Below, in pieces: positions 1 to 64,000 of a stretch of DNA of 64,000 nt (positions are counted from its first letter, which is position 1; each line of letters starts with the position of its first letter). Position numbers and translations under genes: made by a program. Source of the DNA: Hysterangium stoloniferum. Lineage: Eukaryota > Basidiomycota > Agaricomycetes > Hysterangiales > Hysterangiaceae. The notes below the pieces were generated by a model that worked only from the letters and a program-made list of their open reading frames with translations, ran no database searches and was not told where the DNA came from. The DNA lies in the NCBI GenBank assembly GCA_015178975.1, contig WHVD01000006.1, positions 1,426,001 through 1,490,000 of the forward strand. The letters run 5' to 3'.

Positions 1-195
1 AGACCGCCAATATTCTTTAAGGGGGGAGGGAGTCAGAAGTGGGATTTGGAGAAGATGCAGCATACATACTTGAATAGCGTTGAAAAGGCCAAGTTTGCCG
101 CCGGAGGGATGGTTGAATTGATTCTCAAAGATGTCAAGGGAGAGCAAACCGTCTGCAAGACATGTAGGGCGGGTGCGGGAAAAAGGAGTAATTGA
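1..195 (+). CDS. 3' end of an unidentified protein-coding gene (partial)
   Basis: Frame 1 is open from the first base to a TGA at 193-195 and would encode the last 64 residues of a protein whose start lies outside the window. The tail is charged and contains a CxxC pair (VCKTC) eight residues from its Gly/Lys-rich end. I do not recognise the family. The open frame in fairly CpG-containing sequence is the only support, so it could be a terminal exon or chance. Confidence 0.3.
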   Translation, partial: RPPIFFKGGGSQKWDLEKMQHTYLNSVEKAKFAAGGMVELILKDVKGEQTVCKTCRAGAGKRSN

Positions 196-1899
196 TACAC
201 ACTCATCATACTCCCATCGTATCCGTTCGAATACGATGTGATGAGCCTGCCCGTCCGGCGTCAGCTCGCGAGGTAATTTTCATATCTGTGTGGCGGCTTA
301 CAGCAAGAATATCCAAAGATTCAGTTTGATATGTCCTGGGGAGGTTTATGAGCATAGAACAATAGGCAGACGCTTTACAGAACTCACTTGGATTTTTCCA
401 CCAAGCACTGGTATCCACTGAAGGGTAAAAGACATTTAGAATGATACAATACCTCAGGAAATACACACCCACCTAAGTGTGCATAACCAGCGTGAGCAGA
501 GGGGAGGGCAAGGGTACCACCGGCCATGACGACTGCTTATCGGGGGATTAAGAGAAGATGGGGTCTACCCTAAGAAGAGCAAAATACAGTCGGATTCGTG
601 TGGGTTTATTACTGGAGGGCGCCAAGTGGAGGGACTTGGCGAAAAAATATGAGCCGCGTGATGCTGGTGGCGCGTGACCAGGGATCAAGAAGAAACGAAT
701 TTACCATCCAATCAATGTCCTGACACGCTTGGGGTTCCCACTAAGATGAGTGTTGGTAACTTGCCAATAACAGCATAATCTGTCCTTCTTCGTAAATCAA
801 TTGCCATCTTCATTTATAGCTTTAATTAGCCCAATTTATATTTTCTCTAAATATATACTACCAGTGGTTACATTTTCCCAGGTTTTGCTAGAGTATATTA
901 CCTGTATCCAATTTAAAATGTTATCTACTGCTTAATCTTGAGAAGTCGAATTCGAGTTTATGGGCGATTTTTCCTATCATCAGCGTATATTTCTGTTTGC
1001 CTGTTGTGTAGAAATTGTCAGAAATGCTTTTTCAGAGCGCGGAAACATTCTCGTGTTTTTGAGTTCCGTAGCCGACGCCATGCTCCTGGATCTACGTCGT
1101 TGAAGAAGCGGAAACGGCGGATCAAAGCAAATATTCCCACGTTTCTCCAAATAGACTGCTACTGACCAATTATACACATCCCTTATCCTTTTTACCACCG
1201 CGTCTTCGCCTCTCTTTCCTCCTCTTCCTGGGAGGGTGTCGATCACCGGGAGAGATTGGCCCTCTATTAGCCCAGCCTTGCAGACGGCCATCCAGATGGT
1301 CATTGTGATAGACCATGACGCTGAATATCTACTGAAAGTACCATCATAGATGTTGTGGTACGTATGGATGCACTATCTTACTAAACATTCTAATCTCAAC
1401 GCAATGTCAGGGCGGACCTGGGCGTCCTTGCCGCTTTTCAAATCAAATGTGGAGGTATGTGCACAGACCCCATCAGTGCGTTTGCGGTGGTTCAATCAAT
1501 TTAATCGACCCTATCTATAATGGTTACCTCCGTCAAAAAACTGCCCGCATTTTGTGCTTGTTTCAACGGCGAGAGCCTGTGAGAGCCCTAGCACGTATGC
1601 CACTTCACATCGTCATGTCTTTATACGGGTTTGTCGCCTATGGAGAGTTTTCGCTTTTAAGGCACCGCATATATCATCTCAATTCGGCAACTAGTTATAC
1701 ATGAACAGTTTGTCTTCTTGAATTGCCTATTTCAGAGCACTTTAGAAAAAAGCTGTGTCATTTCACATTTTATAAGAAAAAAGATTGCTGAACCGAATTG
1801 AAATTAGGAGACAGTGGCAACGACCTTAGTTCGCAGCACAATCATGAGAGTTCTAAACATAGGTTGGAAGACAAGTACCAACAGGGAATTAGTTATGAT
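196..1899. other. gene-poor stretch, nothing assignable
   Basis: Only short open frames occur here. The longest is a minus-strand frame at 980-1303 (107 codons) with no family resemblance. I see no TE domain or RNA gene. CpG is not obviously depleted, so it may be ordinary intergenic DNA or an unrecognised multi-exon gene. Confidence 0.4.
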
Positions 1900-2620
1900 A
1901 AGATATATTTAGATGAATAAGCGGTCCGGATGTGTAGACCACGGGACGGGGTAAGGGGGGCCTTTGCAACTCAAACTTTTAGGGTGAATGTTGACACTAG
2001 TAGCAAATAATAGAAAATGATCAACGAATGACTTCCGGCGCAGCCAGAGCAGATGACTCGATTTGTATAATTAGGTTCTTGAATCCCTGAAGGTCCCTGT
2101 CCAATCAATCCGACTAGGTCCTCGAGAACGTGTTAGTTCCTCGACAGCAACTCTCGAAAAGTCTACAGGCACCTTTGAGCATTTTTCGGTGACGCAGTTC
2201 CTGATTTTCTTTGGCGTTCCCAACTACAATACATACCACGGGTGGGTCCTCCGTCCGAATCCACGTGCATAAATCTCGAGCACTACACAGGTTTTCATAC
2301 ACCGCCGACAGCCAACTACCTCTCCTGTGGCAATCTATTATCGAAATGCCTCAGAATCTCGCTTTTGCCGCGGGTAGCGTTTGTGAATGACTATGCGACG
2401 AGTATGACCCTCCCTTCGAGAACTCTCGCGTTACAGTAAGTACGGCTTGAGCATGATATACCACTATGGCCCTCCCGTTCTCTTCCCACATTCCCCTTCG
2501 AGCCTAAGCTCCTACCAGACTGGCCAATGGGTTGCTTCCATTCCTACTCGGGGCGATAAGTGGTGAAGGGCGAGATATGGACGACAAAATTGTTTACCGT
2601 CTGTCCCGACTTGGCGCGCG
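1900..2620 (-). pseudogene. Decayed duplicate of the 3' end of ATG11 plus downstream DNA
   Basis: This stretch aligns by eye, with many substitutions, to 19540-20270: the last ~350 bp of the ATG11 coding region and ~380 bp downstream of its stop. Shared landmarks in order are the GGATGTGTAG block, the TTGACACTAG/TGATAG block, the CGAGAACRTGTT block, CATAAATCTCGAGCACT, and AACGCCTCAGAATCTC versus AATGCCTCAGAATCTC. About 60 bp corresponding to 19988-20045 are missing, and the reading frame is broken. It cannot encode an ATG11 domain. It is most simply a segmental duplication carried into the TE-rich flank. Confidence 0.75.
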
Positions 2621-3123
2621 TCACATTTCTGGATGTTTCCATCTCCAGGTTACCACAAGGAACAATAAGACAGATCAGAAAAGGATCTCAAGTTCTGAAT
2701 ATTTATCTCATGTTCTTGTCACAAGTTAAGGAGGGGTCCAATGTTTGGTTGGGAGTCAGGGGTCAGGGTTGGTGTTAAAGTTCAGGTGTTGGGTACAGAT
2801 CCAGATATACTATTATTATTCTGAAATGTACCAATAGCAATCTGAATGTACAGTTAAAGTTCAGGTTTTGAGTGCGGGGCCAAAATATATGAACAAAGTT
2901 CCTAATGCCTAATTGTTAGGAACCATGTCTTTCAAACCTCTGCATATGTTTTCAACCCCTATCCAGTATTCTAACATCAGCATCCCCAATAGCACCATCA
3001 CTGATGATGGTGTCCCAACAACACATCCACTTCATGATTTTCATTTTTAGTCACTCAATCCCATTTCTGTTCCAACAGCTTTCTGTTATCCCTAGCATCA
3101 CTTTACCATACAGTATCATTTGC
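2621..3123. other. non-coding stretch without recognisable features
   Basis: No gene or TE domain is visible. A short perfect inverted repeat (CACCATCA ctga TGATGGTG) lies near 2994-3013. The sequence becomes CpG-poor towards the LTR fragment on its right, which suggests old repeat DNA. Confidence 0.35.
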
Positions 3124-3232
3124 TGTTAAGTGCCGTGTCAGGAACTTATTCCAGAACTATCAGAAGGTTACTGGGAAATCGGGAACTATCGGATAGGGTC
3201 AGGACATTGGCTTCAGCTTATGTGCTGCAAAG
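3124..3232 (-). repeat. LTR-C fragment (3' terminal ~110 bp)
   Basis: TGTTAAGTGCCGTGTCAGG at 3124 matches the inverted 3' end of the LTR-C copy at 56947 almost base for base, through the GGCTTCAGCTTATGTGCTGC motif, and then similarity stops. It is joined directly to the family-D gag remnant, so the boundary is a recombination or deletion junction rather than a normal element end. Confidence 0.75.
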
Positions 3233-4809
3233 TCCAGTGCCTTAGATTGCCAGCCATCATATTCTGGGAGATCTGACCATTTGATTTTGAGATTGTTGGT
3301 GTTCAAGGTCAACTTCCCAGTGTCGGTCTCAGGAGCGGTGCTCCTAGTGTTCTTATTAGCACCTGTTGGGCCTCCTGGGTTTCTCGGGTTTTGCCTTCTC
3401 TCGTCCCAGTCTCTTCTGTGGTCCGAATTGCTGGATCCATCAGAAGAATCCCCGGGCAGTCCTCCTGGGGGAAAGAAGGGGGCCCGTGAAATTGGCAAAG
3501 GTGGGAGAGTGTTGTTCGGGTAAGAAGTTCCCCTCCCGGGTATTTGTCCAGCGATTCCTTCAACGAAGGTGGTAGCAAAGGAAGAACGGTTTTGATTTGC
3601 GACGGATCTAATAGGGACATTGGAGTGACTAACCGTCATAAAGGGGGAAGCTACTTCAGACCCAAAAGCAACTCGACGGTGGGTATCTGGCTCTTCATTC
3701 CTTTGTGAAGTTCCTGGTCCGCAGTCATCCTGGGGTGACACACTGAGAGTCTTGCTTCCGCTGGCCAGAAGGACAGGTGAAATAGATTTCTCGTGGAGTC
3801 TTCCCAAGATCTCCTCCCTCGTATCCTGGGGAAAACTCTCGAGGATAGATTTACAGTTGAGAGGGCACAGAAAGCTAGTGCCGGGGGATCCTTGGAGATC
3901 TCGAATGAAGGTTTTGGACATGTGAGCTGGGGAAGCAGGTACTTGGGTACTATCATCATACGAGTGGAGAACTTCCATGAACAACTTGTCTCGTTTCTCA
4001 CGACAGCGAATGAGCCTATGTCACAAGCTGTGGTAGGTGAATGGGAGGTTCGGAGAGGCTTCGTATAGGGATCTTTCCAGTGTACGCGTATAAAGATACC
4101 GGTAATCCACCTTAGGTACTGCTCCACCCCGATCTAGGATCACATGTAAAATCTGTAACGTGTCATTGTGCATGGCCACTAGGTCAAGAATCTGTTCGAA
4201 TAACACTAGCCTTATACATCCCCTTCCGGCGACGTCAATGGTGACTAGTTCCTCAGACCACTCGGGGAGTTGCTCCGCCAGCTGATCTATAGTACCGGTT
4301 TGGGAAAAGAAAGAATCAGTGATCACGATGCTATTCAACCTGCCTAGCCAGATGGACACCTCTTTAGGCATGTTGGGGTATCTGTCTAAGTAGTCTGCAG
4401 CTACTGCGTCAACTTCCTTCTCTTCAATTTGTTCCGAGTAGTATTTGTCCCACTTGTCATTTGCTGGTTCAGCGAAATATACCTGACCCCTAAAGGGATT
4501 CTGCAGCATCACTTGAGACAGTGGAAATTTTAGACCGGTGTCATTTCTGTTTGCTCGAGTGGTAAGGAGTCCGAGAGTTTCCGGTGACTTAAAATAGGAG
4601 TTATCCTTGCTCGTTCCAGCAGAATCACTCGCAGGAGGCCCGCGTTCACCTTGTGAGGGCTCCAAAACAGTATCGGCCTCTTGAGTCATTAGAGATGACT
4701 TTTGTGTTGTGACATTACTGGGTAGCCCTAAGCCAGAATATTCCTTTCTAGTCCGAGGGGCACCTACAGGTGTAGGGATTTGGGTGGTTCCGCCGCTGGT
4801 TAAGGTCAT
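3233..4809 (-). pseudogene. Gag remnant of a family-D LTR retrotransposon (frameshifted)
   Basis: Two minus-strand open frames, 4809-4021 (262 codons) and 3984-3199, lie end to end in different frames and look like one gag broken by a frameshift. The first begins 55 bp inside the presumed 5' LTR-D, as expected for gag. The second is Pro/Gly/Ser/Arg-rich and then has SDLPEYDG, resembling the LPxWDG-type start of the Gag capsid region in basidiomycete Ty3/gypsy elements. Right after this the element is truncated and fused to an LTR-C fragment. No protease or RT remains. Assignment to gypsy is inference from that short motif and the position next to the LTR. Confidence 0.6.
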
Positions 4810-4864
4810 AATACTACCAGCTGATTGTTCGCGTGGATCGCAGTGAATGAGCCCAGATCACCAC

Positions 4865-5530
4865 TGTAAAGGGTTGAGTAGTTGACCACTCAATGTACGA
4901 TTGTTATTGACTAGCGATAGTACAAAATACAATCAACTAGTAGTTAAGATGTAGATTACGATCGACCTTTAAGGTGCAATCGGTAGATAATTACAAGGGT
5001 GGATCGATCTTACAGTACGATTCGATTGTGTAGCTAGCTGGGCTGATGGCCGAGTAGATAAGAGAAAGTATATATTGCGTGAGAGAGAGAGAATATCCTA
5101 AGAAAGTGAGTTACGATGGATATTCTTACCACACTAGGCAAGAGCTTGAAGTCAAGTCGAATAATAGTAACTGACTTCGACTGTTTCAGTGCGAAGTGTA
5201 GTTACTGTAATTCTATGAAGAGAGATAGAGTGGAGGTTTGTTTTAGACAAGACCCTGAACCAGTACTTGCGTGTGCAGGTGATGGTTGTTGGGGTTGAAA
5301 AGTGTCTGAGTTTGTATCGTGTGACTACTACTGTGACATACACATACTTCTTGTGGGTGAGAGTGCCCACAAGCATACATGGACTCTCGAACTAATAAAA
5401 GGCGTATTTATGAGTGATAAAAAGAGAATAAAAAATATAAAACAGAAAGGAAATAATGGCATTATAAAGCGGCTTAAGCTCTAAGGCTTAGAGCCTTTAG
5501 TCATGCCTCCTATGTGACCTATCCTTCACA
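4865..5530 (-). repeat. LTR-D, 5' LTR of the truncated family-D element
   Basis: Read on the minus strand it starts TGTGAAGGATAGG and ends CCCTTTACA. It shares the block around GTGCCCACAAGCATACATGG and both termini with the solo copies at 17265-18006 and 43131-43738. Gag starts 55 bp beyond its inner end. The flanking 5-mers (ACCAC left, CTGAT right) do not match, as expected for one LTR of a longer element. On its right it abuts family-A pol, cutting that element inside RNase H. Confidence 0.75.
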
Positions 5531-8190
5531 CTGATGGAGAAGTCCACCCTGTGGCTTTTCTGTCCTGGACTTTTACTGGAGCAGAGCTCAATTACAATGT
5601 TCATGATAAGGAACTCCTGGCAATTTTTTCAGCTTTCAAAGTGTGGCGACACTATTTGGAAGGCTCAGGAACTCCAATTGACATTGTAACAGATCACAAA
5701 AACCTGGAATACTTTTCTACAACAAAACTTTTGACCCGTCGGCAGGCCCACTGGTCTGAATATCTATCCACCTTCAATATGACTATCCATTTTTGACCTG
5801 GCCCTCTCAGCGGCAAACGACACTTTAACTAGATGATGGGACGTCTATCCTAAAGAGGGGAGCAACAACTATGCCACGGTAAACCTGCACAACCTGAAAC
5901 CCATTGTCACAAATCAGCAACTTACCACATCAGTCTGCACAACTTTCCTCGTTAATCCCATTGTCTGTGGAATTATCATTATGGATATTGAGAAGTTACA
6001 TCAAGATATTCTATCGGCAATTCCACTAGACCAGATAACTAAAGCTCACCTTGACAATCCCGTGGACCCCAATCAACCCTGGTGGTCTCTTGATCAGCAT
6101 GGTTTCATTAGACTTGAGGATCGCATCTATGTACCAGACTCCGACAGCCTCTGCCTCAGGATCCTTCAGTACAAACATGATCATCCACTTTCAGGACATT
6201 TTGGGTACAACAAAACTCTATCATTAATAAGAAGAGAATACACTTGGCCTGGACTCTGTGGATTCATTAAGCACTATTGTAAATCTTGCACTACTTGTCC
6301 CTGCTTGAAATCTCAGTGACACAAGCCATACAGCCTTTTGAAACAACTTCCAGTACTGGAACACCCATGGAATTCTATCTCTATGGATTTCATTGAACAC
6401 CTACTGGACTCCAAAGGCTTTTCCACCATTCTAGTTGTTGTTGACAGATTCTCAAAACAAGGTATATTCATCCCTACATATGATACAATTACATCCATGC
6501 AGTTAGCGGAACTTTTTATTATCCACGTATTTTCCAAGCACAGAGTTCCATCCCATGTAACTTCCCACTGAAGATCAGAGTTCGTATCTCACTTCTTTAG
6601 ATCCCTCGGGAAATCCTTGGACATGAAATTACATTTCACATCTGGACATCACCCAGAAGGCAACGGACAAACCGAACGCGTCAACCAGACATTGGAACAA
6701 TATCTCCGCATATATTGCAATTATCAACAGGACAATTGGAAATCCTTGTTACCACTTGCAGAATTTGCTTACAACAATGCACCCTTGGCCACTACTGGCA
6801 TTTCCCCGTTCTTTGCAAATAAAGGATATAATACAAATATTACAGTACATCCAGAACGAAATCTCACCTCTGCTCACGCTCAAGAGTTCACCACAGACCT
6901 CCACGAGCTCCACGAGGAACTCTGGACTGCAATAAAGTCCACCCAAGAGCAATACCAACATTCAGTGGACAAACACTGGATCCCGCCACCCAACTTCAAG
7001 ATTGGCGATCGTGTTTTTGTCAAAGCTCAATTCTTCCGGACTACCCATCCATCAAAAAAGCTTGCTGAAAAATATTTAGGCCCGTTTGAAATTATTGCAC
7101 AAGTAGGTTCAGTCTCTTGGACCCTACAGCTTCCGGATAGCATGTGCACGGTACACCCGGTATTTCATGTTTCTGTTAAGAACTAGAAACTGACTAATGT
7201 CGGTGGCTGACGGGGACCGATCGGAAGGACTTGGCTTCAGCTTATGTGCTGCGCCCTCGCAATTATCCGTTGGTTGTCCTTAAATTTCAGATGGGCAAAG
7301 ACTAAATCCTAAGAAGAACCTTTCAGCGAGATACCGATCGGAACCGAAGGACAAGTCAAGTGTCGGGCCAAGGGGTCGGGGCCGAGAGTGGGCGAGCGCA
7401 CACGAAGGCGGATGGGGGATTCTGAGTTGAGACTGCTGCAGATGTATGAGGGTATTCTGAGTTGATATTCTGATTGCCTAGTAACTACAACTACAGCGGG
7501 TTCATATACAAGTAACAGGCATCTAGAAAGTACTAATGGGGAGAAGGGCGGAAAACGGTATTAGCATTAAGCTTGACTAGGAATGGGAAGTTTATGATTA
7601 GTTCGGAGGCCGATGATAACCGAGAATGGAAATTACGATAAAAGGAAATAGTTCAAGGACTACAAATATAGATAGACATATGTGAAACATAGAGTGGAAC
7701 AGATCAACATAATAAAAGGGACGTATCAAAACATAACCAGACAGAAAGGTGTAGTCGGGTTTGATTGACCGGAAGGCATACGTCAGCATCGGGGGACCGA
7801 CGGCCTCCAAGATCTTGTCTTGTTGAAGACGTATAACTATGATATACCATCGGGGACCGTCGGCGTGCGAAGGGTTGTGACACAGTCATAACAGTTTCTA
7901 TGTTAGAACCTTGTACTGCTAACACTATCCTGGATCGCATGCAATCTCCACCTCCTCTGGTCATTATTGACAGAGAACCTGAGTTTGAAATCTCACAAAT
8001 TTTAAATTCGAAAATTGACAAGCATTGATGCACTTGTAAACTGCTTTACTTGGTCAAGTGGGTGGGTTATGAGGGCACCGATGAAGAAACCTCATGGATT
8101 TTGGCCACAGAACTCGGTAATGCCATGGAAATTGTTACTGACTTTCATACAGCTTACCCACTCAAACCTGGACCACTATCGTCTCTCTGA
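5531..8190 (+). pseudogene. Family-A chromovirus pol, 3' part (RNase H, integrase, chromodomain), broken
   Basis: The remnant begins inside RNase H, around the region matching [20 protein letters not shown] at 63,560. It continues through the zinc-binding HHCC region of integrase (5981-6319), the integrase core with SMDFIEHL for the first Asp and GHHPEGNGQTERVNQTLEQ for the Glu (6338-7186), and a chromodomain with IIDREPEFE (7960-8190). The second catalytic Asp region reads VTSH-stop where related copies have VTSD. Stops and a frameshift inactivate it, and a solo LTR-B (7174-7893) splits integrase from chromodomain. Removing that insertion and one GTTTC copy rejoins the frame (VFHVS then MLEPCTANT). 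It nearly repeats 63480-64000. Confidence 0.92.
7174..7893 (-). repeat. Solo LTR-B inserted in chromovirus pol
   Basis: The 720-bp copy runs from TGTTAAGAACTAGAAACTG to CACAGTCATAACA. It is flanked by the 5-bp duplication GTTTC on both sides (7169-7173 and 7894-7898). No internal sequence remains, so it is a solo LTR left by LTR-LTR recombination. It lacks the 16-bp minisatellite present in the copies at 11089 and 14992. Confidence 0.93.
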
Positions 8191-8386
8191 CCGCACTCCA
8201 TGGATCCCGTGTTACATTTGGACTCATTTTCATTATTCCCTGTCATCCTATGTCTCTCTTTGCTTTTACAGGTTCTGACATGTGTTTCAAGTCCTTAAGT
8301 GGATTTCCCACCGACTTTGATCTTATGTTTTTCTCACACTTTACTCTTACTTTTATGTTCAAAAATTATTAAACTTTTATTTTATT

Positions 8387-9702
8387 TCAATCTACATTTA
8401 TGGGGCTATGTTTTTGCCCAACCTCAGCCATCTATTGAGGAAGCTCCACTACCTCCGCAGGCACCCCATCCTCATCCAACCCGGCATCCTCAGAACTCCC
8501 AGCTTGCGGCTCCTCATATATGTATCCACCAAACTCTGCTAGGAAATTCCAAAATTCCGAGCAGAGCCCATGGAGCTCATTCACCACCATAATTTGAACC
8601 TTGGTGCTTTTTCAGAGCAACTCATTCTGGGCCTCAATGCCCTCGGCGATCTGCCCCAATACATCATCCAACCCAAACATCCCATCTGTCCCGCTAACGT
8701 CCCACACCCTGGACCCCATGGGTTGCTTGTGGATGAGTGAGCACCTCACCTTGAGGTGCACGCACTGGTAGCACCCCAGTCCCCACCCGGACTTCCAATT
8801 ACACTCCGTGTTCCGGTCATTGCAACTGGAACACCACAGATCATTCCACATCGGCAGGCAGACTGGTGCCGCTTTCCTTGCTTTCTGTTGATCACGGTCA
8901 GTTCCCACAGATATCCCACAGACCCAAGACTTACCTTCTGGGGGCTCTCCAGCTCCCCCTCAGACTCAGACTCCACCTCTGTCACTTTGTGCTGAAAATA
9001 CAAGTCAGTTGAATTCGACAAGTTGAATCATTGGGACTTACCTTTCCCACGGCAACCATGGCCCTGTCTGCAGCCACCCGGGCTTTTTCTGTGGCCACTC
9101 ACATGGCCTCCTCCTCATCTCTCTTCCTCTGCCTCTCCGCCTCTTCCTCCATGGCCAAGGTCACCTGGTACTCCCTGTAAGGGCCACCTCAGTAGAGCCT
9201 GTGGTACTCACACTAGACTAACTAACAGAGGGATATCCAGAGTATATTAGGTAGCTACTAGATACAGATAAGGACTACTCACCTAACAGAGGGATATCCA
9301 AAGAGAAAAGAATAAGGAGGCGCCTCTGCTAGATGTTCCAAAACATGGGGGTGTCTAAAAATAGAATGACAGCTTACCCTCAATGGTCCATAACTATCTA
9401 CTCTATCCTAGAATATTCCTAGAGGATGGAACAGTCCTCTGAAAAATGTGAGAAAAATATAGGAAACAATATAAAATAACCTCTAAGGGTTAGTAAGTAT
9501 AGACATGACAAAAACCAAGAGACAAGACATAGAATGTCCCCTTACACTCCCTGTCTAGGGCTTCCTCCACCCCCCTCACCTCCTTTTCCGCCTCTTCATG
9601 TTGTCGGCGCTGTTCCTCTCGCTGTGCCAGTATTTGGGCTGCGCTGAGTGGCACCCGGTATGGAGTGCCCATGGAGAGCCCGGCGATTGGCATGGGTCCC
9701 AT
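8387..9702 (-). pseudogene. Antisense gene inside the chromovirus 3' region: coiled-coil / Zn2Cys6-like protein (copy 1)
   Basis: This gene lies between pol and the 3' LTR but reads the opposite way, converging on pol with 197 bp between the stops. From ATG 9702 it encodes a Gln/Glu/Arg-rich, probably coiled-coil segment (AQILAQREEQRRQHEEAEKE), an acidic VESESEGELESPQK, six cysteines spaced Cx2Cx6Cx9Cx2Cx6C (CSSC...C...CYQC...C), a C-terminal FWNFLAEFGGYIY region and the end SPINVD-stop. Two GTAAGT...AG introns (about 9000-9047 and 8897-8942) keep phase. A TATA box sits 52 bp upstream of the ATG. TGA and TAG codons and a 371-bp insertion break this copy. The cysteine spacing fits the fungal Zn2Cys6 cluster, but DNA binding is inference. 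Confidence 0.75.
9176..9546. mobile_element. 371-bp TG...CA element (small solo LTR or MITE) inside the antisense gene
   Basis: The element starts TGTAAGGGCCAC and ends GTCCCCTTACA, an 8-bp terminal inverted repeat (TGTAAGGG). It is flanked by the 5-bp duplication CTCCC (9171-9175 and 9547-9551). Removing it with one CTCCC restores the antisense gene frame across LDRE-YQV. Internally it has two copies of CTAACAGAGGGATATCCA. The TG/CA ends with a 5-bp duplication favour a short solo LTR; a MITE cannot be excluded. Confidence 0.8.
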
Positions 9703-9753
9703 TATGGCGAGATGGGGGTGATAAAGAAGAAGAAATTTCATTTTTTCAAATTT

Positions 9754-9880
9754 TTATATAGGCTTGTCGCATCTGAACCTTACCTTCCAGATCACATGAC
9801 TCTTTGACACATACGTGTAACCGACATGACTTTTGACACATGCGCGTAACTGACAAGAACCTTATCAAGGTCTAAAGCCT
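9754..9880 (-). promoter_or_regulatory. Putative promoter of the antisense gene (TATA box plus tandem upstream repeats)
   Basis: On the minus strand CCTATATAAAAATT lies at about 9750-9762, some 52 bp before the ATG. The same sequence at the same distance precedes copy 2 (53643-53656). Upstream, a ~35-bp unit containing ATGTGTCAAA and GTCATG occurs twice in tandem; copy 2 has the same arrangement. Conservation in both copies supports a real promoter. Function is inferred. Confidence 0.6.
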
Positions 9881-9896
9881 CTGTGGGACTTCGGCA

Positions 9897-9910
9897 TAAA
9901 GGGAGGGTAC
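9897..9910 (+). other. Polypurine tract before the 3' LTR-A
   Basis: AAAGGGAGGGTAC lies immediately before TGTTACGACT. The equivalent purine run precedes the LTR in the minus-strand element (complement at 53497-53510) and, as a G-run, before LTR-C at 18188. This is the expected plus-strand primer of an LTR element, and it fixes LTR 9911-10734 as a 3' LTR in plus orientation. Confidence 0.75.
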
Positions 9911-10734
9911 TGTTACGACTGGAATTCCCACCAGACTCCGGGCACTAACTTATACACACCTGCACCCTATACGCACCAATTGTCATATTACCAGAATTCC
10001 CACCAGACTCCGTACATCAGACTTGTCTGTGTTCGACTTTGTTACGTTGTGTATCAGTCACCAGAATACCCACTGGACTCTGTCCCTGTCTATGTCCAAC
10101 CTCATCCCATGCATCAGTCACCAGACCCCTCTCGGAAAACCCGTCATCCCTCTAACAGAGCCCCGTTCCCATTTTAGCCAAATGACCTGTCATGATTTGG
10201 ACTCCGCTCCCACTCCATTTCCCATTATGGTTTATGATTTGTCACGATTCAGACTCCACTCCATTCTGTCCCATTCCTAACACCAAATTTGGTGTTTACT
10301 ATTCTCGTTTTATGTTTTGCTAGTTTCATTTCATTATTACTGGATTTGGTATGTCATTCATTCCACAGTCTATACAGTCTGGCAGATGTTGTACATACAA
10401 TCCAGTCAGAAAATCAGCTTAGATTCCCCCCAGTAATCTAATACATTTTCCACTCTAAACTCCTACTTGAATTACACTGCTCACGCTAGTCGGAGCCCAC
10501 AGGCTCTGGTGCATCTATCTCTCTTATTTATCTTGACTCCCGACCTCTTGACCCATGACCTCCGACCTACGACCCCTTGACCCACGAACCCCACCTGGAC
10601 TCCCCGGGATTCCCATCCGCCTGTCTGAAATTGGACAACATGATCTCACAAGGGCACAGCCTATAAGCTGAAGCCAAGTCCTACCAGATATTCCGCAGGT
10701 TTCTCCAGAAACCTGCTGTGTATGTACCCTAACA
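9911..10734 (+). repeat. LTR-A, 3' LTR of the degraded plus-strand chromovirus
   Basis: The 824-bp copy begins TGTTACGACTGGAATTCCC and ends TATGTACCCTAACA. It aligns along its whole length with the copies at 18276, 58155 and 59111. It follows a polypurine tract. The shared CAGCCTATAAGCTGAAGCC motif lies ~75 bp from its 3' end. The matching 5' LTR is gone, because the element is cut at 5531 by LTR-D. Confidence 0.9.
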
Positions 10735-11088
10735 AGTCTCCATCCTTCCTATTATACTGTTTGCACTAGTATTCTTACTGCCAAGACTGAACCATCACTT
10801 TCTGATATCATTGACATTCTCATTGGTTCCTCCACCTCAGTTATTGATATCAAAACTGAGCCAATTGAGACTTCATTTTTAGCCCAGGGTGAACAAACTA
10901 CTAGAGGAGATTTGCAGTCTTCAGGTCAGAAATCAGAATGCGGAACTATCCCTAATCATCCTTTAGAGGATGACAAAGGGTATCGTTGGTGCAATCCTGC
11001 TAATGAAGGTCACTGTCATTGTTGTGGAAGGCCCAATCATCATTCAGTTACTTGCATCTATGATATGCCTTCTCACATCAAGGACCAC
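10735..11088 (+). pseudogene. Gag fragment with CCHC zinc knuckle (copia-like), left part
   Basis: An open frame runs from the end of LTR-A to the LTR-B at 11089. It encodes an acidic stretch followed by a retroviral-type knuckle, CHCCGRPNHHSVTC (Cx2Cx4Hx4C), then IYDMPSHIKDH. The LTR-B copy interrupts the frame. Its natural continuation, in frame, is on the minus strand at 14991-14783, which was moved away by the inversion described in the findings. The knuckle followed by DMPxxIKD resembles basidiomycete Ty1/copia Gag C-termini. The family call is moderate. Confidence 0.65.
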
Positions 11089-12042
11089 TGTTACAACCGT
11101 GTCGTAACCCATGTCGCAACCCGATGGTCTCCGAGAATACTACAGTCTATCGATGTTCCAAGTTATTGATCAAGTCATCATTTCGGCAACCTTCGGAATA
11201 CCGACACTGACGTATACCTTCATGGCGATCAAACCTCGTTTACGCCCCTGTCAAAATATACTCGTACCATCTGGTTATGCTTTGATACGTCCCCTTTCAT
11301 TATGATGATCCGTTTTACTCCATGTTTCACATATGCCCATATATACCTGTAGCCCGTGGACTATTCCCTTTTCTTGTAATCCCGCTCTCGGCTAAATCTC
11401 GGCTTCCGATCTTATCGTAACCTTCCAGTTCCTAGTCAAGCTTATTTGTCAATGCCGTTTTCCGCTCTTCCCTTAGTTAGTAGTTTCTAGATGCCAATAA
11501 CTCATATATAAACCCACTGTAAATGTAGTTATTGAACAATCAGAATATCGACTTAGAATATCGACTTAGAATATCGACTTAGATCGACTTATATATCCCT
11601 CTAATTTCCGACTCCATTATCTATTCACGACCACCACATTCCGACTCCATCCGATTTACGATTCAACCTACATTTACGACTTCAACCTCTAATCTCCGAC
11701 TCTCAGTCCCCGACACTCTCAGTCTCCAACTCTCAGTCTCCGACTCTCTCAGTCTCCGACTCTCTCAGTCTCCGACTCTCTCAGTCTCCGACTCTCTCAG
11801 CCTCTGACTCTCTCAGCCTCCGACTCTTGGTCTCCGACCCATCAACCCAACCCTCAACTTATCCTTCGGTTTCTGATCGGTAGTTTACCGAGAGGTTTAC
11901 TTGACAGGACTAGTTTTCACCCGCCCGAAATTTAAGGACACCTGACGGTAACTTGCAAGGGCGCAGCACATAAGCTGAAGCCAAGTCCTTCCGTTCGGTC
12001 CCTGTCGGCCAGCCGACATCCATCAGTTTTCAGTTCTTAACA
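11089..12042 (+). repeat. LTR-B (minisatellite-bearing), left partner of an inverted pair
   Basis: The 954-bp copy runs TGTTACAACCGTGTCGTAACC to TTTCAGTTCTTAACA. Its flanks differ: ACCAC on the left, CTCTT on the right. Each is the reverse complement of a flank of the inverted LTR-B at 14992-16030. A run of CAGTCTCCGACTCTCT-type 16-bp units lies at 11702-11830, shorter than in its partner, which accounts for much of the length difference. Confidence 0.93.
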
Positions 12043-12660
12043 CTCTTTTTGAACTTCCACTTATCACAATTTATTAACAGCTTCTTCAACTTCATAATCA
12101 ATTGTTGTTGGCATTATATTAAAATCTTCTGGCGGTGTGCTCATGAATAGACTGTGAGGTAATTGTCATCTGTGGTAACATGGACAGGTTCCAACAGCTT
12201 GAGTCTGATGGAGTCCATTTAAGCTTTATACTCAATGATCCCTGTTCCATCATAACAAATACAAGTGAGGTCTAAAAGTAGCATCATGTGACTGTTGGCC
12301 AATTATGTCCCATACATTGTCTTCAAAGTTTCCCATGTGCTAATGGCATTGCTATTGACCATAATTGCCATGCTCATCCTTGACACATAACATTATTTCA
12401 CTATAACCCCTCTTCCTCTGAAGCTCCCAGGCCTTTTCAATCTCAAGTTCTTCCTTTGTAGGGACTTTTGGGTCTGTGCTATTTGACCCACCAGTTCTCC
12501 AGCTATGACTTTCCACTGATTTAGTGATTTGAGCACAGTCTTCATGCTCACACTCCATTTAAAATAATTGTCCTCTCATAACTTCAGAAAAACCTGGTAA
12601 GCACTTCCAGTGTTTATTTTGTAGTCTTTAATCTTATCTAGAGTGGCCATACTCATAATT
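12043..12660 (-). pseudogene. Copia-type Gag fragment (UBN2/DUF4219-like), inverted segment
   Basis: On the minus strand, broken frames read KIKDYKINTGSAYQVFLKL, SMKTVLKSLNQWKVIAGEL, EIEKAWELQRKRGYSEIMLCV and WETLKTMYGT. This is the pattern of the Gag of Ty1/copia elements common in basidiomycetes (AWELxxxRAYSEIMLxVKDE...TWExLKxMYG). Stops are frequent and CpG is nearly absent. The sequence ends at the LTR-B edge. Across the restored inversion junction it continues into 16031 onward. Confidence 0.65.
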
Positions 12661-13070
12661 TAACTGGGACTATTTATTCAAATTTTAGTCAATATGAAGG
12701 ACTGGGACCCATAACCTATGTATGTAATAGCAATTTGAGTATTCTACAAATATGCATATGTAAGTACATATGTACAGACCTCTCAGTCTTTTACCTAGTC
12801 CCCTCTGTATCTTGACACCTTAACAGGTAGATGTCCCATCATCTAGTCATAGTGTCAGGATTTCCACTAAGGCAGCGTTGAGGACTAGATTTACATATAA
12901 GGGGGGAGTTTTAGCAGACTACAGATTGTCAGGGATGGGTAGGACTTGGCTTCAGCTTACTGTATGTGCTGCACCCATGTGGAACTGTCAGAGTCCTAAT
13001 TTCAGGCAGACAGGGACTTAGAGTATTTTCATACCCAAGGACAGGTCCAGAGTTGAGGATTGTGAGATGA
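12661..13070. repeat. Degraded TE sequence with an LTR fragment carrying the shared LTR motif
   Basis: AGGACTTGGCTTCAGCTTA at 12952 followed by TGTGCTGCACCC is the minus-oriented shared LTR motif, interrupted by a 5-bp insertion (CTGTA). Downstream, GGACAGGTCCAGAG resembles the post-motif part of LTR-B. Ends and duplications are not identifiable. No coding potential. Confidence 0.45.
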
Positions 13071-13585
13071 TGTTACGACCCGTTCCCAGATGTTTCAATA
13101 TCCAACTTCTGATCTCCAACTACGGAATATCATAGTTACCGTATCTTCCGCATTCTTCCCTTGTTCTGCATTTGGTAATTTGTCCATTGACAAGTATTCA
13201 CTCGTTTGTTTATTATATTCCCGTTTCGGAATATTGTCTCCCTGATATGTCTTATTGTATTCCCATTTTGAGAATACTTCCATTTCCATCTTATTATGGT
13301 CTTAGTTTGTAGTACAATAACGAGAAGACTTATATTAGTTTCCGCGAATTTGTACTTTACCTTAGATCTGATATTGACTTAGTTTCTTATTCCTTCTCCC
13401 GTCTTTCTGTATGCTCGATATTCGGAACTCTTTGGAACTCTGAATATCCATATCTTCCATCGTAAGTCTCACTTCTGAAATTAAGGACTTTGAGCGTTTG
13501 CGTAGAGGCGCAGCACATAAGCTGAAGCCGACATCCTGACCCTATTCGATAGTTCCCAACTTCCCGGTGACTTTCCGATTCAGTT
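13071..13585 (+). repeat. LTR-C, 3'-truncated
   Basis: It begins TGTTACGACCCGTTCCCAG. It follows the copy at 56947-57595 (inverted) through the TTGACAAGTATTCAC block, the CCGCGAATTTGTACTT block and GCGCAGCACATAAGCTGAAG, ending in CCCGGTGACTTTCCGATT. The last ~35 bp with the GCACTTAACA end are missing. No target duplication can be recognised. Confidence 0.8.
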
Positions 13586-13599
13586 GAAACTAGTCAGAC

Positions 13600-14354
13600 A
13601 GAGAATAAACCAGGTTCAAAGTCAATGTTTGAACTGAGCTGTAACTATATTTACATTGCAGTATATTTATAGTAAGAGCAGGTATTGTTTTATAAATTGA
13701 GCAGGCAAAGGGTAGGCTTAAAACAAGAACAAGGAAAGGGACAATTTGCTCTGAATGCAAGGTACAGACTAGTCAGGTAGTTGGAGGGATTCCAAAACTA
13801 GAAAAAAAAGGGAATAGCCAAGGATTCCAATCATGGAACATGGGGTCATCCTAGAAAGGTGATACATACAAAATAAACAAATGAGCATATTTTCAGAAAA
13901 GCCTTAGGTTTTGAAGCAGGTGCAGGTAATGACTTGGGGCAGTAGCAAGGGTTGACAGGAATATGATTTAAGTGAAAGTCAGATCCTAGGCTGAGTCCAG
14001 ATATGGTCTTAAAGGCAGCCAGGCTGGAATTGTGGGAGACATTCTGACCATTGGGCTTGCTGATGAGTAGGAGGCTTTGTTGTAGTAAAGTATTCTAAGT
14101 TCTTATGGTCTGTGACAACATCAATCAGGGTGCTTGAGCTTTCAAAATAAAGCCTCAAAGATAGCTAGAAGCTCTTTATCATGGAAATCATAGTTAAGTC
14201 CTGTGGAGGAAAAAGTGCGGGAAATGAACGCAACAGGGTGGATTTCTCCATCAGGGGTGATAATGGAACAATTGCAGCCAGTATATGTATTGGATGCATC
14301 TGTTTCAACAACAATTGGGCAGTCCAGCTGCCAGTGAGCCAGTACTGGTGCCAA
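13600..14354 (-). pseudogene. Ty3/gypsy RT-RNase H fragment (inverted segment)
   Basis: The minus-strand frame 14354-14142 encodes CPIVVETDASNTYTGCNCSI, then [30 protein letters not shown]. This is the RNase H of a gypsy element, clearly diverged from family A (which has LIVETDASDYVLGAILS). Further along the frame breaks, but NLEYF-like and QARWSE-like relics remain. No RT palm is present. It lies inside the inverted segment. Confidence 0.8.
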
Positions 14355-14782
14355 TTAAAATGTATCTTTGAGGATCTGAAAAGCTTTTCTAAATTGGTCA
14401 GTAAAGTGTCATAGAGCTTCCTTGTGAGTGAGATGAGTGAGAGGTACTGTAATCTCTGAATAGCTATGAATGAAATGTTAGAATAGAAGATATGAGGATA
14501 CAGAAGTCACCAGGAGTGACCAAACTCAGACTCAGACTCAGACTCAAATGACTGGTGGTGGTAGATTACCAACACACAGATAGTGCTACAGTAAGTACAT
14601 GTGGGTACATATGGGTCCAAACCACACAAACTAACACTCCCACCTGGCAAGGATCCAAAGAATACAGTATGCGAAACTCCCACCAAATCAAAAGAATATG
14701 AGAAAGAAGAAAGGAAGCTCCCACCAAACATAAACAAGGAGCAAAAAGAAAATAGCATGGGAGCTCCCACCAAATGTAAAAG

Positions 14783-14991
14783 CTAAACATGAACCACAAC
14801 AAAGGGGTGTGAATCATTCTTAGAAAAAGGGGGAGAAGATGATCTAGGGAAAGAAGGGATAGCATAATTGGGGGAAGAGAGACAGGAATAGTGTGAAGAA
14901 TGAACCAGACCAGAGAAAGCACTTCCTGCAAAATGAAATTGGGTAGAATTGGCATGATCAGGAGGACAAGATGATCCTGACATGATGTGGT
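14783..14991 (-). pseudogene. Gag C-terminal fragment, right part of the split copia-like gag
   Basis: The minus frame from 14991 (IMSGSSCPPDHANSTQFHF...) is open for about 68 codons to a stop before 14783. It is the in-frame continuation of the fragment ending KDH at 11088 once the segment 12043-14991 is flipped back: the five bases before the LTR are ACCAC at the left site and GTGGT (its reverse complement) here. It has Ser/Pro-rich sequence typical of a Gag tail. Confidence 0.6.
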
Positions 14992-16030
14992 TGTTAAGAA
15001 CTGAAAACTGACGGATGTCGGCTGGCCGACAGGGACCGAATGGAAGGACTTGGCTTCAGCTTATGTGCTGCGCCCTCGCAAGTTACCGTCAGGTGTCCTT
15101 AAATTTCGGGCGGGTGAAAACTAGTCCTGTCAAGTAAACCTCTCGGTAAACTACCGATTGGAAACCGAAGGATAAGTTGAGGGTTGGGTTGAGGGGTCGG
15201 AGACCAAGAGTCGGAGGCTGAGAGAGTCAGAGGCTGAGAGAGTTGGAGACTGAGAGAGTCGGAGACTGAGAGAGTCGGAGACTGAGAGAGTCGGAGACTG
15301 AGAGAGTCGGAGACTGAGAGAGTCGGAGACTGAGAGAGTCGGAGACTGAGAGAGTCAGAGACTGAGAGTGTCGGAGACTGAGAGTGTCGGAGACTGAGAG
15401 TGTCGGAGACTGAGAGTGTCGGGGACTGAGAGTCGGAGATTAGAGGTTGAAGTCATAAATGTAGGTTGAATTGTAAATCGGATGGAGTCGGAATGTGGTG
15501 GTCGTGAATAGATAATGGAGTCGGAAATTAGAGGGATATATAAGTCGATCTAAGTCGATATTCTAAGTTGATATTCTGATTGTTCAATAACTACATTTAC
15601 AGTGGGTTTATATATGAGTTATCGGCATCTAGAAACTACTAACTAAGGGAAGAGCGGAAAACGGCATTGACAAATAAGCTTGACTAGGAACTGGAAGGTT
15701 ACGATAAGATCGGAAGCCGAGATTTAGCCGAGAGCGGGATTACAAGAAAAGGGAATAGTCCACGGGCTACAGGTATATATGGGCATATGTGAAACATGGA
15801 GTAAAACGGATCATCATAATGAAAGGGGACGTATCAAAGCATAACCAGATGGTACGAGTATATTTTGACAGGGGCGTAAACGAGGTTTGATCGCCATGAA
15901 GGTATACGTCAGTGTCGGTATTCCGAAGGTTGCCGAAATGATGACTTGATCAATAACTTGGAACATCAATAGACTGTAGTATTCTCGGAGACCATCGGGT
16001 TGCAACATGGGTTACGACACGGTCGTAACA
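14992..16030 (-). repeat. LTR-B (minisatellite-bearing), right partner of an inverted pair
   Basis: The 1039-bp copy runs TGTTAAGAACTGAAAACTG to CACGGTCGTAACA, and is the inverse of 11089-12042. Its flanks are GTGGT on the left and AAGAG on the right. It carries the expanded 16-bp minisatellite and the shared GGACTTGGCTTCAGCTTATG motif at 15047-15066. Confidence 0.93.
15177..15440. repeat. 16-bp minisatellite within LTR-B
   Basis: Tandem units of AGTCGGAGACTGAGAG (variants AGTCAGAGGCTGAGAG, AGTGTCGGAGACTGAG) occur about sixteen times. The partner LTR at 11089 has roughly half that number, and the solo copies at 7174 and 16402 have none. The array has therefore grown or shrunk within one LTR subfamily. 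Confidence 0.85.
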
Positions 16031-17264
16031 AAGAGATACATATGTCCTGGGTTTGCTGAAGGTTCAGCATTCAATGCTCAGAATGGTATGAGTTAGTAAA
16101 CATTTTCCATGTGGTTGTGATGCCATTCCACATGGAATGCCAATTAGGAGGAGTAACCCAAAACAGGTCATTTTGAATGTGGGGACTTGTTGCATTGGGC
16201 AGGGATTTCCCTAAAATAAAGAAGAAATTTGCTCAGAAAACTGACACCCAAATGAAATAGATTAGGAGAACATGACTCACCTGGAAATATGTCATCCCCT
16301 TCTGTCACAAGTGGGGACTTGTTCACCATTGTGTATTCTACATTTTTCTTGAGCAAGGAGAGTGCACAATACCAATATTTTCTGGATTTGACAGTGTCAG
16401 GTGTTAAGAACTGAAAACTGACTAATGTCGGTGGCCGACAGGGACCAATTGGAAGGACTTGGCTTCAGCTTATGTGCTGCGCCCTCACAAATATCCGTAG
16501 GGTGTCCTTAAATTTCGGGCGGGCGAAGACTAATCCTAATGAGTACCTTTCGGCGTGATACCGATCAGAATCGAAGGACAAGTCGAGCGTCAGGCCAAGG
16601 GGTCGGGGCCGGGAGTGGGCGAGTGCATGCGAAGGCGGATGGGGGGATTCTTAGTATGAGACTGATACAGGTGTATGAGGGTATTCTGAGTCGATATTCT
16701 GATTGCCTAGTGACTACAACTACAGTGGGTTCATATACAAGTAACAGGCATCTGGAAAATACTAATGGGGAGAAGGGCGGAACACGGTATTAACAATAAG
16801 CTTGACTAGGAACGGGAAATTTATGATTAGTTCGGAGGCCGATGATAACTGAGAGCGGGATTACGATAAAAGGAAATAGTTCAAGGACTACAAATATAGA
16901 TAGACATATGCGAAGCATAAGATTGAACGGATCAACATAATAAAGGGGACGTATCAAAGTTTGACCAGACAATACAAGTTATTTTGACGTGGGCGTAAAT
17001 GGAGTTTGATCTTCACGAAAACATTCGTCAGCTTCGGGGCTGATGGTTTCCGATATGGTGACTTGAAACGTTGACAAGTGGTGATAACCTCGGGACCAAT
17101 AGGGTTGCGACACGGTTGTAACATCAGGACACTATGCCTCCTCTTCCTGCTTATACCTTAACTCCTCCATCTTCTGTCATTTCAGCTTAAGTTCCTTGAC
17201 CTTCAACATTTTGGGAATTTCAGTATTGGAAGAATCTGGTGTCATGGTAAAGAGGGGAAAGCAG
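16031..17264 (-). pseudogene. Degraded coding remnant, split by a solo LTR-B
   Basis: On the minus strand, with LTR 16402-17123 and one TCAGG removed, the sequence reads coiled-coil-like KMEELRYKQEEEA and further on KSRKYWYCALSLLKKN, MVNKSPLVTEGDDIFP. A GTGAGT...AG interval resembles an intron. I do not recognise the protein. The left end of this stretch is continuous with the copia gag piece at 12043 once the inversion is undone. It is probably old TE coding DNA. Confidence 0.4.
16402..17123 (-). repeat. Solo LTR-B with TCAGG duplication
   Basis: The 722-bp copy runs TGTTAAGAACTGAAAACTGA to CACGGTTGTAACA. TCAGG stands on both sides (16397-16401, 17124-17128). It lacks the minisatellite and is close in sequence to the copy at 7174. 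Confidence 0.95.
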
Positions 17265-18006
17265 TGTGAAGGATAGACTGTGAATGACACAATACTCTAT
17301 AAGGAAATTGAGTACCATTCTTGCTTAATATTTTATTTATATTTTTTCCATATTTTATCCTTTATTTAAGTATGAGATACATCTTGTATTTAGTAGTACA
17401 AAGGTCCATGTATGCTTGTGGGCACATGAGTGCCCACAAGCCCACAACCATGACATATATATAACTATAGTAGTCACACTAGATCTTAAGACACCCAACA
17501 ACCACCACCTGCACAATGTGAGTATTGGTTTGGGGTTCTGTCTCAACACAACTGTGTCACCACTCTTTACTGTATTTCAACAGTAAGTAACACTTCACAC
17601 TAAAACAGTTGAAGTTTGCTTGCTATTATTCAACTTGTCTCTAAGGTTAAGACTTCATGCAATAGAATATGTCTCTCAAAGCTATTCCATTCCTTTCTCA
17701 TAGTAGTGACATTACCCTCAAAACCCTCTTTAACTCTACAAGCAGTTCTCTGATCATACTGTACCTCTAAGATCAATCTCCATTCCAGCTACCATCAGTC
17801 TGATCACATCTTAAGATTGATCCCCTTTTTTACTACTCATTTCATTGATCACATCTAGAGGGTCAATCTTACTTCTATTGAGTTACATTATCAGACTATT
17901 ATATTAGTTAGCTATTACTATTCTAATAGTCAATACAATCATTGTACTGTTATATGTAAGTCAATTTTGCTCACACATTGAGTAGTAATTTACTCAACTC
18001 TTCACA
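17265..18006 (+). repeat. Solo LTR-D
   Basis: The 742-bp copy runs TGTGAAGGATAGACTG to CTCAACTCTTCACA. The flanking 5-mers are AGCAG and GGCAG, a target duplication with one changed base. It shares the GTGCCCACAAGC block and the GATCAATCTTA blocks with the LTR-D at 4865 (inverted). Confidence 0.85.
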
Positions 18007-18187
18007 GGCAGATTGACATACAAATTCAGATTAAAGGAAGAAAATTGCTAATTCAAATTTTTGGGGATTTTATACCAAAATTATCCACCTCCAGATATGT
18101 AGTCCTATGACACATAACATATTACTGACAGCTCAGTGCTCAGTACCTAATCACCTCTATGGGACTTCAGCCTTCATGGGGGGGTAC
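18007..18187 (+). other. Internal 3' end and polypurine tract of an LTR-C element
   Basis: CTATGGGACTTCAGCC is followed by a G-run and GTAC directly before TGTTACAATCC. It mirrors the TGTGGGACTTCGGC...GGGAGGGTAC before LTR-A at 9911, so families A and C share their 3' untranslated end. No coding potential remains. Confidence 0.6.
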
Positions 18188-19245
18188 TGTTACAATCCAT
18201 TCCCAGATATCTGATATACATACATATAATTTTCACCTCCAGAAACCTATTAATTCCCAGACATTCCAAACTTTGTGTTATGACCGGAAATCCCCCCAGA
18301 CTCCGGGCACCAACTTATACGCACCCACGCCCTATACGCACCCATTATCAGTTCACCGGAATTCCCACTGGACTCCGTACATCAGACTCATCTACGTTCG
18401 TCTTCGTTACGTTGTGTTTCAGTCACTGGAATACATACCGGACCCATCTCTGTCTAATTCCAACCTTGTCCTGTGCGTCAGTCACTGGACCCCACTCAGA
18501 ATACCTGTCATCCCTCTAACCGAGCCCCATTCCCATTTTAGTCAAATGACCTGTCACGATTCGGACTCCGCTCCCGCTCCATTTCCCATTATGGTTTAGG
18601 ATTTGTCACTATTCGGACTCCGCTCCATTCCGTCCCGTTCCTAACACCAATTTGGTGTTTACTATTCCCATTTTATGTTTTGCTTGTTTCGTTTCATTAT
18701 TACTGGATTCAGTATGACATTTACTCCACGGTCTATTTAAACTGGCAGATGTTGTACACACAATCCAGTCAGAAAATCGGCTTAGATTCCCCCCAGTAAT
18801 CTAATACATTTTCCACTCTAAAAACCCTACTTGATTCACACCGCTCGCACTAGTCGGAGCCCATGGGCTCTGGCATATCTATCTCTCTCACCAGTCTCAA
18901 TTCACGACCCACGACCTCTGACTTATGACTCACAACCCACAACCCCCGCCCAGACTCCCCGGGATTCCCGTCCGCCTGTCTGAAATTGGACGACACGATC
19001 TAGCGAGGGTGCAGCCTATAAGCTGAAGCCAAGTCCTACCGGATATTCTGTGGGTTTCTCCAGAGACCCACCCTGTACATATCCTAACACTTTGTCCTTG
19101 ATCAACTTGTCTTTTGACAAGTATTCATTCATTTGTTTATCATGTTCCTGATTCAAAATCCCTATCCTAATCTGTCTTATTGTGATCTCAGTTTGTAGTA
19201 CAATTACAAGAAAGTCTACATTAGTTTTGTGCATTTGTACTTACA
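18188..19245 (+). repeat. LTR-C interrupted by a solo LTR-A, 3' truncated
   Basis: TGTTACAATCCATTCCCAG (18188-18275) is the LTR-C start. The rest resumes at 19090 with the TTTGTCCTTG, TTGACAAGTATTCA and TTTGTAGTACAATTAC blocks and fades out after TTTGTACTTA near 19245. The interruption is exactly the LTR-A at 18276-19089 with its CTTTG duplication, so LTR-A is younger than this LTR-C. Confidence 0.8.
18276..19089 (+). repeat. Solo LTR-A nested in LTR-C
   Basis: The 814-bp copy runs TGTTATGACCGGAAATCC to ACATATCCTAACA. CTTTG is duplicated (18271-18275, 19090-19094). It is similar along its length to 59111-59925. Confidence 0.95.
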
Positions 19246-19920
19246 TACATGTAGAAACCATAGCTCCAAGCCTATCTAAATATCCACTTAGACTCATGTA
19301 CTATTGGGCAAACTTGGGTCCCAATAATATAATTAAGTGTAGACCACTGTATCTTAACACTCAGCAGTCATGCAGGGAAACCATGGGTTATTTAAGTGGT
19401 GACAGATGCCTAGCAGTCTGGATCAAATTGTAATAAAGCATGGTGTATTATTGGGACAATATACATGCATAGAAAGACAACACAAGTCACTTTATAAGCA
19501 CCCAAACAGGAAATAATGAATTGGAAAATGGATTGGTTCGTATGAGATATACTAGATAAATGGTCTGGATGTGTAAGTCACGCGGCAGAAATAAGAGAAA
19601 CCATTACAACTGAGACAACTAGGATGAATATTGACACTGATAGAAATGACGGAAAATGTTCCACGAAAGACTTCGGGCGCAGTGGGAGCAGATGGCATCT
19701 GTATAGGTTGACCAATCAATCCAGCTTAGGTTTCGAGAACATGTTGATCTCTCGCCAGCAATTTCTCGAAAGTATACGAGCACCATTAAGCATCTATCGG
19801 TGACGAAGTTCCTAATTCCCTCTGAGCATTCCAAACCATTGATACACCGTATTCTGTCCAAATCCATGTACATAAATCTCGAGCACTGCACCACAAGTGT
19901 GATACAAAGACGACCACCAA
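19246..19920. other. intergenic stretch downstream of ATG11
   Basis: No gene is seen. The part from about 19540 is the template for the decayed copy at 1900-2620, so the duplicated block included DNA beyond the ATG11 stop. The first ~290 bases are CpG-poor TE debris. Confidence 0.5.
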
Positions 19921-22900
19921 CTACCGCTCTTGGGGCAATATATCGTCAAAACGCCTCAGAATCTCACTTGCGCCGCGGCGCGAGCTAGGGATGCTACTCG
20001 GGTTTTGTGGGCTGTAACGTTGGTTAGGACTTGAGTGTGGTGACGTTTGTGAACGAGAATGCGAATGAGCATGACTCTCCCTTCGAGAACTCTCGCGCTG
20101 AGTAGGGCTTGAGCGTGACGGGCTCGGCATGCCGCTATGGCTTTCCCGTCTCTCCCGCCTTCCTGTACTCCCCTTCCAGCCTAAGCTCTCCGCCAGACTT
20201 GCTAATGCGCTGCTTCCGTCTCCACTCGGGACATTAAGTGGTGAAGAACGAGACACAGACGAAAGTGTTCGCCGCCTGTCCAATGGACTTGCCACAGCGG
20301 TTTCTATGTCGGTTTCAATGCCCGGACTTCGAATGCTTAGAGCTGCAGCAGTATCCGCAACGTCTGGAACGGTCGCAACACCGGTACTAACGGCTGTAGT
20401 TGCGACGCCTTTCACATTCCCTGTTTTTCCTCCAAGAGGGTGTCTTCCTGGTGAAAAGATATTGGAGCGAGATATGGAAAAACGGGAAGATGATGAGGAA
20501 CGGCGAGATTTAGGATTATGAAGCGGTAGCGCAGCGGAACTGGGTGATGGCGAAGGATTTGGATTGACAGGGGAGGGGGATGGGATAGGATTTGATGTGG
20601 AAGGGAAAGGGCTCTGAGACGCAAGTGGGGAGCTAGGATGGGCCTGGGCATTGATATGAATTGGACTCACGAAAGGAGAGGAACGACGTGATGGCGGCGG
20701 AGAAGCAGGGCGGGCAAGAGGTGATGAGGGACGTCGGAAAAGTGAAGGGGAAGAAGGTCGTACAAGCGGAGATGACGGACGCGATGAAGGGCGCGCTAAA
20801 GGCGAAGTCGAAGACAACCGCGCAAGAGGTGACGATGAGCTGGGAAGGGGAGATGCAGACCTTACAAGTGGCATCGGCGTTGGTGAAGCTGGCCTGGATC
20901 CAGGCAGGATAATCTTCCCCGCTGGTAGGGGCGACTGGACAAGAATCTCGTCCCCGCCAAACTCCTCTTGAATTGTAGGCGTCCCATTCCCTGAGCTGGC
21001 AGCCAGATGCGGTGCACTCATCGGGGCAGAATATGTCCTCTGCCTCGGACTTAGGACATGACTCGTCATCGGCGCTACTGCCATCTGAGGAAGGGACCCT
21101 TGTCTTTTATCCGAGGAAGCGATTTCAGGTGACACGTCTTCGCTTTCTAGCTTTGGCGGTGACGACTTCCGTCGTGAAGATGTGGATTGCGTCCAATCTT
21201 CTACTTGAAGCATGTAAAATTTAGTCCCATCGCTAAGCCCATATGGATTTGTAGACGGATCCTAGCCCAATTAAGGAAAGAAATTGATAAGGCGCCATGT
21301 CATTTACGCAATTGGCAATACTTACCCGTGGATCCACTATCTGTTCAGCAATAGAAGTTATTCTGGCCACAATCCATTCTCTGGTCTTTAACTGCTCCGC
21401 CAGGTTGCCAGCAGCTTGCAAAAAGTAATGCGGGAACGATACTGCACAATCCGGATCAGAAGCGCATTCAAATAAAAGCCAGCCAGAGAATCATCACGCA
21501 CCATTAAATGCAGCCCATGGCTTTGAAATTGAGTTCCGTGTCGGCAGGAAGAGCGCCAGGTCCCCCTTTGCAAAGTTGCGAAAAGATATCTTCCCCTTGG
21601 CTCTGTCACGATATTCCTTGCACTGCTTCTGCCATTTGCGAATTGTCGAGGCCATTTTCGCAACGGCATCAGGAAGTGCAGAGGTAGTGGCTTCATACTC
21701 GGAAAGGATTTGTAAGCCATCTGAGATATTCTCATAATCGATAGGTGGTGGCTCGACGTAGGGTTTGAGGTTAGCGATAAGCGCCGAAGTTGAATCTGCG
21801 AGGTTGGCCAAAGATCTGGAAGAGGAGGATGAGGATGGCTGAGTAGCTGCAAAGGCCCTACAATGCGAATCACGGAATGATGCGGCCACACGCAAAAGCT
21901 CCTTCGATATATGCTCGCATTCCTCCAGCCGCATCCGATAGTCCGAAATTGTGTCGTCGGCGGCGTGTAGTTCATCACGGAGGACAGTTTCCATGTGTCG
22001 CATGTCACCAAGCTCATGCTCTGTGCGTTGCAACTCTTCCCGAAGCCCTGATATATCGGCATTTAGAACATCAAGCTCCAACTTGGACTCCTTAAGTTGA
22101 CGCTCCGCTGCCTGTATCATTGCAGTCATTTCGAAGCATTGATGCTCGAGTACCGCCCGGTCACCATCGGCCTCTGCGATCACATCCCGAAGCATACGAT
22201 CGGATTCAGACACTTGGACCCGTAAACGTCGGTCGGTTTCGTCGCTGGCGTCGCTTAACCGCTTCCTCAAGTCACCCACATCCCGGCGTGAAGACACAAG
22301 CTCCCCTTCAAGTTCCACTTGACGCGTCTGCACGCTTTCTAATGTCCGTGATAATAGTTCCTTCTCCGAGATGAGTTGCATCACCTTTGCGGATGCCTCC
22401 ATCTCAAGACGCTTATTCTCTTGTGATTCGCTCTTGGCCTTAAGAAGATCCCGTTGTAGTTCCTCAATAATCTTCGCTTGGGAAGCTCGCTCCGCCTCGG
22501 CATCAGATAGCATATTTCGTTGGCTTTCTACTTCTGCCTGTAAATCTACTTCTCGAGTCTCCAGTTCACGTCCTTTCTGAACAGCTTCCTCGCCTCGCAC
22601 TTGCTCCTGATGCAACTGGTCTTCCAACTGTGTGATTAGTTGACCTTCACGAGCAGCATGACCCTGTGCATCCAGCAATTCCGCATGGAGATGGTCGATT
22701 TCAGTCTGTAAGTGATGACGATCGTCCTCAAATTGCCGCTCCTGCTCAGTCTTGGTGTCTTGAAGTTCGTGAAATTGTTCGACTAGCTCTTGGAATTCAC
22801 TGTCAGTATGGTCGGTAGCTACAATAGGCTGTGAGCAACGTTGATAATATTACCAAATAATAAGATACCTTGCCGTCTGGGCATGAGGAGACGAGAAGCG

Positions 22901-25135
22901 GAGAATACTAGAGCAGTACGTGAGACGACGCAACTAGAGTGATCTGACCAGGACATACTAGTCTTTTCGGCCATCTTATCAAACGTGGTTTCCAAGCTAT
23001 CCATGCGGATGATCAACTTCTCTAGTCGCGAACGTGTTTCCCCGAGGGAGTTCACATTGAACTGGCTAATGAGGTCGGTACTGTTCTGAGACTGTTCCAT
23101 CTTGTCGATCTCCTCCAGAAGCACTTTAAAAGAGTCAAAAAACTGGCAACCGAGAAAACATGTAGAACACACTCATCAAATCTCCACGTTCTATGGTATA
23201 ATTAATGATACCGACACCAGTTGAGGTCATCTCCACTGCAGGAACGGCATCGTCCATCCCTTTCGCATCGAACGGGAGCTGACCATGCACTTCTCCGCGA
23301 TATATCTGTCTTTGCTTCCGCTCGTTCGCCCTACATATACATAGTTGTGAAAAGTTTCGGCACTGCAAAAAATTTACATACGAAAGCTTCGCCATAATCT
23401 CAGCAATTGTCTGGGCTCTCTGTGAGAAAAACCGGGCTAAAGTACTATGAAGACAGAATCTGAAACATAAAAGGAAAGCAACATACCAAATTCCTTCCGC
23501 CGGACAATCTCGACCAATGTCGCTCCATACGCATATAACATCTTGTGCAAACGCTCAATATGCGAAAAATTCGTCTTGGCTCGGAAGTCGGATTGGAGGG
23601 TGCTCAAAATTTGAGGTAATACCATAAGGTCGTTGTTCAGATGCGATATGTGCCTTAACGCGCGGATGCACAGCGCAGTGGATTTGTTCTGTAAGAATAT
23701 AAAATCAGGGAAGGTGGTATATTAAATAGTAAGAAAGAACCTTCAGATCCACAATGAGGCGGAGCTCATCTCGAAGTACCATATCCAGTTTCCCAATTTC
23801 TATTAAAAAAATATATCAGAGGTAGAAAATCACGCAAGCTGTGTACCATACCTGAAAGGAGATCACTTTCGTCTATCCTGGGCTCTATTACAACGTATTA
23901 CCTCTGCAAAGTGATCCAATGATATCGAGTACACTTACCTTGCAACTGGGTTTTGATATGCGTAATCCGCTCCAGGGCCTCCTGTGCACGTTTGGTACAT
24001 TTATCCGCTTCTCCCACCAGACTGAAGGACGTCAATTCAAGCAAGTCATTTCATTATCAGCACTTCATGCAAGATGCAACGCACCCAGAATTAACCACCG
24101 AGGCCCTAATGTCATCTGCACCTGTGGATAATCGAGTCATGGTATCTTCCGCAGTGTTGAATCGTTTGCTGAGTTCATCTAACGAGGACCTTCAGAGCTT
24201 GAAATGTTGATTTAATGAGAAAAAGAAACATACTGTGCGTCTTAGCACATACATCACCGACCTGACGCATCTTCACATTCGAGACATAATCACCCAGAGT
24301 CCTAGCCTTCTCCCCAGTCTCGACTGCCTTTCTGACTGCCGGCGATAAGAAATCTGAGTGGATGCGGATTTTACTGATAGCGTCTAAATCAAGATCTAAC
24401 CCCTGCAGAAGGCCGGCCTGCTTCTCGAGCTCGCGACGTGCATTACTTGCAAAACCATCAAAAACGTCTGAGATAGAAAGAACATTCAGATCCAAACTAG
24501 TGGAAGCTATCCGCAAAGCTTCGTGTTGTACTTGGATAGTGCTGAATATATGGAAAATAAAGTCACAGTGCGAGAGTGCGGCGGTGGCTAACGCATCAAT
24601 GTCTCCGAGGTTGATATCTTAGCTGAATCAGTTGCGTGATATTATATAAGTTCTAATGCATCATGCCACGCACCAGATTTGAAAGGATGCATGGAAGGCT
24701 CGATCCGCAGCTTCATTAAGACATCCTCCAGTTCGTAATCAAGGTAATGTTTATTGAAAACAAAGATGGCCTTAAATACTAAGTCGATACTGATGCGGAG
24801 AGTTAACAAAGACGTACTTACCTGATCTGCAGATCCCGCCAGTTCACGGAGATTCTCGTCCCTAAGTCTACGGCCATCAGATAGATATGCAAGCACCGCT
24901 GCTTCGTCGACGCCGGTCACTTGATGTAAGAAGTATTCGAGGCTACCTTGTCTTAATAGACAATATGTGACAATCGATTGTAAGGGAGTTTGTAGGACAG
25001 TACCTTTCGATGTCCTGGAGAGTCTTGTTTACCTAGTATTGAATGACATTAAGGCGAATTAGACAGCCACCAAAAGGCGGAGATCAAAGAAAGTACCTGA
25101 AACAATTCTCCATTTTCAGCCCTATATATTTGCAT
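19921..25135 (-). CDS. ATG11: Autophagy scaffold Atg11 (multi-exon)
   Basis: Atg11 is the scaffold of selective autophagy that links cargo receptors to the Atg1 kinase complex. The start at 25135 gives MQIYRAENGELFQ (exon 25097-25135), then VNKTLQDIER (25004-25032) and QGSLEYFLHQVTGVDEAAVLAYLSDGRRL (24822-24951), the ubiquitin-like N-terminal pattern of this family. A long coiled coil follows (about 24.5-21.6 kb). The hallmark C-terminal domain is KISFRNFAKGDLALFLPTRN, then PWAAFN, an intron (21442-21501), HYFLQAAGNL and LKTREWIVARI, another intron (21262-21325), and NPYGLSDGTKFYMLQVEDW. The last exon (19921-21261) adds a long Ser/Pro-rich tail ending DDILPQER. Exon boundaries in the middle are approximate. 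The identification is strong. Confidence 0.92.
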
Positions 25136-27207
25136 AACCTAACAATGCCACCTCGCTCTTATCGTTGTGCGAACTCCTAAACCACTTCAGTGGCGGTTAG
25201 TGGCTACGTAATCCAGGACCACGCGAGAACCTCCCTTTAGGAATTTGCTTCCTGTTTCTCGGCGATAGCAGCCCAATTTTTCTGACTTGAATCCTGTAAG
25301 GCGTCTGCATTATGACCTGTGGCTCATGAATCTCGAGAGAAAATATCCAATTGAATCTTTGAATCCTCTTGCTGTCACCCACCGTGCACCGCCAATAATA
25401 CTACCACACGCACAAATCTCAACTCTCAAGCTGCACTCACAATCCTCAGACAACATGCCCTGCAAATCTCATGCCGCCGAGTCCAGTTTAATATACTACC
25501 CTCCCATCCCGGCACGCTGAGATCAGGCTCGATTTCCAACCCCACATCCAGGATCATCAGATTCAGAAGCACCACCGCCTCTACTTAGTTAGCACAACAT
25601 CTTTATCTAGGTCAGGGCCTGACGTGAAGCCAATCGCTCATAACCATTTGTATCTGGGCATGAACATGCTATGAGGTGGGGAGGGATGGTCCGGGAGAAA
25701 GCAGCGGTGATAGAGATCAAGGTGCGTTTTTCGATTTTTATCTGTCCTTTGTCTCATCGTCTTTTTCACGTGTCTGCTTTTTTGTTGTCTTTCCCTCACA
25801 GCCATCATTATCATAATCACTTCTCTTCCTCTTACTAATGTATTATCTGGCAGTACAGAATGCCCACTACTTAACCTCCTAACCGACGAGAATGGATCCC
25901 ATGGGTAGAGCCAAAATCTTTGGATAAAAGGGTGAATCACGGACGACGAAGAACGACCGAAACTTTACCGTCACCCGTCCAAGAGCATAATTGATCTTAG
26001 CTCGTCCAAAATTTCACAAGCTAAGGCCTGCCAACACCCCAGGCCTGCATTCTTTCCTTAAAATTTGGGCAGTGTGGTGCTGGTAATGGCGAGCAATTTT
26101 GGTGCTACTACAGCAGTCATTGCAAGATAACGCGAGGTAAATTGTATTTAAATCTGTGTCGGTATCTTAATCTATCCAAAAAATATCACATCAGAGGGTC
26201 TTCTGCAAGACCAATGGTGTGGGCGACGGGCGACGATAGAAGTAGACATGACCAATGAAAATACAGGCGCCATATACAGTTACCAACAACAATACTCCAA
26301 CATTTTCCATGGGGCTCAAGATGACTCAATTCATCGACAGTCAATGGTCGTCGGTAGATCAGCAAAGGTCGGGTTGCCAAGGCACAAAGCGTTCTTGGTT
26401 ACTTCACAGGACATCTCACTACTGATGTACTCATCATTGCTTCTGTCTCTTAAACAGGATCTTCTCATTGAATTTGAATATAACGAGATGAAACCTGATG
26501 TTGATCTTGATAGGACTATTGCATCTAAAGTGGGATATAAAACGTCATTCAACACTCCAGGTAATAGTGTTCAAATTGTTCCACAAGGTCCAATTAATCG
26601 AAACGACGGATACAAGTGGTGTATTTATTCACGCCGGAGTTGAGGACGGTGAAGTCTATGGAGTAGCGGGAGTTGTTTGAGCCATCGTAACGAGAACGCC
26701 CGGGGCCAATCCACGAGCATTTTAAACTAAAGAATATTTGACCAATAATGTGAAAGATTCCTGCTACTCGATGTCGACTGGGAAGACGCGACATAGATAC
26801 CACATGCTGCCCATCGATATTTGTAAGCCCCGTCTCACAATGTCAATCTGCAAAGAAACGGTAGTAACTTCGTTCAGATCACCTCATTTCCAATCGAAAT
26901 GGAGAGGCAGCCTCTCTAACTTTTAATGGCTTACTACTAGTACGAAACCATTGTTAAGCAATGGAACTATATTGGAGATGGAAATAAAGAATAATGAACA
27001 CACCTCTAAGAATGGTCATTGAACCGCCTTGAACAGCTCAAATATTATATATATATAAGATAATCAACTCTCAGTAGAATGAACAATCTGATAGGCTTCC
27101 AAATAGGGTATTTATTGCAAGGATTGGAAAAGATACAATGGCTATAATTTATATCAGGTATTAATAACTTCGTCCCAAGAGATATTACACACATTCTCTC
27201 AAAGTGT
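25136..27207. other. long gene-poor interval
   Basis: Nothing here can be assigned to a family. A plus-strand frame at 26248-26643 (131 codons) is the longest and is listed separately. The minus-strand frame 25638-25940 is Arg/His-rich and looks like chance. There are no repeats matching the TE families in this window, and CpG is not notably depleted. Confidence 0.4.
26248..26643 (+). CDS. Possible short hypothetical gene
   Basis: 131 codons from ATG to TGA in one frame, including KQDLLIEFEYNEMKPDVDLD. A GTAATAG...AG stretch near the end could be an intron. There is no signal peptide, transmembrane segment or known motif. The opposite strand also has open frames here, one containing SWIGPGRSRYDGSNNSRYS, so strand is uncertain. 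Confidence 0.2.
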   Translation: MTNENTGAIYSYQQQYSNIFHGAQDDSIHRQSMVVGRSAKVGLPRHKAFLVTSQDISLLMYSSLLLSLKQDLLIEFEYNEMKPDVDLDRTIASKVGYKTSFNTPGNSVQIVPQGPINRNDGYKWCIYSRRS

Positions 27208-27596
27208 TCAAACAGTTAATAAATCGGAAACTTTCTTTTCGACATCCGTAGAAGAAAGATTATCTAGCTCAACATGTTTCTCCACACCACGTTCTGGAAA
27301 TACCGTTAACGACACAAAGCGTTCCGCGGAGGATACTGGACCTACCAAATCGTGCAAACGCCCTCGCTGGAGTTCCTTGAACCTCACGAATGAGTACCGG
27401 AAGGTCAGGGTTACTCTTCTTCAGCACTGGGTAGGAGGATTTAATGAATTGCCTTTACCTGAGTCAATTGCTATGGTCAAAAAAAAAGATCATAAAAACC
27501 TGCAGACCTTGTACCCGTTGATGCTTGACCAGTCTGCGAGAGAAATATTCTGATCTCTCTAATGGACGGTGACAAGGCCTTTGCAAGAGTAGACAT
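27208..27596 (-). CDS. NADH dehydrogenase (complex I) B8 subunit, NDUFA2-like
   Basis: This is a small thioredoxin-fold accessory subunit of mitochondrial complex I (L51/S25/CI-B8 family). Three exons (27508-27596, 27346-27452, 27208-27293) sum to 282 nt, giving 93 residues, close to the family length of about 100. The sequence begins MSTLAKALSPSIREIRIFLS, then QTGQASTGTR. It continues IKSSYPVLKKSNPDLPVLIR, EVQGTPARAFARFERGVEKH, and ends VEKKVSDLLTV. NPDLPVLIRE and TPARAxAR are the diagnostic family motifs. The introns are 55 and 52 bp. The start is the first ATG of the frame, 116 bp from the divergent RAX1-like gene. Confidence 0.9.
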
Positions 27597-27711
27597 TATG
27601 ACAAGGGCGTAACGACCATGGGCGTCTAATAGGCGGAACTTTTCGCAAACAACATCGTGAGTACTTTTGGCGAAGTTCCCTTTCACCATCACACGCTGCC
27701 CCAAGAGCACA
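27597..27711. promoter_or_regulatory. Short shared upstream region of two divergent genes
   Basis: Only 115 bp separate the ATG of the complex I subunit (27596, minus) from that of the RAX1-like gene (27712, plus). Promoter elements of both, and possibly 5' leaders, must overlap here unless transcripts start inside the neighbour. No TATA box is obvious. Confidence 0.5.
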
Positions 27712-29048
27712 ATGGAGAACGATACCCCCCAAGATGATTGGTCTTTAGATAGAGGAAACAGGTATATATCTACTATAGCTATAATCTTTTCAATAACAAT
27801 GGTTGTTGTTAGATTGCCGTCCTTTACAGAAGTGCTCTCACGTCGCACTCGCCCGCCTGTAGACCTTTTTATGTTTTATCTTTTTCTTCAACGCGAGGGC
27901 CAAGAAGACGTCCTCGACTTCTGGCTGGATGTCCAGCAGCATGAAAACTTATGTCGAGCATATTTCAAAGACGTCCGAAAGTCTGGACGCACAATCAAGG
28001 ACGACTGGCCTCAGTTTTGGGACTACGCCCGCAAGCGTGGGAGTATTTATGGGAATGTCGTTGGCATAAATGCAGGAACAGCAGCTAAAAGAAGTACTGG
28101 GGAATTGATCAGCGACGCTGAAAAGGCCCGATTAGCTCGTGCTGATGCTGGTCCGTCGGTCTCCCCCGGACTCTACCCTGACGGAAAGAGATCTGTCAGT
28201 CCTAGTCCAGCCATTGCAATTGCTGTAGAAGAGAAAGAGCGCGAACCGTCGCGTTCTATGACACCATTTTCACAATTGCGAGCGCGTCATTCACTCTCTT
28301 CAAGACGTGGCTCTCGTGCTCCAACAGTGATACCTCGTTCAAGCCCAATCACACGTCTTGATCTTATAGCCTCTGCAGAGCGTATTTTCTTCCGTTACCT
28401 CGCTCCCCCAGCACCCAATCAACCATCACATGAAATATATCTTCCCCCTTCCTTCCGCCTCCACACATTCCCGCTGTCCAGTACCCAGCTTCCGAGTACC
28501 ACAAGTCCAGAATACGAGATCGAATCATCAGCCTTGGCCCAAGTACCCGACATGTTTCACTTACAGAAGGAATATTGTTTCCGAGCAATGGAGCAGGACG
28601 CCTTTCCTCGCTTCTTAAGGGCGAAAGCCTTTGGGAACCTAACCCCCGTAAGCGCCCTCGTTAGGCTGGTCGCTGGAATGATTGTTCTCTGGATTGGATT
28701 GGCTGTAGCTTTTGCCCTAGTGTTCCTTGATGTTCAGCCAAAATCAAAGCGTTTCTTCGTAAGCCATGTTTCCATATTTTTCTTACAATAGCAGCTCACA
28801 TCTTATGCAAGCTTTTCATACCCTTTTCTATTGCCATTCTCTTCCTCATTTCGCATCAATACGAGCTCGACCCCATTCTCGTATTCCTCGGGCAGTCTGA
28901 GACAACGCCTTTTCGCACGCTCGCCATTAAAGAGCCCTACGTCGGGAAGCTACTTTTAGGGCGGGCTATATGGGTGTCTGTCCTTGTTACCTTTTTGGTA
29001 ACAGCGTTGACCCTATTATTCTGGGCTGTGCCAGGCCACAGACTCTGA
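27712..29048 (+). CDS. RGS-domain membrane protein, Rax1-like
   Basis: Rax1 family proteins combine an N-terminal RGS domain with C-terminal membrane spans and mark bud or growth sites in yeasts. Exons 27712-27761, 27813-28758 and 28812-29048 sum to 1233 nt (410 residues) in phase. RGS signatures are LPSFTEVLSRRTRPPVDLF, FLQREGQEDVLDFWLDVQQH and, after a Ser-rich insert, FRAMEQDAFPRFLRAKAF. Hydrophobic helices follow: a long one around GMIVLWIGLAVAFALVFL, a second around LFIPFSIAILFLI and a last one before the end VPGHRL. Introns are 51 and 53 bp; the second acceptor (AAG at 28809-28811) was chosen because it alone keeps the membrane frame open. Confidence 0.85.
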
Positions 29049-29831
29049 GCAGTTGTTGGTGGATATACCTTTAGATGGAACATTGTGCTGTCCGTCACGA
29101 TTTGTTAGTTATTTTCTCTATCCGTTTTCGGCTGTATGTTCGTAGTTGTTATTCTTGACCGTTCTTACAAAGGCCTCTGTCGACTTAATACATCGATACC
29201 TGCCTGTTACCCTATTTCCATCCATTCATAATACCCGTATGTCTCTTTGGAAATGACTATGACATTTCTTGCGTCTTTTCGATGTCAATCTATAATTTGA
29301 CCATATGATGCCTCGTATGGCCAGTTAGCTTGCAGCAAAATGCTTCTCCCCACATGGTTTCGGTTTTACAATGGTGACGATGTGAGTGATGATATGTACG
29401 AAGAGCAGCCAGTTGAAAAACGAAGCCAAAGAAACCCTGCGCTTCTTAATAAGCTCAGATTTCACTCAATCGACATGTGTGTATCAGGCTGACTTTATGT
29501 ACGCACAGGTTGATCGACAGCACTGTACTTAAGTGAGGACTTGCTTTATGAAATGAAGTGGTATTGCATGAGGAGGAACCAGTCTTCCCATTTCAACTAA
29601 CAAAATTTCACTTGGGGCAGTTCAAGCAATAGAATAGAACCGTTTGCGGTATGATATAGGGAATGCCAGTGTCGCAAGATCGCGCGCATACAGTTAATAG
29701 TACCTATACGAAAAAACATTTTCAAGGATTATAGACAGCAGTTATGGCGGCAAACACATTCCAACGCGATCAACGGTGAAATCTGGGAATGACGCGACGC
29801 GAAATGAGTCGCATAATATTTATTGTTCTGA
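29049..29831. other. intergenic region between convergent genes
   Basis: This holds the 3' untranslated regions of the RAX1-like gene (plus) and YRA1 (minus). No open frame of note and no repeat seen. Confidence 0.5.
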
Positions 29832-31186
29832 TTAGGCTGAAGCGGCAGTTACAGCTGGTGCCGTTCCCGTATAATCCTGGGCAAATGTTAATAACTGAGT
29901 AGGGAAGATATGGATATGCACATACAGCCATCTCAGCATCCAGGTCTTCGACCGTCTTCTCAGGTCGCTCATTATGTTTCCTTCCCCCTCTTCCCCGGCC
30001 TCTTCCTCCACGCCTTCCACCGCCACGCGCTCCACGAGGGACGCTAGAGAGTGTAGTGTGAAAAGGAATTAATGTCGACAATCGGTGTAGAAGCAAACCT
30101 ATCGATAATCATATTATCAACCGCAGGCGCAGGCGCACTCACGCGTGCAGCCAACGAACTGGTCGCCTTCCTAGGATCGACGACTATTTCAATCTTCATT
30201 GGGCGTTCTATACCGAATAGACAGTGCGAGGATAAGATAACGTCAGCGCCGGGTTCCCCAAAATAGAAGAGAAAAGGATGAGAGTTAGCAGACCATGCGT
30301 TGCTTCGTGTTGCCCGTGCCCAAAGAGGACCGACAGTAATAGGGGATTGCCCCAATGGCGTGTCGGCGTTATAACCGTCTTGCCAAATAGAGGAGCTTTA
30401 AAATATGCCACATCCCCCATCCGCCACGTCAGAAAATCAATAAGCCGCCTTGAAAAGTGTAGAATAGGCTCCTGGCTGCATGCGACTTCAACCAGCATAA
30501 CATCCACCACTCAAGAACAACCGTGCTGCGAAACACAAATCGGTATGACCCAGAGTGAAATGATTGGTGTCGAATGGGTTCATCAAACACGGGTAATCCG
30601 AAGCAACGCATGCTAGAAATGTGTTGGGGAAAGAGGGGGACGAAGTGAGTCGGAAAAGAAACTGTTTTTACTGACTCCCATCAATAAGGCGATCATGATA
30701 CTGTGTATAAGCTTTTGCTGCATCGCCACTTCGGTTAAAAACGACGGATGCAATTCCTTTGGATACTCCTCTTGAATCGTAGGTGAGGGTGACATCGCGG
30801 AGGGGGCCGATCATTTGCGAGAAAAGTTCCTGCGCGATCCATTCGTCAAAATGACGTGCTGAAGTACAACATAGTGCACATACCCTGATTTGGGATTCGT
30901 TGACATCGAAGGGGAGGTTTGAAACGATGATTTTGTCTGAAACCTGGGGCGTAATTGCAACTTGAGGAGTCGTTACGGCCAACGGCGACACGCGCGTACG
31001 CGGTCCTCCAGGTGCTGATGCTCCAACCAAGCTGGCCTTCACACCGCCACCGCGCCTTCCACCACGTCTACCACCTGTCCTGCGAGAAGAAATAACCTAA
31101 GCAGAAATGCCTTGAGGATGCTGTACGGCCGATCATGAGTTCGGAAAGCGAACCTCATCGAGGCTCTTGTCTAAATTTGCAGACAT
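29832..31186 (-). CDS. YRA1: mRNA export adaptor Yra1/ALYREF (REF family)
   Basis: REF proteins couple mRNA processing to export by binding RNA and the Mex67/NXF1 receptor. Six exons (31154-31186, 30884-31096, 30676-30829, 30099-30207, 29926-30043, 29832-29876) sum to 672 nt, 223 residues. The N-terminus MSANLDKSLDEVISSRR is the conserved REF N-box. An Arg/Gly-rich stretch follows, then an RRM with KIIVSNLPFDVNESQI (RNP2), GVSKGIASVVF (RNP1) and YHDRLIDGKRPMKIEIVVDP, a second RG-rich stretch (RGARGGGRRGGRGRGRGG), and a C-terminal box (TVEDLDAEMADYTG). Four introns are 49-57 bp, but the one splitting LIDG|KRPMK is 468 bp. Confidence 0.95.
30208..30675 (-). other. Unusually long intron 3 of YRA1 (468 bp)
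   Basis: Donor GTCAGT, acceptor TATAG. It joins GGGA to AACGCCC to give the canonical DGKRPMK of REF proteins, with phase kept. Every other intron of the gene is 49-57 bp. It has stops in all frames and no TE similarity. The donor departs from the GTATGT-like donors of introns 2 and 5. Confidence 0.8.
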
Positions 31187-31432
31187 ATTACAGATGCTTT
31201 TAAGAAGATTAAGAACTTGCTAGAGATTGAGCGAGAATAGGCGAGAAGAGAGCTGAAAAGAGTTGAGGCAAAGTGGTAACAAAGGGGACACCTGCCTATC
31301 ACGTTGGCGGTGTTTGAATCTCGACAAAAAACAAAGCTGTGACCACTCCAACAATTGGCACCGACGAAACACGAGAAAGACGAATCATTCTTATATCGTT
31401 CAAGGTTTACACGACCAAAAGGGACCTATGAT

Positions 31433-33505
31433 TTAGGACAGTTTCTGTCTTTCTTCTATTCTGCCTTCTAAGGAAATTTCACCGAGTGCCGCTGTTGAGA
31501 CTTTGACGGTTGAAACCATCTGCTGCATTCTATGTTCCACCCTGCACCTCACGAATTGCCTAAAGTACGCCCCAATAGTTTCGTACTGATCCATAGCAGC
31601 CACGAGGCCCACAATCCAGTCCGGACGTAGGACAACGATGGCGCCGGCCGTCTCGTCGACCCCAAAGGTGCTGTATGCCTCCCCAGTTCGATCGTGAACT
31701 GGCCTTCCAATTGGAACACCGCCCAACGTTTCTGCTGTCTGAAAGATTTCATCGCCTTTTACAATAGTCAGAAAGTCGAAGGCTGGTGCGAGGGTGTTGA
31801 CAAATGAAGAAGAACTCTCTATGTACGTTCGTAAGGCGTTCAGCATCTTGATGTTCGACGGTCTTAGTCGTGGCTGCTCTGACTCGGGATCTAGGCCGCC
31901 AGGAAATATTAGGATCCAAAACTTCCCCTCGTTAGATGTCAACTCCTGTAAACGCTTCGGATGTTTCATGGTGGGCCGAAACACCGCTGCATCAGGAGCT
32001 CTATGGCCGACTTGGAGATGGGAAGGTGGTGCCATAACATTATGCTGATTGAGCAGATTCTCTCCATAAGAGACTCCAAAGCCCAAGGTGAAGGTTGCGC
32101 TTTCTTCAAAAACCTTGTCCAGGTACTCATTAGCATCAGCATCAGGAGGTGCATGGAAATGCTTTGGTATTATACCGGAGATGAGACTTGAAATATTTTT
32201 ATCGAGCTGTATGAGATGATTGGCCGATGCCTGTCGTTCGCTTGCATAAGTATCCAACACGGCATCCACATACCACCCCTTAAGCACTCCCGCCAATTTC
32301 CATGAAAGGTTAGACGCATCATGAATGCCTACATTCATGCCCTGTCCGGCGCCTGACGAATGTGTATGGCATGCATCTCCTGCGAGGAGTACAGGTCCCT
32401 CTCGAAAACGCTCTGCTACCCGCTGGCCAATGGCATATACTGTCCACCAATCAAGCTTGACAAATTCAAGGGAGAAAGGGTACATGGCCTTCTTCGCTTC
32501 AGCCATTACGACAGCCCCATTGACACCTTCACCATTTTCTCCATACAATTGGTCTGGACAGACAAATCCTATACGTGTCCGTCCGTTGTCAGTTGGAGTC
32601 CATAGCACATTACCATGGTTAGACGATTCGATTGCCACGCCGCCTCGACGACAAGAGGGCATATTACTGCGCACGATAGCATCGATACGAATCCATTTCA
32701 TTCCAGATGCCGATCCTGGAAACGGAATTCTAGCGAGAGAACGCACCATGGAGCGACCTCCGTCCGCCCCTATCAAATATTTGCTAGGTGTTCATCTGGT
32801 AAGGCAAAGCTGACAGGAACAAATGTATTGCTTACCTCCGTACCTGCGTCATAGCGCCCGCTATGAGGACTTCTGCGAGCACTGGATATTCCGAGCCAGC
32901 ATCTACGGAGAAATCGAGTAACCTTGCGGGACTATGCATTGCTTTGGAATTCAGTGAAGCAATTGCACGTCTAAATCCGTTTTCTGAGACCCTCTGACGA
33001 ATACTGAAGCTACTCAGATATGTAAACATACACAATTATGCCGTATTTAGAAATTATGTACTTAAAATCAAAATGTGACTTGACAGTTGCCAGGGCTCTT
33101 TGAAGGAAAGTCCACCCACGTATATCCAACTCTTCTCCGTATCTATTGTATGTCACGGTCTTTCTGTTTGATTCTAATTAGTATTTTTATAGCCTTGATA
33201 GACGCCAAAACTATGATTACTTCACGATGTATCCTTCGTCAACTATATGATCGTAAAGTCCCATTTGGTCCAATAGCTCAAGAGATCGGCCGTATAGCAT
33301 GCAGGCACGACCGTACATGGCTTGCTCCTCTTTCTTATGTTGTTCTAGGATAGGGCTCAGAAAAGTCATCTCGGATCCAACACATCCAATACATACCAAT
33401 ATTAAGAATATTAAGGCCAGCCTTCAATAGAAAGTAAGACGTGATAAGCCCCGTTGGACCACCACCGACAACCAGGACATCAGTTGTAAGAGTAGGGATA
33501 GACAT
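31433..33505 (-). CDS. FAD-dependent aromatic monooxygenase (phenol hydroxylase-like)
   Basis: A PHBH-fold flavoprotein that would hydroxylate a phenolic substrate using NAD(P)H and O2. The start at 33505 gives MSIPTLTTDVLVVGGGPTGL, with the GxGxxG dinucleotide motif. Later landmarks are a DG-type motif in LIGADGGRSMVRSL, the second FAD motif in LLAGDACHTHSSGAGQGMN, and a C-terminal thioredoxin-like domain typical of phenol 2-monooxygenases (VGHRAPDAAVF to AIVVLRPDWIVGL). At least four introns interrupt the first 750 bp; the last exon is very long (32776-31433). It lies head-to-tail with SDR1, which may act in the same degradation or biosynthetic route. The substrate cannot be told from sequence. 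Confidence 0.88.
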
Positions 33506-33981
33506 GGTTGTAGGGCCAGAATAACTACACATGTATCGTTCGGTGGAGTCGTTAATTTTCAGGGAAGTCAGCGTGCCGTCCCATTCACCGGTTCGTCAGG
33601 GTGAACTTCGCCGCGCCGGGAAACTTGTTTAATCAGGAATTCATCATTATTGTGATATAGATCGTTTTATATAAATAAAACAGCAACGGAATGAGTCAGA
33701 GAGCGAGACGAGATGTAAATGGGGTCAAGTGACGCTTCAATTCACCCATGTTGAATGCACCGCAAGTGATTGCCGGAACTTTCCTGGCAGCCCGATCCAG
33801 CTCATCTCGATCAAGTATGTACAGCTTACAGCTACACTCGGCAACAGGTTTCCGGTTTCCGTGCATTGCTAATTTCGATGACTAAAATGTCCCTAGGAGA
33901 ATCACACAATGTCAACAAAGTAAACTAATCGATTAAATCCAGGTTTCTCGCATCTCCCTACTAACATTTCATTTACACGTT
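33506..33981. other. intergenic region between SDR1 and the monooxygenase
   Basis: Upstream region of the monooxygenase and 3' flank of SDR1. The right part (from ~33880) was duplicated to 39958 onward together with the SDR1 tail. A TATATAAATAAAA run near 33668-33680 is a plausible TATA region only if transcription starts ~150 bp upstream of the monooxygenase ATG. Confidence 0.4.
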
Positions 33982-35377
33982 TTACGGGGCAAGACTCTTT
34001 GGGTGGGGCACTACAGGTTCGCCCTCGGCCGTGACGTAGCATGCAGACAAGCCGCCGTCTACAACAAAGTCTGTGCCCTGTAAAATTGTTGGGTTATTGA
34101 GGATGAACAGGAATGATAGAAACAAATATATTAAACAACGTACAGTGATGTAGCTGCTCTCGTCGCTTGCCACTACAATTACATTGTCAGGTTGACACGT
34201 AAACCGGAAAACAAATACTGACAGAATAAAGCTGATTGGGCAAGCTCCACGGCTTCTCCAAAACGTCCCATGGGTAGATGCACTAAACGACGGTTGCGCT
34301 TCTCGGGTGTATCAAGATAATCCATAAGCAAAGCTAAAAAGAGTTTTCAAGTCAGAAAAGAATGTGAAAATAGGAAATGATACCAACGGGTCCTCAGGGG
34401 TCCACTTTTATTCGGGGAATGTGTTAAAATAAGTTCGAGAGACATGACTGTGGATATGGTGGACTAACGGGCAAAGGGAATTAACCCGAATACCTTCTTT
34501 GGCGTGAACCATCGCAAGTTCGCGTGTCATCGCCAAGACACCACCCTTGGACGCGGTATCTAAAAGCGGGATTAATAATGAAAGGGACTATTGCGAAAAC
34601 AAAATATATGAGATAAAATACGTACAAGCCAATTGGGGTGTTGCAGCACCCATTAAAGCCACGAAGCTCGCAGTATTAATAATGCTCCCTCCCACGTTGA
34701 GTTTCCTGTCGTGATCCACTGGGTTTTGGCGCATGGCAATTATTGCGTATTTGCACCCCCACCAGACTCCCTTTAGATTTATCTGCATAGTGAGGTCCCA
34801 AATAGCCTCATCGGTGTCGAGCGCGGTGGAATCACTAGCATGCATAATACCTAGGTGGGAAAAACATAAGCCACATAATCATGTGAAACAACACATAACA
34901 CACCTGCATTATTGAACTACTCCCAAAGTAGAAGTCTACCATCAGTATTCTAATATTCTTAACGACACCTACCATTATGTCCAACCGTCCAAATTCCTTG
35001 ATAGTTTTTTCAACTAGAGTCTTGACATCAGACTCCTTTCCAACGTCAGTTTTGACGACGAGGGTCTTCGCATCGGGACACATGTTTTTGATATGTGAAG
35101 CATTCTGCTCAGCTGCTTGGATGTTAATATCCGCCAGTACGACACTGGCACCCTCTGAAGCAAATAGGATAGACGATTCAAGTCCAATGCCACTGCAGAA
35201 ATTGCCGATATTAAGATTGGGGCAAATGCTCAGCGACTACACGTTGCACATACGATCCCGCCCCAGTAATAATAGCAACCTGACATACGCCATGATAAGA
35301 ATATGGATATAATTATTGAAACAAATCAAGATGTTACTAGAAAACAAATTTACCTTGTGTTGAAGACGACCAGGCAT
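33982..35377 (-). CDS. Short-chain dehydrogenase/reductase SDR1
   Basis: A classical SDR oxidoreductase. The start at 35377 gives MPGRLQHK, an intron, then the Rossmann TGAGSGIG motif and an acidic ADIN cofactor-selecting region, which favours NAD. Then come KTDVGKESDVKTLVEKTIKE, the catalytic Ser region SIINTASFVALMG, the YxxxK region near TASKGG, and the C-terminal TGTDFVVDGGLS typical of the family. It ends HPKSLAP. Several introns of about 50-90 bp interrupt it, so exact exons are approximate. A decayed copy of its last ~250 bp lies at 39958-40295. Confidence 0.87.
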
Positions 35378-36709
35378 GTTAAGTCAGGAAGATAAGTGAT
35401 ATAGGTCTCGGGAGCACACTCGAGGTATCACTCGGTATATGACTCGAAACGTCGGAGTTGAGTGCTGAACTTCTTCGGGGACCGTATACCGGGTATTATT
35501 CCCGTTATCGCGCTTGCCTATTTGGGCTTGCTTATCATTTCTTCACAATCTCCGTGTGAATGGCTGAAATTTTCAAGTCGACGAAAAAGCGATGATCAAA
35601 AGAATGTATCAGACTGGGAATTGATGTTGAAGTACGCGTGTCTCTATCACGTACTCGAGTGGCAGAAGACCCTCGCAATCGCGCAGGGAGCTGTATTCGC
35701 GTGTAGCTATGTAGTATATAAACCATAAGAACAATAGAATTTTAAACGGGGAAGACGATGGGAGTATGAAAAAGGAGGATAATGGCACAATAGGGCAAGG
35801 GAACAAAGGAACATGAGCTTGTATGATGCTCGAAATCCAACGGAATCATCTCCGTAGCCGAACCATCTCACTGCTAATGTATACTACGTTGAGCAAAGGG
35901 AAAAGCCCGCAACTGGCGAGTATTATACATTATAACACGGTTTTGACAAGTATCTGTTTATTAGGGTTTTCCTTTCTTGGTGTACCGAAGTACAAATTTG
36001 TACAGGTGGGTGGGGCCTGAATTCGGTTAACTTTGATCATCCTCGCTGGAGAGTAATTATTGGAGGCTATGTGACTTCTGTGCGACTCATGAGTGCGACG
36101 GACCCCCACGAATGGAGGTGTAGTTGCTGGTGTCAAGTGATTGTTGTGCACTCCTCTGCAACGACCTAAAAGGGAACCGGCAAGGCACAGTATAGTGACT
36201 CGGCAACAGCACTTGAGAAATAGAAAATGCTTAGAAATTGCGTTGATGTTGTGTTTATTGTAGATCTAAAAGCATATCACGACTTGGAAGAGAAAAAGAA
36301 GAAAGCCCAAGCTCGCTCCGCTGCAGATCTACTTGAACTGTTCTGCAGTGCTAGTGGCCCAAAGCACATAAATAGCGTTGTGGACAACAGACTGGAGACG
36401 TCGACGACTCAAATTGCAATGCAATTACGCTTTTGATCAAAATCCAGAAACTAGATTCTATGGTCTGTCGGGTCCGAGGAAACACAATACCATGGCCATA
36501 TACTTGTTCAGGCAATTGAGTCAGGTAAAAGTTACTTATACATTCGACATTCGAGCTTACAAAGTGAACTGGGAGACAGTTTTGCAAATAAGAGATTATG
36601 TCCAGAATCCCAAAGGCCGGATTGATTCCAATTGACCAGTATTGTTGTAACCCCATGAGATGTCAAGTATGACATGCTCAATATGAGCGGCCCCCAGTGC
36701 CATCCTCAC
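35378..36709. other. intergenic stretch with weak open frames
   Basis: A plus-strand frame at 35462-35728 (88 codons) begins with a hydrophobic helix (PVIALAYLGLLII) and lies 85 bp from the divergent SDR1 start. It could be a first exon but has no family match. Another frame at 36227-36436 is Lys/Ala-rich and soon breaks. No TE domain is visible. Confidence 0.3.
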
Positions 36710-36956
36710 CGAGCATTCTCGTCCCCTATTGAACCGGTAATTGTAATATAATGACTCGCCTGTCTTTGGGGAAATGCGCTTGCAGTCTATAAGTTAATTT
36801 CTTCAACGTTCATATAAAATGAATTTAGATCGCCAGCCTTTCGAAATAGCGGAGCAGTGTATATAATACAGAGAATTATGACCAATTTTTCTCATAACCA
36901 ATCAACTGGATGGTATATCTGAACAGCCCTGACATCCATTCCCTGGAGAGGGTTAG

Positions 36957-38218
36957 TCAAAATATGATCCGCCGTTAATGTTAATTGATTGTCCTGGATA
37001 ACCGATAGTTTCTTAGCATCCAGTGTGCCATAGATAATACTGGATTACCGGTTACAAATCTCGTTTCAGGTCTCACAAGGTACGAGACAACGCCTGATAT
37101 GTCCTCGGGCTCTAGAACGGGTCCCAAGCTACCTGAAGACACCGATGGTGACGACTTGGACAACCCTGAAGATAGACGAGTCAGAAAGGACTTTTTTACG
37201 CGAGTAATATTAAAATTGAACCTACCATGACGTTCTCGAGCCGCATCCACACCACTCCCTAAACATCGTTAGCTTCACAATAATTCCATCTGTTCAAACA
37301 AAAGATGCCTCACATAGGTCGGTTTGCACAGGCCCTGGGGCATATGTATTTACAGTGATCCCATATTGCGCCAATTCGGAAGCTGAAGAAATAAGAGTTC
37401 AGACTTGGATGCATGATTATTCGGAAAAATGGCAATATACCCGCGGATTGTGTGAGACCTCTTACTGCGAACTTACTAGCGCAGTATGGCGCCCATTCAG
37501 GAATTCCTGATGATACCAGTGTGATAAGCATCCACAACATCAGACGTACAAGTGTCTTATCGAACCTTTCTTTCCAACTAAAGAAGACGCGCCTACGAGA
37601 CAAGATTGAAAAAAAAAAACATACTCAGCCAGAATTAAATATCATTAGATGTAGCAAACCAATGATGCGTCCCCCCCGACCTTGTTTGATCATCTGAATT
37701 GCAGCTTCCTTGTAGCACAAGAAAACGCCTCGGGCATTGATATTATGAACCCAGTCCCATTCTTCGACGGTGGCTTCAGAGTAGATGCGCATTAGGCATT
37801 ATATCACATCAGCAATAACACACTTACTGGTAACTAACGGCGCGCTATGGCCAATCCCAGCATTCGCTACCATCTAATGTTTAGTCAAGGACGGAGCGAT
37901 AGCTCAGAAGAGCACCATTAAATCAGCTAACGATGGGCATACCACATCAAGTCCTCCAAGTTTCTCAACAGCAACTTTGACGAGATTCTGCACGTCAGCT
38001 TCCTTTGACATATCGCCTAGAACGGTTACCGCCCGGCGATTCTTGGCTTTGATTTCCTCTGCCAATGCATCAAGAGCTGTAGCTTTTGAAGGTATATCAT
38101 TTATACAGATATCCAGACCGTCCTCTGCGAGACGAAGTGCAATTGCCCGCCCAATGCCTTGTGCTGCACCTGTAATAATGGCAACTCGAGCGATACTGTC
38201 AGTGTTCGATTCTGTCAT
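36957..38218 (-). CDS. Short-chain dehydrogenase/reductase SDR2 (diacetyl/acetoin reductase-like)
   Basis: A classical SDR with MTESNTDSIARVAIITGAAQ, the GAAQGIGRAIA cofactor motif, a DGLDICINDI acidic strand (NAD preference), the NAG motif (ANAGIGHSAP), TTVEEWD, NINARGVFLCYKEAAIQM, a Ser region (GRIIGASSLVGKKG), YCASK for the catalytic Tyr/Lys, and FVTGQSIN...GGSYFD at the end. Seven or so short introns split it. All junctions needed for these motifs have GT-AG ends, so the copy looks intact. It is the near twin of SDR3 at 44706-45956. The closest functional class by motif is 2,3-butanediol/acetoin dehydrogenase-like SDRs; the substrate is unknown. Confidence 0.85.
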
Positions 38219-38470
38219 AGTAGCGAGAGTATTGAAAGAGTTGATAAAGAGTACAGCAGATTATTTGTATAAGTTATTTTAAGGACAACATATGAAGTCA
38301 TACTTCGTATGACTTCCATCTGGCCATCGGCATCATCATGGGGCTTACCTATTTTGAGGTAGTCCCGGCAAAGACCCGAGGATCTGTGTGATAGTGTGAA
38401 GAGGTTGAAGGGGGGGGAGGGGGGGTGGGGGGGTGTGTGCTTCAGCCATAGCCCAGGGCAATAATATTAG
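38219..38470. promoter_or_regulatory. SDR2 upstream region with an inserted G-run tract
   Basis: At 38410-38437 three long G runs are separated by A or T, just upstream of SDR2. Unit B lacks about 50 bp here: after GATCTGTG it goes straight to TTGCTTCAGCC. The tract could form a G-quadruplex on the strand opposite the SDR2 message. Confidence 0.5.
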
Positions 38471-38499
38471 AATGGCAGAGTTGCAGAAAAGCTGAATAT

Positions 38500-39400
38500 G
38501 GAGACATCTCATATGGGATGTATATGCAGTGTTGGAATTGCAAGCCTGCGCGTGTTCCGTCGATCGGTTACCAAAACAGGTTCCATGAACATGTATTTTC
38601 ATTTATGCTCGTTTCGTCATTCGCTCCAATCATCTCATATACACAGCATGACATATATCTTGGAGTTGTATTTTATATATATACCTCAGATGTTGTATCT
38701 CATAATATCATCGAACTCTGAGCGTTATTTTGTTTATTTGAACTTCGCATGCACTTTTCGTATCAAAACTATATGCAGCACTGGGAGTCTAAGGGTTGAT
38801 ATGTATGTTCTCCTAAGCGCTTGTAGAGGCTGCCAGTGTTCAGTGCTTGTAGATACAACTAATTACTATTACTTTGATAAATGAATTGGAGCACGATAAA
38901 TGGGGAAATAACAAAAAAATATCGTTTTCCACTGGTAGGATAAATGGTGTTGGAATTTATTGGTATATGTTGCAAGCTGTTTGTTTGAGGATGCTCACAG
39001 TCTTGGTGTGCTCCTTCTTGGGTTATACAGGTAGATATTCGATTTATTTGATGGACAATCAGCTAGGTAGTACTTGTTAGATTTTGGGGTAAAGCGAGCA
39101 GTCGGAGTCGTATAGTGACTGGGGTCATTATTACCCACATTCATTACTGCTCTTGTTCTGAGTATAATCCCGTAGTTATGCATGAGGCCCCCCTATGCAT
39201 TAATAACCAACAATATCACTCAGTATTGTGCTCGTCCTCTATAGGTCTGGTCATATTTTCACCGAAAAGTTGACAGTACTTTACACTGGTTGTATTCTAC
39301 AAGGGGCTTTGTCACCCCCTTCACCCACATGAAAACCCACCGTATATTTTTTACAAATGGATCCTAATAATAACAACAGTATTCTAAATTAACACCACAC
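38500..39400. other. AT-rich insertion specific to unit A
   Basis: About 850 bp with no counterpart in unit B. Only short open frames, no TE domain, no terminal repeats found. Its origin is unknown. Confidence 0.4.
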
Positions 39401-39957
39401 TCACTGTGAGCTCCATGGTCTCACCACAATGGCTGTAACACTAACCAAAATATTCCAGCACAATCCTACAAACCATTAGCATCGCTTTCTGCCCCATTAT
39501 GTAAGTATTTCGTCCGCTTTGGAGGTGAAGGGAGTCTCGATGCTGTGGCCACAGTGACCTCCTTAATCTGCCTAAGCATCAACTATGCACTAGCATGGAT
39601 CCCGCAGTGGTCATGCTGTCGATTTATCCAAACTTCCGAAGACAGACACACTGGAACTTGCTCAGCAAGTTTAATTGAGGTATTTCCCTGGTATGCTGGC
39701 ACGAGGATTGATTAATTGACTGTTTCCTCTATCACACATGGAGAATGCAATGATATGAAAAACCTGCACACTAGTTGACTGTAGACCCGCAAATGAAAAT
39801 TAAAAACAAATTTGTCTCCCATTACCTGCCAAGGTGCCACAAAACAAATCTTTATGGTCTATACTACTTGGCCCACCAAAAGCATTCATTCTAAGAAACA
39901 ACGTATTTATGGTTTCTTGTGCATTGCTGGTTGCCTTTTATTTGCATTGTGCAATGA

Positions 39958-40295
39958 TTAAAATGTTCCTAGGAGAATCACAATATAATTGCTATGAGTA
40001 TGTTGTCAACAATGTAAATTTTTGCAGCAGAGGTGTCAATTAAATCCAAATTTCTCACAACTCCTCAACATTTATCTATTTTGCAACAGGCATGTGTTGT
40101 GGGGCAAGACTCTTTGGGTGAGACATTACAGGCTTGCCCTTGGCCATGATGTAGCATGCAAACAAGCTGCCATCCACAACAAAGTCTGTGCCCCATAAAA
40201 TTGTTGGTTATTGAGGATGAAGATGAATGATAAAAAACAAATATCTTAAAAATGTACAGCAATGTAACTACTCTTGTTGTTTGCCACTAAGATAT
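39958..40295 (-). pseudogene. Decayed duplicate of the SDR1 3' end
   Basis: AAATGTTCCTAGGAGAATCAC through GGGGCAAGACTCTTTGGGTG and AAATTGTTGG to the GCCACTA block align with 33885-34180. Most differences are CpG in SDR1 and TpG or CpA here (for example CGCCCTCGGCCGTGACG versus TGCCCTTGGCCATGATG). It encodes nothing functional. Its position directly beside unit A shows that at least two blocks of this neighbourhood were copied here. Confidence 0.88.
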
Positions 40296-41890
40296 GCGAC
40301 ATTTAAACTGTGCTAACCATAAGTGCCCATCTGAGCCCTGGTCTTTCACCCCTGTCAGCAACATCAAATCATAGTTAGATGTATTTAATTGAATATGATC
40401 CACAATACTATGACCTAATATTTAGACAAATTATCCCTCAAAAAAGATATAAACTTATTTTTATTTTATTGCTTCAAAATCCTCAAAATGGAATTACAAG
40501 TTGAATAGGTGAGGGTTGAGAGCCCCATACAGACATCCCAACCCTTCAGAGGGTTATCTAGATTCTTCATAATGCCCAGGAGATCTGCAGCAGTCCAAGA
40601 AAAACTGAAAATCCTAGGTCAGCATGCAATGAAAGTGAGTTTAGCCCCATTCTGTTGATTCTGAAACTCACCAAGGCTGGAATTGTCAACAGAAAGTGAA
40701 AGTGGTTGTCCCAGCACAAAGGAAAATTGACTTGACACCTGAAGAGTCCCTCTCTGTGCATCATGAAGGCTTGGATATATCAGATGTGTCATTTGACACT
40801 CTTTCCTGCAGTGAAAGTGATGATTCACATTCAATACTGTCTATGAAATCAGATGCTGACAGTCTAGACATCCAAAACAAAGCCCAATTACTCACTTTCA
40901 TCCAGAGAATGCAAGAGGGAGTGGCTGTTAGGATCCCTGTCATTTCAGACCCCCACAACCTGTTTTGTACTTGAAACCCCCACCATCTCACTGTCAGTAC
41001 CCCTACCACAGCATCACCACTTGCAGCACCCCAATACTTGTTTTCATTATAGTGTAGCCCCTTAGCCTTCCATTCCATCTCTATCCTGTTCACTCCCCCA
41101 TCACTGTCTCCACATATACATCTTATTGCCACCTCCCTTTTTATATTGTTTTAGTACTTCACATTTAGTTCCCTTTGTTTACCTGCCTTGTCACTTATCT
41201 CCCTTGATCCATTTGATCTTTTGCTTCTTGATCAGCCCTCTGATCATCCATCTTGCTGTAGTATAAAGCTTCTTTCATGTATGTATGCTACAGTTCTTCA
41301 GTTTGAAAATCAACTTAGATTACCCCCTTTTGGTTCTGAGCCTTTCCCTCTCATTATAATACCCTCAAAGGTGTCTTCAGCAAGCTGTGACACTTTACTT
41401 TTTGACTCTTAGTATTTCAGCCATCTAGTCAAGTGAGCTAAGTGTTGATCCTTGTTTTTATCATACTATCTGCTCTGTTTGAAATACCAGAGCACCCTAA
41501 CAGTTCATGCAAGGACACAACACATAAGTTGAAGCCAAGCTCCATTACATTTATAGAGTCAGACCTCCCAACTAGTACAATCTCTATCATTGGCCCCCTG
41601 ATTAACCTGTTTCTTATCATCAGCCCCTGCCCCCCTGACTTAGAGCCTATTCCCCATTTTACTTAGATCTTAACAGTGGCCCACCCAACTCTCACAAAAG
41701 GGCAAGACTAAAGTCCAGCCCACCTGATACAATAAATTGGGCAACCCAGCCCCAAAAACAAAGTATCAGCATACATACATTTCAAGTTCAACAAGCCACA
41801 AAAGTTCTCAGAGCTCAAGGTTATGCAGATATCTCTTCATATTTCCAGAAACAGCAAAGCAGGGAAGGTGCAGTGGCTGAGCTGGAGTAA
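40296..41890. other. CpG-depleted TE debris
   Basis: No intact frame. ACACAACACATAAGTTGAAG at 41518 followed by CCAAGCTCC is a decayed version of the shared LTR motif, so an old LTR lies around 41.3-41.6 kb. A plus frame at 40696-40974 (92 codons) is acidic and Ser-rich without a known motif. Confidence 0.45.
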
Positions 41891-42200
41891 AGTGATGAGA
41901 TTTTTGAGTTGTGCATTGCAAGGGTGGGGGAGGATGAATTGATGGTGAGGCCAATGGAGGAAGAAGAGGAAGAGGAGGCATCCCCTGGAGTTGTATTATC
42001 AAAAGCACCACCTCTGAAGGCTTTTCAGTCTCCTCTGGACACTGGAATAATCCCATCAAAATCTGTGTCTACTGCACCATGTAGGAACAACATCACTGCA
42101 GAGGATGGCACAAATGATGAAGAAAAAATGAAAGGAAAATCAGCAGGCATACCTGGAGCAATGAATCTGCATCATTTCTCATGAACACATCCACAGCACC

Positions 42201-42961
42201 TGTTAAGAACAGAAAACTGACTAGTGTCAGTATGCTGATGGGGACTGAACGGAAGGACTTGGCTTCAGCTTACATATGTGCTGCACCCTCACAAGTTACC
42301 ATCAGGTGTCCTTAAATTTTGGGCGGGCAAAAACTAGTCCAATCAGATTCCTCACAGTGAGTACTGATCGGAAACCAAAGGATAAGTTGAGTGTCGGGCC
42401 AAGGGGTCAGAGACTGAAGGTGGGCGAGCACACACAGGGGTGGGGAACGGGATACTTAGAGTAAGGCTTATGGCAGATGTACATATGTGGGTGTTCTGAG
42501 TCGATATTCTGATTACCTAGTAACTACAACTACAGCAGATTTATATATGAGTTATTGGCATCTAGAAACTACTAACTAAGGGAAGAGTGGAAACTACTAT
42601 TGACAAATAAGCTTGACTAGAAACCGGAAGGTTACAAAAGTTCGGAGGCTGTGATTTAGCCAAGAGTGGGATTACAAGAAAAGGGAATAGTCCACAGGTT
42701 ACAGGTATATACAGCATAGGTGAAACATAGAGTAGAGCAGATCAACATAAGTGAAAGGGGACATATCAAAGTATAACCAGATAGTACGAGTATAATCTGA
42801 CAGGGGTGTAAATGCGGTTTGATCGCCGTGAGGGTACACATCAGTGTTGGGTGGCTGATGGTTTCCGATACGATGATTTGATTAATAACTAGAAACATCA
42901 ATAGGTGGTAGTATCCTCAGGGACCATTGGTTTGCAACAGGGTTGCAACACAGTCGTAACA
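42201..42961 (-). repeat. Solo LTR-B with GCACC duplication
   Basis: 761 bp, TGTTAAGAACAGAAAACTG to CACAGTCGTAACA, flanked by GCACC (42196-42200, 42962-42966). It inserted into the transposase remnant. The shared motif is interrupted by a 4-bp duplication (TTACATATGTGCTGC). Confidence 0.94.
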
Positions 42962-43130
42962 GCACCTCACTCCACACTTGTCAAAAACACTATCCATGAA
43001 CTAGCACTGAAATTGAAAGAAAAGACATGTAATGTTACCTTTCAGGATCACTTGGTTGCTATGCTTGCTTTCCTATGAATTTATGTGGCCAATGGCAATG
43101 TATTGTGGTGGCATGGTACATCATTGCAAG

Positions 43131-43738
43131 TGTGAAGAGTGGTGGAAGTTCTAACTGTTCTATATACGAAGAATATTGACTATTTAGGTATGACACGACA
43201 ATGTATTGACTATCTAGTTCAATACAGTTGAAAGGATTAGCTATCTTAAGTAGAATAGATAGCTAAGATGACTGAAAGAGAATAGACTTTGAAGTACAAT
43301 TCTGAGTGACTGCTTGAGTGATTAAGGAAATAACAAGAGAGTCGAACAAACAGAGTAGTGTGGATGTAGTCCACATGGATTGAGATAACGGTTCAAGTTT
43401 CAACTAGTATAGTTCGAAGCTGTGATTGTGCTGATAGTTAAGGCCCATCTGTGACGGTTGAGATGATACCCCAATCACAACTTGCAGGACACTAAGTGGG
43501 TGTCTGGGCAAGTTGTGGTTACGGGATAAAAAGTGTCTGAGTTCTAACTATATGTAGGTGCTAGAATACATGGGTCTGGCACATATGTGCCCACAAGAGT
43601 CTATGTACTGAATGCATAGGTTGTTGAACTAAATATATGCATATAATAAAATAGAGAGAAAAATAGAAATAATAATGGAAATATAGTGAGGGCTTGTCTG
43701 GACTATATTTCAGAGTATATTTCGCAGTACCTCTCACA
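43131..43738 (-). repeat. Solo LTR-D with GCAAG duplication
   Basis: 608 bp, TGTGAAGAGTGGTGGAAG to GCAGTACCTCTCACA. GCAAG stands on both sides (43126-43130, 43739-43743). It shares the AAAAGTGTCTGAGTT and GTGCCCACAAGAG blocks with LTR-D at 4865. Confidence 0.9.
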
Positions 43739-44457
43739 GCAAGCAGCAATTGCTGCTGGAAAGGGAAGGGTTTTGCATGCTCACTCTATGAATGGGTGTG
43801 GAATTATTTTGAAGATAGGGGGGACTTCCCCATCAGTTTGTATGGTCAACATCAACACTTCCAAATACACAACGAGGATCTTGCCAATGAGCTGCAGTTG
43901 TACCTGCAGTCATTGGGGACAAAATACCTGCAGGCAATGGACATTGTCCAATACCTGGATCAACCAGACATTCTGGCTCACTGGAAGCTGAAAAAACCCC
44001 AGTGTGTGGACAGCCCAACAATGGATGCTTGTGATGAATTACCAGTGTGGAAAGGAAAAAATGGCATGTATGTGGATGGTCATGAATGTGATGATGTTGT
44101 CAAGTATCAACAAGATGTCTTCCTCCCCTTGTGGAAAACAATCAAGTTAATCCTCAGGGAGTACATGCATTCTCCCAACAGAAATGTGTGGTACTGGTAA
44201 CACATGATGAGTCCACCTTCTATGCCAATGATTGTTGTAAAACCCACTGGATCCATACAAGTGAGAAGCTGGAGCTTGTGTGTAAAGGTGAAGGGAATTC
44301 TCTGATGGTCTCAGATTTCTGTTTGCCAGATTTAGGATGATTGAAATCAAAAGATGGTGTACACTAGAACTGTACAGACATGGACACTGAGACATTCACC
44401 GGAGTTAACTATGGACACATACATAAGCTGTAACTAATGTGATGAGTCGATATCTCG

Positions 44458-46965
44458 TCGAGCATTCTCGTCCTCTATTGAACCGGTAATCGTACTATAA
44501 TGACCTCACCTGTCTTGGGGAAATGCGCTTGCAGTCTATAAATTAATTTCTTCAACGTTCATATAAGAGGAATTTGGATCGCCAGCCGTTCGAAATAGTG
44601 GAGCAGGGTATATAATACAAAGAAATATCACCAATTTATCTCATAATCAATCAACTGGATGGTATATCTGAACACACCCGACATCCATTCCCTGGAGAGT
44701 GTTAGTCAAAGTATGATCCGCCGTTAACGTTAATTGATTGTCCTGGATAGTTTCTTAGCATCCAGTGTGCCATAGATAATGCTGGATTACCGGTTACGAA
44801 TTTCGCTTCAGGTCTCACAAGGTACGAGACAACGCCTGATATGTCCTCGGGCTCTAGAACGGGTGCCAAGTTACCTGAAAACACCAATGGTGACAACTTG
44901 GACAACCCTGAAGATAGACGAGTCAGAAAGGACTTTTTTACGCGAGTAATATTAAAATTGAACCTACCGTGGCCTTCTCGAGCCGCGTCCACAACATTCC
45001 CTAAACATCGTTAGCTTCGCAATAATTCCATCTCTTCAAACAAAAGATGCCTCACATAGGTCGGTCCGGACAACCCCTGGGGCATATGTATTTACAGTGA
45101 TCCCATATTGCGCCAGTTCGGAAGCTGAAGAAATAAGAGTTCAGACTTGGATGCATTATTATTCGGAAAAATGGGAATATACCCGCGGATTGTGTGAGAC
45201 CTCTTACTGCAAACTTACTAGCGCAGTATGGCGCCCATTGAGCAACTCCTAATGATACCGGTGTGATGAGCACGCACAGCACCAGACGTACAAGTGTCTT
45301 ATCGAACCTTTCTTTCCAGCTACAGAAGATGCGCCTACGAGCAGGATTTAAACAAAAACATACTCAGCCAGAATTGAATATCATTAGATAGATGTAGCAA
45401 ACCAATGATGCGTCCCCCCCGACCTTGCTTGATCATCTGAATTGCTGCTTCCTTGTAGCACAAGAAAACGCCTCGGGCATTGATATTATGAATCCGGTCC
45501 CATTCTTCGACGGTGGCTTCAGAGTAGATGCGCATTAGGCATTATATCAGCAACAATACACTTACTGGTAACTAACGGCGAGCTATGGCCAATCCCAGCA
45601 TTCGCTACCATCTAATGTTTAGTCAAGGATGGAGCGATAGTTCAGAAGAGCACCATTAAATCAGCTAGCGATGGGCATACCACATCAAGTCCTCCAAGTT
45701 TCTCAACAGCAACTTTGACGAGATTCTGCACGTCAGCTTCCTTTGACATATCGCCTAGAACGGTTACCGCCCGGCGATTCTTGGCTTTGATTTCCTCTGC
45801 CAATGCATCAAGAGTTGTAGCTTTTGAAGGTATATCATTTATACAGATATCTAGACCGTCCTCTGCGAGACGAAGTGCAATTGCCCGCCCAATGCCTTGT
45901 GCTGCACCTGTAATAATGGCAACTTGAGCGATACTGTCAGTGTTCGATTCTGTCATAGTAGCGAGAGTATTGAAAGTGTTGATAAAGAGTACAGCAGATT
46001 ATTTGTTTAAGTTATTTTAAGGCATATGATGATTTCCATTCGGCTATCGGCATGAGAGTGATTTGAAGTAGACCATCATCATGGGACTTACTTATTCCAA
46101 GTCAGTCCCGGTGAAGGCCCGAGGATCTGTGATTGCTTCAGCCATAGCTCGAGGCAATAATATTAGAATGGCAGAGTTGCAGAAAATTTAAGTATGCAGA
46201 CATCCCATATGGGTTGTATATGTTGAACTAGGTCATGGCCTTGTCTCACCGACCATCACCCTTTCAGTAACCGGATGATCCCCAGGTCTCTACATGGATC
46301 CTAACATTCTAAGTTACCATCCGATCTCACTGAGCTGCAACCGAAATACTTCAACAAAATATATTGTAACAAATACGCTTAGACGACGAATAAGTGGTTC
46401 GACTGAGGTATGGGGCTGCTAGTATCGAAGATAAAAGGCAATGAGGGTGAGACGCGGTATATGCGGGTAAGGTACGATGCGGCTTAATGTAGCTATTTAG
46501 GCTTGGCAGGTGTTGTAGGTGAGATACAGTATGGGTGTTAGGGTCTAATTCAACATGTATCCTACAAACCGTTAGCATCGCTTTCTACCCCGTTATGTCA
46601 GGATTTCGTTCGCTTTGGAGGTGAAGGGAGTTCTCGATGCTGCGGTCACGGTGACCTTGCTAATCCCCCTAAGCATCAACTATGAATCCTGCAGTGGTCA
46701 TGCTGTCGATTTATCCAAGGTTCAATGAATTTAATTGGGGGATTTCCTTGATATGCTGGCATGAAGATTAATTAAGTGATTGTCTCCCTCTATCACACGG
46801 AAACGGAATGACACTAAAATCCGCAAGCTACTTCACTGTAGACCCCAAAATAAAAACTGAAAATAAGCTTGTCTCCCATCTAGCCAGGGCGCCACAAACG
46901 AAAGTTCATGGTCTATACTACTCGCCACCCGTCACTCGCCAAACGCATTCGTTCCAACAAACCAA
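44458..46965. repeat. Duplicated unit B (SDR3 gene plus BPL1-proximal DNA)
   Basis: Counterpart of unit A. It begins at CGAGCATTCTCGTCC, contains SDR3, then TTCAGCCATAGCTCGAGGCA, and later AACCGTTAGCATCGCTTTCT up to the BPL1 3' end. It retains more CpG than unit A in the right half, in line with being the source copy. Confidence 0.85.
44706..45956 (-). CDS. Short-chain dehydrogenase/reductase SDR3, twin of SDR2
   Basis: Same exon structure and motifs as SDR2: ITGAAQGIGRAIALRLAEDG, CINDI, ANAGIGHS, GRIIGASSVAGKKG, GVAQWAPYCASKFAVRG for the catalytic Tyr/Lys, and FVTGQSINVNGGSYFD at the end. Differences from SDR2 are scattered substitutions (GVAQW versus GIPEW) and small indels confined to introns. 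Both copies look able to encode a full enzyme. Upstream it lacks the G-run tract of SDR2. Confidence 0.85.
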
Positions 46966-46969
46966 GTAT

Positions 46970-49159
46970 TCATGTTTTACTCGCGATAAGCCCAGCCATC
47001 ATATTAAAACTATTCCCGTCTGGCTGCAGATCTATGAACCCCCCCTGCCCATTCTCAGGCATCGTCCGTAACAAGCCATAATCCGGCGTGATGCCGATGA
47101 TTCGCACGGCGACTGGCGGGGATACGGTAGTCACCGTGACGAGTTGATCGCTACAAGACCAAATTTTCAGTTAAAATTGTGTAATAGTTAGAGCCTTGAA
47201 GGGGGAGCTGAAAATGAAAAAAAGGGTGACATACGAATGCAGCCAACGCTCCAGATAGAGATCCATGAATGATTCAAACGATCCTCGGCTCGAGACGAAT
47301 CTCTCCCACATACCCTCAAACACGACCATAATTGTCGCAATCGTTTTTTCCATCAAGAGCTCTGTAGGATCGAGCTGTGATAAAGACGTCGTAGGAAGCG
47401 GGTTTAATACATTCAAACCGCAGCCTGAAAAACAAACACAAAAAAAAAAATGAATATGATTCTAACCCCATGCCGATGAGAAGAACGGTTTTCACCGATG
47501 ACAACATCCACCTCACCCCCGCTAAAATTAGTACTAACAAGTATACCCCCTATTTTCTTCTTCTCCGCCTTCATTCTTCCGTCCTCTCCAGCAACGTCAA
47601 CAACAGCATAGATATCATTCGGCCATTTTAACCTGACGCGATCACCAGCCTGGCCCAAGAGTTCCCTGCACGCTTCAACGACAGCAAGCGCGAAGACGTA
47701 CTGAATGAAGACCAAACGGGACGCAGGGAACTCAGAAAGTTTACACCGCAAAAGAAGCGAAAACTGGAGACATCCTTCAGGGGAGACCCAGGCGTTGGAC
47801 CCGCGGCCGCGGCCTGATAATTGGTGGCTTGCGAGAGAGAGCAGAGGAGCCGGAAGCGCGCGCATGAATGAGGGATTTCTAAATAATTTTTTATGTCATA
47901 AGTATAACGGAGTTCAATGAGAAAATGCCACCGCACCGGTCAAAAAGGGTCTGTGTCGAAGTCACAGCTTCGCCGTACAGGAAAAGATCGCCTATTCCCC
48001 ACGACGATCCGTCTTGTTCCCTGGTCTTGTGGGATACACGCGCATCGGATAGAAATTTATAATATCGAGAGACAGAAAACTTGGGGGTGAGCTCATCGGG
48101 GGGCAGCTCTCCATTTCTGAAAAACACAATATCTTTTGGCAACTGCAAGTTCTCCGGGTCCTCAGGTCGGTTTCTTGCCTCAGATAGCAACAAACTAGCC
48201 GAAATAGACGAGGGGTGTAGCCTGAACACATCATTGGCTTCCTGTCGAACTCTCGGCTCAGCGGTCGACGTCGAGGTGGCTTGCCCAACTGTAGTTAGAA
48301 GATCGTAAACGCGGGTAGGGAGCGCCGGGAAGAGCGAAGTGAGAAACTGCGGCAGCGGCGACGTAATGGACTTGTTCGAATCCTCCTTTTCACCCGGTAC
48401 TTTCAGCCCCAAGAGTGTAAGGGTCCGACGCAGCGTTTTCCATCGGCATGCCTCACTATCCCGAATCTCGTCTTCAGTCAACGGATCCGTGCGTTTCTTT
48501 AGGGCGGAAAGTAGTGGCTCTGCCGTAAGCGCATACTCAGGATGTGCTCCCCACAGCACCGCGACACCTTTACCAACACGGCAATGCACAGCCGCAACCT
48601 TCCCCTCCCCCTCGCCTTCCATATACTTGGCCAGCGCCGTCACAGTCGCAGTAGCCCCCGCCCCCACGCCGACGAACTCCCCCCCGCCATTATGATACAT
48701 GCCCCGCACAACCTCGCCCGACGCCAGATCCTCCACCGCGACCGCGCGCGCGCCGCTCTCCGACTCGTACGCAAAGTTGGGATACACCGACCCCCGGCAC
48801 ACGCCGTCGAAGAACGCCAGCGGGCGCTCGCCCGCGACCTCGACTGCGGAGCCTGTTTCCCACTCGACACGCCGCGAGGCGTAGTACGCGCCGGCGCAGA
48901 TGCCGAGGAACGCGCCGCCCCTTTCGACGTACGCGCGTATTTGCGGGGTAGCAGGTGCGAGGGAGGAGACGTACGGGAGGTCGCGGCCGCCTGGGATGAC
49001 GAGGAGCGCGCAGGTGTCGGGCCACGGCTGTGAGGAAAGCACTGCGGAGGTGACGGTTTGGACGGCGAAGTGGGGGAGGAGAAGGGCCTTGAGTGCAGAG
49101 AGGGTGTAGGCGAGGGATGTCTGTGATACGCCTGGTCCATTGTAGACGAGGACGTTCAT
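46970..49159 (-). CDS. BPL1: Biotin-protein ligase (holocarboxylase synthetase), Bpl1
   Basis: Attaches biotin to carboxylases such as acetyl-CoA and pyruvate carboxylase. The first exon (49159 to ~47930) encodes the fungal N-terminal glutamine-amidotransferase-like domain: MNVLVYNGPGVSQTSL, LLVIPGGRDLPYV, GGAFLGICAGAYYAS, ending in the catalytic domain start GEAVTSTQTLFDR. Later exons give HQLSGRGRGSNAWVSPEGCL (the GRGR biotinyl-AMP loop), RLKWPNDIYA (the KWPND motif), KIGGILVSTNF, the GLNV motif, and FIDLQPDGNSF in the C-terminal domain. The stop at 46970 lies beside duplicated unit B. Exon 1 is GC- and CpG-rich compared with its surroundings. Confidence 0.95.
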
Positions 49160-49799
49160 GGTCTCGTTGGGAGGTCCTTGTTAGTAAATGTTGGAGATCC
49201 GAGAACGATGTCGGTAAGGTTGGAATGAGATGTTATATACTTTTCGTGATATAGCTTTTCATATATAGAGTATTTATGAAACAAGCAAGGGGGATCGGGA
49301 GCAGCAGCAGGGCAAGAGTAACTTGTAAGCATATGATGAGATAATTTGATAAGATAAGATACCTTGTAATGCAAGATCTAATAAGTATTGTCTAAAGACG
49401 GCCGTGCTCGTTGGGATCGACACGTTCAGTTGGATTGACGCGCGACGCCACCGTATAAAGTTATGATCCCTCAGTTCCGAGTCGCTTACGTCATATGCAG
49501 CCATCATAATCGAAATCAGTGAATAATCATCGTCAAATCATCGTCAACTGGAACCCAAGGTCTAAAATATAACAAGTATATGCTAGAAATACAAAGTATT
49601 GTATGTATATGATAAAGTCCGAATCACAGTAACAATCAAACATTGAGGACGCTAAAGAACGATGTAGGATGAGCACCGTGCACGGTCAACAAAAGAGCAA
49701 AAAACCCACCAAATGGACACTACTTCTGACAAGAAAAACAACCCCCCGAACAAGAAGCCACCACAAAAACAACCCCCAGCAGTAAACACCAACACATTT
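49160..49799. other. intergenic region between BPL1 and the transporter
   Basis: BPL1 promoter side on the left and the transporter 3' side on the right. A minus-strand frame at 49274-49507 (77 codons) has no known motif. No repeat seen. Confidence 0.4.
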
Positions 49800-51794
49800 T
49801 CACAGCTCGATGAGCAACAATCCGATCAATACAGACACGATCGTAGACACCGGTGTCACAACACAGTACGCCCAGAATATCGTCCGTGAAATGAGGCGCT
49901 GAAGAGAGCAGAACGCGTACTTGTGCTAAAGTCAACGCCGGGGGGGAAGTGATTAGGAGTACATTCGCCAAGACAAAGACAGGGCTACATGAAGGGAAAA
50001 AAAATTTGTTAGCCTTCTGTGAAGTGGAAAAGAAGCAAGCAAGTACGCACTCATCAAACACGTTTACAACTTTTGTGGCCATCATAACCATCAACAGCGG
50101 CAGAAGAATCATCGGCGTTAATATCATCCTCGACATCACAGCAACCACGACCGTCTTCGTCTCTCCCGGCCGTGCCTCCTGATGACATTCATCACCCCCA
50201 CCTTCGTTCACAAAGACCTTCCTAACACCCCTCACAAGCGAAGTATGACTAATGCGAGTCTTGAACATGCGTCCCTTCTGCGCCCGCTCTCGCTCCTCCT
50301 CCGTCTTGGGGACAAAGAAATACGCGCCAAGCACCACAAGCGTCAGCGGAATGGAGCAATTCCCCGCAGAGTTCAGCGCTGACTTGATGGGCTGGACGTG
50401 TTCCGTCATGGTGTGCTGCAGGGACGGAATGCACGCGACGAGCAGCGACAGGAGCGCGGCCCATATGGGCGCTGTCATGAAGCTGTTAACCTGGTGGCAG
50501 AAGCGAAGACAACAGCACCATATACGGCGCGCAAGTGATGGTGGCGGGGGTGCATGTGTAGTACTGGGGAGCAACTAGTTTTCTCTGTCATCCGAGCCCA
50601 GAGAATCGTAGTCAGAACCAGAAGTCTTCGAGCGTGGGGAGATGGGGGAAATGGGGAACGACGAGAAATACTTGGGCTTGATACGTTCGGCATGACCTAC
50701 TGGCAGCTGGCACAGACCAAGAGTCTGAACCAGGGGTGTGGACGCTGCTCTTATCGCTATGCAAGATCTGTGGGGGGACGTGACACCCGACGATGAACGC
50801 GACGAGTTGCCATCAGGGGTCAAAATCAAGTCCGGGACGCTATGCGAATGAGTGGACAGGTAACCCGGTCCGCGAACCGTAGCCTGGAGAAGTGCCGTGG
50901 ATTCGTCCGGTTCCTGGAGCAAAACCGGTTTAGGCTGGGGAGCGACCTCCTCGTCGGCCTGTGAGAGAAGGTGAACGCCATAACTCCATCGAAGCTGGTG
51001 CAGAATGCGTTTAGAGCTATAATTAGAGTTATAACTATTGTGACGCACGACCATGGCAAAAGTCAAATATAAGAGAAGATAAGTAAGCGCACGAGCAAGC
51101 ACGGCGTCTTTCGTGTCATCATCCCCCCAGCGTAACATATTTACTGAATACACCATACTTTGCATCAATGCTACTGGGAGAGCGTTAGTGTTCATAAACA
51201 TGGACGCAGCCATTGCGAAACTTCTATTTTTGGAAAAGATGAATTGGTCAGTGAGTAAGCTAGGATGGAGAAAGAGCTTGCTGTTGAGATCTTTTGAGAC
51301 GCAGCACTGACCCAAATACGTAGGCCACTAACATGGAACATATGGTAGTGACCACAAAGACAATAGGTATTATCCATAGTTCTCGAAGCATCTCTGTGAT
51401 AATAATGATACCGCCGTTAACAGAGACACGTGGAGTGTTTCAGAGTTACGATGGGCATACCAGGGGTTAAAGAAAAGGCCACTTTGGAGAAAAGAAGGGA
51501 AGGGGTGAAGAGTGATACATTCATGCGATTAACATACTGCAAAAGGGAACGATGAACGCGCACACAAGTGACTGTGGAAAGAGCGGTGTACTTTCTGAGT
51601 TTTTTTATCCAAAATGCCTTGTCTGGCAAGCAAATAGCCAGGAAAACATAGCAAAGCAACCTCGAAGATGGACTGGGGAGGTATGGTGAGTGAATGAAGT
51701 GGTAAAAAGTGGTAATAAGCCATGAAGCTACCTTGAGTACGGTGCGTAAGAGGCTCAAGACAGGCCAATCACGACCAGTGTTGCCAAAGGACAT
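49800..51794 (-). CDS. Auxin efflux carrier (AEC) family transporter, Ecm3-like; possible frameshift
   Basis: A membrane transporter of the AEC/PIN-like family found in the ER of fungi. The start at 51794 gives MSFGNTGRDWPVLSLLRTVLK, and the next exons give a hydrophobic FEVALLCFPGYLLARQGIL and SLFTPSLLFSKVAFSLTP. Further on come FMNTNALPVALMQSMVYSV, DDTKDAVLARALTYLLLYL, WSYGVHLLS, a long Ser-rich cytosolic loop, then NSFMTAPIWAALLSLLVACIP, GNCSIPLTLVVLGAYF, SRMILTPMILLPLLM and VFVLANVLLITSPPALTLAQ. The expected RLISRTIFWAYCVVTP follows only after skipping 22 nt (49899-49920). This is a frameshift or a micro-intron. The frame then runs to the stop at 49800. Confidence 0.85.
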
Positions 51795-52563
51795 GAATGA
51801 GGAGGAGAAAGCATGGATGAGCCGCTCATTTGGGCAACTATATAAAGAGTGGTGAGGGCAATAGAGAAGAGACGCGGAGAAGATATCGCTTCGATTACTT
51901 TTTTGTATTAACCATTAGCGCGCTTGCTTTGCCAAGGCGGTATGGTATCCTTGTTGGAATATGAGGTATCATCTATTAGTATGACCTCATACCTTGTATT
52001 GTGACTGCTTAGGTTATCACCGGTTCATGGACTTCAGTGATAGTATTATTAGTTTAGTGACGGAGTTCCGAGTTCCTTGTGAGCACAGACCCATGCATTA
52101 ACCATGTAATATAGTATATAGTTAGCCCCAGTTGAGGAGTAGAAACCTCAACTGGAAGCCTAGTTATAGCATCGGTTTATTTCTACACCGCTCTATCTAA
52201 GTCGCATTCTCTGCCCTACATAGAGAGTCATTCAACTTGCTCCCCAGGCTTGCAGTTTACTCTAATAATCCTTGCCCTCCTTGCCTTGCCCAAGAGTTCA
52301 AGCCCTTGTAGTTCTTTATAAACTCCCAGGAGAGGAGAGCTGGCAGGAATTTCTTCAGAGATTCAGTCCCTTGGTGTCAGCCATAGCTAATGGCAATAAT
52401 GTTAGAGTGGCAGAGTTGCAGAAAAGCTAAATACACTAGAGGCACCCCAAGATTTTTGAAGTTGTAAAACTGTCATAAAATCTGGCCATTTGGCTAAATT
52501 TTCTAAGCATTTTTTGAACTGAAAAAATATTTGAAAACAAGGGTGTGATGTGGGGGGATAAGC
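51795..52563. other. intergenic stretch; contains a third relic of the unit A/B block
   Basis: CAGCCATAGC...GGCAATAATGTTAGAGTGGC at 52380-52432 matches the block at 38440 (unit A) and 46140 (unit B). Nearby, CCAGTTGAGG...CCTCAACTGG (52127-52155) forms a 10-bp hairpin. No gene seen. Confidence 0.4.
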
Positions 52564-53043
52564 TGTCACGAATGTACAAGCTCAAATTTTGATAATATTC
52601 AATTTAATATTTCTTCGACATTCCTTCGACATTCTGACTCTACTTCCAACTCAATTTCCGACTCGACTATTCTTCGACAATATCTTCGACAATATTGAAT
52701 ATCTTCGACTTGTCTCAGTTTGACATCATTGATGATTTCACTTTGATATCATATTATCATCATAGGTAAATGATATATAGTATATAAGGGCAATGATAGG
52801 AACGAAGGAAGTCAGTCAGAAAACCTGTATCATAATTATATTATTACTGTATTATATAATCGTCAAATTTTTCCGAGCCTTTCTTCAACTTAATTATTCA
52901 TGAGCCTCTGTGTCCTATCTTTGCCTCACGCTGTATCAACAGGACAAATTAATACTTCGTCAAATGAGGCATCTTTATTCGATATTGTTGAATATTCTTC
53001 GATTGTTTATTTGACTTTATTGAGTAAAATTCAATTTGTGACA
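52564..53043 (+). repeat. Solo LTR-E with TAAGC duplication
   Basis: 480 bp, TGTCACGAATGTACAAG to TTCAATTTGTGACA, flanked by TAAGC (52559-52563, 53044-53048). AT-rich with repeated TTCTTCGACAATAT-like words. TATATAAGGGCA near 52778 is a likely TATA box, which gives the plus orientation. Family (copia or gypsy) is not decidable from the LTR alone. Confidence 0.88.
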
Positions 53044-53067
53044 TAAGCCCCCCACCAGCCCACCATC

Positions 53068-53496
53068 TGTTAAGGTGCATGCAGGGCTTAGCGGAGGGTT
53101 TCTGGAGAAACCAGTGGGTATTCCAGTAGGACTTGGCTTCAGCTTATAGGCTGCACCCTTGCAAGATCGTAGTGTCCAATTTCAAACAGGTGGACAGGAA
53201 ACCTGGGGAGTCCAGGTGTAGTCAATAGGTCAGGGGTTGATAGGTCGAAAGACCAGTTGGGAAGCCCACAGGCTCTGATGAGGTTGAGGGGTGGGGTAAT
53301 GATGGGTCAGAGGTCAAGTGATAGATAGGTTGGAGCCTGTGGGCTCCAATGAGGTAAATAGTGGTGTGTTTCAAAGAGAGGAATGGAGTGGAAAATATAC
53401 TAAGATTACTGGGGAGATCTAAGCTGTAACTTGATATAGTGAGTTGGGTGCAGGTAGGATGGGGTCTGGAGCCTGGTGGGTTTTCCAGTCCTAACA
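53068..53496 (-). repeat. LTR-A, internally deleted 3' LTR of a minus-strand chromovirus
   Basis: 429 bp, TGTTAAGGTGCATGCAGG to TTTTCCAGTCCTAACA. Both ends and the shared motif match LTR-A, but about 380 bp of the middle are missing compared with full copies. The polypurine tract complement (GTACCCTCCCTTTATGC) follows directly at 53497, identifying it as the 3' LTR of the element extending to the right. Confidence 0.88.
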
Positions 53497-53510
53497 GTAC
53501 CCTCCCTTTA
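53497..53510 (-). other. Polypurine tract of the minus-strand family-A element
   Basis: GTACCCTCCCTTTA is the complement of TAAAGGGAGGGTAC, the same tract as at 9897-9910, directly inside the 3' LTR. Confidence 0.75.
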
Positions 53511-53642
53511 TGCTGAAGTCCCAAAGAGGCTCTAGAACATGATAAAGTTTGTCAGCTATGCATGTGTCAAAGAATCATGTCAGTTACATGTATGTGTCAA
53601 CTGGTCATGTGATCTGGAAGGTAAGGTTCAAATGCGATGAGC

Positions 53643-53656
53643 CTATATAAAAATTC
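53643..53656 (+). promoter_or_regulatory. TATA box of antisense gene copy 2
   Basis: CCTATATAAAAATT, about 53 bp before ATG 53703, same sequence and distance as in copy 1. Upstream (53555-53620) two tandem units with ATGTGTCAA and TCATGT are also present. Confidence 0.6.
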
Positions 53657-53702
53657 GAAATAATAAAATTTCTTCTTTTTATACCCCCATCATCTACTCA
53701 TT

Positions 53703-54646
53703 ATGGGTCCAAACCAATGCCTCACAGACCAGTCCCCAGTGCTGGGCCCTCCACCGGCCCCCTATATTGGGCTCCACTCACTGCTGCCCAAATCTTGGTG
53801 CAGTGGGAGGAGCAGCATTGATAAAGGGAGGAAGTGGAGAAGAAGGCCAAAGAGGCTGAGGAGGACTTGGAGAGGGAGTACCAGGCGGTGCTGACCATGG
53901 AGAAAGAGGCTGAGGAGCAGAGAAAGAGAGATGAGGAGGGGGTGGTGTGAGTTGCCACAGAACATGCCAAGGCAGCTGCAGAGAGGTCCACAGTTGCCAT
54001 GGGAAAGGTAAGTCCAGCAATTTGCCTAATCAAACCTTACTGACTTCTGGTTTCTAGCACAAAGTGGTAGAGGTTGAGTCGGAGTCTGAGGGAGAGCCTG
54101 AGAGCCCTCAAAAGGTAAGTCTCAGGTCTGTAAGTTTCCGGGTACTGACCACACTAACAGAAAACAAGGCAAACGGCTCCAGTCTTCCTGGAGGCAAAGA
54201 ATGACCCACAGTGTTCCAGCTGTAACAACTGGAACACAGAATGTTACTGAAAGTCCAGACAGGGACTGGGCTGTTGGCCATGTACACACCTCAAAGTGAG
54301 GTGCTCACTGGTTCACAAGCCCACAAGGTCTGTGGCATGGGAAGCAGGTTGCTCAAAAAAGCCAGGGGGCCTAGAGGTCATTTTAGGGTGGATAGCTGCA
54401 GGCATAGAGGCCTAGAACCAATTGCTTGAAGAGAGCAACTGGATGCAGGAGACTGTAATGGAGATGCTCCAGGGACTCTGCAGGGAGTTCTGGGCATTCT
54501 TGGTGGAGTATGGTGGGTATGTGTATTCAAAGCCCCAGGTTGGGAGTTCCAGGGAGGATGAGGATGGAGTCCCCAGGGAGCTGGTAGAACTCCAACAGGA
54601 GTTAACTGAAGTTGGGCAAAAGAATAGTCCTATAAATGTAGATTGA
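53703..54646 (+). pseudogene. Antisense gene inside the chromovirus 3' region (copy 2)
   Basis: The counterpart of 8387-9702 in the minus-strand element, again opposite to pol. Parallel blocks: AAQILVQWEEQ, EEVEKKAKEAEEDLEREYQ (coiled-coil-like), HKVVEVESESEGEPESPQK, the six cysteines CSSC-x6-C-x9-CWPC-x6-C, FWAFLVEYGGYVY, and the end GQKNSPINVD-stop at 54646. Both introns (about 54008-54057 and 54115-54159) start GTAAGT and end AG at the same places as in copy 1, though their interiors differ. A frameshift in the first exon and TGA/TAA codons (including the Trp inside the cysteine cluster) make it non-functional. A TTTAATAA-type A/T-rich 3' flank follows the stop. Confidence 0.75.
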
Positions 54647-54735
54647 AAGAACAAATAATAAAGTTTAATAATAATTTTTTAATTCTTAAAAATGAAGATG
54701 TGAAAAATGTAAAAAGTCTGTGGAAGGGTCCACTA

Positions 54736-55688
54736 TAGTGCAGTTCACTTAGCCACCACCAACTTTGTATAGCCAAAATTACTAACCCAAATTAAGCCTA
54801 ATTTATTATCCCTCTGACCAAATGCATTCTTTTTGGACAATGAAACTTTTGGTCAGAAGGATTTTGAAAATACTCAAAACTTGGCAAGATATTATTAACA
54901 TAGCCTTGGTGAATTGGCCAGTGAGCGCCTATATGCCATATAAGGATAATCTATTACTAAGCACCTAATCTAGTCATCCATGAGAGTAGCAATGCTCTCT
55001 GGGATGCAGTGATGAGATGTGTATTTATGAGAGCTGAATTGTTTAACATGCAGCTGGGCATCCTTGGTCCCCTTACCACTATTGTATGTATCCAGCCCTC
55101 ACATTGTGCAATGCTCCCATTTTCTGATTGTCTTCACATCAACTGATGCAAGAGCTTTTGGAAGATTTTCCTTGAGAGTGTCGAAGGTGTAACCACAGTT
55201 ATCATGAAGATACTTCTTGACTGTACCCCAGAAAAACTCAATGAAGTTGAGCTCACAGTGAAATTTTGGGAGAAAGATGCAAAGGTGTCCAGCAGCTTCA
55301 ATCACTTCTTGAACCAATGACCTCTGTTCTCAAAAGTTGGGTTGCTGACTGAGAAGTTGCCAAGCACAGCATGCAGTGGATCCTGCTGGTGTTCCTGTAG
55401 TAGATTTGTAGGTATAAGCATGAGCAATCTCATGAATCTTCTTTTTTGCTGCCTTAGAATATCTGCCCATGGCCCAGAAATGTGAAGGAAGGTGTAATTT
55501 TCAAGCCAGATATTATAGATAAGCTCTAAATTACAATGCACAAGATTTCCAGGCTAAATACATAGATGCTAATGTTGCACAAAAGGTCAAAATTTCTCCT
55601 GCCAGTAAAGTTGGCAAGTCAATTTGGCCGTGCACAGCCACAGCACAGCCACTATACACATGTAGTGGTGGCTAAGTGAACTGCACCA
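54736..55688 (-). mobile_element. 953-bp Tc1/mariner-like DNA transposon with TA duplication
   Basis: The ends are GTGCAGTTCACTTAGCCACC... and its inverse ...GGTGGCTAAGTGAACTGCAC, a 24-bp terminal inverted repeat with one mismatch (22 inner bases perfect). TA stands on both sides (54734-54735, 55689-55690). Removing it rejoins the family-A 3' flank (AAGTCC-TA-GTGG), as in the uninterrupted copy near 8293-8302. It holds only the C-terminal part of a transposase, so it is an internally deleted, non-autonomous copy. Confidence 0.9.
55099..55545 (-). pseudogene. Transposase C-terminal fragment inside the 953-bp transposon
   Basis: The minus strand reads QDPLHAVLGNFSVSNPTFEN, then after a stop MVQEVIEAAGHLCIFLPKFH, CELNFIEFFWGTVKKYLHDN and FDTLKENLPKALASV. 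PKFHCELNxIExFWG carries the last acidic residue of the DDE/DDD triad in the same transposase group whose N-terminal part is at 41900-44340. The two fragments do not overlap. It was probably inactive before decay. Confidence 0.8.
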
Positions 55689-56324
55689 TAGGACTTGACA
55701 GACATGTCAGAAACCTGTAAAAGCAAAGAGAGACATAAGGGTGACAGGGAAAAGTGAATCCAACATATACATACATGGGGTCCATGGAATGCAGTTAGAG
55801 AGAGGATAGTGGTCCGGGTTTGAGTGGTAAGCTGTGTGAAAGTCAGTGACGATCTCCATGGCATTACCAAGTTCCATGGCCAAAATCCATGATGTCTCTT
55901 TGTCAGTGTCCTTGTAACCTGCCCACTTGACCAAGTAAAGCAGTTTACAAGTGCATTGATGCTTGAGTCTAAAATTTGTAAGATTTCAAACTTGGGTTCT
56001 CTGTCAATAATGACTGGAGGAGGCAGGAGATTGCACATGATCTGGGATAGTATTAGCAGTACATGGTTTTAGCATGAAAACATGAAATACTGGGTGTACC
56101 ACACACATGCTATCTAGAAGCCATAGGGTCCATGAAACTGAACCTACTTGTGCTCTTATTTCAAATGGACCTAAATATTTTTCGGCGAGTTTCTTTGATA
56201 GATGGGTAGTCCAGAAGAATTGAGCTTTGACAAAAACATGATCACCAATTTTGAAGTTGGGTGGTGGCATCCAGTTTTTGTCCACTGAATGCTGATATTG
56301 CTCTTGGCAAATTTTATTGCAATC

Positions 56325-57800
56325 TGTTAAGTTGCATGCATGGAGGTAATTGGAGGGTTTCCAGAGAAACCCACAGGAATGCCAGTAGGACTTGGCTTCA
56401 GCTTATAGGCTGCACCCTCATGAGATCATCTTGTCCAATTTTAAATGGGCAGACAGGAATCCTGGAGTCTAGGCGGGGTTCGTGGGTTGAGAGGTCAGGG
56501 AGTCGAGATGAATAGGTCAGAGGTCAAGTGATAGATGGGTCGGAGCCTGTGGGTTCCAATGAGTAAGAGTGGTGTGTTCAAAGAGGAGATTAGAGTGGAA
56601 AATGTACTGAGATTACTGGGAGAATCTAAGCTGATTTTCTGACTGGATTGTATATACAACATCTGCCAGACTATATACAGTAGACTGTGGAATGAATAAC
56701 ATACCAAATCCAGTAATAATGAAAACTAAGCTAGCAAACATAAAACAAGATAAATAAACACCAAACTTGGTGTTAGGAATGGGACGGAACAGAGCAGAGT
56801 CCGAATCATGACAGGTTGTAAAACCATAAGGGAATGGGGCGTGAGTGGAGTCTGAATTGTGACAGGTCACTTGACCATAATGAGAATGGGGCTCAGTTAG
56901 AGAGCTGTCAGGTTTTCCGAGTGGGGTCCAGTGACTGGTGTGTGGGTGTTAAGTGCCATGTTGGGAACTTATTCCGGAACTATTGGAAGGTCACCGGGAA
57001 GTCGGAAACTCATGGATAGGGTCAGGACGTCAGCTTCATCTTATGTGCTGTGCCTCTACGCAAACGCTCAATGTCCTTAATTTCGGAAGTAAAACTTACA
57101 ATGGAAGATATGGATATTCAGAGTTCCGAAGAGTTCCGAATATCGAGCATACAGAAAGACGGGAGGAGGAATAAGAAACTAAGTCGATATCAGATCTAAG
57201 GTAAAGTACAAATTCGCGGAAACTAATATAAGTCTACTCGTTATTGTACTACAAACTAAGACCATAATAAGATGGAAATGGAAGTGTTCTTAAAATGGAG
57301 ATACAATAAGACATATTAGGGAGACAATATTCCGAAACGGGAATACAACAAACAAACGAGTGAATACTTGTCAACGGACAAATTACCAAATGTGGAACAA
57401 GGGAAGAATGCGGATGATACGGTAACTGTGATGTTCCGTAGTCGGGGATCGGAAGTCGGAAGTCGGAGATCGGAAGTCGGAAGTCGGAGATCGGAAGTCG
57501 GAAGTCGGAGATCGGAAGTCAGAAGTTGGAGATTGGAAGTTGGAAGTCGGAGATCGGAAGTCGGATATTGAAACATCCGGGAACAGGTCGTAACAGTGGG
57601 ACAGGGTCGGAGATAGACAGGAGTGGAGTCCAGTGGGTATTCTGGTGACTGATAGATGAAGTAATGAAGGTCAAATGTGGACATGTCTGACATATGGAGT
57701 CCAGCAGGTTTTCCAGTAAACTGATACATTATTGGTGCATGTAGGGTGCAGGTGCATATAGGTTAGTGCCCGGAGTCTGGCAGGATTTCCAGTTGTAACA
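56325..57800 (-). repeat. Solo LTR-A with CAATC duplication, itself interrupted
   Basis: TGTTAAGTTGCATGCATGG to TTTCCAGTTGTAACA, flanked by CAATC (56320-56324, 57801-57805). The middle is interrupted by the solo LTR-C at 56947-57595. Without it the LTR is ~820 bp. Confidence 0.93.
56947..57595 (-). repeat. Solo LTR-C with GTGGG duplication, nested in LTR-A
   Basis: 649 bp, TGTTAAGTGCCATGTTGGG to GGGAACAGGTCGTAACA, flanked by GTGGG (56942-56946, 57596-57600). Contains a ~21-bp minisatellite (GGAAGTCGGAGATC-type units, 57440-57565). Confidence 0.95.
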
Positions 57801-58154
57801 CAATCTGGAGTTCCCTGTGGAGCTTGTGGAGGTCCATGACAAACTCTTGAGCATGGGAAGAGGCAAGATTCTGTTCTGGGTGTACTGTAATATTTGGATT
57901 GTACCCTTTATTTGCAAAGAATGGGGAAACACCAGTAGTGGCCAAGGGTGCATTGTTGTAAGCAAATTCTGCAAGTGGTAACAGGGATTTCCAGTTGTCC
58001 TGTTGATAGTTGCAATATACATGGAGGTATTGTTCCAATGTTTGATTGACATGTTCAGTTTGTCCATCGGCTTCTGGGTGATATCTGGACATGAAATGTA
58101 ATTTCACATCCAAGGATTTCCCGAGGGATCTAATGAAGTGAGATACAAACTCTG

Positions 58155-58963
58155 TGTTACAACCAGAATTCCCACCGGACTCCAGGCACTAACTTATATG
58201 CACCCGCACCCTATATGCACCAATTGTCAGTTTACTGGAATACCTGCCAGACTCCATATGTCAGACCTGTCCATGCTCAACCTTTGTTACTTCATGTATC
58301 AGTCACTGGAATACCCACTGGACTTCATCCCTGTCTATCTCCAACCCTGTCCCATGCATCAGTCACCGGACCCCACTCGGAAAACCCATCAGCCCTCTAA
58401 CTGAGCCCTGTTCCCATTATAGTCAAATGACCTGTCATGAGTCAGACTCCACTCCCACCCCATTCCTGTTATGGTTTCATGACCTGTCACGATTTGGACT
58501 CCACTCTGTTCCATTCCATTCCATTCCTAACACCAAGTTTGGTGTTTATTTATCTCGTTTTATGTTTGCTAGTTTAGTTTTCATTATTACTGGATTTGGT
58601 ATATTATTAATTCCACAGTCTATATAGTCTGGCAGATGTTGTACATACAATCCAGTCAGAAAATCAGCTTAGATTCTCCCCAGTAATCTTAGTATATTTT
58701 CCACTCTAATCTCCTCTTTGAAACACACCGCTTTTACTTGTTAGAGCCCATGGGCTCCGACCCATCTATCACTTGACCTCCAACTTATCTATCTTGACTC
58801 CCCGACCTCTCAACCCATGAACCTGCCCAGACTCCCTGGGATTCCCATCCACCCATTTGAAATTGGACATGATCTCATGAGGGCGCAGCCTATAAGCTGA
58901 AGCCAAGTCCTCCTGGCTTTCCCACAGGTTTCTCTGGAAACCCTCCATGTACACACCTTAACA
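58155..58963 (+). repeat. Solo LTR-A with CTCTG duplication
   Basis: 809 bp, TGTTACAACCAGAATTCCC to ACACACCTTAACA, flanked by CTCTG (58150-58154, 58964-58968). It interrupts integrase between the second Asp region and the following helix; the frame resumes after it. Confidence 0.94.
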
Positions 58964-59110
58964 CTCTGATCCGAGATCAGAAGTTACATGGGACAGAACT
59001 TTGTGCTTGGAAAATACATTGATAATAAAAAGTTCCACTAACTGCACAGACATGATGGTATCATATGTATGTAGGATGAAAATACCTTGTTTTGAGAATC
59101 TGTCCACTGA

Positions 59111-59925
59111 TGTTATGACCAGACAATCCCACCGGACTCCGGGTACTAACCTGTACACTGCCACGCCCTACACGCACCAAATGTCTGTTTATAGGATTTT
59201 CCACCTGGACTCTGTACGTCAAGACTTGTTACGTTCGACCTCATTACGACACATATCAGTCACCGGACTTCCCCCAGACTCCGTCTCTGTCTATGTCCGT
59301 CTTTGTCCCATGCATCAGTCACCAGAACCTGCTCAGAATCCCATCACCACTCTAATCGAGCCCCATTCCCATTTTAGTGAAATGACCTGTCACAATTTGT
59401 ACTCCGCTCCCGCTCCATTTTCCATTATGGGTTATGCTTTGTCACGTTTTGGACTCCACTCCGTTCTGTCCCATTCCTAACACCAATTTGGTGTTTATTA
59501 TTCCCGTTTTATGTTTTGCTCGCTTCATTTCATTATTACTGGATTTGGTATGACATTTACTCCACGGTCTATTTAAACTGGCAGATGTTGTACATACAAT
59601 CCAGTCAGAAAATTAGCTTAGATTCCCCCTCAGTAATCTAATACATTTTCCACTCTAAACCCTTGCTTGATTCACATCACTCTCACTAGTCGGAGCCCAT
59701 GGGCTCCGGCATATCTATCTCTCTCACCAGTCTCGACTCACGACCCATGACCTCCAACTTATGACTCATGACCCACAACCCCCGCCTGGACTCCCCGGGA
59801 TTCCCGTCTGCCTGTCTGAAATTGGACAACATGATCTAGCGAGGGCGCAGCCTATAAGCTGAAGCCAAGTCCTACCGGATATTCCGTGGGTTTCTCCGGA
59901 GACCTGCCCTGTACGTATCCTAACA
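59111..59925 (+). repeat. LTR-A, 5' LTR of the youngest family-A element
   Basis: 815 bp, TGTTATGACCAGACAATCC to GTACGTATCCTAACA, followed at once by element-internal sequence and gag in plus orientation. It inserted into integrase of the older minus-strand element. The left flank is ACTGA; the right flank lies outside the window. Confidence 0.92.
59845..59872 (+). promoter_or_regulatory. LTR motif shared across families (CAGC-AYATAA-GCTG hairpin)
   Basis: CAGCCTATAAGCTGAAGCC, with GCGC before and AAGTCC after. The 4-bp arms CAGC/GCTG enclose a six-base CTATAA or ACATAA loop. Versions occur in LTR-A, LTR-B and LTR-C, 75-110 bp from the LTR 3' end, although the rest of these LTRs is unalike. 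It may be a TATA-like start region or an RNA hairpin. Function is inferred. Confidence 0.5.
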
Positions 59926-59959
59926 GTATTTTCTGACTAACACTCGGAGATTGTTTTCA

Positions 59960-61720
59960 TTATGCCACCAAGAAGAAATACATACACGTGCACAGGCATC
60001 ATTACCTGGACTGTCAACTCTTCATTCCCCGTTAACTTTGTATACCAGTCAGACGCTTGCAAACCAGTCGGAAACCACGGAAGAAGCCTGTATCGAAGAA
60101 GTCCCGGAAAACCAGGACGAATCCGAGCACGAGGACGAATCCGTGGCCCCCGACAAGGGCAAAGGTGTCAAAAATCCTCTGCCTATCGAATGACCGCACG
60201 CAAGGGATCCTACTTCTAAACTTTTAGCAGGTACTATAGATAAATTCATAACGCACCTGCTTGAAGAATGAAAGAAAAAGGAACAAGAACCTCCACGGTC
60301 AAAAGTCAATGCTCCGGAACCCTTCACGGGTTCCAACCCAAACAAACACTCTACTTTCCTCATGCAATGTCACTTCAATTTCCATGATCGTTCCGCTGCA
60401 TTCTCCATGGACTCCCGAAAAGTCAACTATGCACTTTCATATTTGTTGGGATCCATGTTGAAATGGTTCGAACCGGCTTTTAGTGGGATTTCTGAGGAAG
60501 AGCCGCTCTGGCTTGAAAATTGGGAGGCTTTTGTTGAGGAGCTTGAAACCAACTTTGGCCCATATGACCCAACAGGAGAAGCCGAGAATAGTCTCACAAA
60601 TCTTCATATGAAGGACATGCAGTGCATCACGGACTACATCATCCAATTCAATAATCTTGCAGCTCGTTGTCAGTGGGGCGATCCCGCTCTCCGCCACCAA
60701 TTCTATGCCAGTCTGCTGTCCTGCCTTAAAGACGAAGTCTTGAAAGGAGAAGATGGCAGGCCAAAAACCCTGTCCTGTATGCACCTCAAAGCTCAAAACG
60801 TGGATGCATGTTATTGGGAACGTGGATGCATGTTATTGGGAACGTGGATGCATGTTATTGGGAACGTGGATGCATGTTATTGGGAACGTGGATGCATGTT
60901 ATTGGGAACGTGGATGCATGTTATTGGGAACGTGGATGCATGTTATTGGGAACGTGGATGCATGTTATTGGGAACGTGGATGCATGTTATTGGGAACGTG
61001 GATGCATGTTATTGGGAACGTGGATGCATGTTATTGGGAACGTGGATGCATGTTATTGGGAACGTGGATGCATGTTATTGGGAACGTGGATGCATGTTAT
61101 TGGGAACGTGGATGCATGTTATTGGGAACGTGGATGCATGTTATTGGGAACGTGGATGCATGTTATTGGGAACGTGGATGCATGTTATTGGGAACGTGGA
61201 TGCATGTTATTGGGAACGTGGACACATGTTATTGGGAACGTGGATGCATGTTATTGGGAATGTGGATGCATGTTATTGGGAACATTGTGTGGGAGTTGCC
61301 CGCGAGACCTCCGCGGACAAAGTAAACAAGTCCACGGCCAATAAAAACAACAACAATAATTTGTCAACCAGCAACCAGAACTCCACGCAATCTGACAAGA
61401 AGAATGATAAAAAGTCTTCAAACAACAACAACAACAAGGACAACAAGGACAATAACAAGGGTCAACAGTCTGGCAAGCAAGCTGGAAAACCCGACCTCTC
61501 AGGCAAACTCGGACCCGATGGCAAATTAACCCCACAGGAAAGACAACATTATATGGACAACAACCTCTGTCTCTTGTGCGGGAAACCCGGTCATTGAGTC
61601 CCGGAATGTCCACTGGCAAAAGCAAACTCTTCAAAGGGTCGAACAGCCAAGGCCTCCACGGAAACCCCGTTGAAGGACAAACTGGCTTCTGACTCGAAAA
61701 AAGAGTAAGCAACCCCACAG
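59960..61720 (+). pseudogene. Family-A gag with minisatellite insertion
   Basis: Gag starts near 59962 (MPPRRN). After a frame change it reads EEVPENQDESEHEDESVAPD, VNAPEPFTGSNPNKHSTFLM, the capsid-like WLENWEAFVEELETNFGPYD and MQCITDYIIQFNNLAARCQW. It then enters a 22-bp tandem repeat (60797-61280), continues VGVARETSADKVNKS, an Asn/Lys-rich stretch, and ends at a zinc knuckle CLLCGKPGH-stop-VPEC where CGA/CGG Arg has become TGA (61596). Further TGA codons interrupt the N-terminal part. Without these the layout is that of a chromovirus Gag: capsid, basic linker, CCHC. Confidence 0.88.
60797..61280 (+). repeat. 22-bp minisatellite, 22 units, inside gag
   Basis: The unit is AACGTGGATGCATGTTATTG + GG, with 22 copies nearly identical (one has GACACA for GATGCA, the last starts AATG). 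All three forward frames are open through the array. Each unit is 22 nt, so the peptide repeats every 66 nt as a 22-residue unit (NVDACYWERGCMLLGTWMHV + IG). 21 extra units equal 462 nt, so the gag frame is kept. Confidence 0.95.
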
Positions 61721-61725
61721 ACTCC

Positions 61726-64000
61726 GTGCGGGTTGGGGGTTGCATTGCCTCTCCACGCATTCAAGAGTTTACTTGTCTCAACGCATCCGCTCTTTCACAT
61801 TCTGATTCATTTTTCATTAAACTTATGTCTAATATGATTCCGAAATTTGTTTTTTCAGCTCTTATAGATTCAGGCTTAACTCATTATTTTTTAGATACAA
61901 AATTCATGCAAAAAAATTCTTTGTCAACTTATTTGATAAATCCCGTCGGCCTCCGCCTCTTCGATGGCACAAGTAATTCAGTTGTTACCCAAGCTTGTGA
62001 TTTACCCATCTGTTTCCCTTGTGGAACATCTCAATTGGTCACTTTCTATGTGACCCAGTTAGACTCAAGTTGCTCGGTGGTCCTAGGACATAACTGGCTT
62101 ACCCGCTACAATCCGTTGATTGACTGGATAGCTATGTAACAGTATAACATTCCGGACTCCCGCGGCAGCCGAGGAAACTGCACCTGTCTCGGCCTCCACG
62201 GCACCCATGGCCTTCCTGGCACCTGCAGTCTCGAGGACTCCTGTGATCCCTACGGCACCAATGGCTTCCCCAGAACCCACGGCACCTCCGTCCATTTCTC
62301 TGATTAATGCTGCAGCTTTTATTAGGGCTTCAAAAATGGATGGGTCCCAGGCATTCACTATCAACTTAAAAATTGATGAAGCAACTGGACATTTTTCAAC
62401 CCCGGTATCTGAATCTGAGCAAGCTGCTGACCTAGAAGGCATCCTGGAGAAATATCATGACTTTTCAGATGTTTTTAGCAAGCGAAAAGCTGACTGGCTT
62501 CTGCCTCACTTAAAAATCAATCTTGAAGATGGTGCCCAGCCACCCCTAGGACATATTTACCCGCTCTCGTCCACGGAACTATCCGCAATCCACGATTTCC
62601 TGGATGAACATTTGTCCATAGGTTTTATCCAACCCTCAAAGTCTCCTTTTGGAGCACCTGTTCTGTTTGTCAGAAAAAAGGATGGATCCCTTTGACTATG
62701 TGTTGATTTTAGAGGACTCAATGCTGTCACCAAAAAGGATACATATCCACTCCCACTTATATCTGATCTGCTTGATGCTCCACAGAATGCCTGGATTTAC
62801 ACCAAAATAGATCTCAAGCACGCCTATCATTTGGTCCGGATTGCTGTGGGTGACAAATGGAAAACCACTTTTAGAACCCATTATGGGGCCTTCGAGTGGT
62901 TGGTGATCCCCTTTGAACTCACCAATGCTCTGTCTGTTTTTCAGCATTTTATCAACGACATTTTCTCCGACATGCTCGATGTATGTGTCATTGTTTACTT
63001 GGACAACATTCTTATCTACTTCGAGAATCCCGCGGAACATGACAAACAAGTCTGTGAAGTTCTCCGGAGGCTCAGACAACATGGTTTATTCGCAAATGGT
63101 AAAAAATGTACTTTTGACATGGACTCCATGGAATAACTAGGTTTCATGATGGGACCCGATGGACTCCGCATGGATGAAATTAAAGTGCAAGTCATCAAAG
63201 ATTGGCCCGAACCCTGAAAGGTTAAAGACATACAATCCTTCCTTGGCTTTGCCAATTTTTACTGACATTTTATCCGTGGATATTCTGACATCATGGTACC
63301 CCTTACCTGTCTTACGCATAGGGGTACTCCGTGGAATTTTAACGATAAATGTCAAAAAGCTTTCAATCTTTTAAAAAATTCTTTTTCTACAGCTCCTATT
63401 CTGTTGCATTGGAAACTGGACCTCCCGCTCATTGTTGAAACGGACGCCTCAGATTATGTGCTTGGAGCCATTCTGTCTATCCAGGACTCTGATGGAGAAG
63501 CCCACCCCGTGGCTTTTCTGTCCCGGACTTTTACCGGAGCAGAGCTCAACTACGATGTTCATGATAAAGAACTTCTGGCAATCTTTTCCGCTTTCAAAGT
63601 GTGGCGACACTATTTGGAAGGTTCAGGAGCTCCTATTGACATTGTAACAGATCACAAAAACCTGGAATACTTTTCTACCACAAAACTTTTGACCCACCGG
63701 CAGGCCCGTTGGTCTGAATATCTATCTGCCTTCAACATGATTATCCGTTTTCGACCTGGCCATCTCGGCGGCAAACCCAACGCTTTAACTAGACGATGGG
63801 ACGTATATCCTAAAGAGGGGAGCAACGACTATGCAATGGTAAATCCGCACAACCTGAAACCTATTTTCATGAATCAACAACTTACCGCATCGGTCCATGC
63901 AACTTTCTTCATCAATCCCATTGTCCATGGAATTATTATTATGGATATCGAGAAGTTACATCAAGATATTCTATTGGCAATTCCACTAGACCCAATTACT
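61726..64000 (+). pseudogene. Family-A pol: protease, RT, RNase H, start of integrase (continues beyond window)
   Basis: Protease: ALIDSGLTHYFLD (61856-61894) with the catalytic DSG and VVLGHNWLTRYNP. Reverse transcriptase: FIQPSKSPFGAPVLFVRKKDGSL, then [58 protein letters not shown], and [12 protein letters not shown] in place of the YLDD catalytic box. RNase [52 protein letters not shown]. Several R codons read TGA. The region from 63480 repeats 5531-6080 closely. Inactive as it stands. Confidence 0.93.

Follow-up and report, generated by a model that had tools for sequence, protein, structure and literature searches.

A gene that lies between pol and the 3′ LTR of a fungal retrotransposon, on the strand opposite to pol, is almost certainly a real, spliced protein gene under purifying selection: its dN/dS is 0.23, its third codon positions diverge like its introns, and the GT..AG borders and branch motif of the introns are kept. 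Two broken copies of the gene lie in the window, the whole 64,000-nucleotide stretch of Hysterangium stoloniferum DNA that was analysed (source assembly, 111 Mb). The fungus, a member of the order Hysterangiales, has a truffle-like habit. It is called ectomycorrhizal in the accessible text of PMC7550596.

The host element is of the Ty3 type (Metaviridae). RT, RNase H, and integrase are all represented by fragments in the window, and these come from different, broken element copies; rve_3, taken alone, stays below its Pfam cut-off in the window. The parts of the element are the following.

5518-5793: RT_RNaseH domain (Pfam, E 1.8e-26)
6572-7183, plus strand: integrase tail, Tf2-1-like SH3 domain (PF24626, E 9.2e-19)
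62696-63133, elsewhere in the window: RVT_1 domain (E 2.6e-24)
8020-8244, plus strand, opposite to antisense copy 1: chromodomain-like end of pol (tblastn match, copy L009)
55707-55982, minus strand, opposite to antisense copy 2: chromodomain-like stretch in the element that carries copy 2 (PF00385, E 0.0017)
9898-9907, plus strand: putative polypurine tract, read from the sequence and assigned by its position just before the 3′ LTR
9911-10734, plus strand: 3′ LTR, starting TGTTAC and repeated elsewhere in the window

The chromodomain-like query piece scored 18.7 bits against PF00385 (E 0.0017; cut-off 25.1), and in most copies having both matches a chromodomain-like match follows the integrase tail. 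The window also contains a gag-like frame (60272-61597), the first part of which matches Retrotrans_gag (E 1.4e-9). Within this frame, at 60797-61283, a 22-bp unit is repeated 22 times at 98%; because 22 is not a multiple of three, all three frames give the same 22-residue repeat.

The antisense gene itself, and the parts of its two window copies, are located as follows.

8387-9702, minus strand: antisense gene, copy 1 (broken), ATG at 9702 and TGA at 8387
9702-9042, 8991-8935, and 8884-8387, minus strand: exons 1, 2, and 3 of copy 1, from an alignment of 56 copies in all
9041-8992 and 8934-8885, minus strand: introns 1 and 2 of copy 1 (50 nt each, GTAAGT..AG)
8741-8833, minus strand: six-cysteine cluster Cx2Cx6Cx9Cx2Cx6C in exon 3 of copy 1
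9749-9762, minus strand: TATA box of copy 1, CCTATATAAAAATT, starting at 9762, about 60 bp before the ATG
9177-9545, minus strand: 369-bp repeat that interrupts exon 1 of copy 1, with 7-bp AGGGAGT duplications and ends GTAAGGG..CCCTTAC
53703-54646, plus strand: antisense gene, copy 2 (broken), ATG at 53703 and TGA at 54646
53703-54007, 54058-54114, and 54161-54646, plus strand: exons 1, 2, and 3 of copy 2
54008-54057 and 54115-54160, plus strand: introns 1 and 2 of copy 2 (50 and 46 nt, GTAAGT..AG)
53642-53655, plus strand: TATA box of copy 2, CCTATATAAAAATT, starting at 53642, about 60 bp before the ATG

Copy 1 is flanked by a plus-strand pol tail on one side and by the polypurine tract and LTR on the other. 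A first-pass annotation, made from the letters of the window alone, had placed both copies at the correct coordinates (9702 to 8387, minus strand; 53703 to 54646, plus strand) and had rightly described each as an antisense gene between pol and the 3′ LTR with a TATA box, an ATG, and three exons; the GTAAGT donors, the cysteine spacing, and the SPINVD-stop that it reported were likewise confirmed in both. A 57-nt exon 2, the cluster Cx2Cx6Cx9Cx2Cx6C, and the C-terminus SPINVD-stop are common to the two copies. This shared plan is far beyond chance, for it recurs in most of the 56 distinct copies compared.

Neither window copy is open. In copy 1, exon 1 contains a TGA as well as the 369-bp insertion, and exon 3 is interrupted by a TGA and a TAG. 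Copy 2 has stops in exons 1 and 3, and its ATG is out of frame with the remainder of exon 1. The 369-bp repeat is itself young and numerous, many of the best 40 scored of 272 genome candidates being 98-99% identical. Since its ends resemble splice signals, GTAAG a donor and ACAG an acceptor, it could possibly be removed as an intron.

Genome searches for further copies scored the best candidates only (40 of 739; 40 of 641 with copy 2 as the query; 150 of 1122; and 150 of 1376), and all counts from them are lower bounds. Among the best-scored 150 of 1376 places, the matched stretch was free of stops in 108 and an identical, stop-free, 170-residue exon-3 frame was present in 19 (both hand counts). 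For at least five of these 19 (C16, C25, C33, C103, and C545) a contig start is less than 2 kb away, and a degree of assembly redundancy is therefore possible. The one young copy of the 19 that was read, L084, is open through all three exons, from the ATG to SPINVD (294 aa). It consists of a 327-nt exon 1, a 49-nt intron 1 (GTAAGT..CAG), a 57-nt exon 2, a 49-nt intron 2 (GTAGGC..CAG), and an exon 3 of 166 codons; its TATA box is 60 bp before the ATG, and the reading frame continues across both exon joints. The lack of any intact frame in young copies, which the first-pass annotation had named as evidence against its reading, is thus contradicted by the whole frame of L084 and by the places that share its exon 3.

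The observed/expected CpG ratio is 1.01 in the L084 gene; in 654-bp parts of copies 1 and 2 it is 0.40 and 0.08, respectively. Given this contrast and the intact state of L084, the window copies are old and decayed, and part of the family was amplified recently, copies with intact frames having multiplied. Strong CpG loss marks old family copies such as copy 2, and suggests methylation-driven decay of these elements. In some places exon 3 lies inside longer open frames (235 residues in L083, 339 at C93:151668, 341 at C222:55279, and 217 at C456:10103), which are possible fusions with neighbouring sequence.

For comparative analysis, 74 loci were reduced to 56 distinct copies, 18 being dropped as the same or as identical in the test stretch. 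A chromodomain or integrase match is found downstream on the opposite strand in 48 of the 56; 41 have an LTR match no more than 400 bp upstream of the antisense ATG, and 34 have both; the LTR edge is usually about 210 bp from the ATG. In most copies, then, the gene is on the opposite strand, after pol and before the 3′ LTR. A downstream match on the same strand was seen in five of the 56. Four copies (L014, L017, L022, and L025) have the integrase tail downstream on the same strand as the antisense gene and at equal distance from it; a rearranged element thus seems to have been copied.

Expression and splicing signals are widely kept. TATAWA is present in 42 of the 56 copies, in 33 of these at 58-62 bp before the estimated ATG, and an ATG stands at the start column in 42. 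GTAAGT stands at donor 1 in 52 copies and at donor 2 in 40; CAG or TAG at acceptor 1, and CAG at acceptor 2, occur in 53 copies each; GT..AG borders are found at both introns in 48. Exon 2 is exactly 57 nt in 51 of the 56, and the intron lengths vary (39-59 and 36-52). A CTRAY branch motif occurs in 47 of 56 first and 54 of 56 second introns (9.5 and 7.1 expected by shuffling). By these features the introns appear to be of the spliceosomal type, with the frame kept across the joints. Two GenBank hypothetical proteins of H. stoloniferum match the antisense gene, one of them matching contig C334 at 99% over residues 65-201. Model P0002, to go by its protein sequence, uses the intron 1 joint to connect exons 1 and 2, and is without the cysteine part; model P0001, which matches L083 at 99%, is without these exon joints.

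Over all exons, dN/dS is 0.234 (1539 pairs, 56 distinct copies), clearly not near 1, the value that the first-pass annotation had taken to speak against a gene; exon 1 alone gives 0.266. The ratio is 0.233 within subfamily A (860 pairs), 0.400 within B (91 pairs), and 0.227 between A and B (588 pairs). For exon 3, the coding frame gives 0.223, and the other five frames give 0.776, 0.804, 1.362, 1.128, and 0.308. The coding frame of exon 3 is stop-free in 24 of the 56 copies, compared to 0 or 1 of 56 for the other frames; a stop is present in the remaining 32, which fits old insertions but would fit idle sequence too. Mean pairwise differences at codon positions 1, 2, and 3 are 0.237, 0.257, and 0.405 in exon 1; 0.137, 0.156, and 0.316 in exon 2; and 0.205, 0.166, and 0.346 in exon 3. 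The means for the two introns, 0.30 and 0.34, compare with 0.32-0.40 at third codon positions. The first-pass annotation was mistaken in one respect here: intron interiors, said not to align, do align over the 56 copies, and have diverged as much as third codon positions.

These data bear on two readings in which the frame would mean nothing. That the conservation is an artefact, borrowed from the sense strand or left by recent common descent, is extremely improbable. The single reverse frame at 0.308, which might be held to favour it, has third positions that share the register of those in the coding frame; it contains 161 stops, and none of the 56 copies has it open. The remaining four control frames range from 0.776 to 1.362, and exon 1, taken apart, gives 0.266. 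Sense-strand conservation or drift alone is refuted by the frame controls and by the divergence at codon positions. The other reading, that antisense transcription or double-stranded RNA alone matters and the open frame is incidental, is improbable. An antisense transcript over the 3′ end of the element could hinder the sense transcript or feed RNA silencing, and antisense transposon RNAs are reported, in the accessible text of PMC10648671, in a fungal plant pathogen. However, a non-coding RNA would show no codon structure, and with a dN/dS of 0.23, third positions as free as introns, and both cysteines and frame kept, this reading fails as the sole function. A protein product, under selection, remains by far the preferred interpretation.

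The predicted protein is about 290 aa long. Exon 1 codes for an Ala/Glu/Arg-rich coil, exon 2 for an acidic Ser-Glu linker, and exon 3 for the six-cysteine cluster and, after it, for helix-like stretches and an acidic tail. The six cysteines have a mean conservation of 0.98 (permutation p 0.0007), and all six are present in 48 of the 54 readable copies, so the conservation of the cysteines, also at stake in the first-pass annotation, is borne out. In the LKxRC of the second half, the residues L, K, R, and C are each conserved at 0.98 or more. The domain is likely to be a zinc-binding one.

Fungal Zn2Cys6 proteins follow the spacing CX2CX6CX5-12CX2CX6-8C, and Cx2Cx6Cx9Cx2Cx6C fits it. The cluster thus resembles the Gal4-type family (PF00172) in having its spacing in the usual range and a basic patch in one half. 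Membership, which the first-pass annotation had proposed, was not upheld beyond the spacing. The PF00172 cut-off of 21 bits was missed by copy 1 (15.3), by five copies scored (10.1-15.5), and by L084 (10.1); the profile matches nine of nine copies of A1 at E up to 10 (best, 0.019). In contrast to the family, the best stretch in each copy covers one half only, and the order of the halves is swapped, with cysteines one to three aligning at about profile positions 16-32 and the last three at about 2-18. Comparison by hhalign with eight Zn2Cys6 domains of the same genome gave a probability of 3.3%. The cluster may therefore work like a zinc cluster, but we do not assign it to PF00172. Fold prediction for the window exon-3 fragment (95 aa, single sequence) gave a mean pLDDT of 43.8, too low to be informative.

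Searches for relatives among 5.8 billion proteins with L057 exon 3, a nine-copy profile, and L084 exon 3 (E up to 10), by a method that needs shared 5-residue words, returned only two proteins, both of H. stoloniferum. A PDB search gave no meaningful match, a plasmid collection no match, and the protein and PDB searches no relative with a known function. Cysteine-cluster proteins of unknown function occur in other Agaricomycetes. It could be argued that the gene is a captured host zinc-cluster gene carried as a passenger, for it contains introns and is cysteine-rich, and the host genome has 42 Zn2Cys6 domain matches. We consider such an origin unlikely: the hhalign comparison with the eight domains showed no host relative, only the two H. 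stoloniferum proteins matched in the protein searches, and selection persists across the subfamilies (see the A-B ratio above).

The gene has diverged more than the pol sequence next to it. In 33 collinear copies (the same 528 pairs), the mean dS is 0.916 for the antisense gene and 0.342 for the pol tail, and dN/dS is 0.226 and 0.368, respectively. This set was obtained by dropping 23 of the 56 copies for low identity or cover against the L021 pol tail (mostly insertions, inversions, or poor alignment), a filter that favours low pol divergence; it replaces a pol dN/dS of 0.524 over all 56 copies, many of them misaligned. In a sliding comparison, divergence climbs at the ATG and drops again past the stop, and is erratic in the LTR part further upstream, which aligns poorly. 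Decay of CpG as the sole cause was rejected, since the excess persists when only transversions are counted. Within A, the median transversion differences are 0.062 at exon 3 third positions, 0.137 at exon 1 third positions, and 0.131 in introns, as against 0.018 at pol third positions and 0.019 in the LTR (109 pairs). The corresponding A-B medians are 0.174, 0.216, and 0.224, as against 0.047 in pol. Values are raised as well in the 150 bp before the ATG (0.055 within A; 0.146 A-B). Silent transversions are thus about three to eight times commoner in the gene than in adjacent pol, for 282 of 351 and 122 of 162 pairs kept, the rest having been dropped for high pol distance, which favours the contrast. 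Without the pair filter and with all third-position differences counted, the gene still exceeds pol (0.282 to 0.162 within A; 0.459 to 0.262 A-B).

Trees of the gene and of pol share two well-supported splits, and four of ten gene splits conflict with two of four pol splits. We read this as mosaic evolution, in which the gene module would have been exchanged between element lineages; a locally higher mutation rate may be an alternative to exchange. Co-evolution of gene and LTR was considered for 17 copies, in which r was 0.52 for LTR and gene and -0.02 for LTR and pol. The latter rose to 0.33 after misaligned windows were dropped, and no claim is made. A wider scenario can be offered only tentatively: a fungal chromovirus may have evolved its own spliced antisense regulator with a new, half-swapped six-cysteine zinc cluster, several long-separated versions of which sit on nearly the same LTR and pol chassis, the module being exchanged and diversifying against host silencing or rival elements. 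If true, the module would be the analogue, in a retrotransposon, of an arms-race module.

As to function, the balance tips slightly toward a regulator of the element that binds DNA or chromatin in the nucleus, a role suggested by the domain plan and by the plant and retrovirus parallels in the accessible text of PMC11963269. The combination of a cysteine cluster, basic in one half, with acidic regions and coils would suit such a factor. Introns of this gene run against the genomic RNA; they should therefore outlast retrotransposition, and splicing would be confined to antisense messages transcribed from integrated copies. The protein would be made from integrated copies rather than from packaged RNA, and would both report on, and act from, integrated DNA. 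It would enter the nucleus, bind zinc through its cysteines, and act in trans on element DNA or chromatin near the LTR, where it would tune transcription of the element or shield it from host silencing. Should it be a regulator, we would lean a little more firmly toward an activator or anti-silencer than toward a self-limiter.

A protein acting on RNA or particles instead of DNA, by binding element RNA or by partnering capsid or integrase to limit copy number, is rather unlikely, yet has points in its favour. RNA and proteins are among the possible ligands of cysteine clusters, contacts with proteins would go well with the long exon 1 coil and with the helix-like stretches toward the C-terminus, and no DNA-binding family exceeded its cut-off in the Pfam scans. 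Against it stand the nuclear product of maize Grande and the predicted DNA binding of TRP28 (both from the accessible text of PMC11963269), as well as the near-invariant LKxRC residues of the cluster. Action on DNA or chromatin remains the reading we favour.

Element-coded proteins acting in trans can work in either direction. VANC, of Arabidopsis VANDAL transposons, relieves silencing, and p22 of Ty1 limits copy number. They belong to different element classes and are not antisense genes of this kind, and so serve as models for possible function only. HBZ of HTLV-1 is a bZIP protein made from a spliced antisense message whose promoter lies in the LTR. Like HBZ and the antisense genes of deltaretroviruses, the fungal gene would give a spliced antisense message that starts near the 3′ LTR and codes for a nuclear regulator, this role being inferred for the fungal protein. 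It differs from HBZ in having a cysteine cluster and not a bZIP domain, and a separate TATA box about 150 bp inward from the LTR instead of a promoter in the LTR.

The closest parallels are in plants. According to the accessible text of PMC11963269, Retand elements carry antisense ORFs between pol and the 3′ LTR, with TRP28 in 97% of clusters; maize Grande makes a nuclear antisense product from its own promoter (citing Gomez-Orte et al. 2013); and antisense genes in HTLV are named as a parallel. The arrangement as such is therefore already known. The fungal gene resembles those of Retand (TRP28, PF04195), maize Grande, and rice RIRE2 in being antisense to gag-pol, in occupying the interval between pol and the 3′ LTR, and in being kept in most copies (PMC11963269, accessible text); DNA binding is suspected there, as it is here. 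Pfam scans of the exons gave no PF04195 match, so the gene is not a Retand TRP28 gene and is alike in arrangement only. Retand elements are plant non-chromoviruses with a POL-3′LTR region of 2.9-6.6 kb (PMC11963269, accessible text), whereas in the fungal element the distance from the chromodomain match to the LTR is about 1.3 kb where collinear. The chromodomain-like end, the six-cysteine cluster, and the two introns also set it apart from Retand, the word intron being absent from the accessible text of PMC11963269.

In the literature searched, judged from listings and with most subscription journals outside its coverage, no fungal case was found. What differs here is that the host is a fungus, that pol has a chromodomain-like end, and that the gene has introns and a cysteine cluster. 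Such a gene in a fungal Ty3-type element would imply a wider origin, or a wider persistence, of the arrangement, into which probable nuclear regulators are recruited again and again. The gene exceeds pol in silent divergence, a sign of module exchange that can be traced across further genomes, and young, intact copies in an ectomycorrhizal fungus would make the function of such genes directly testable.
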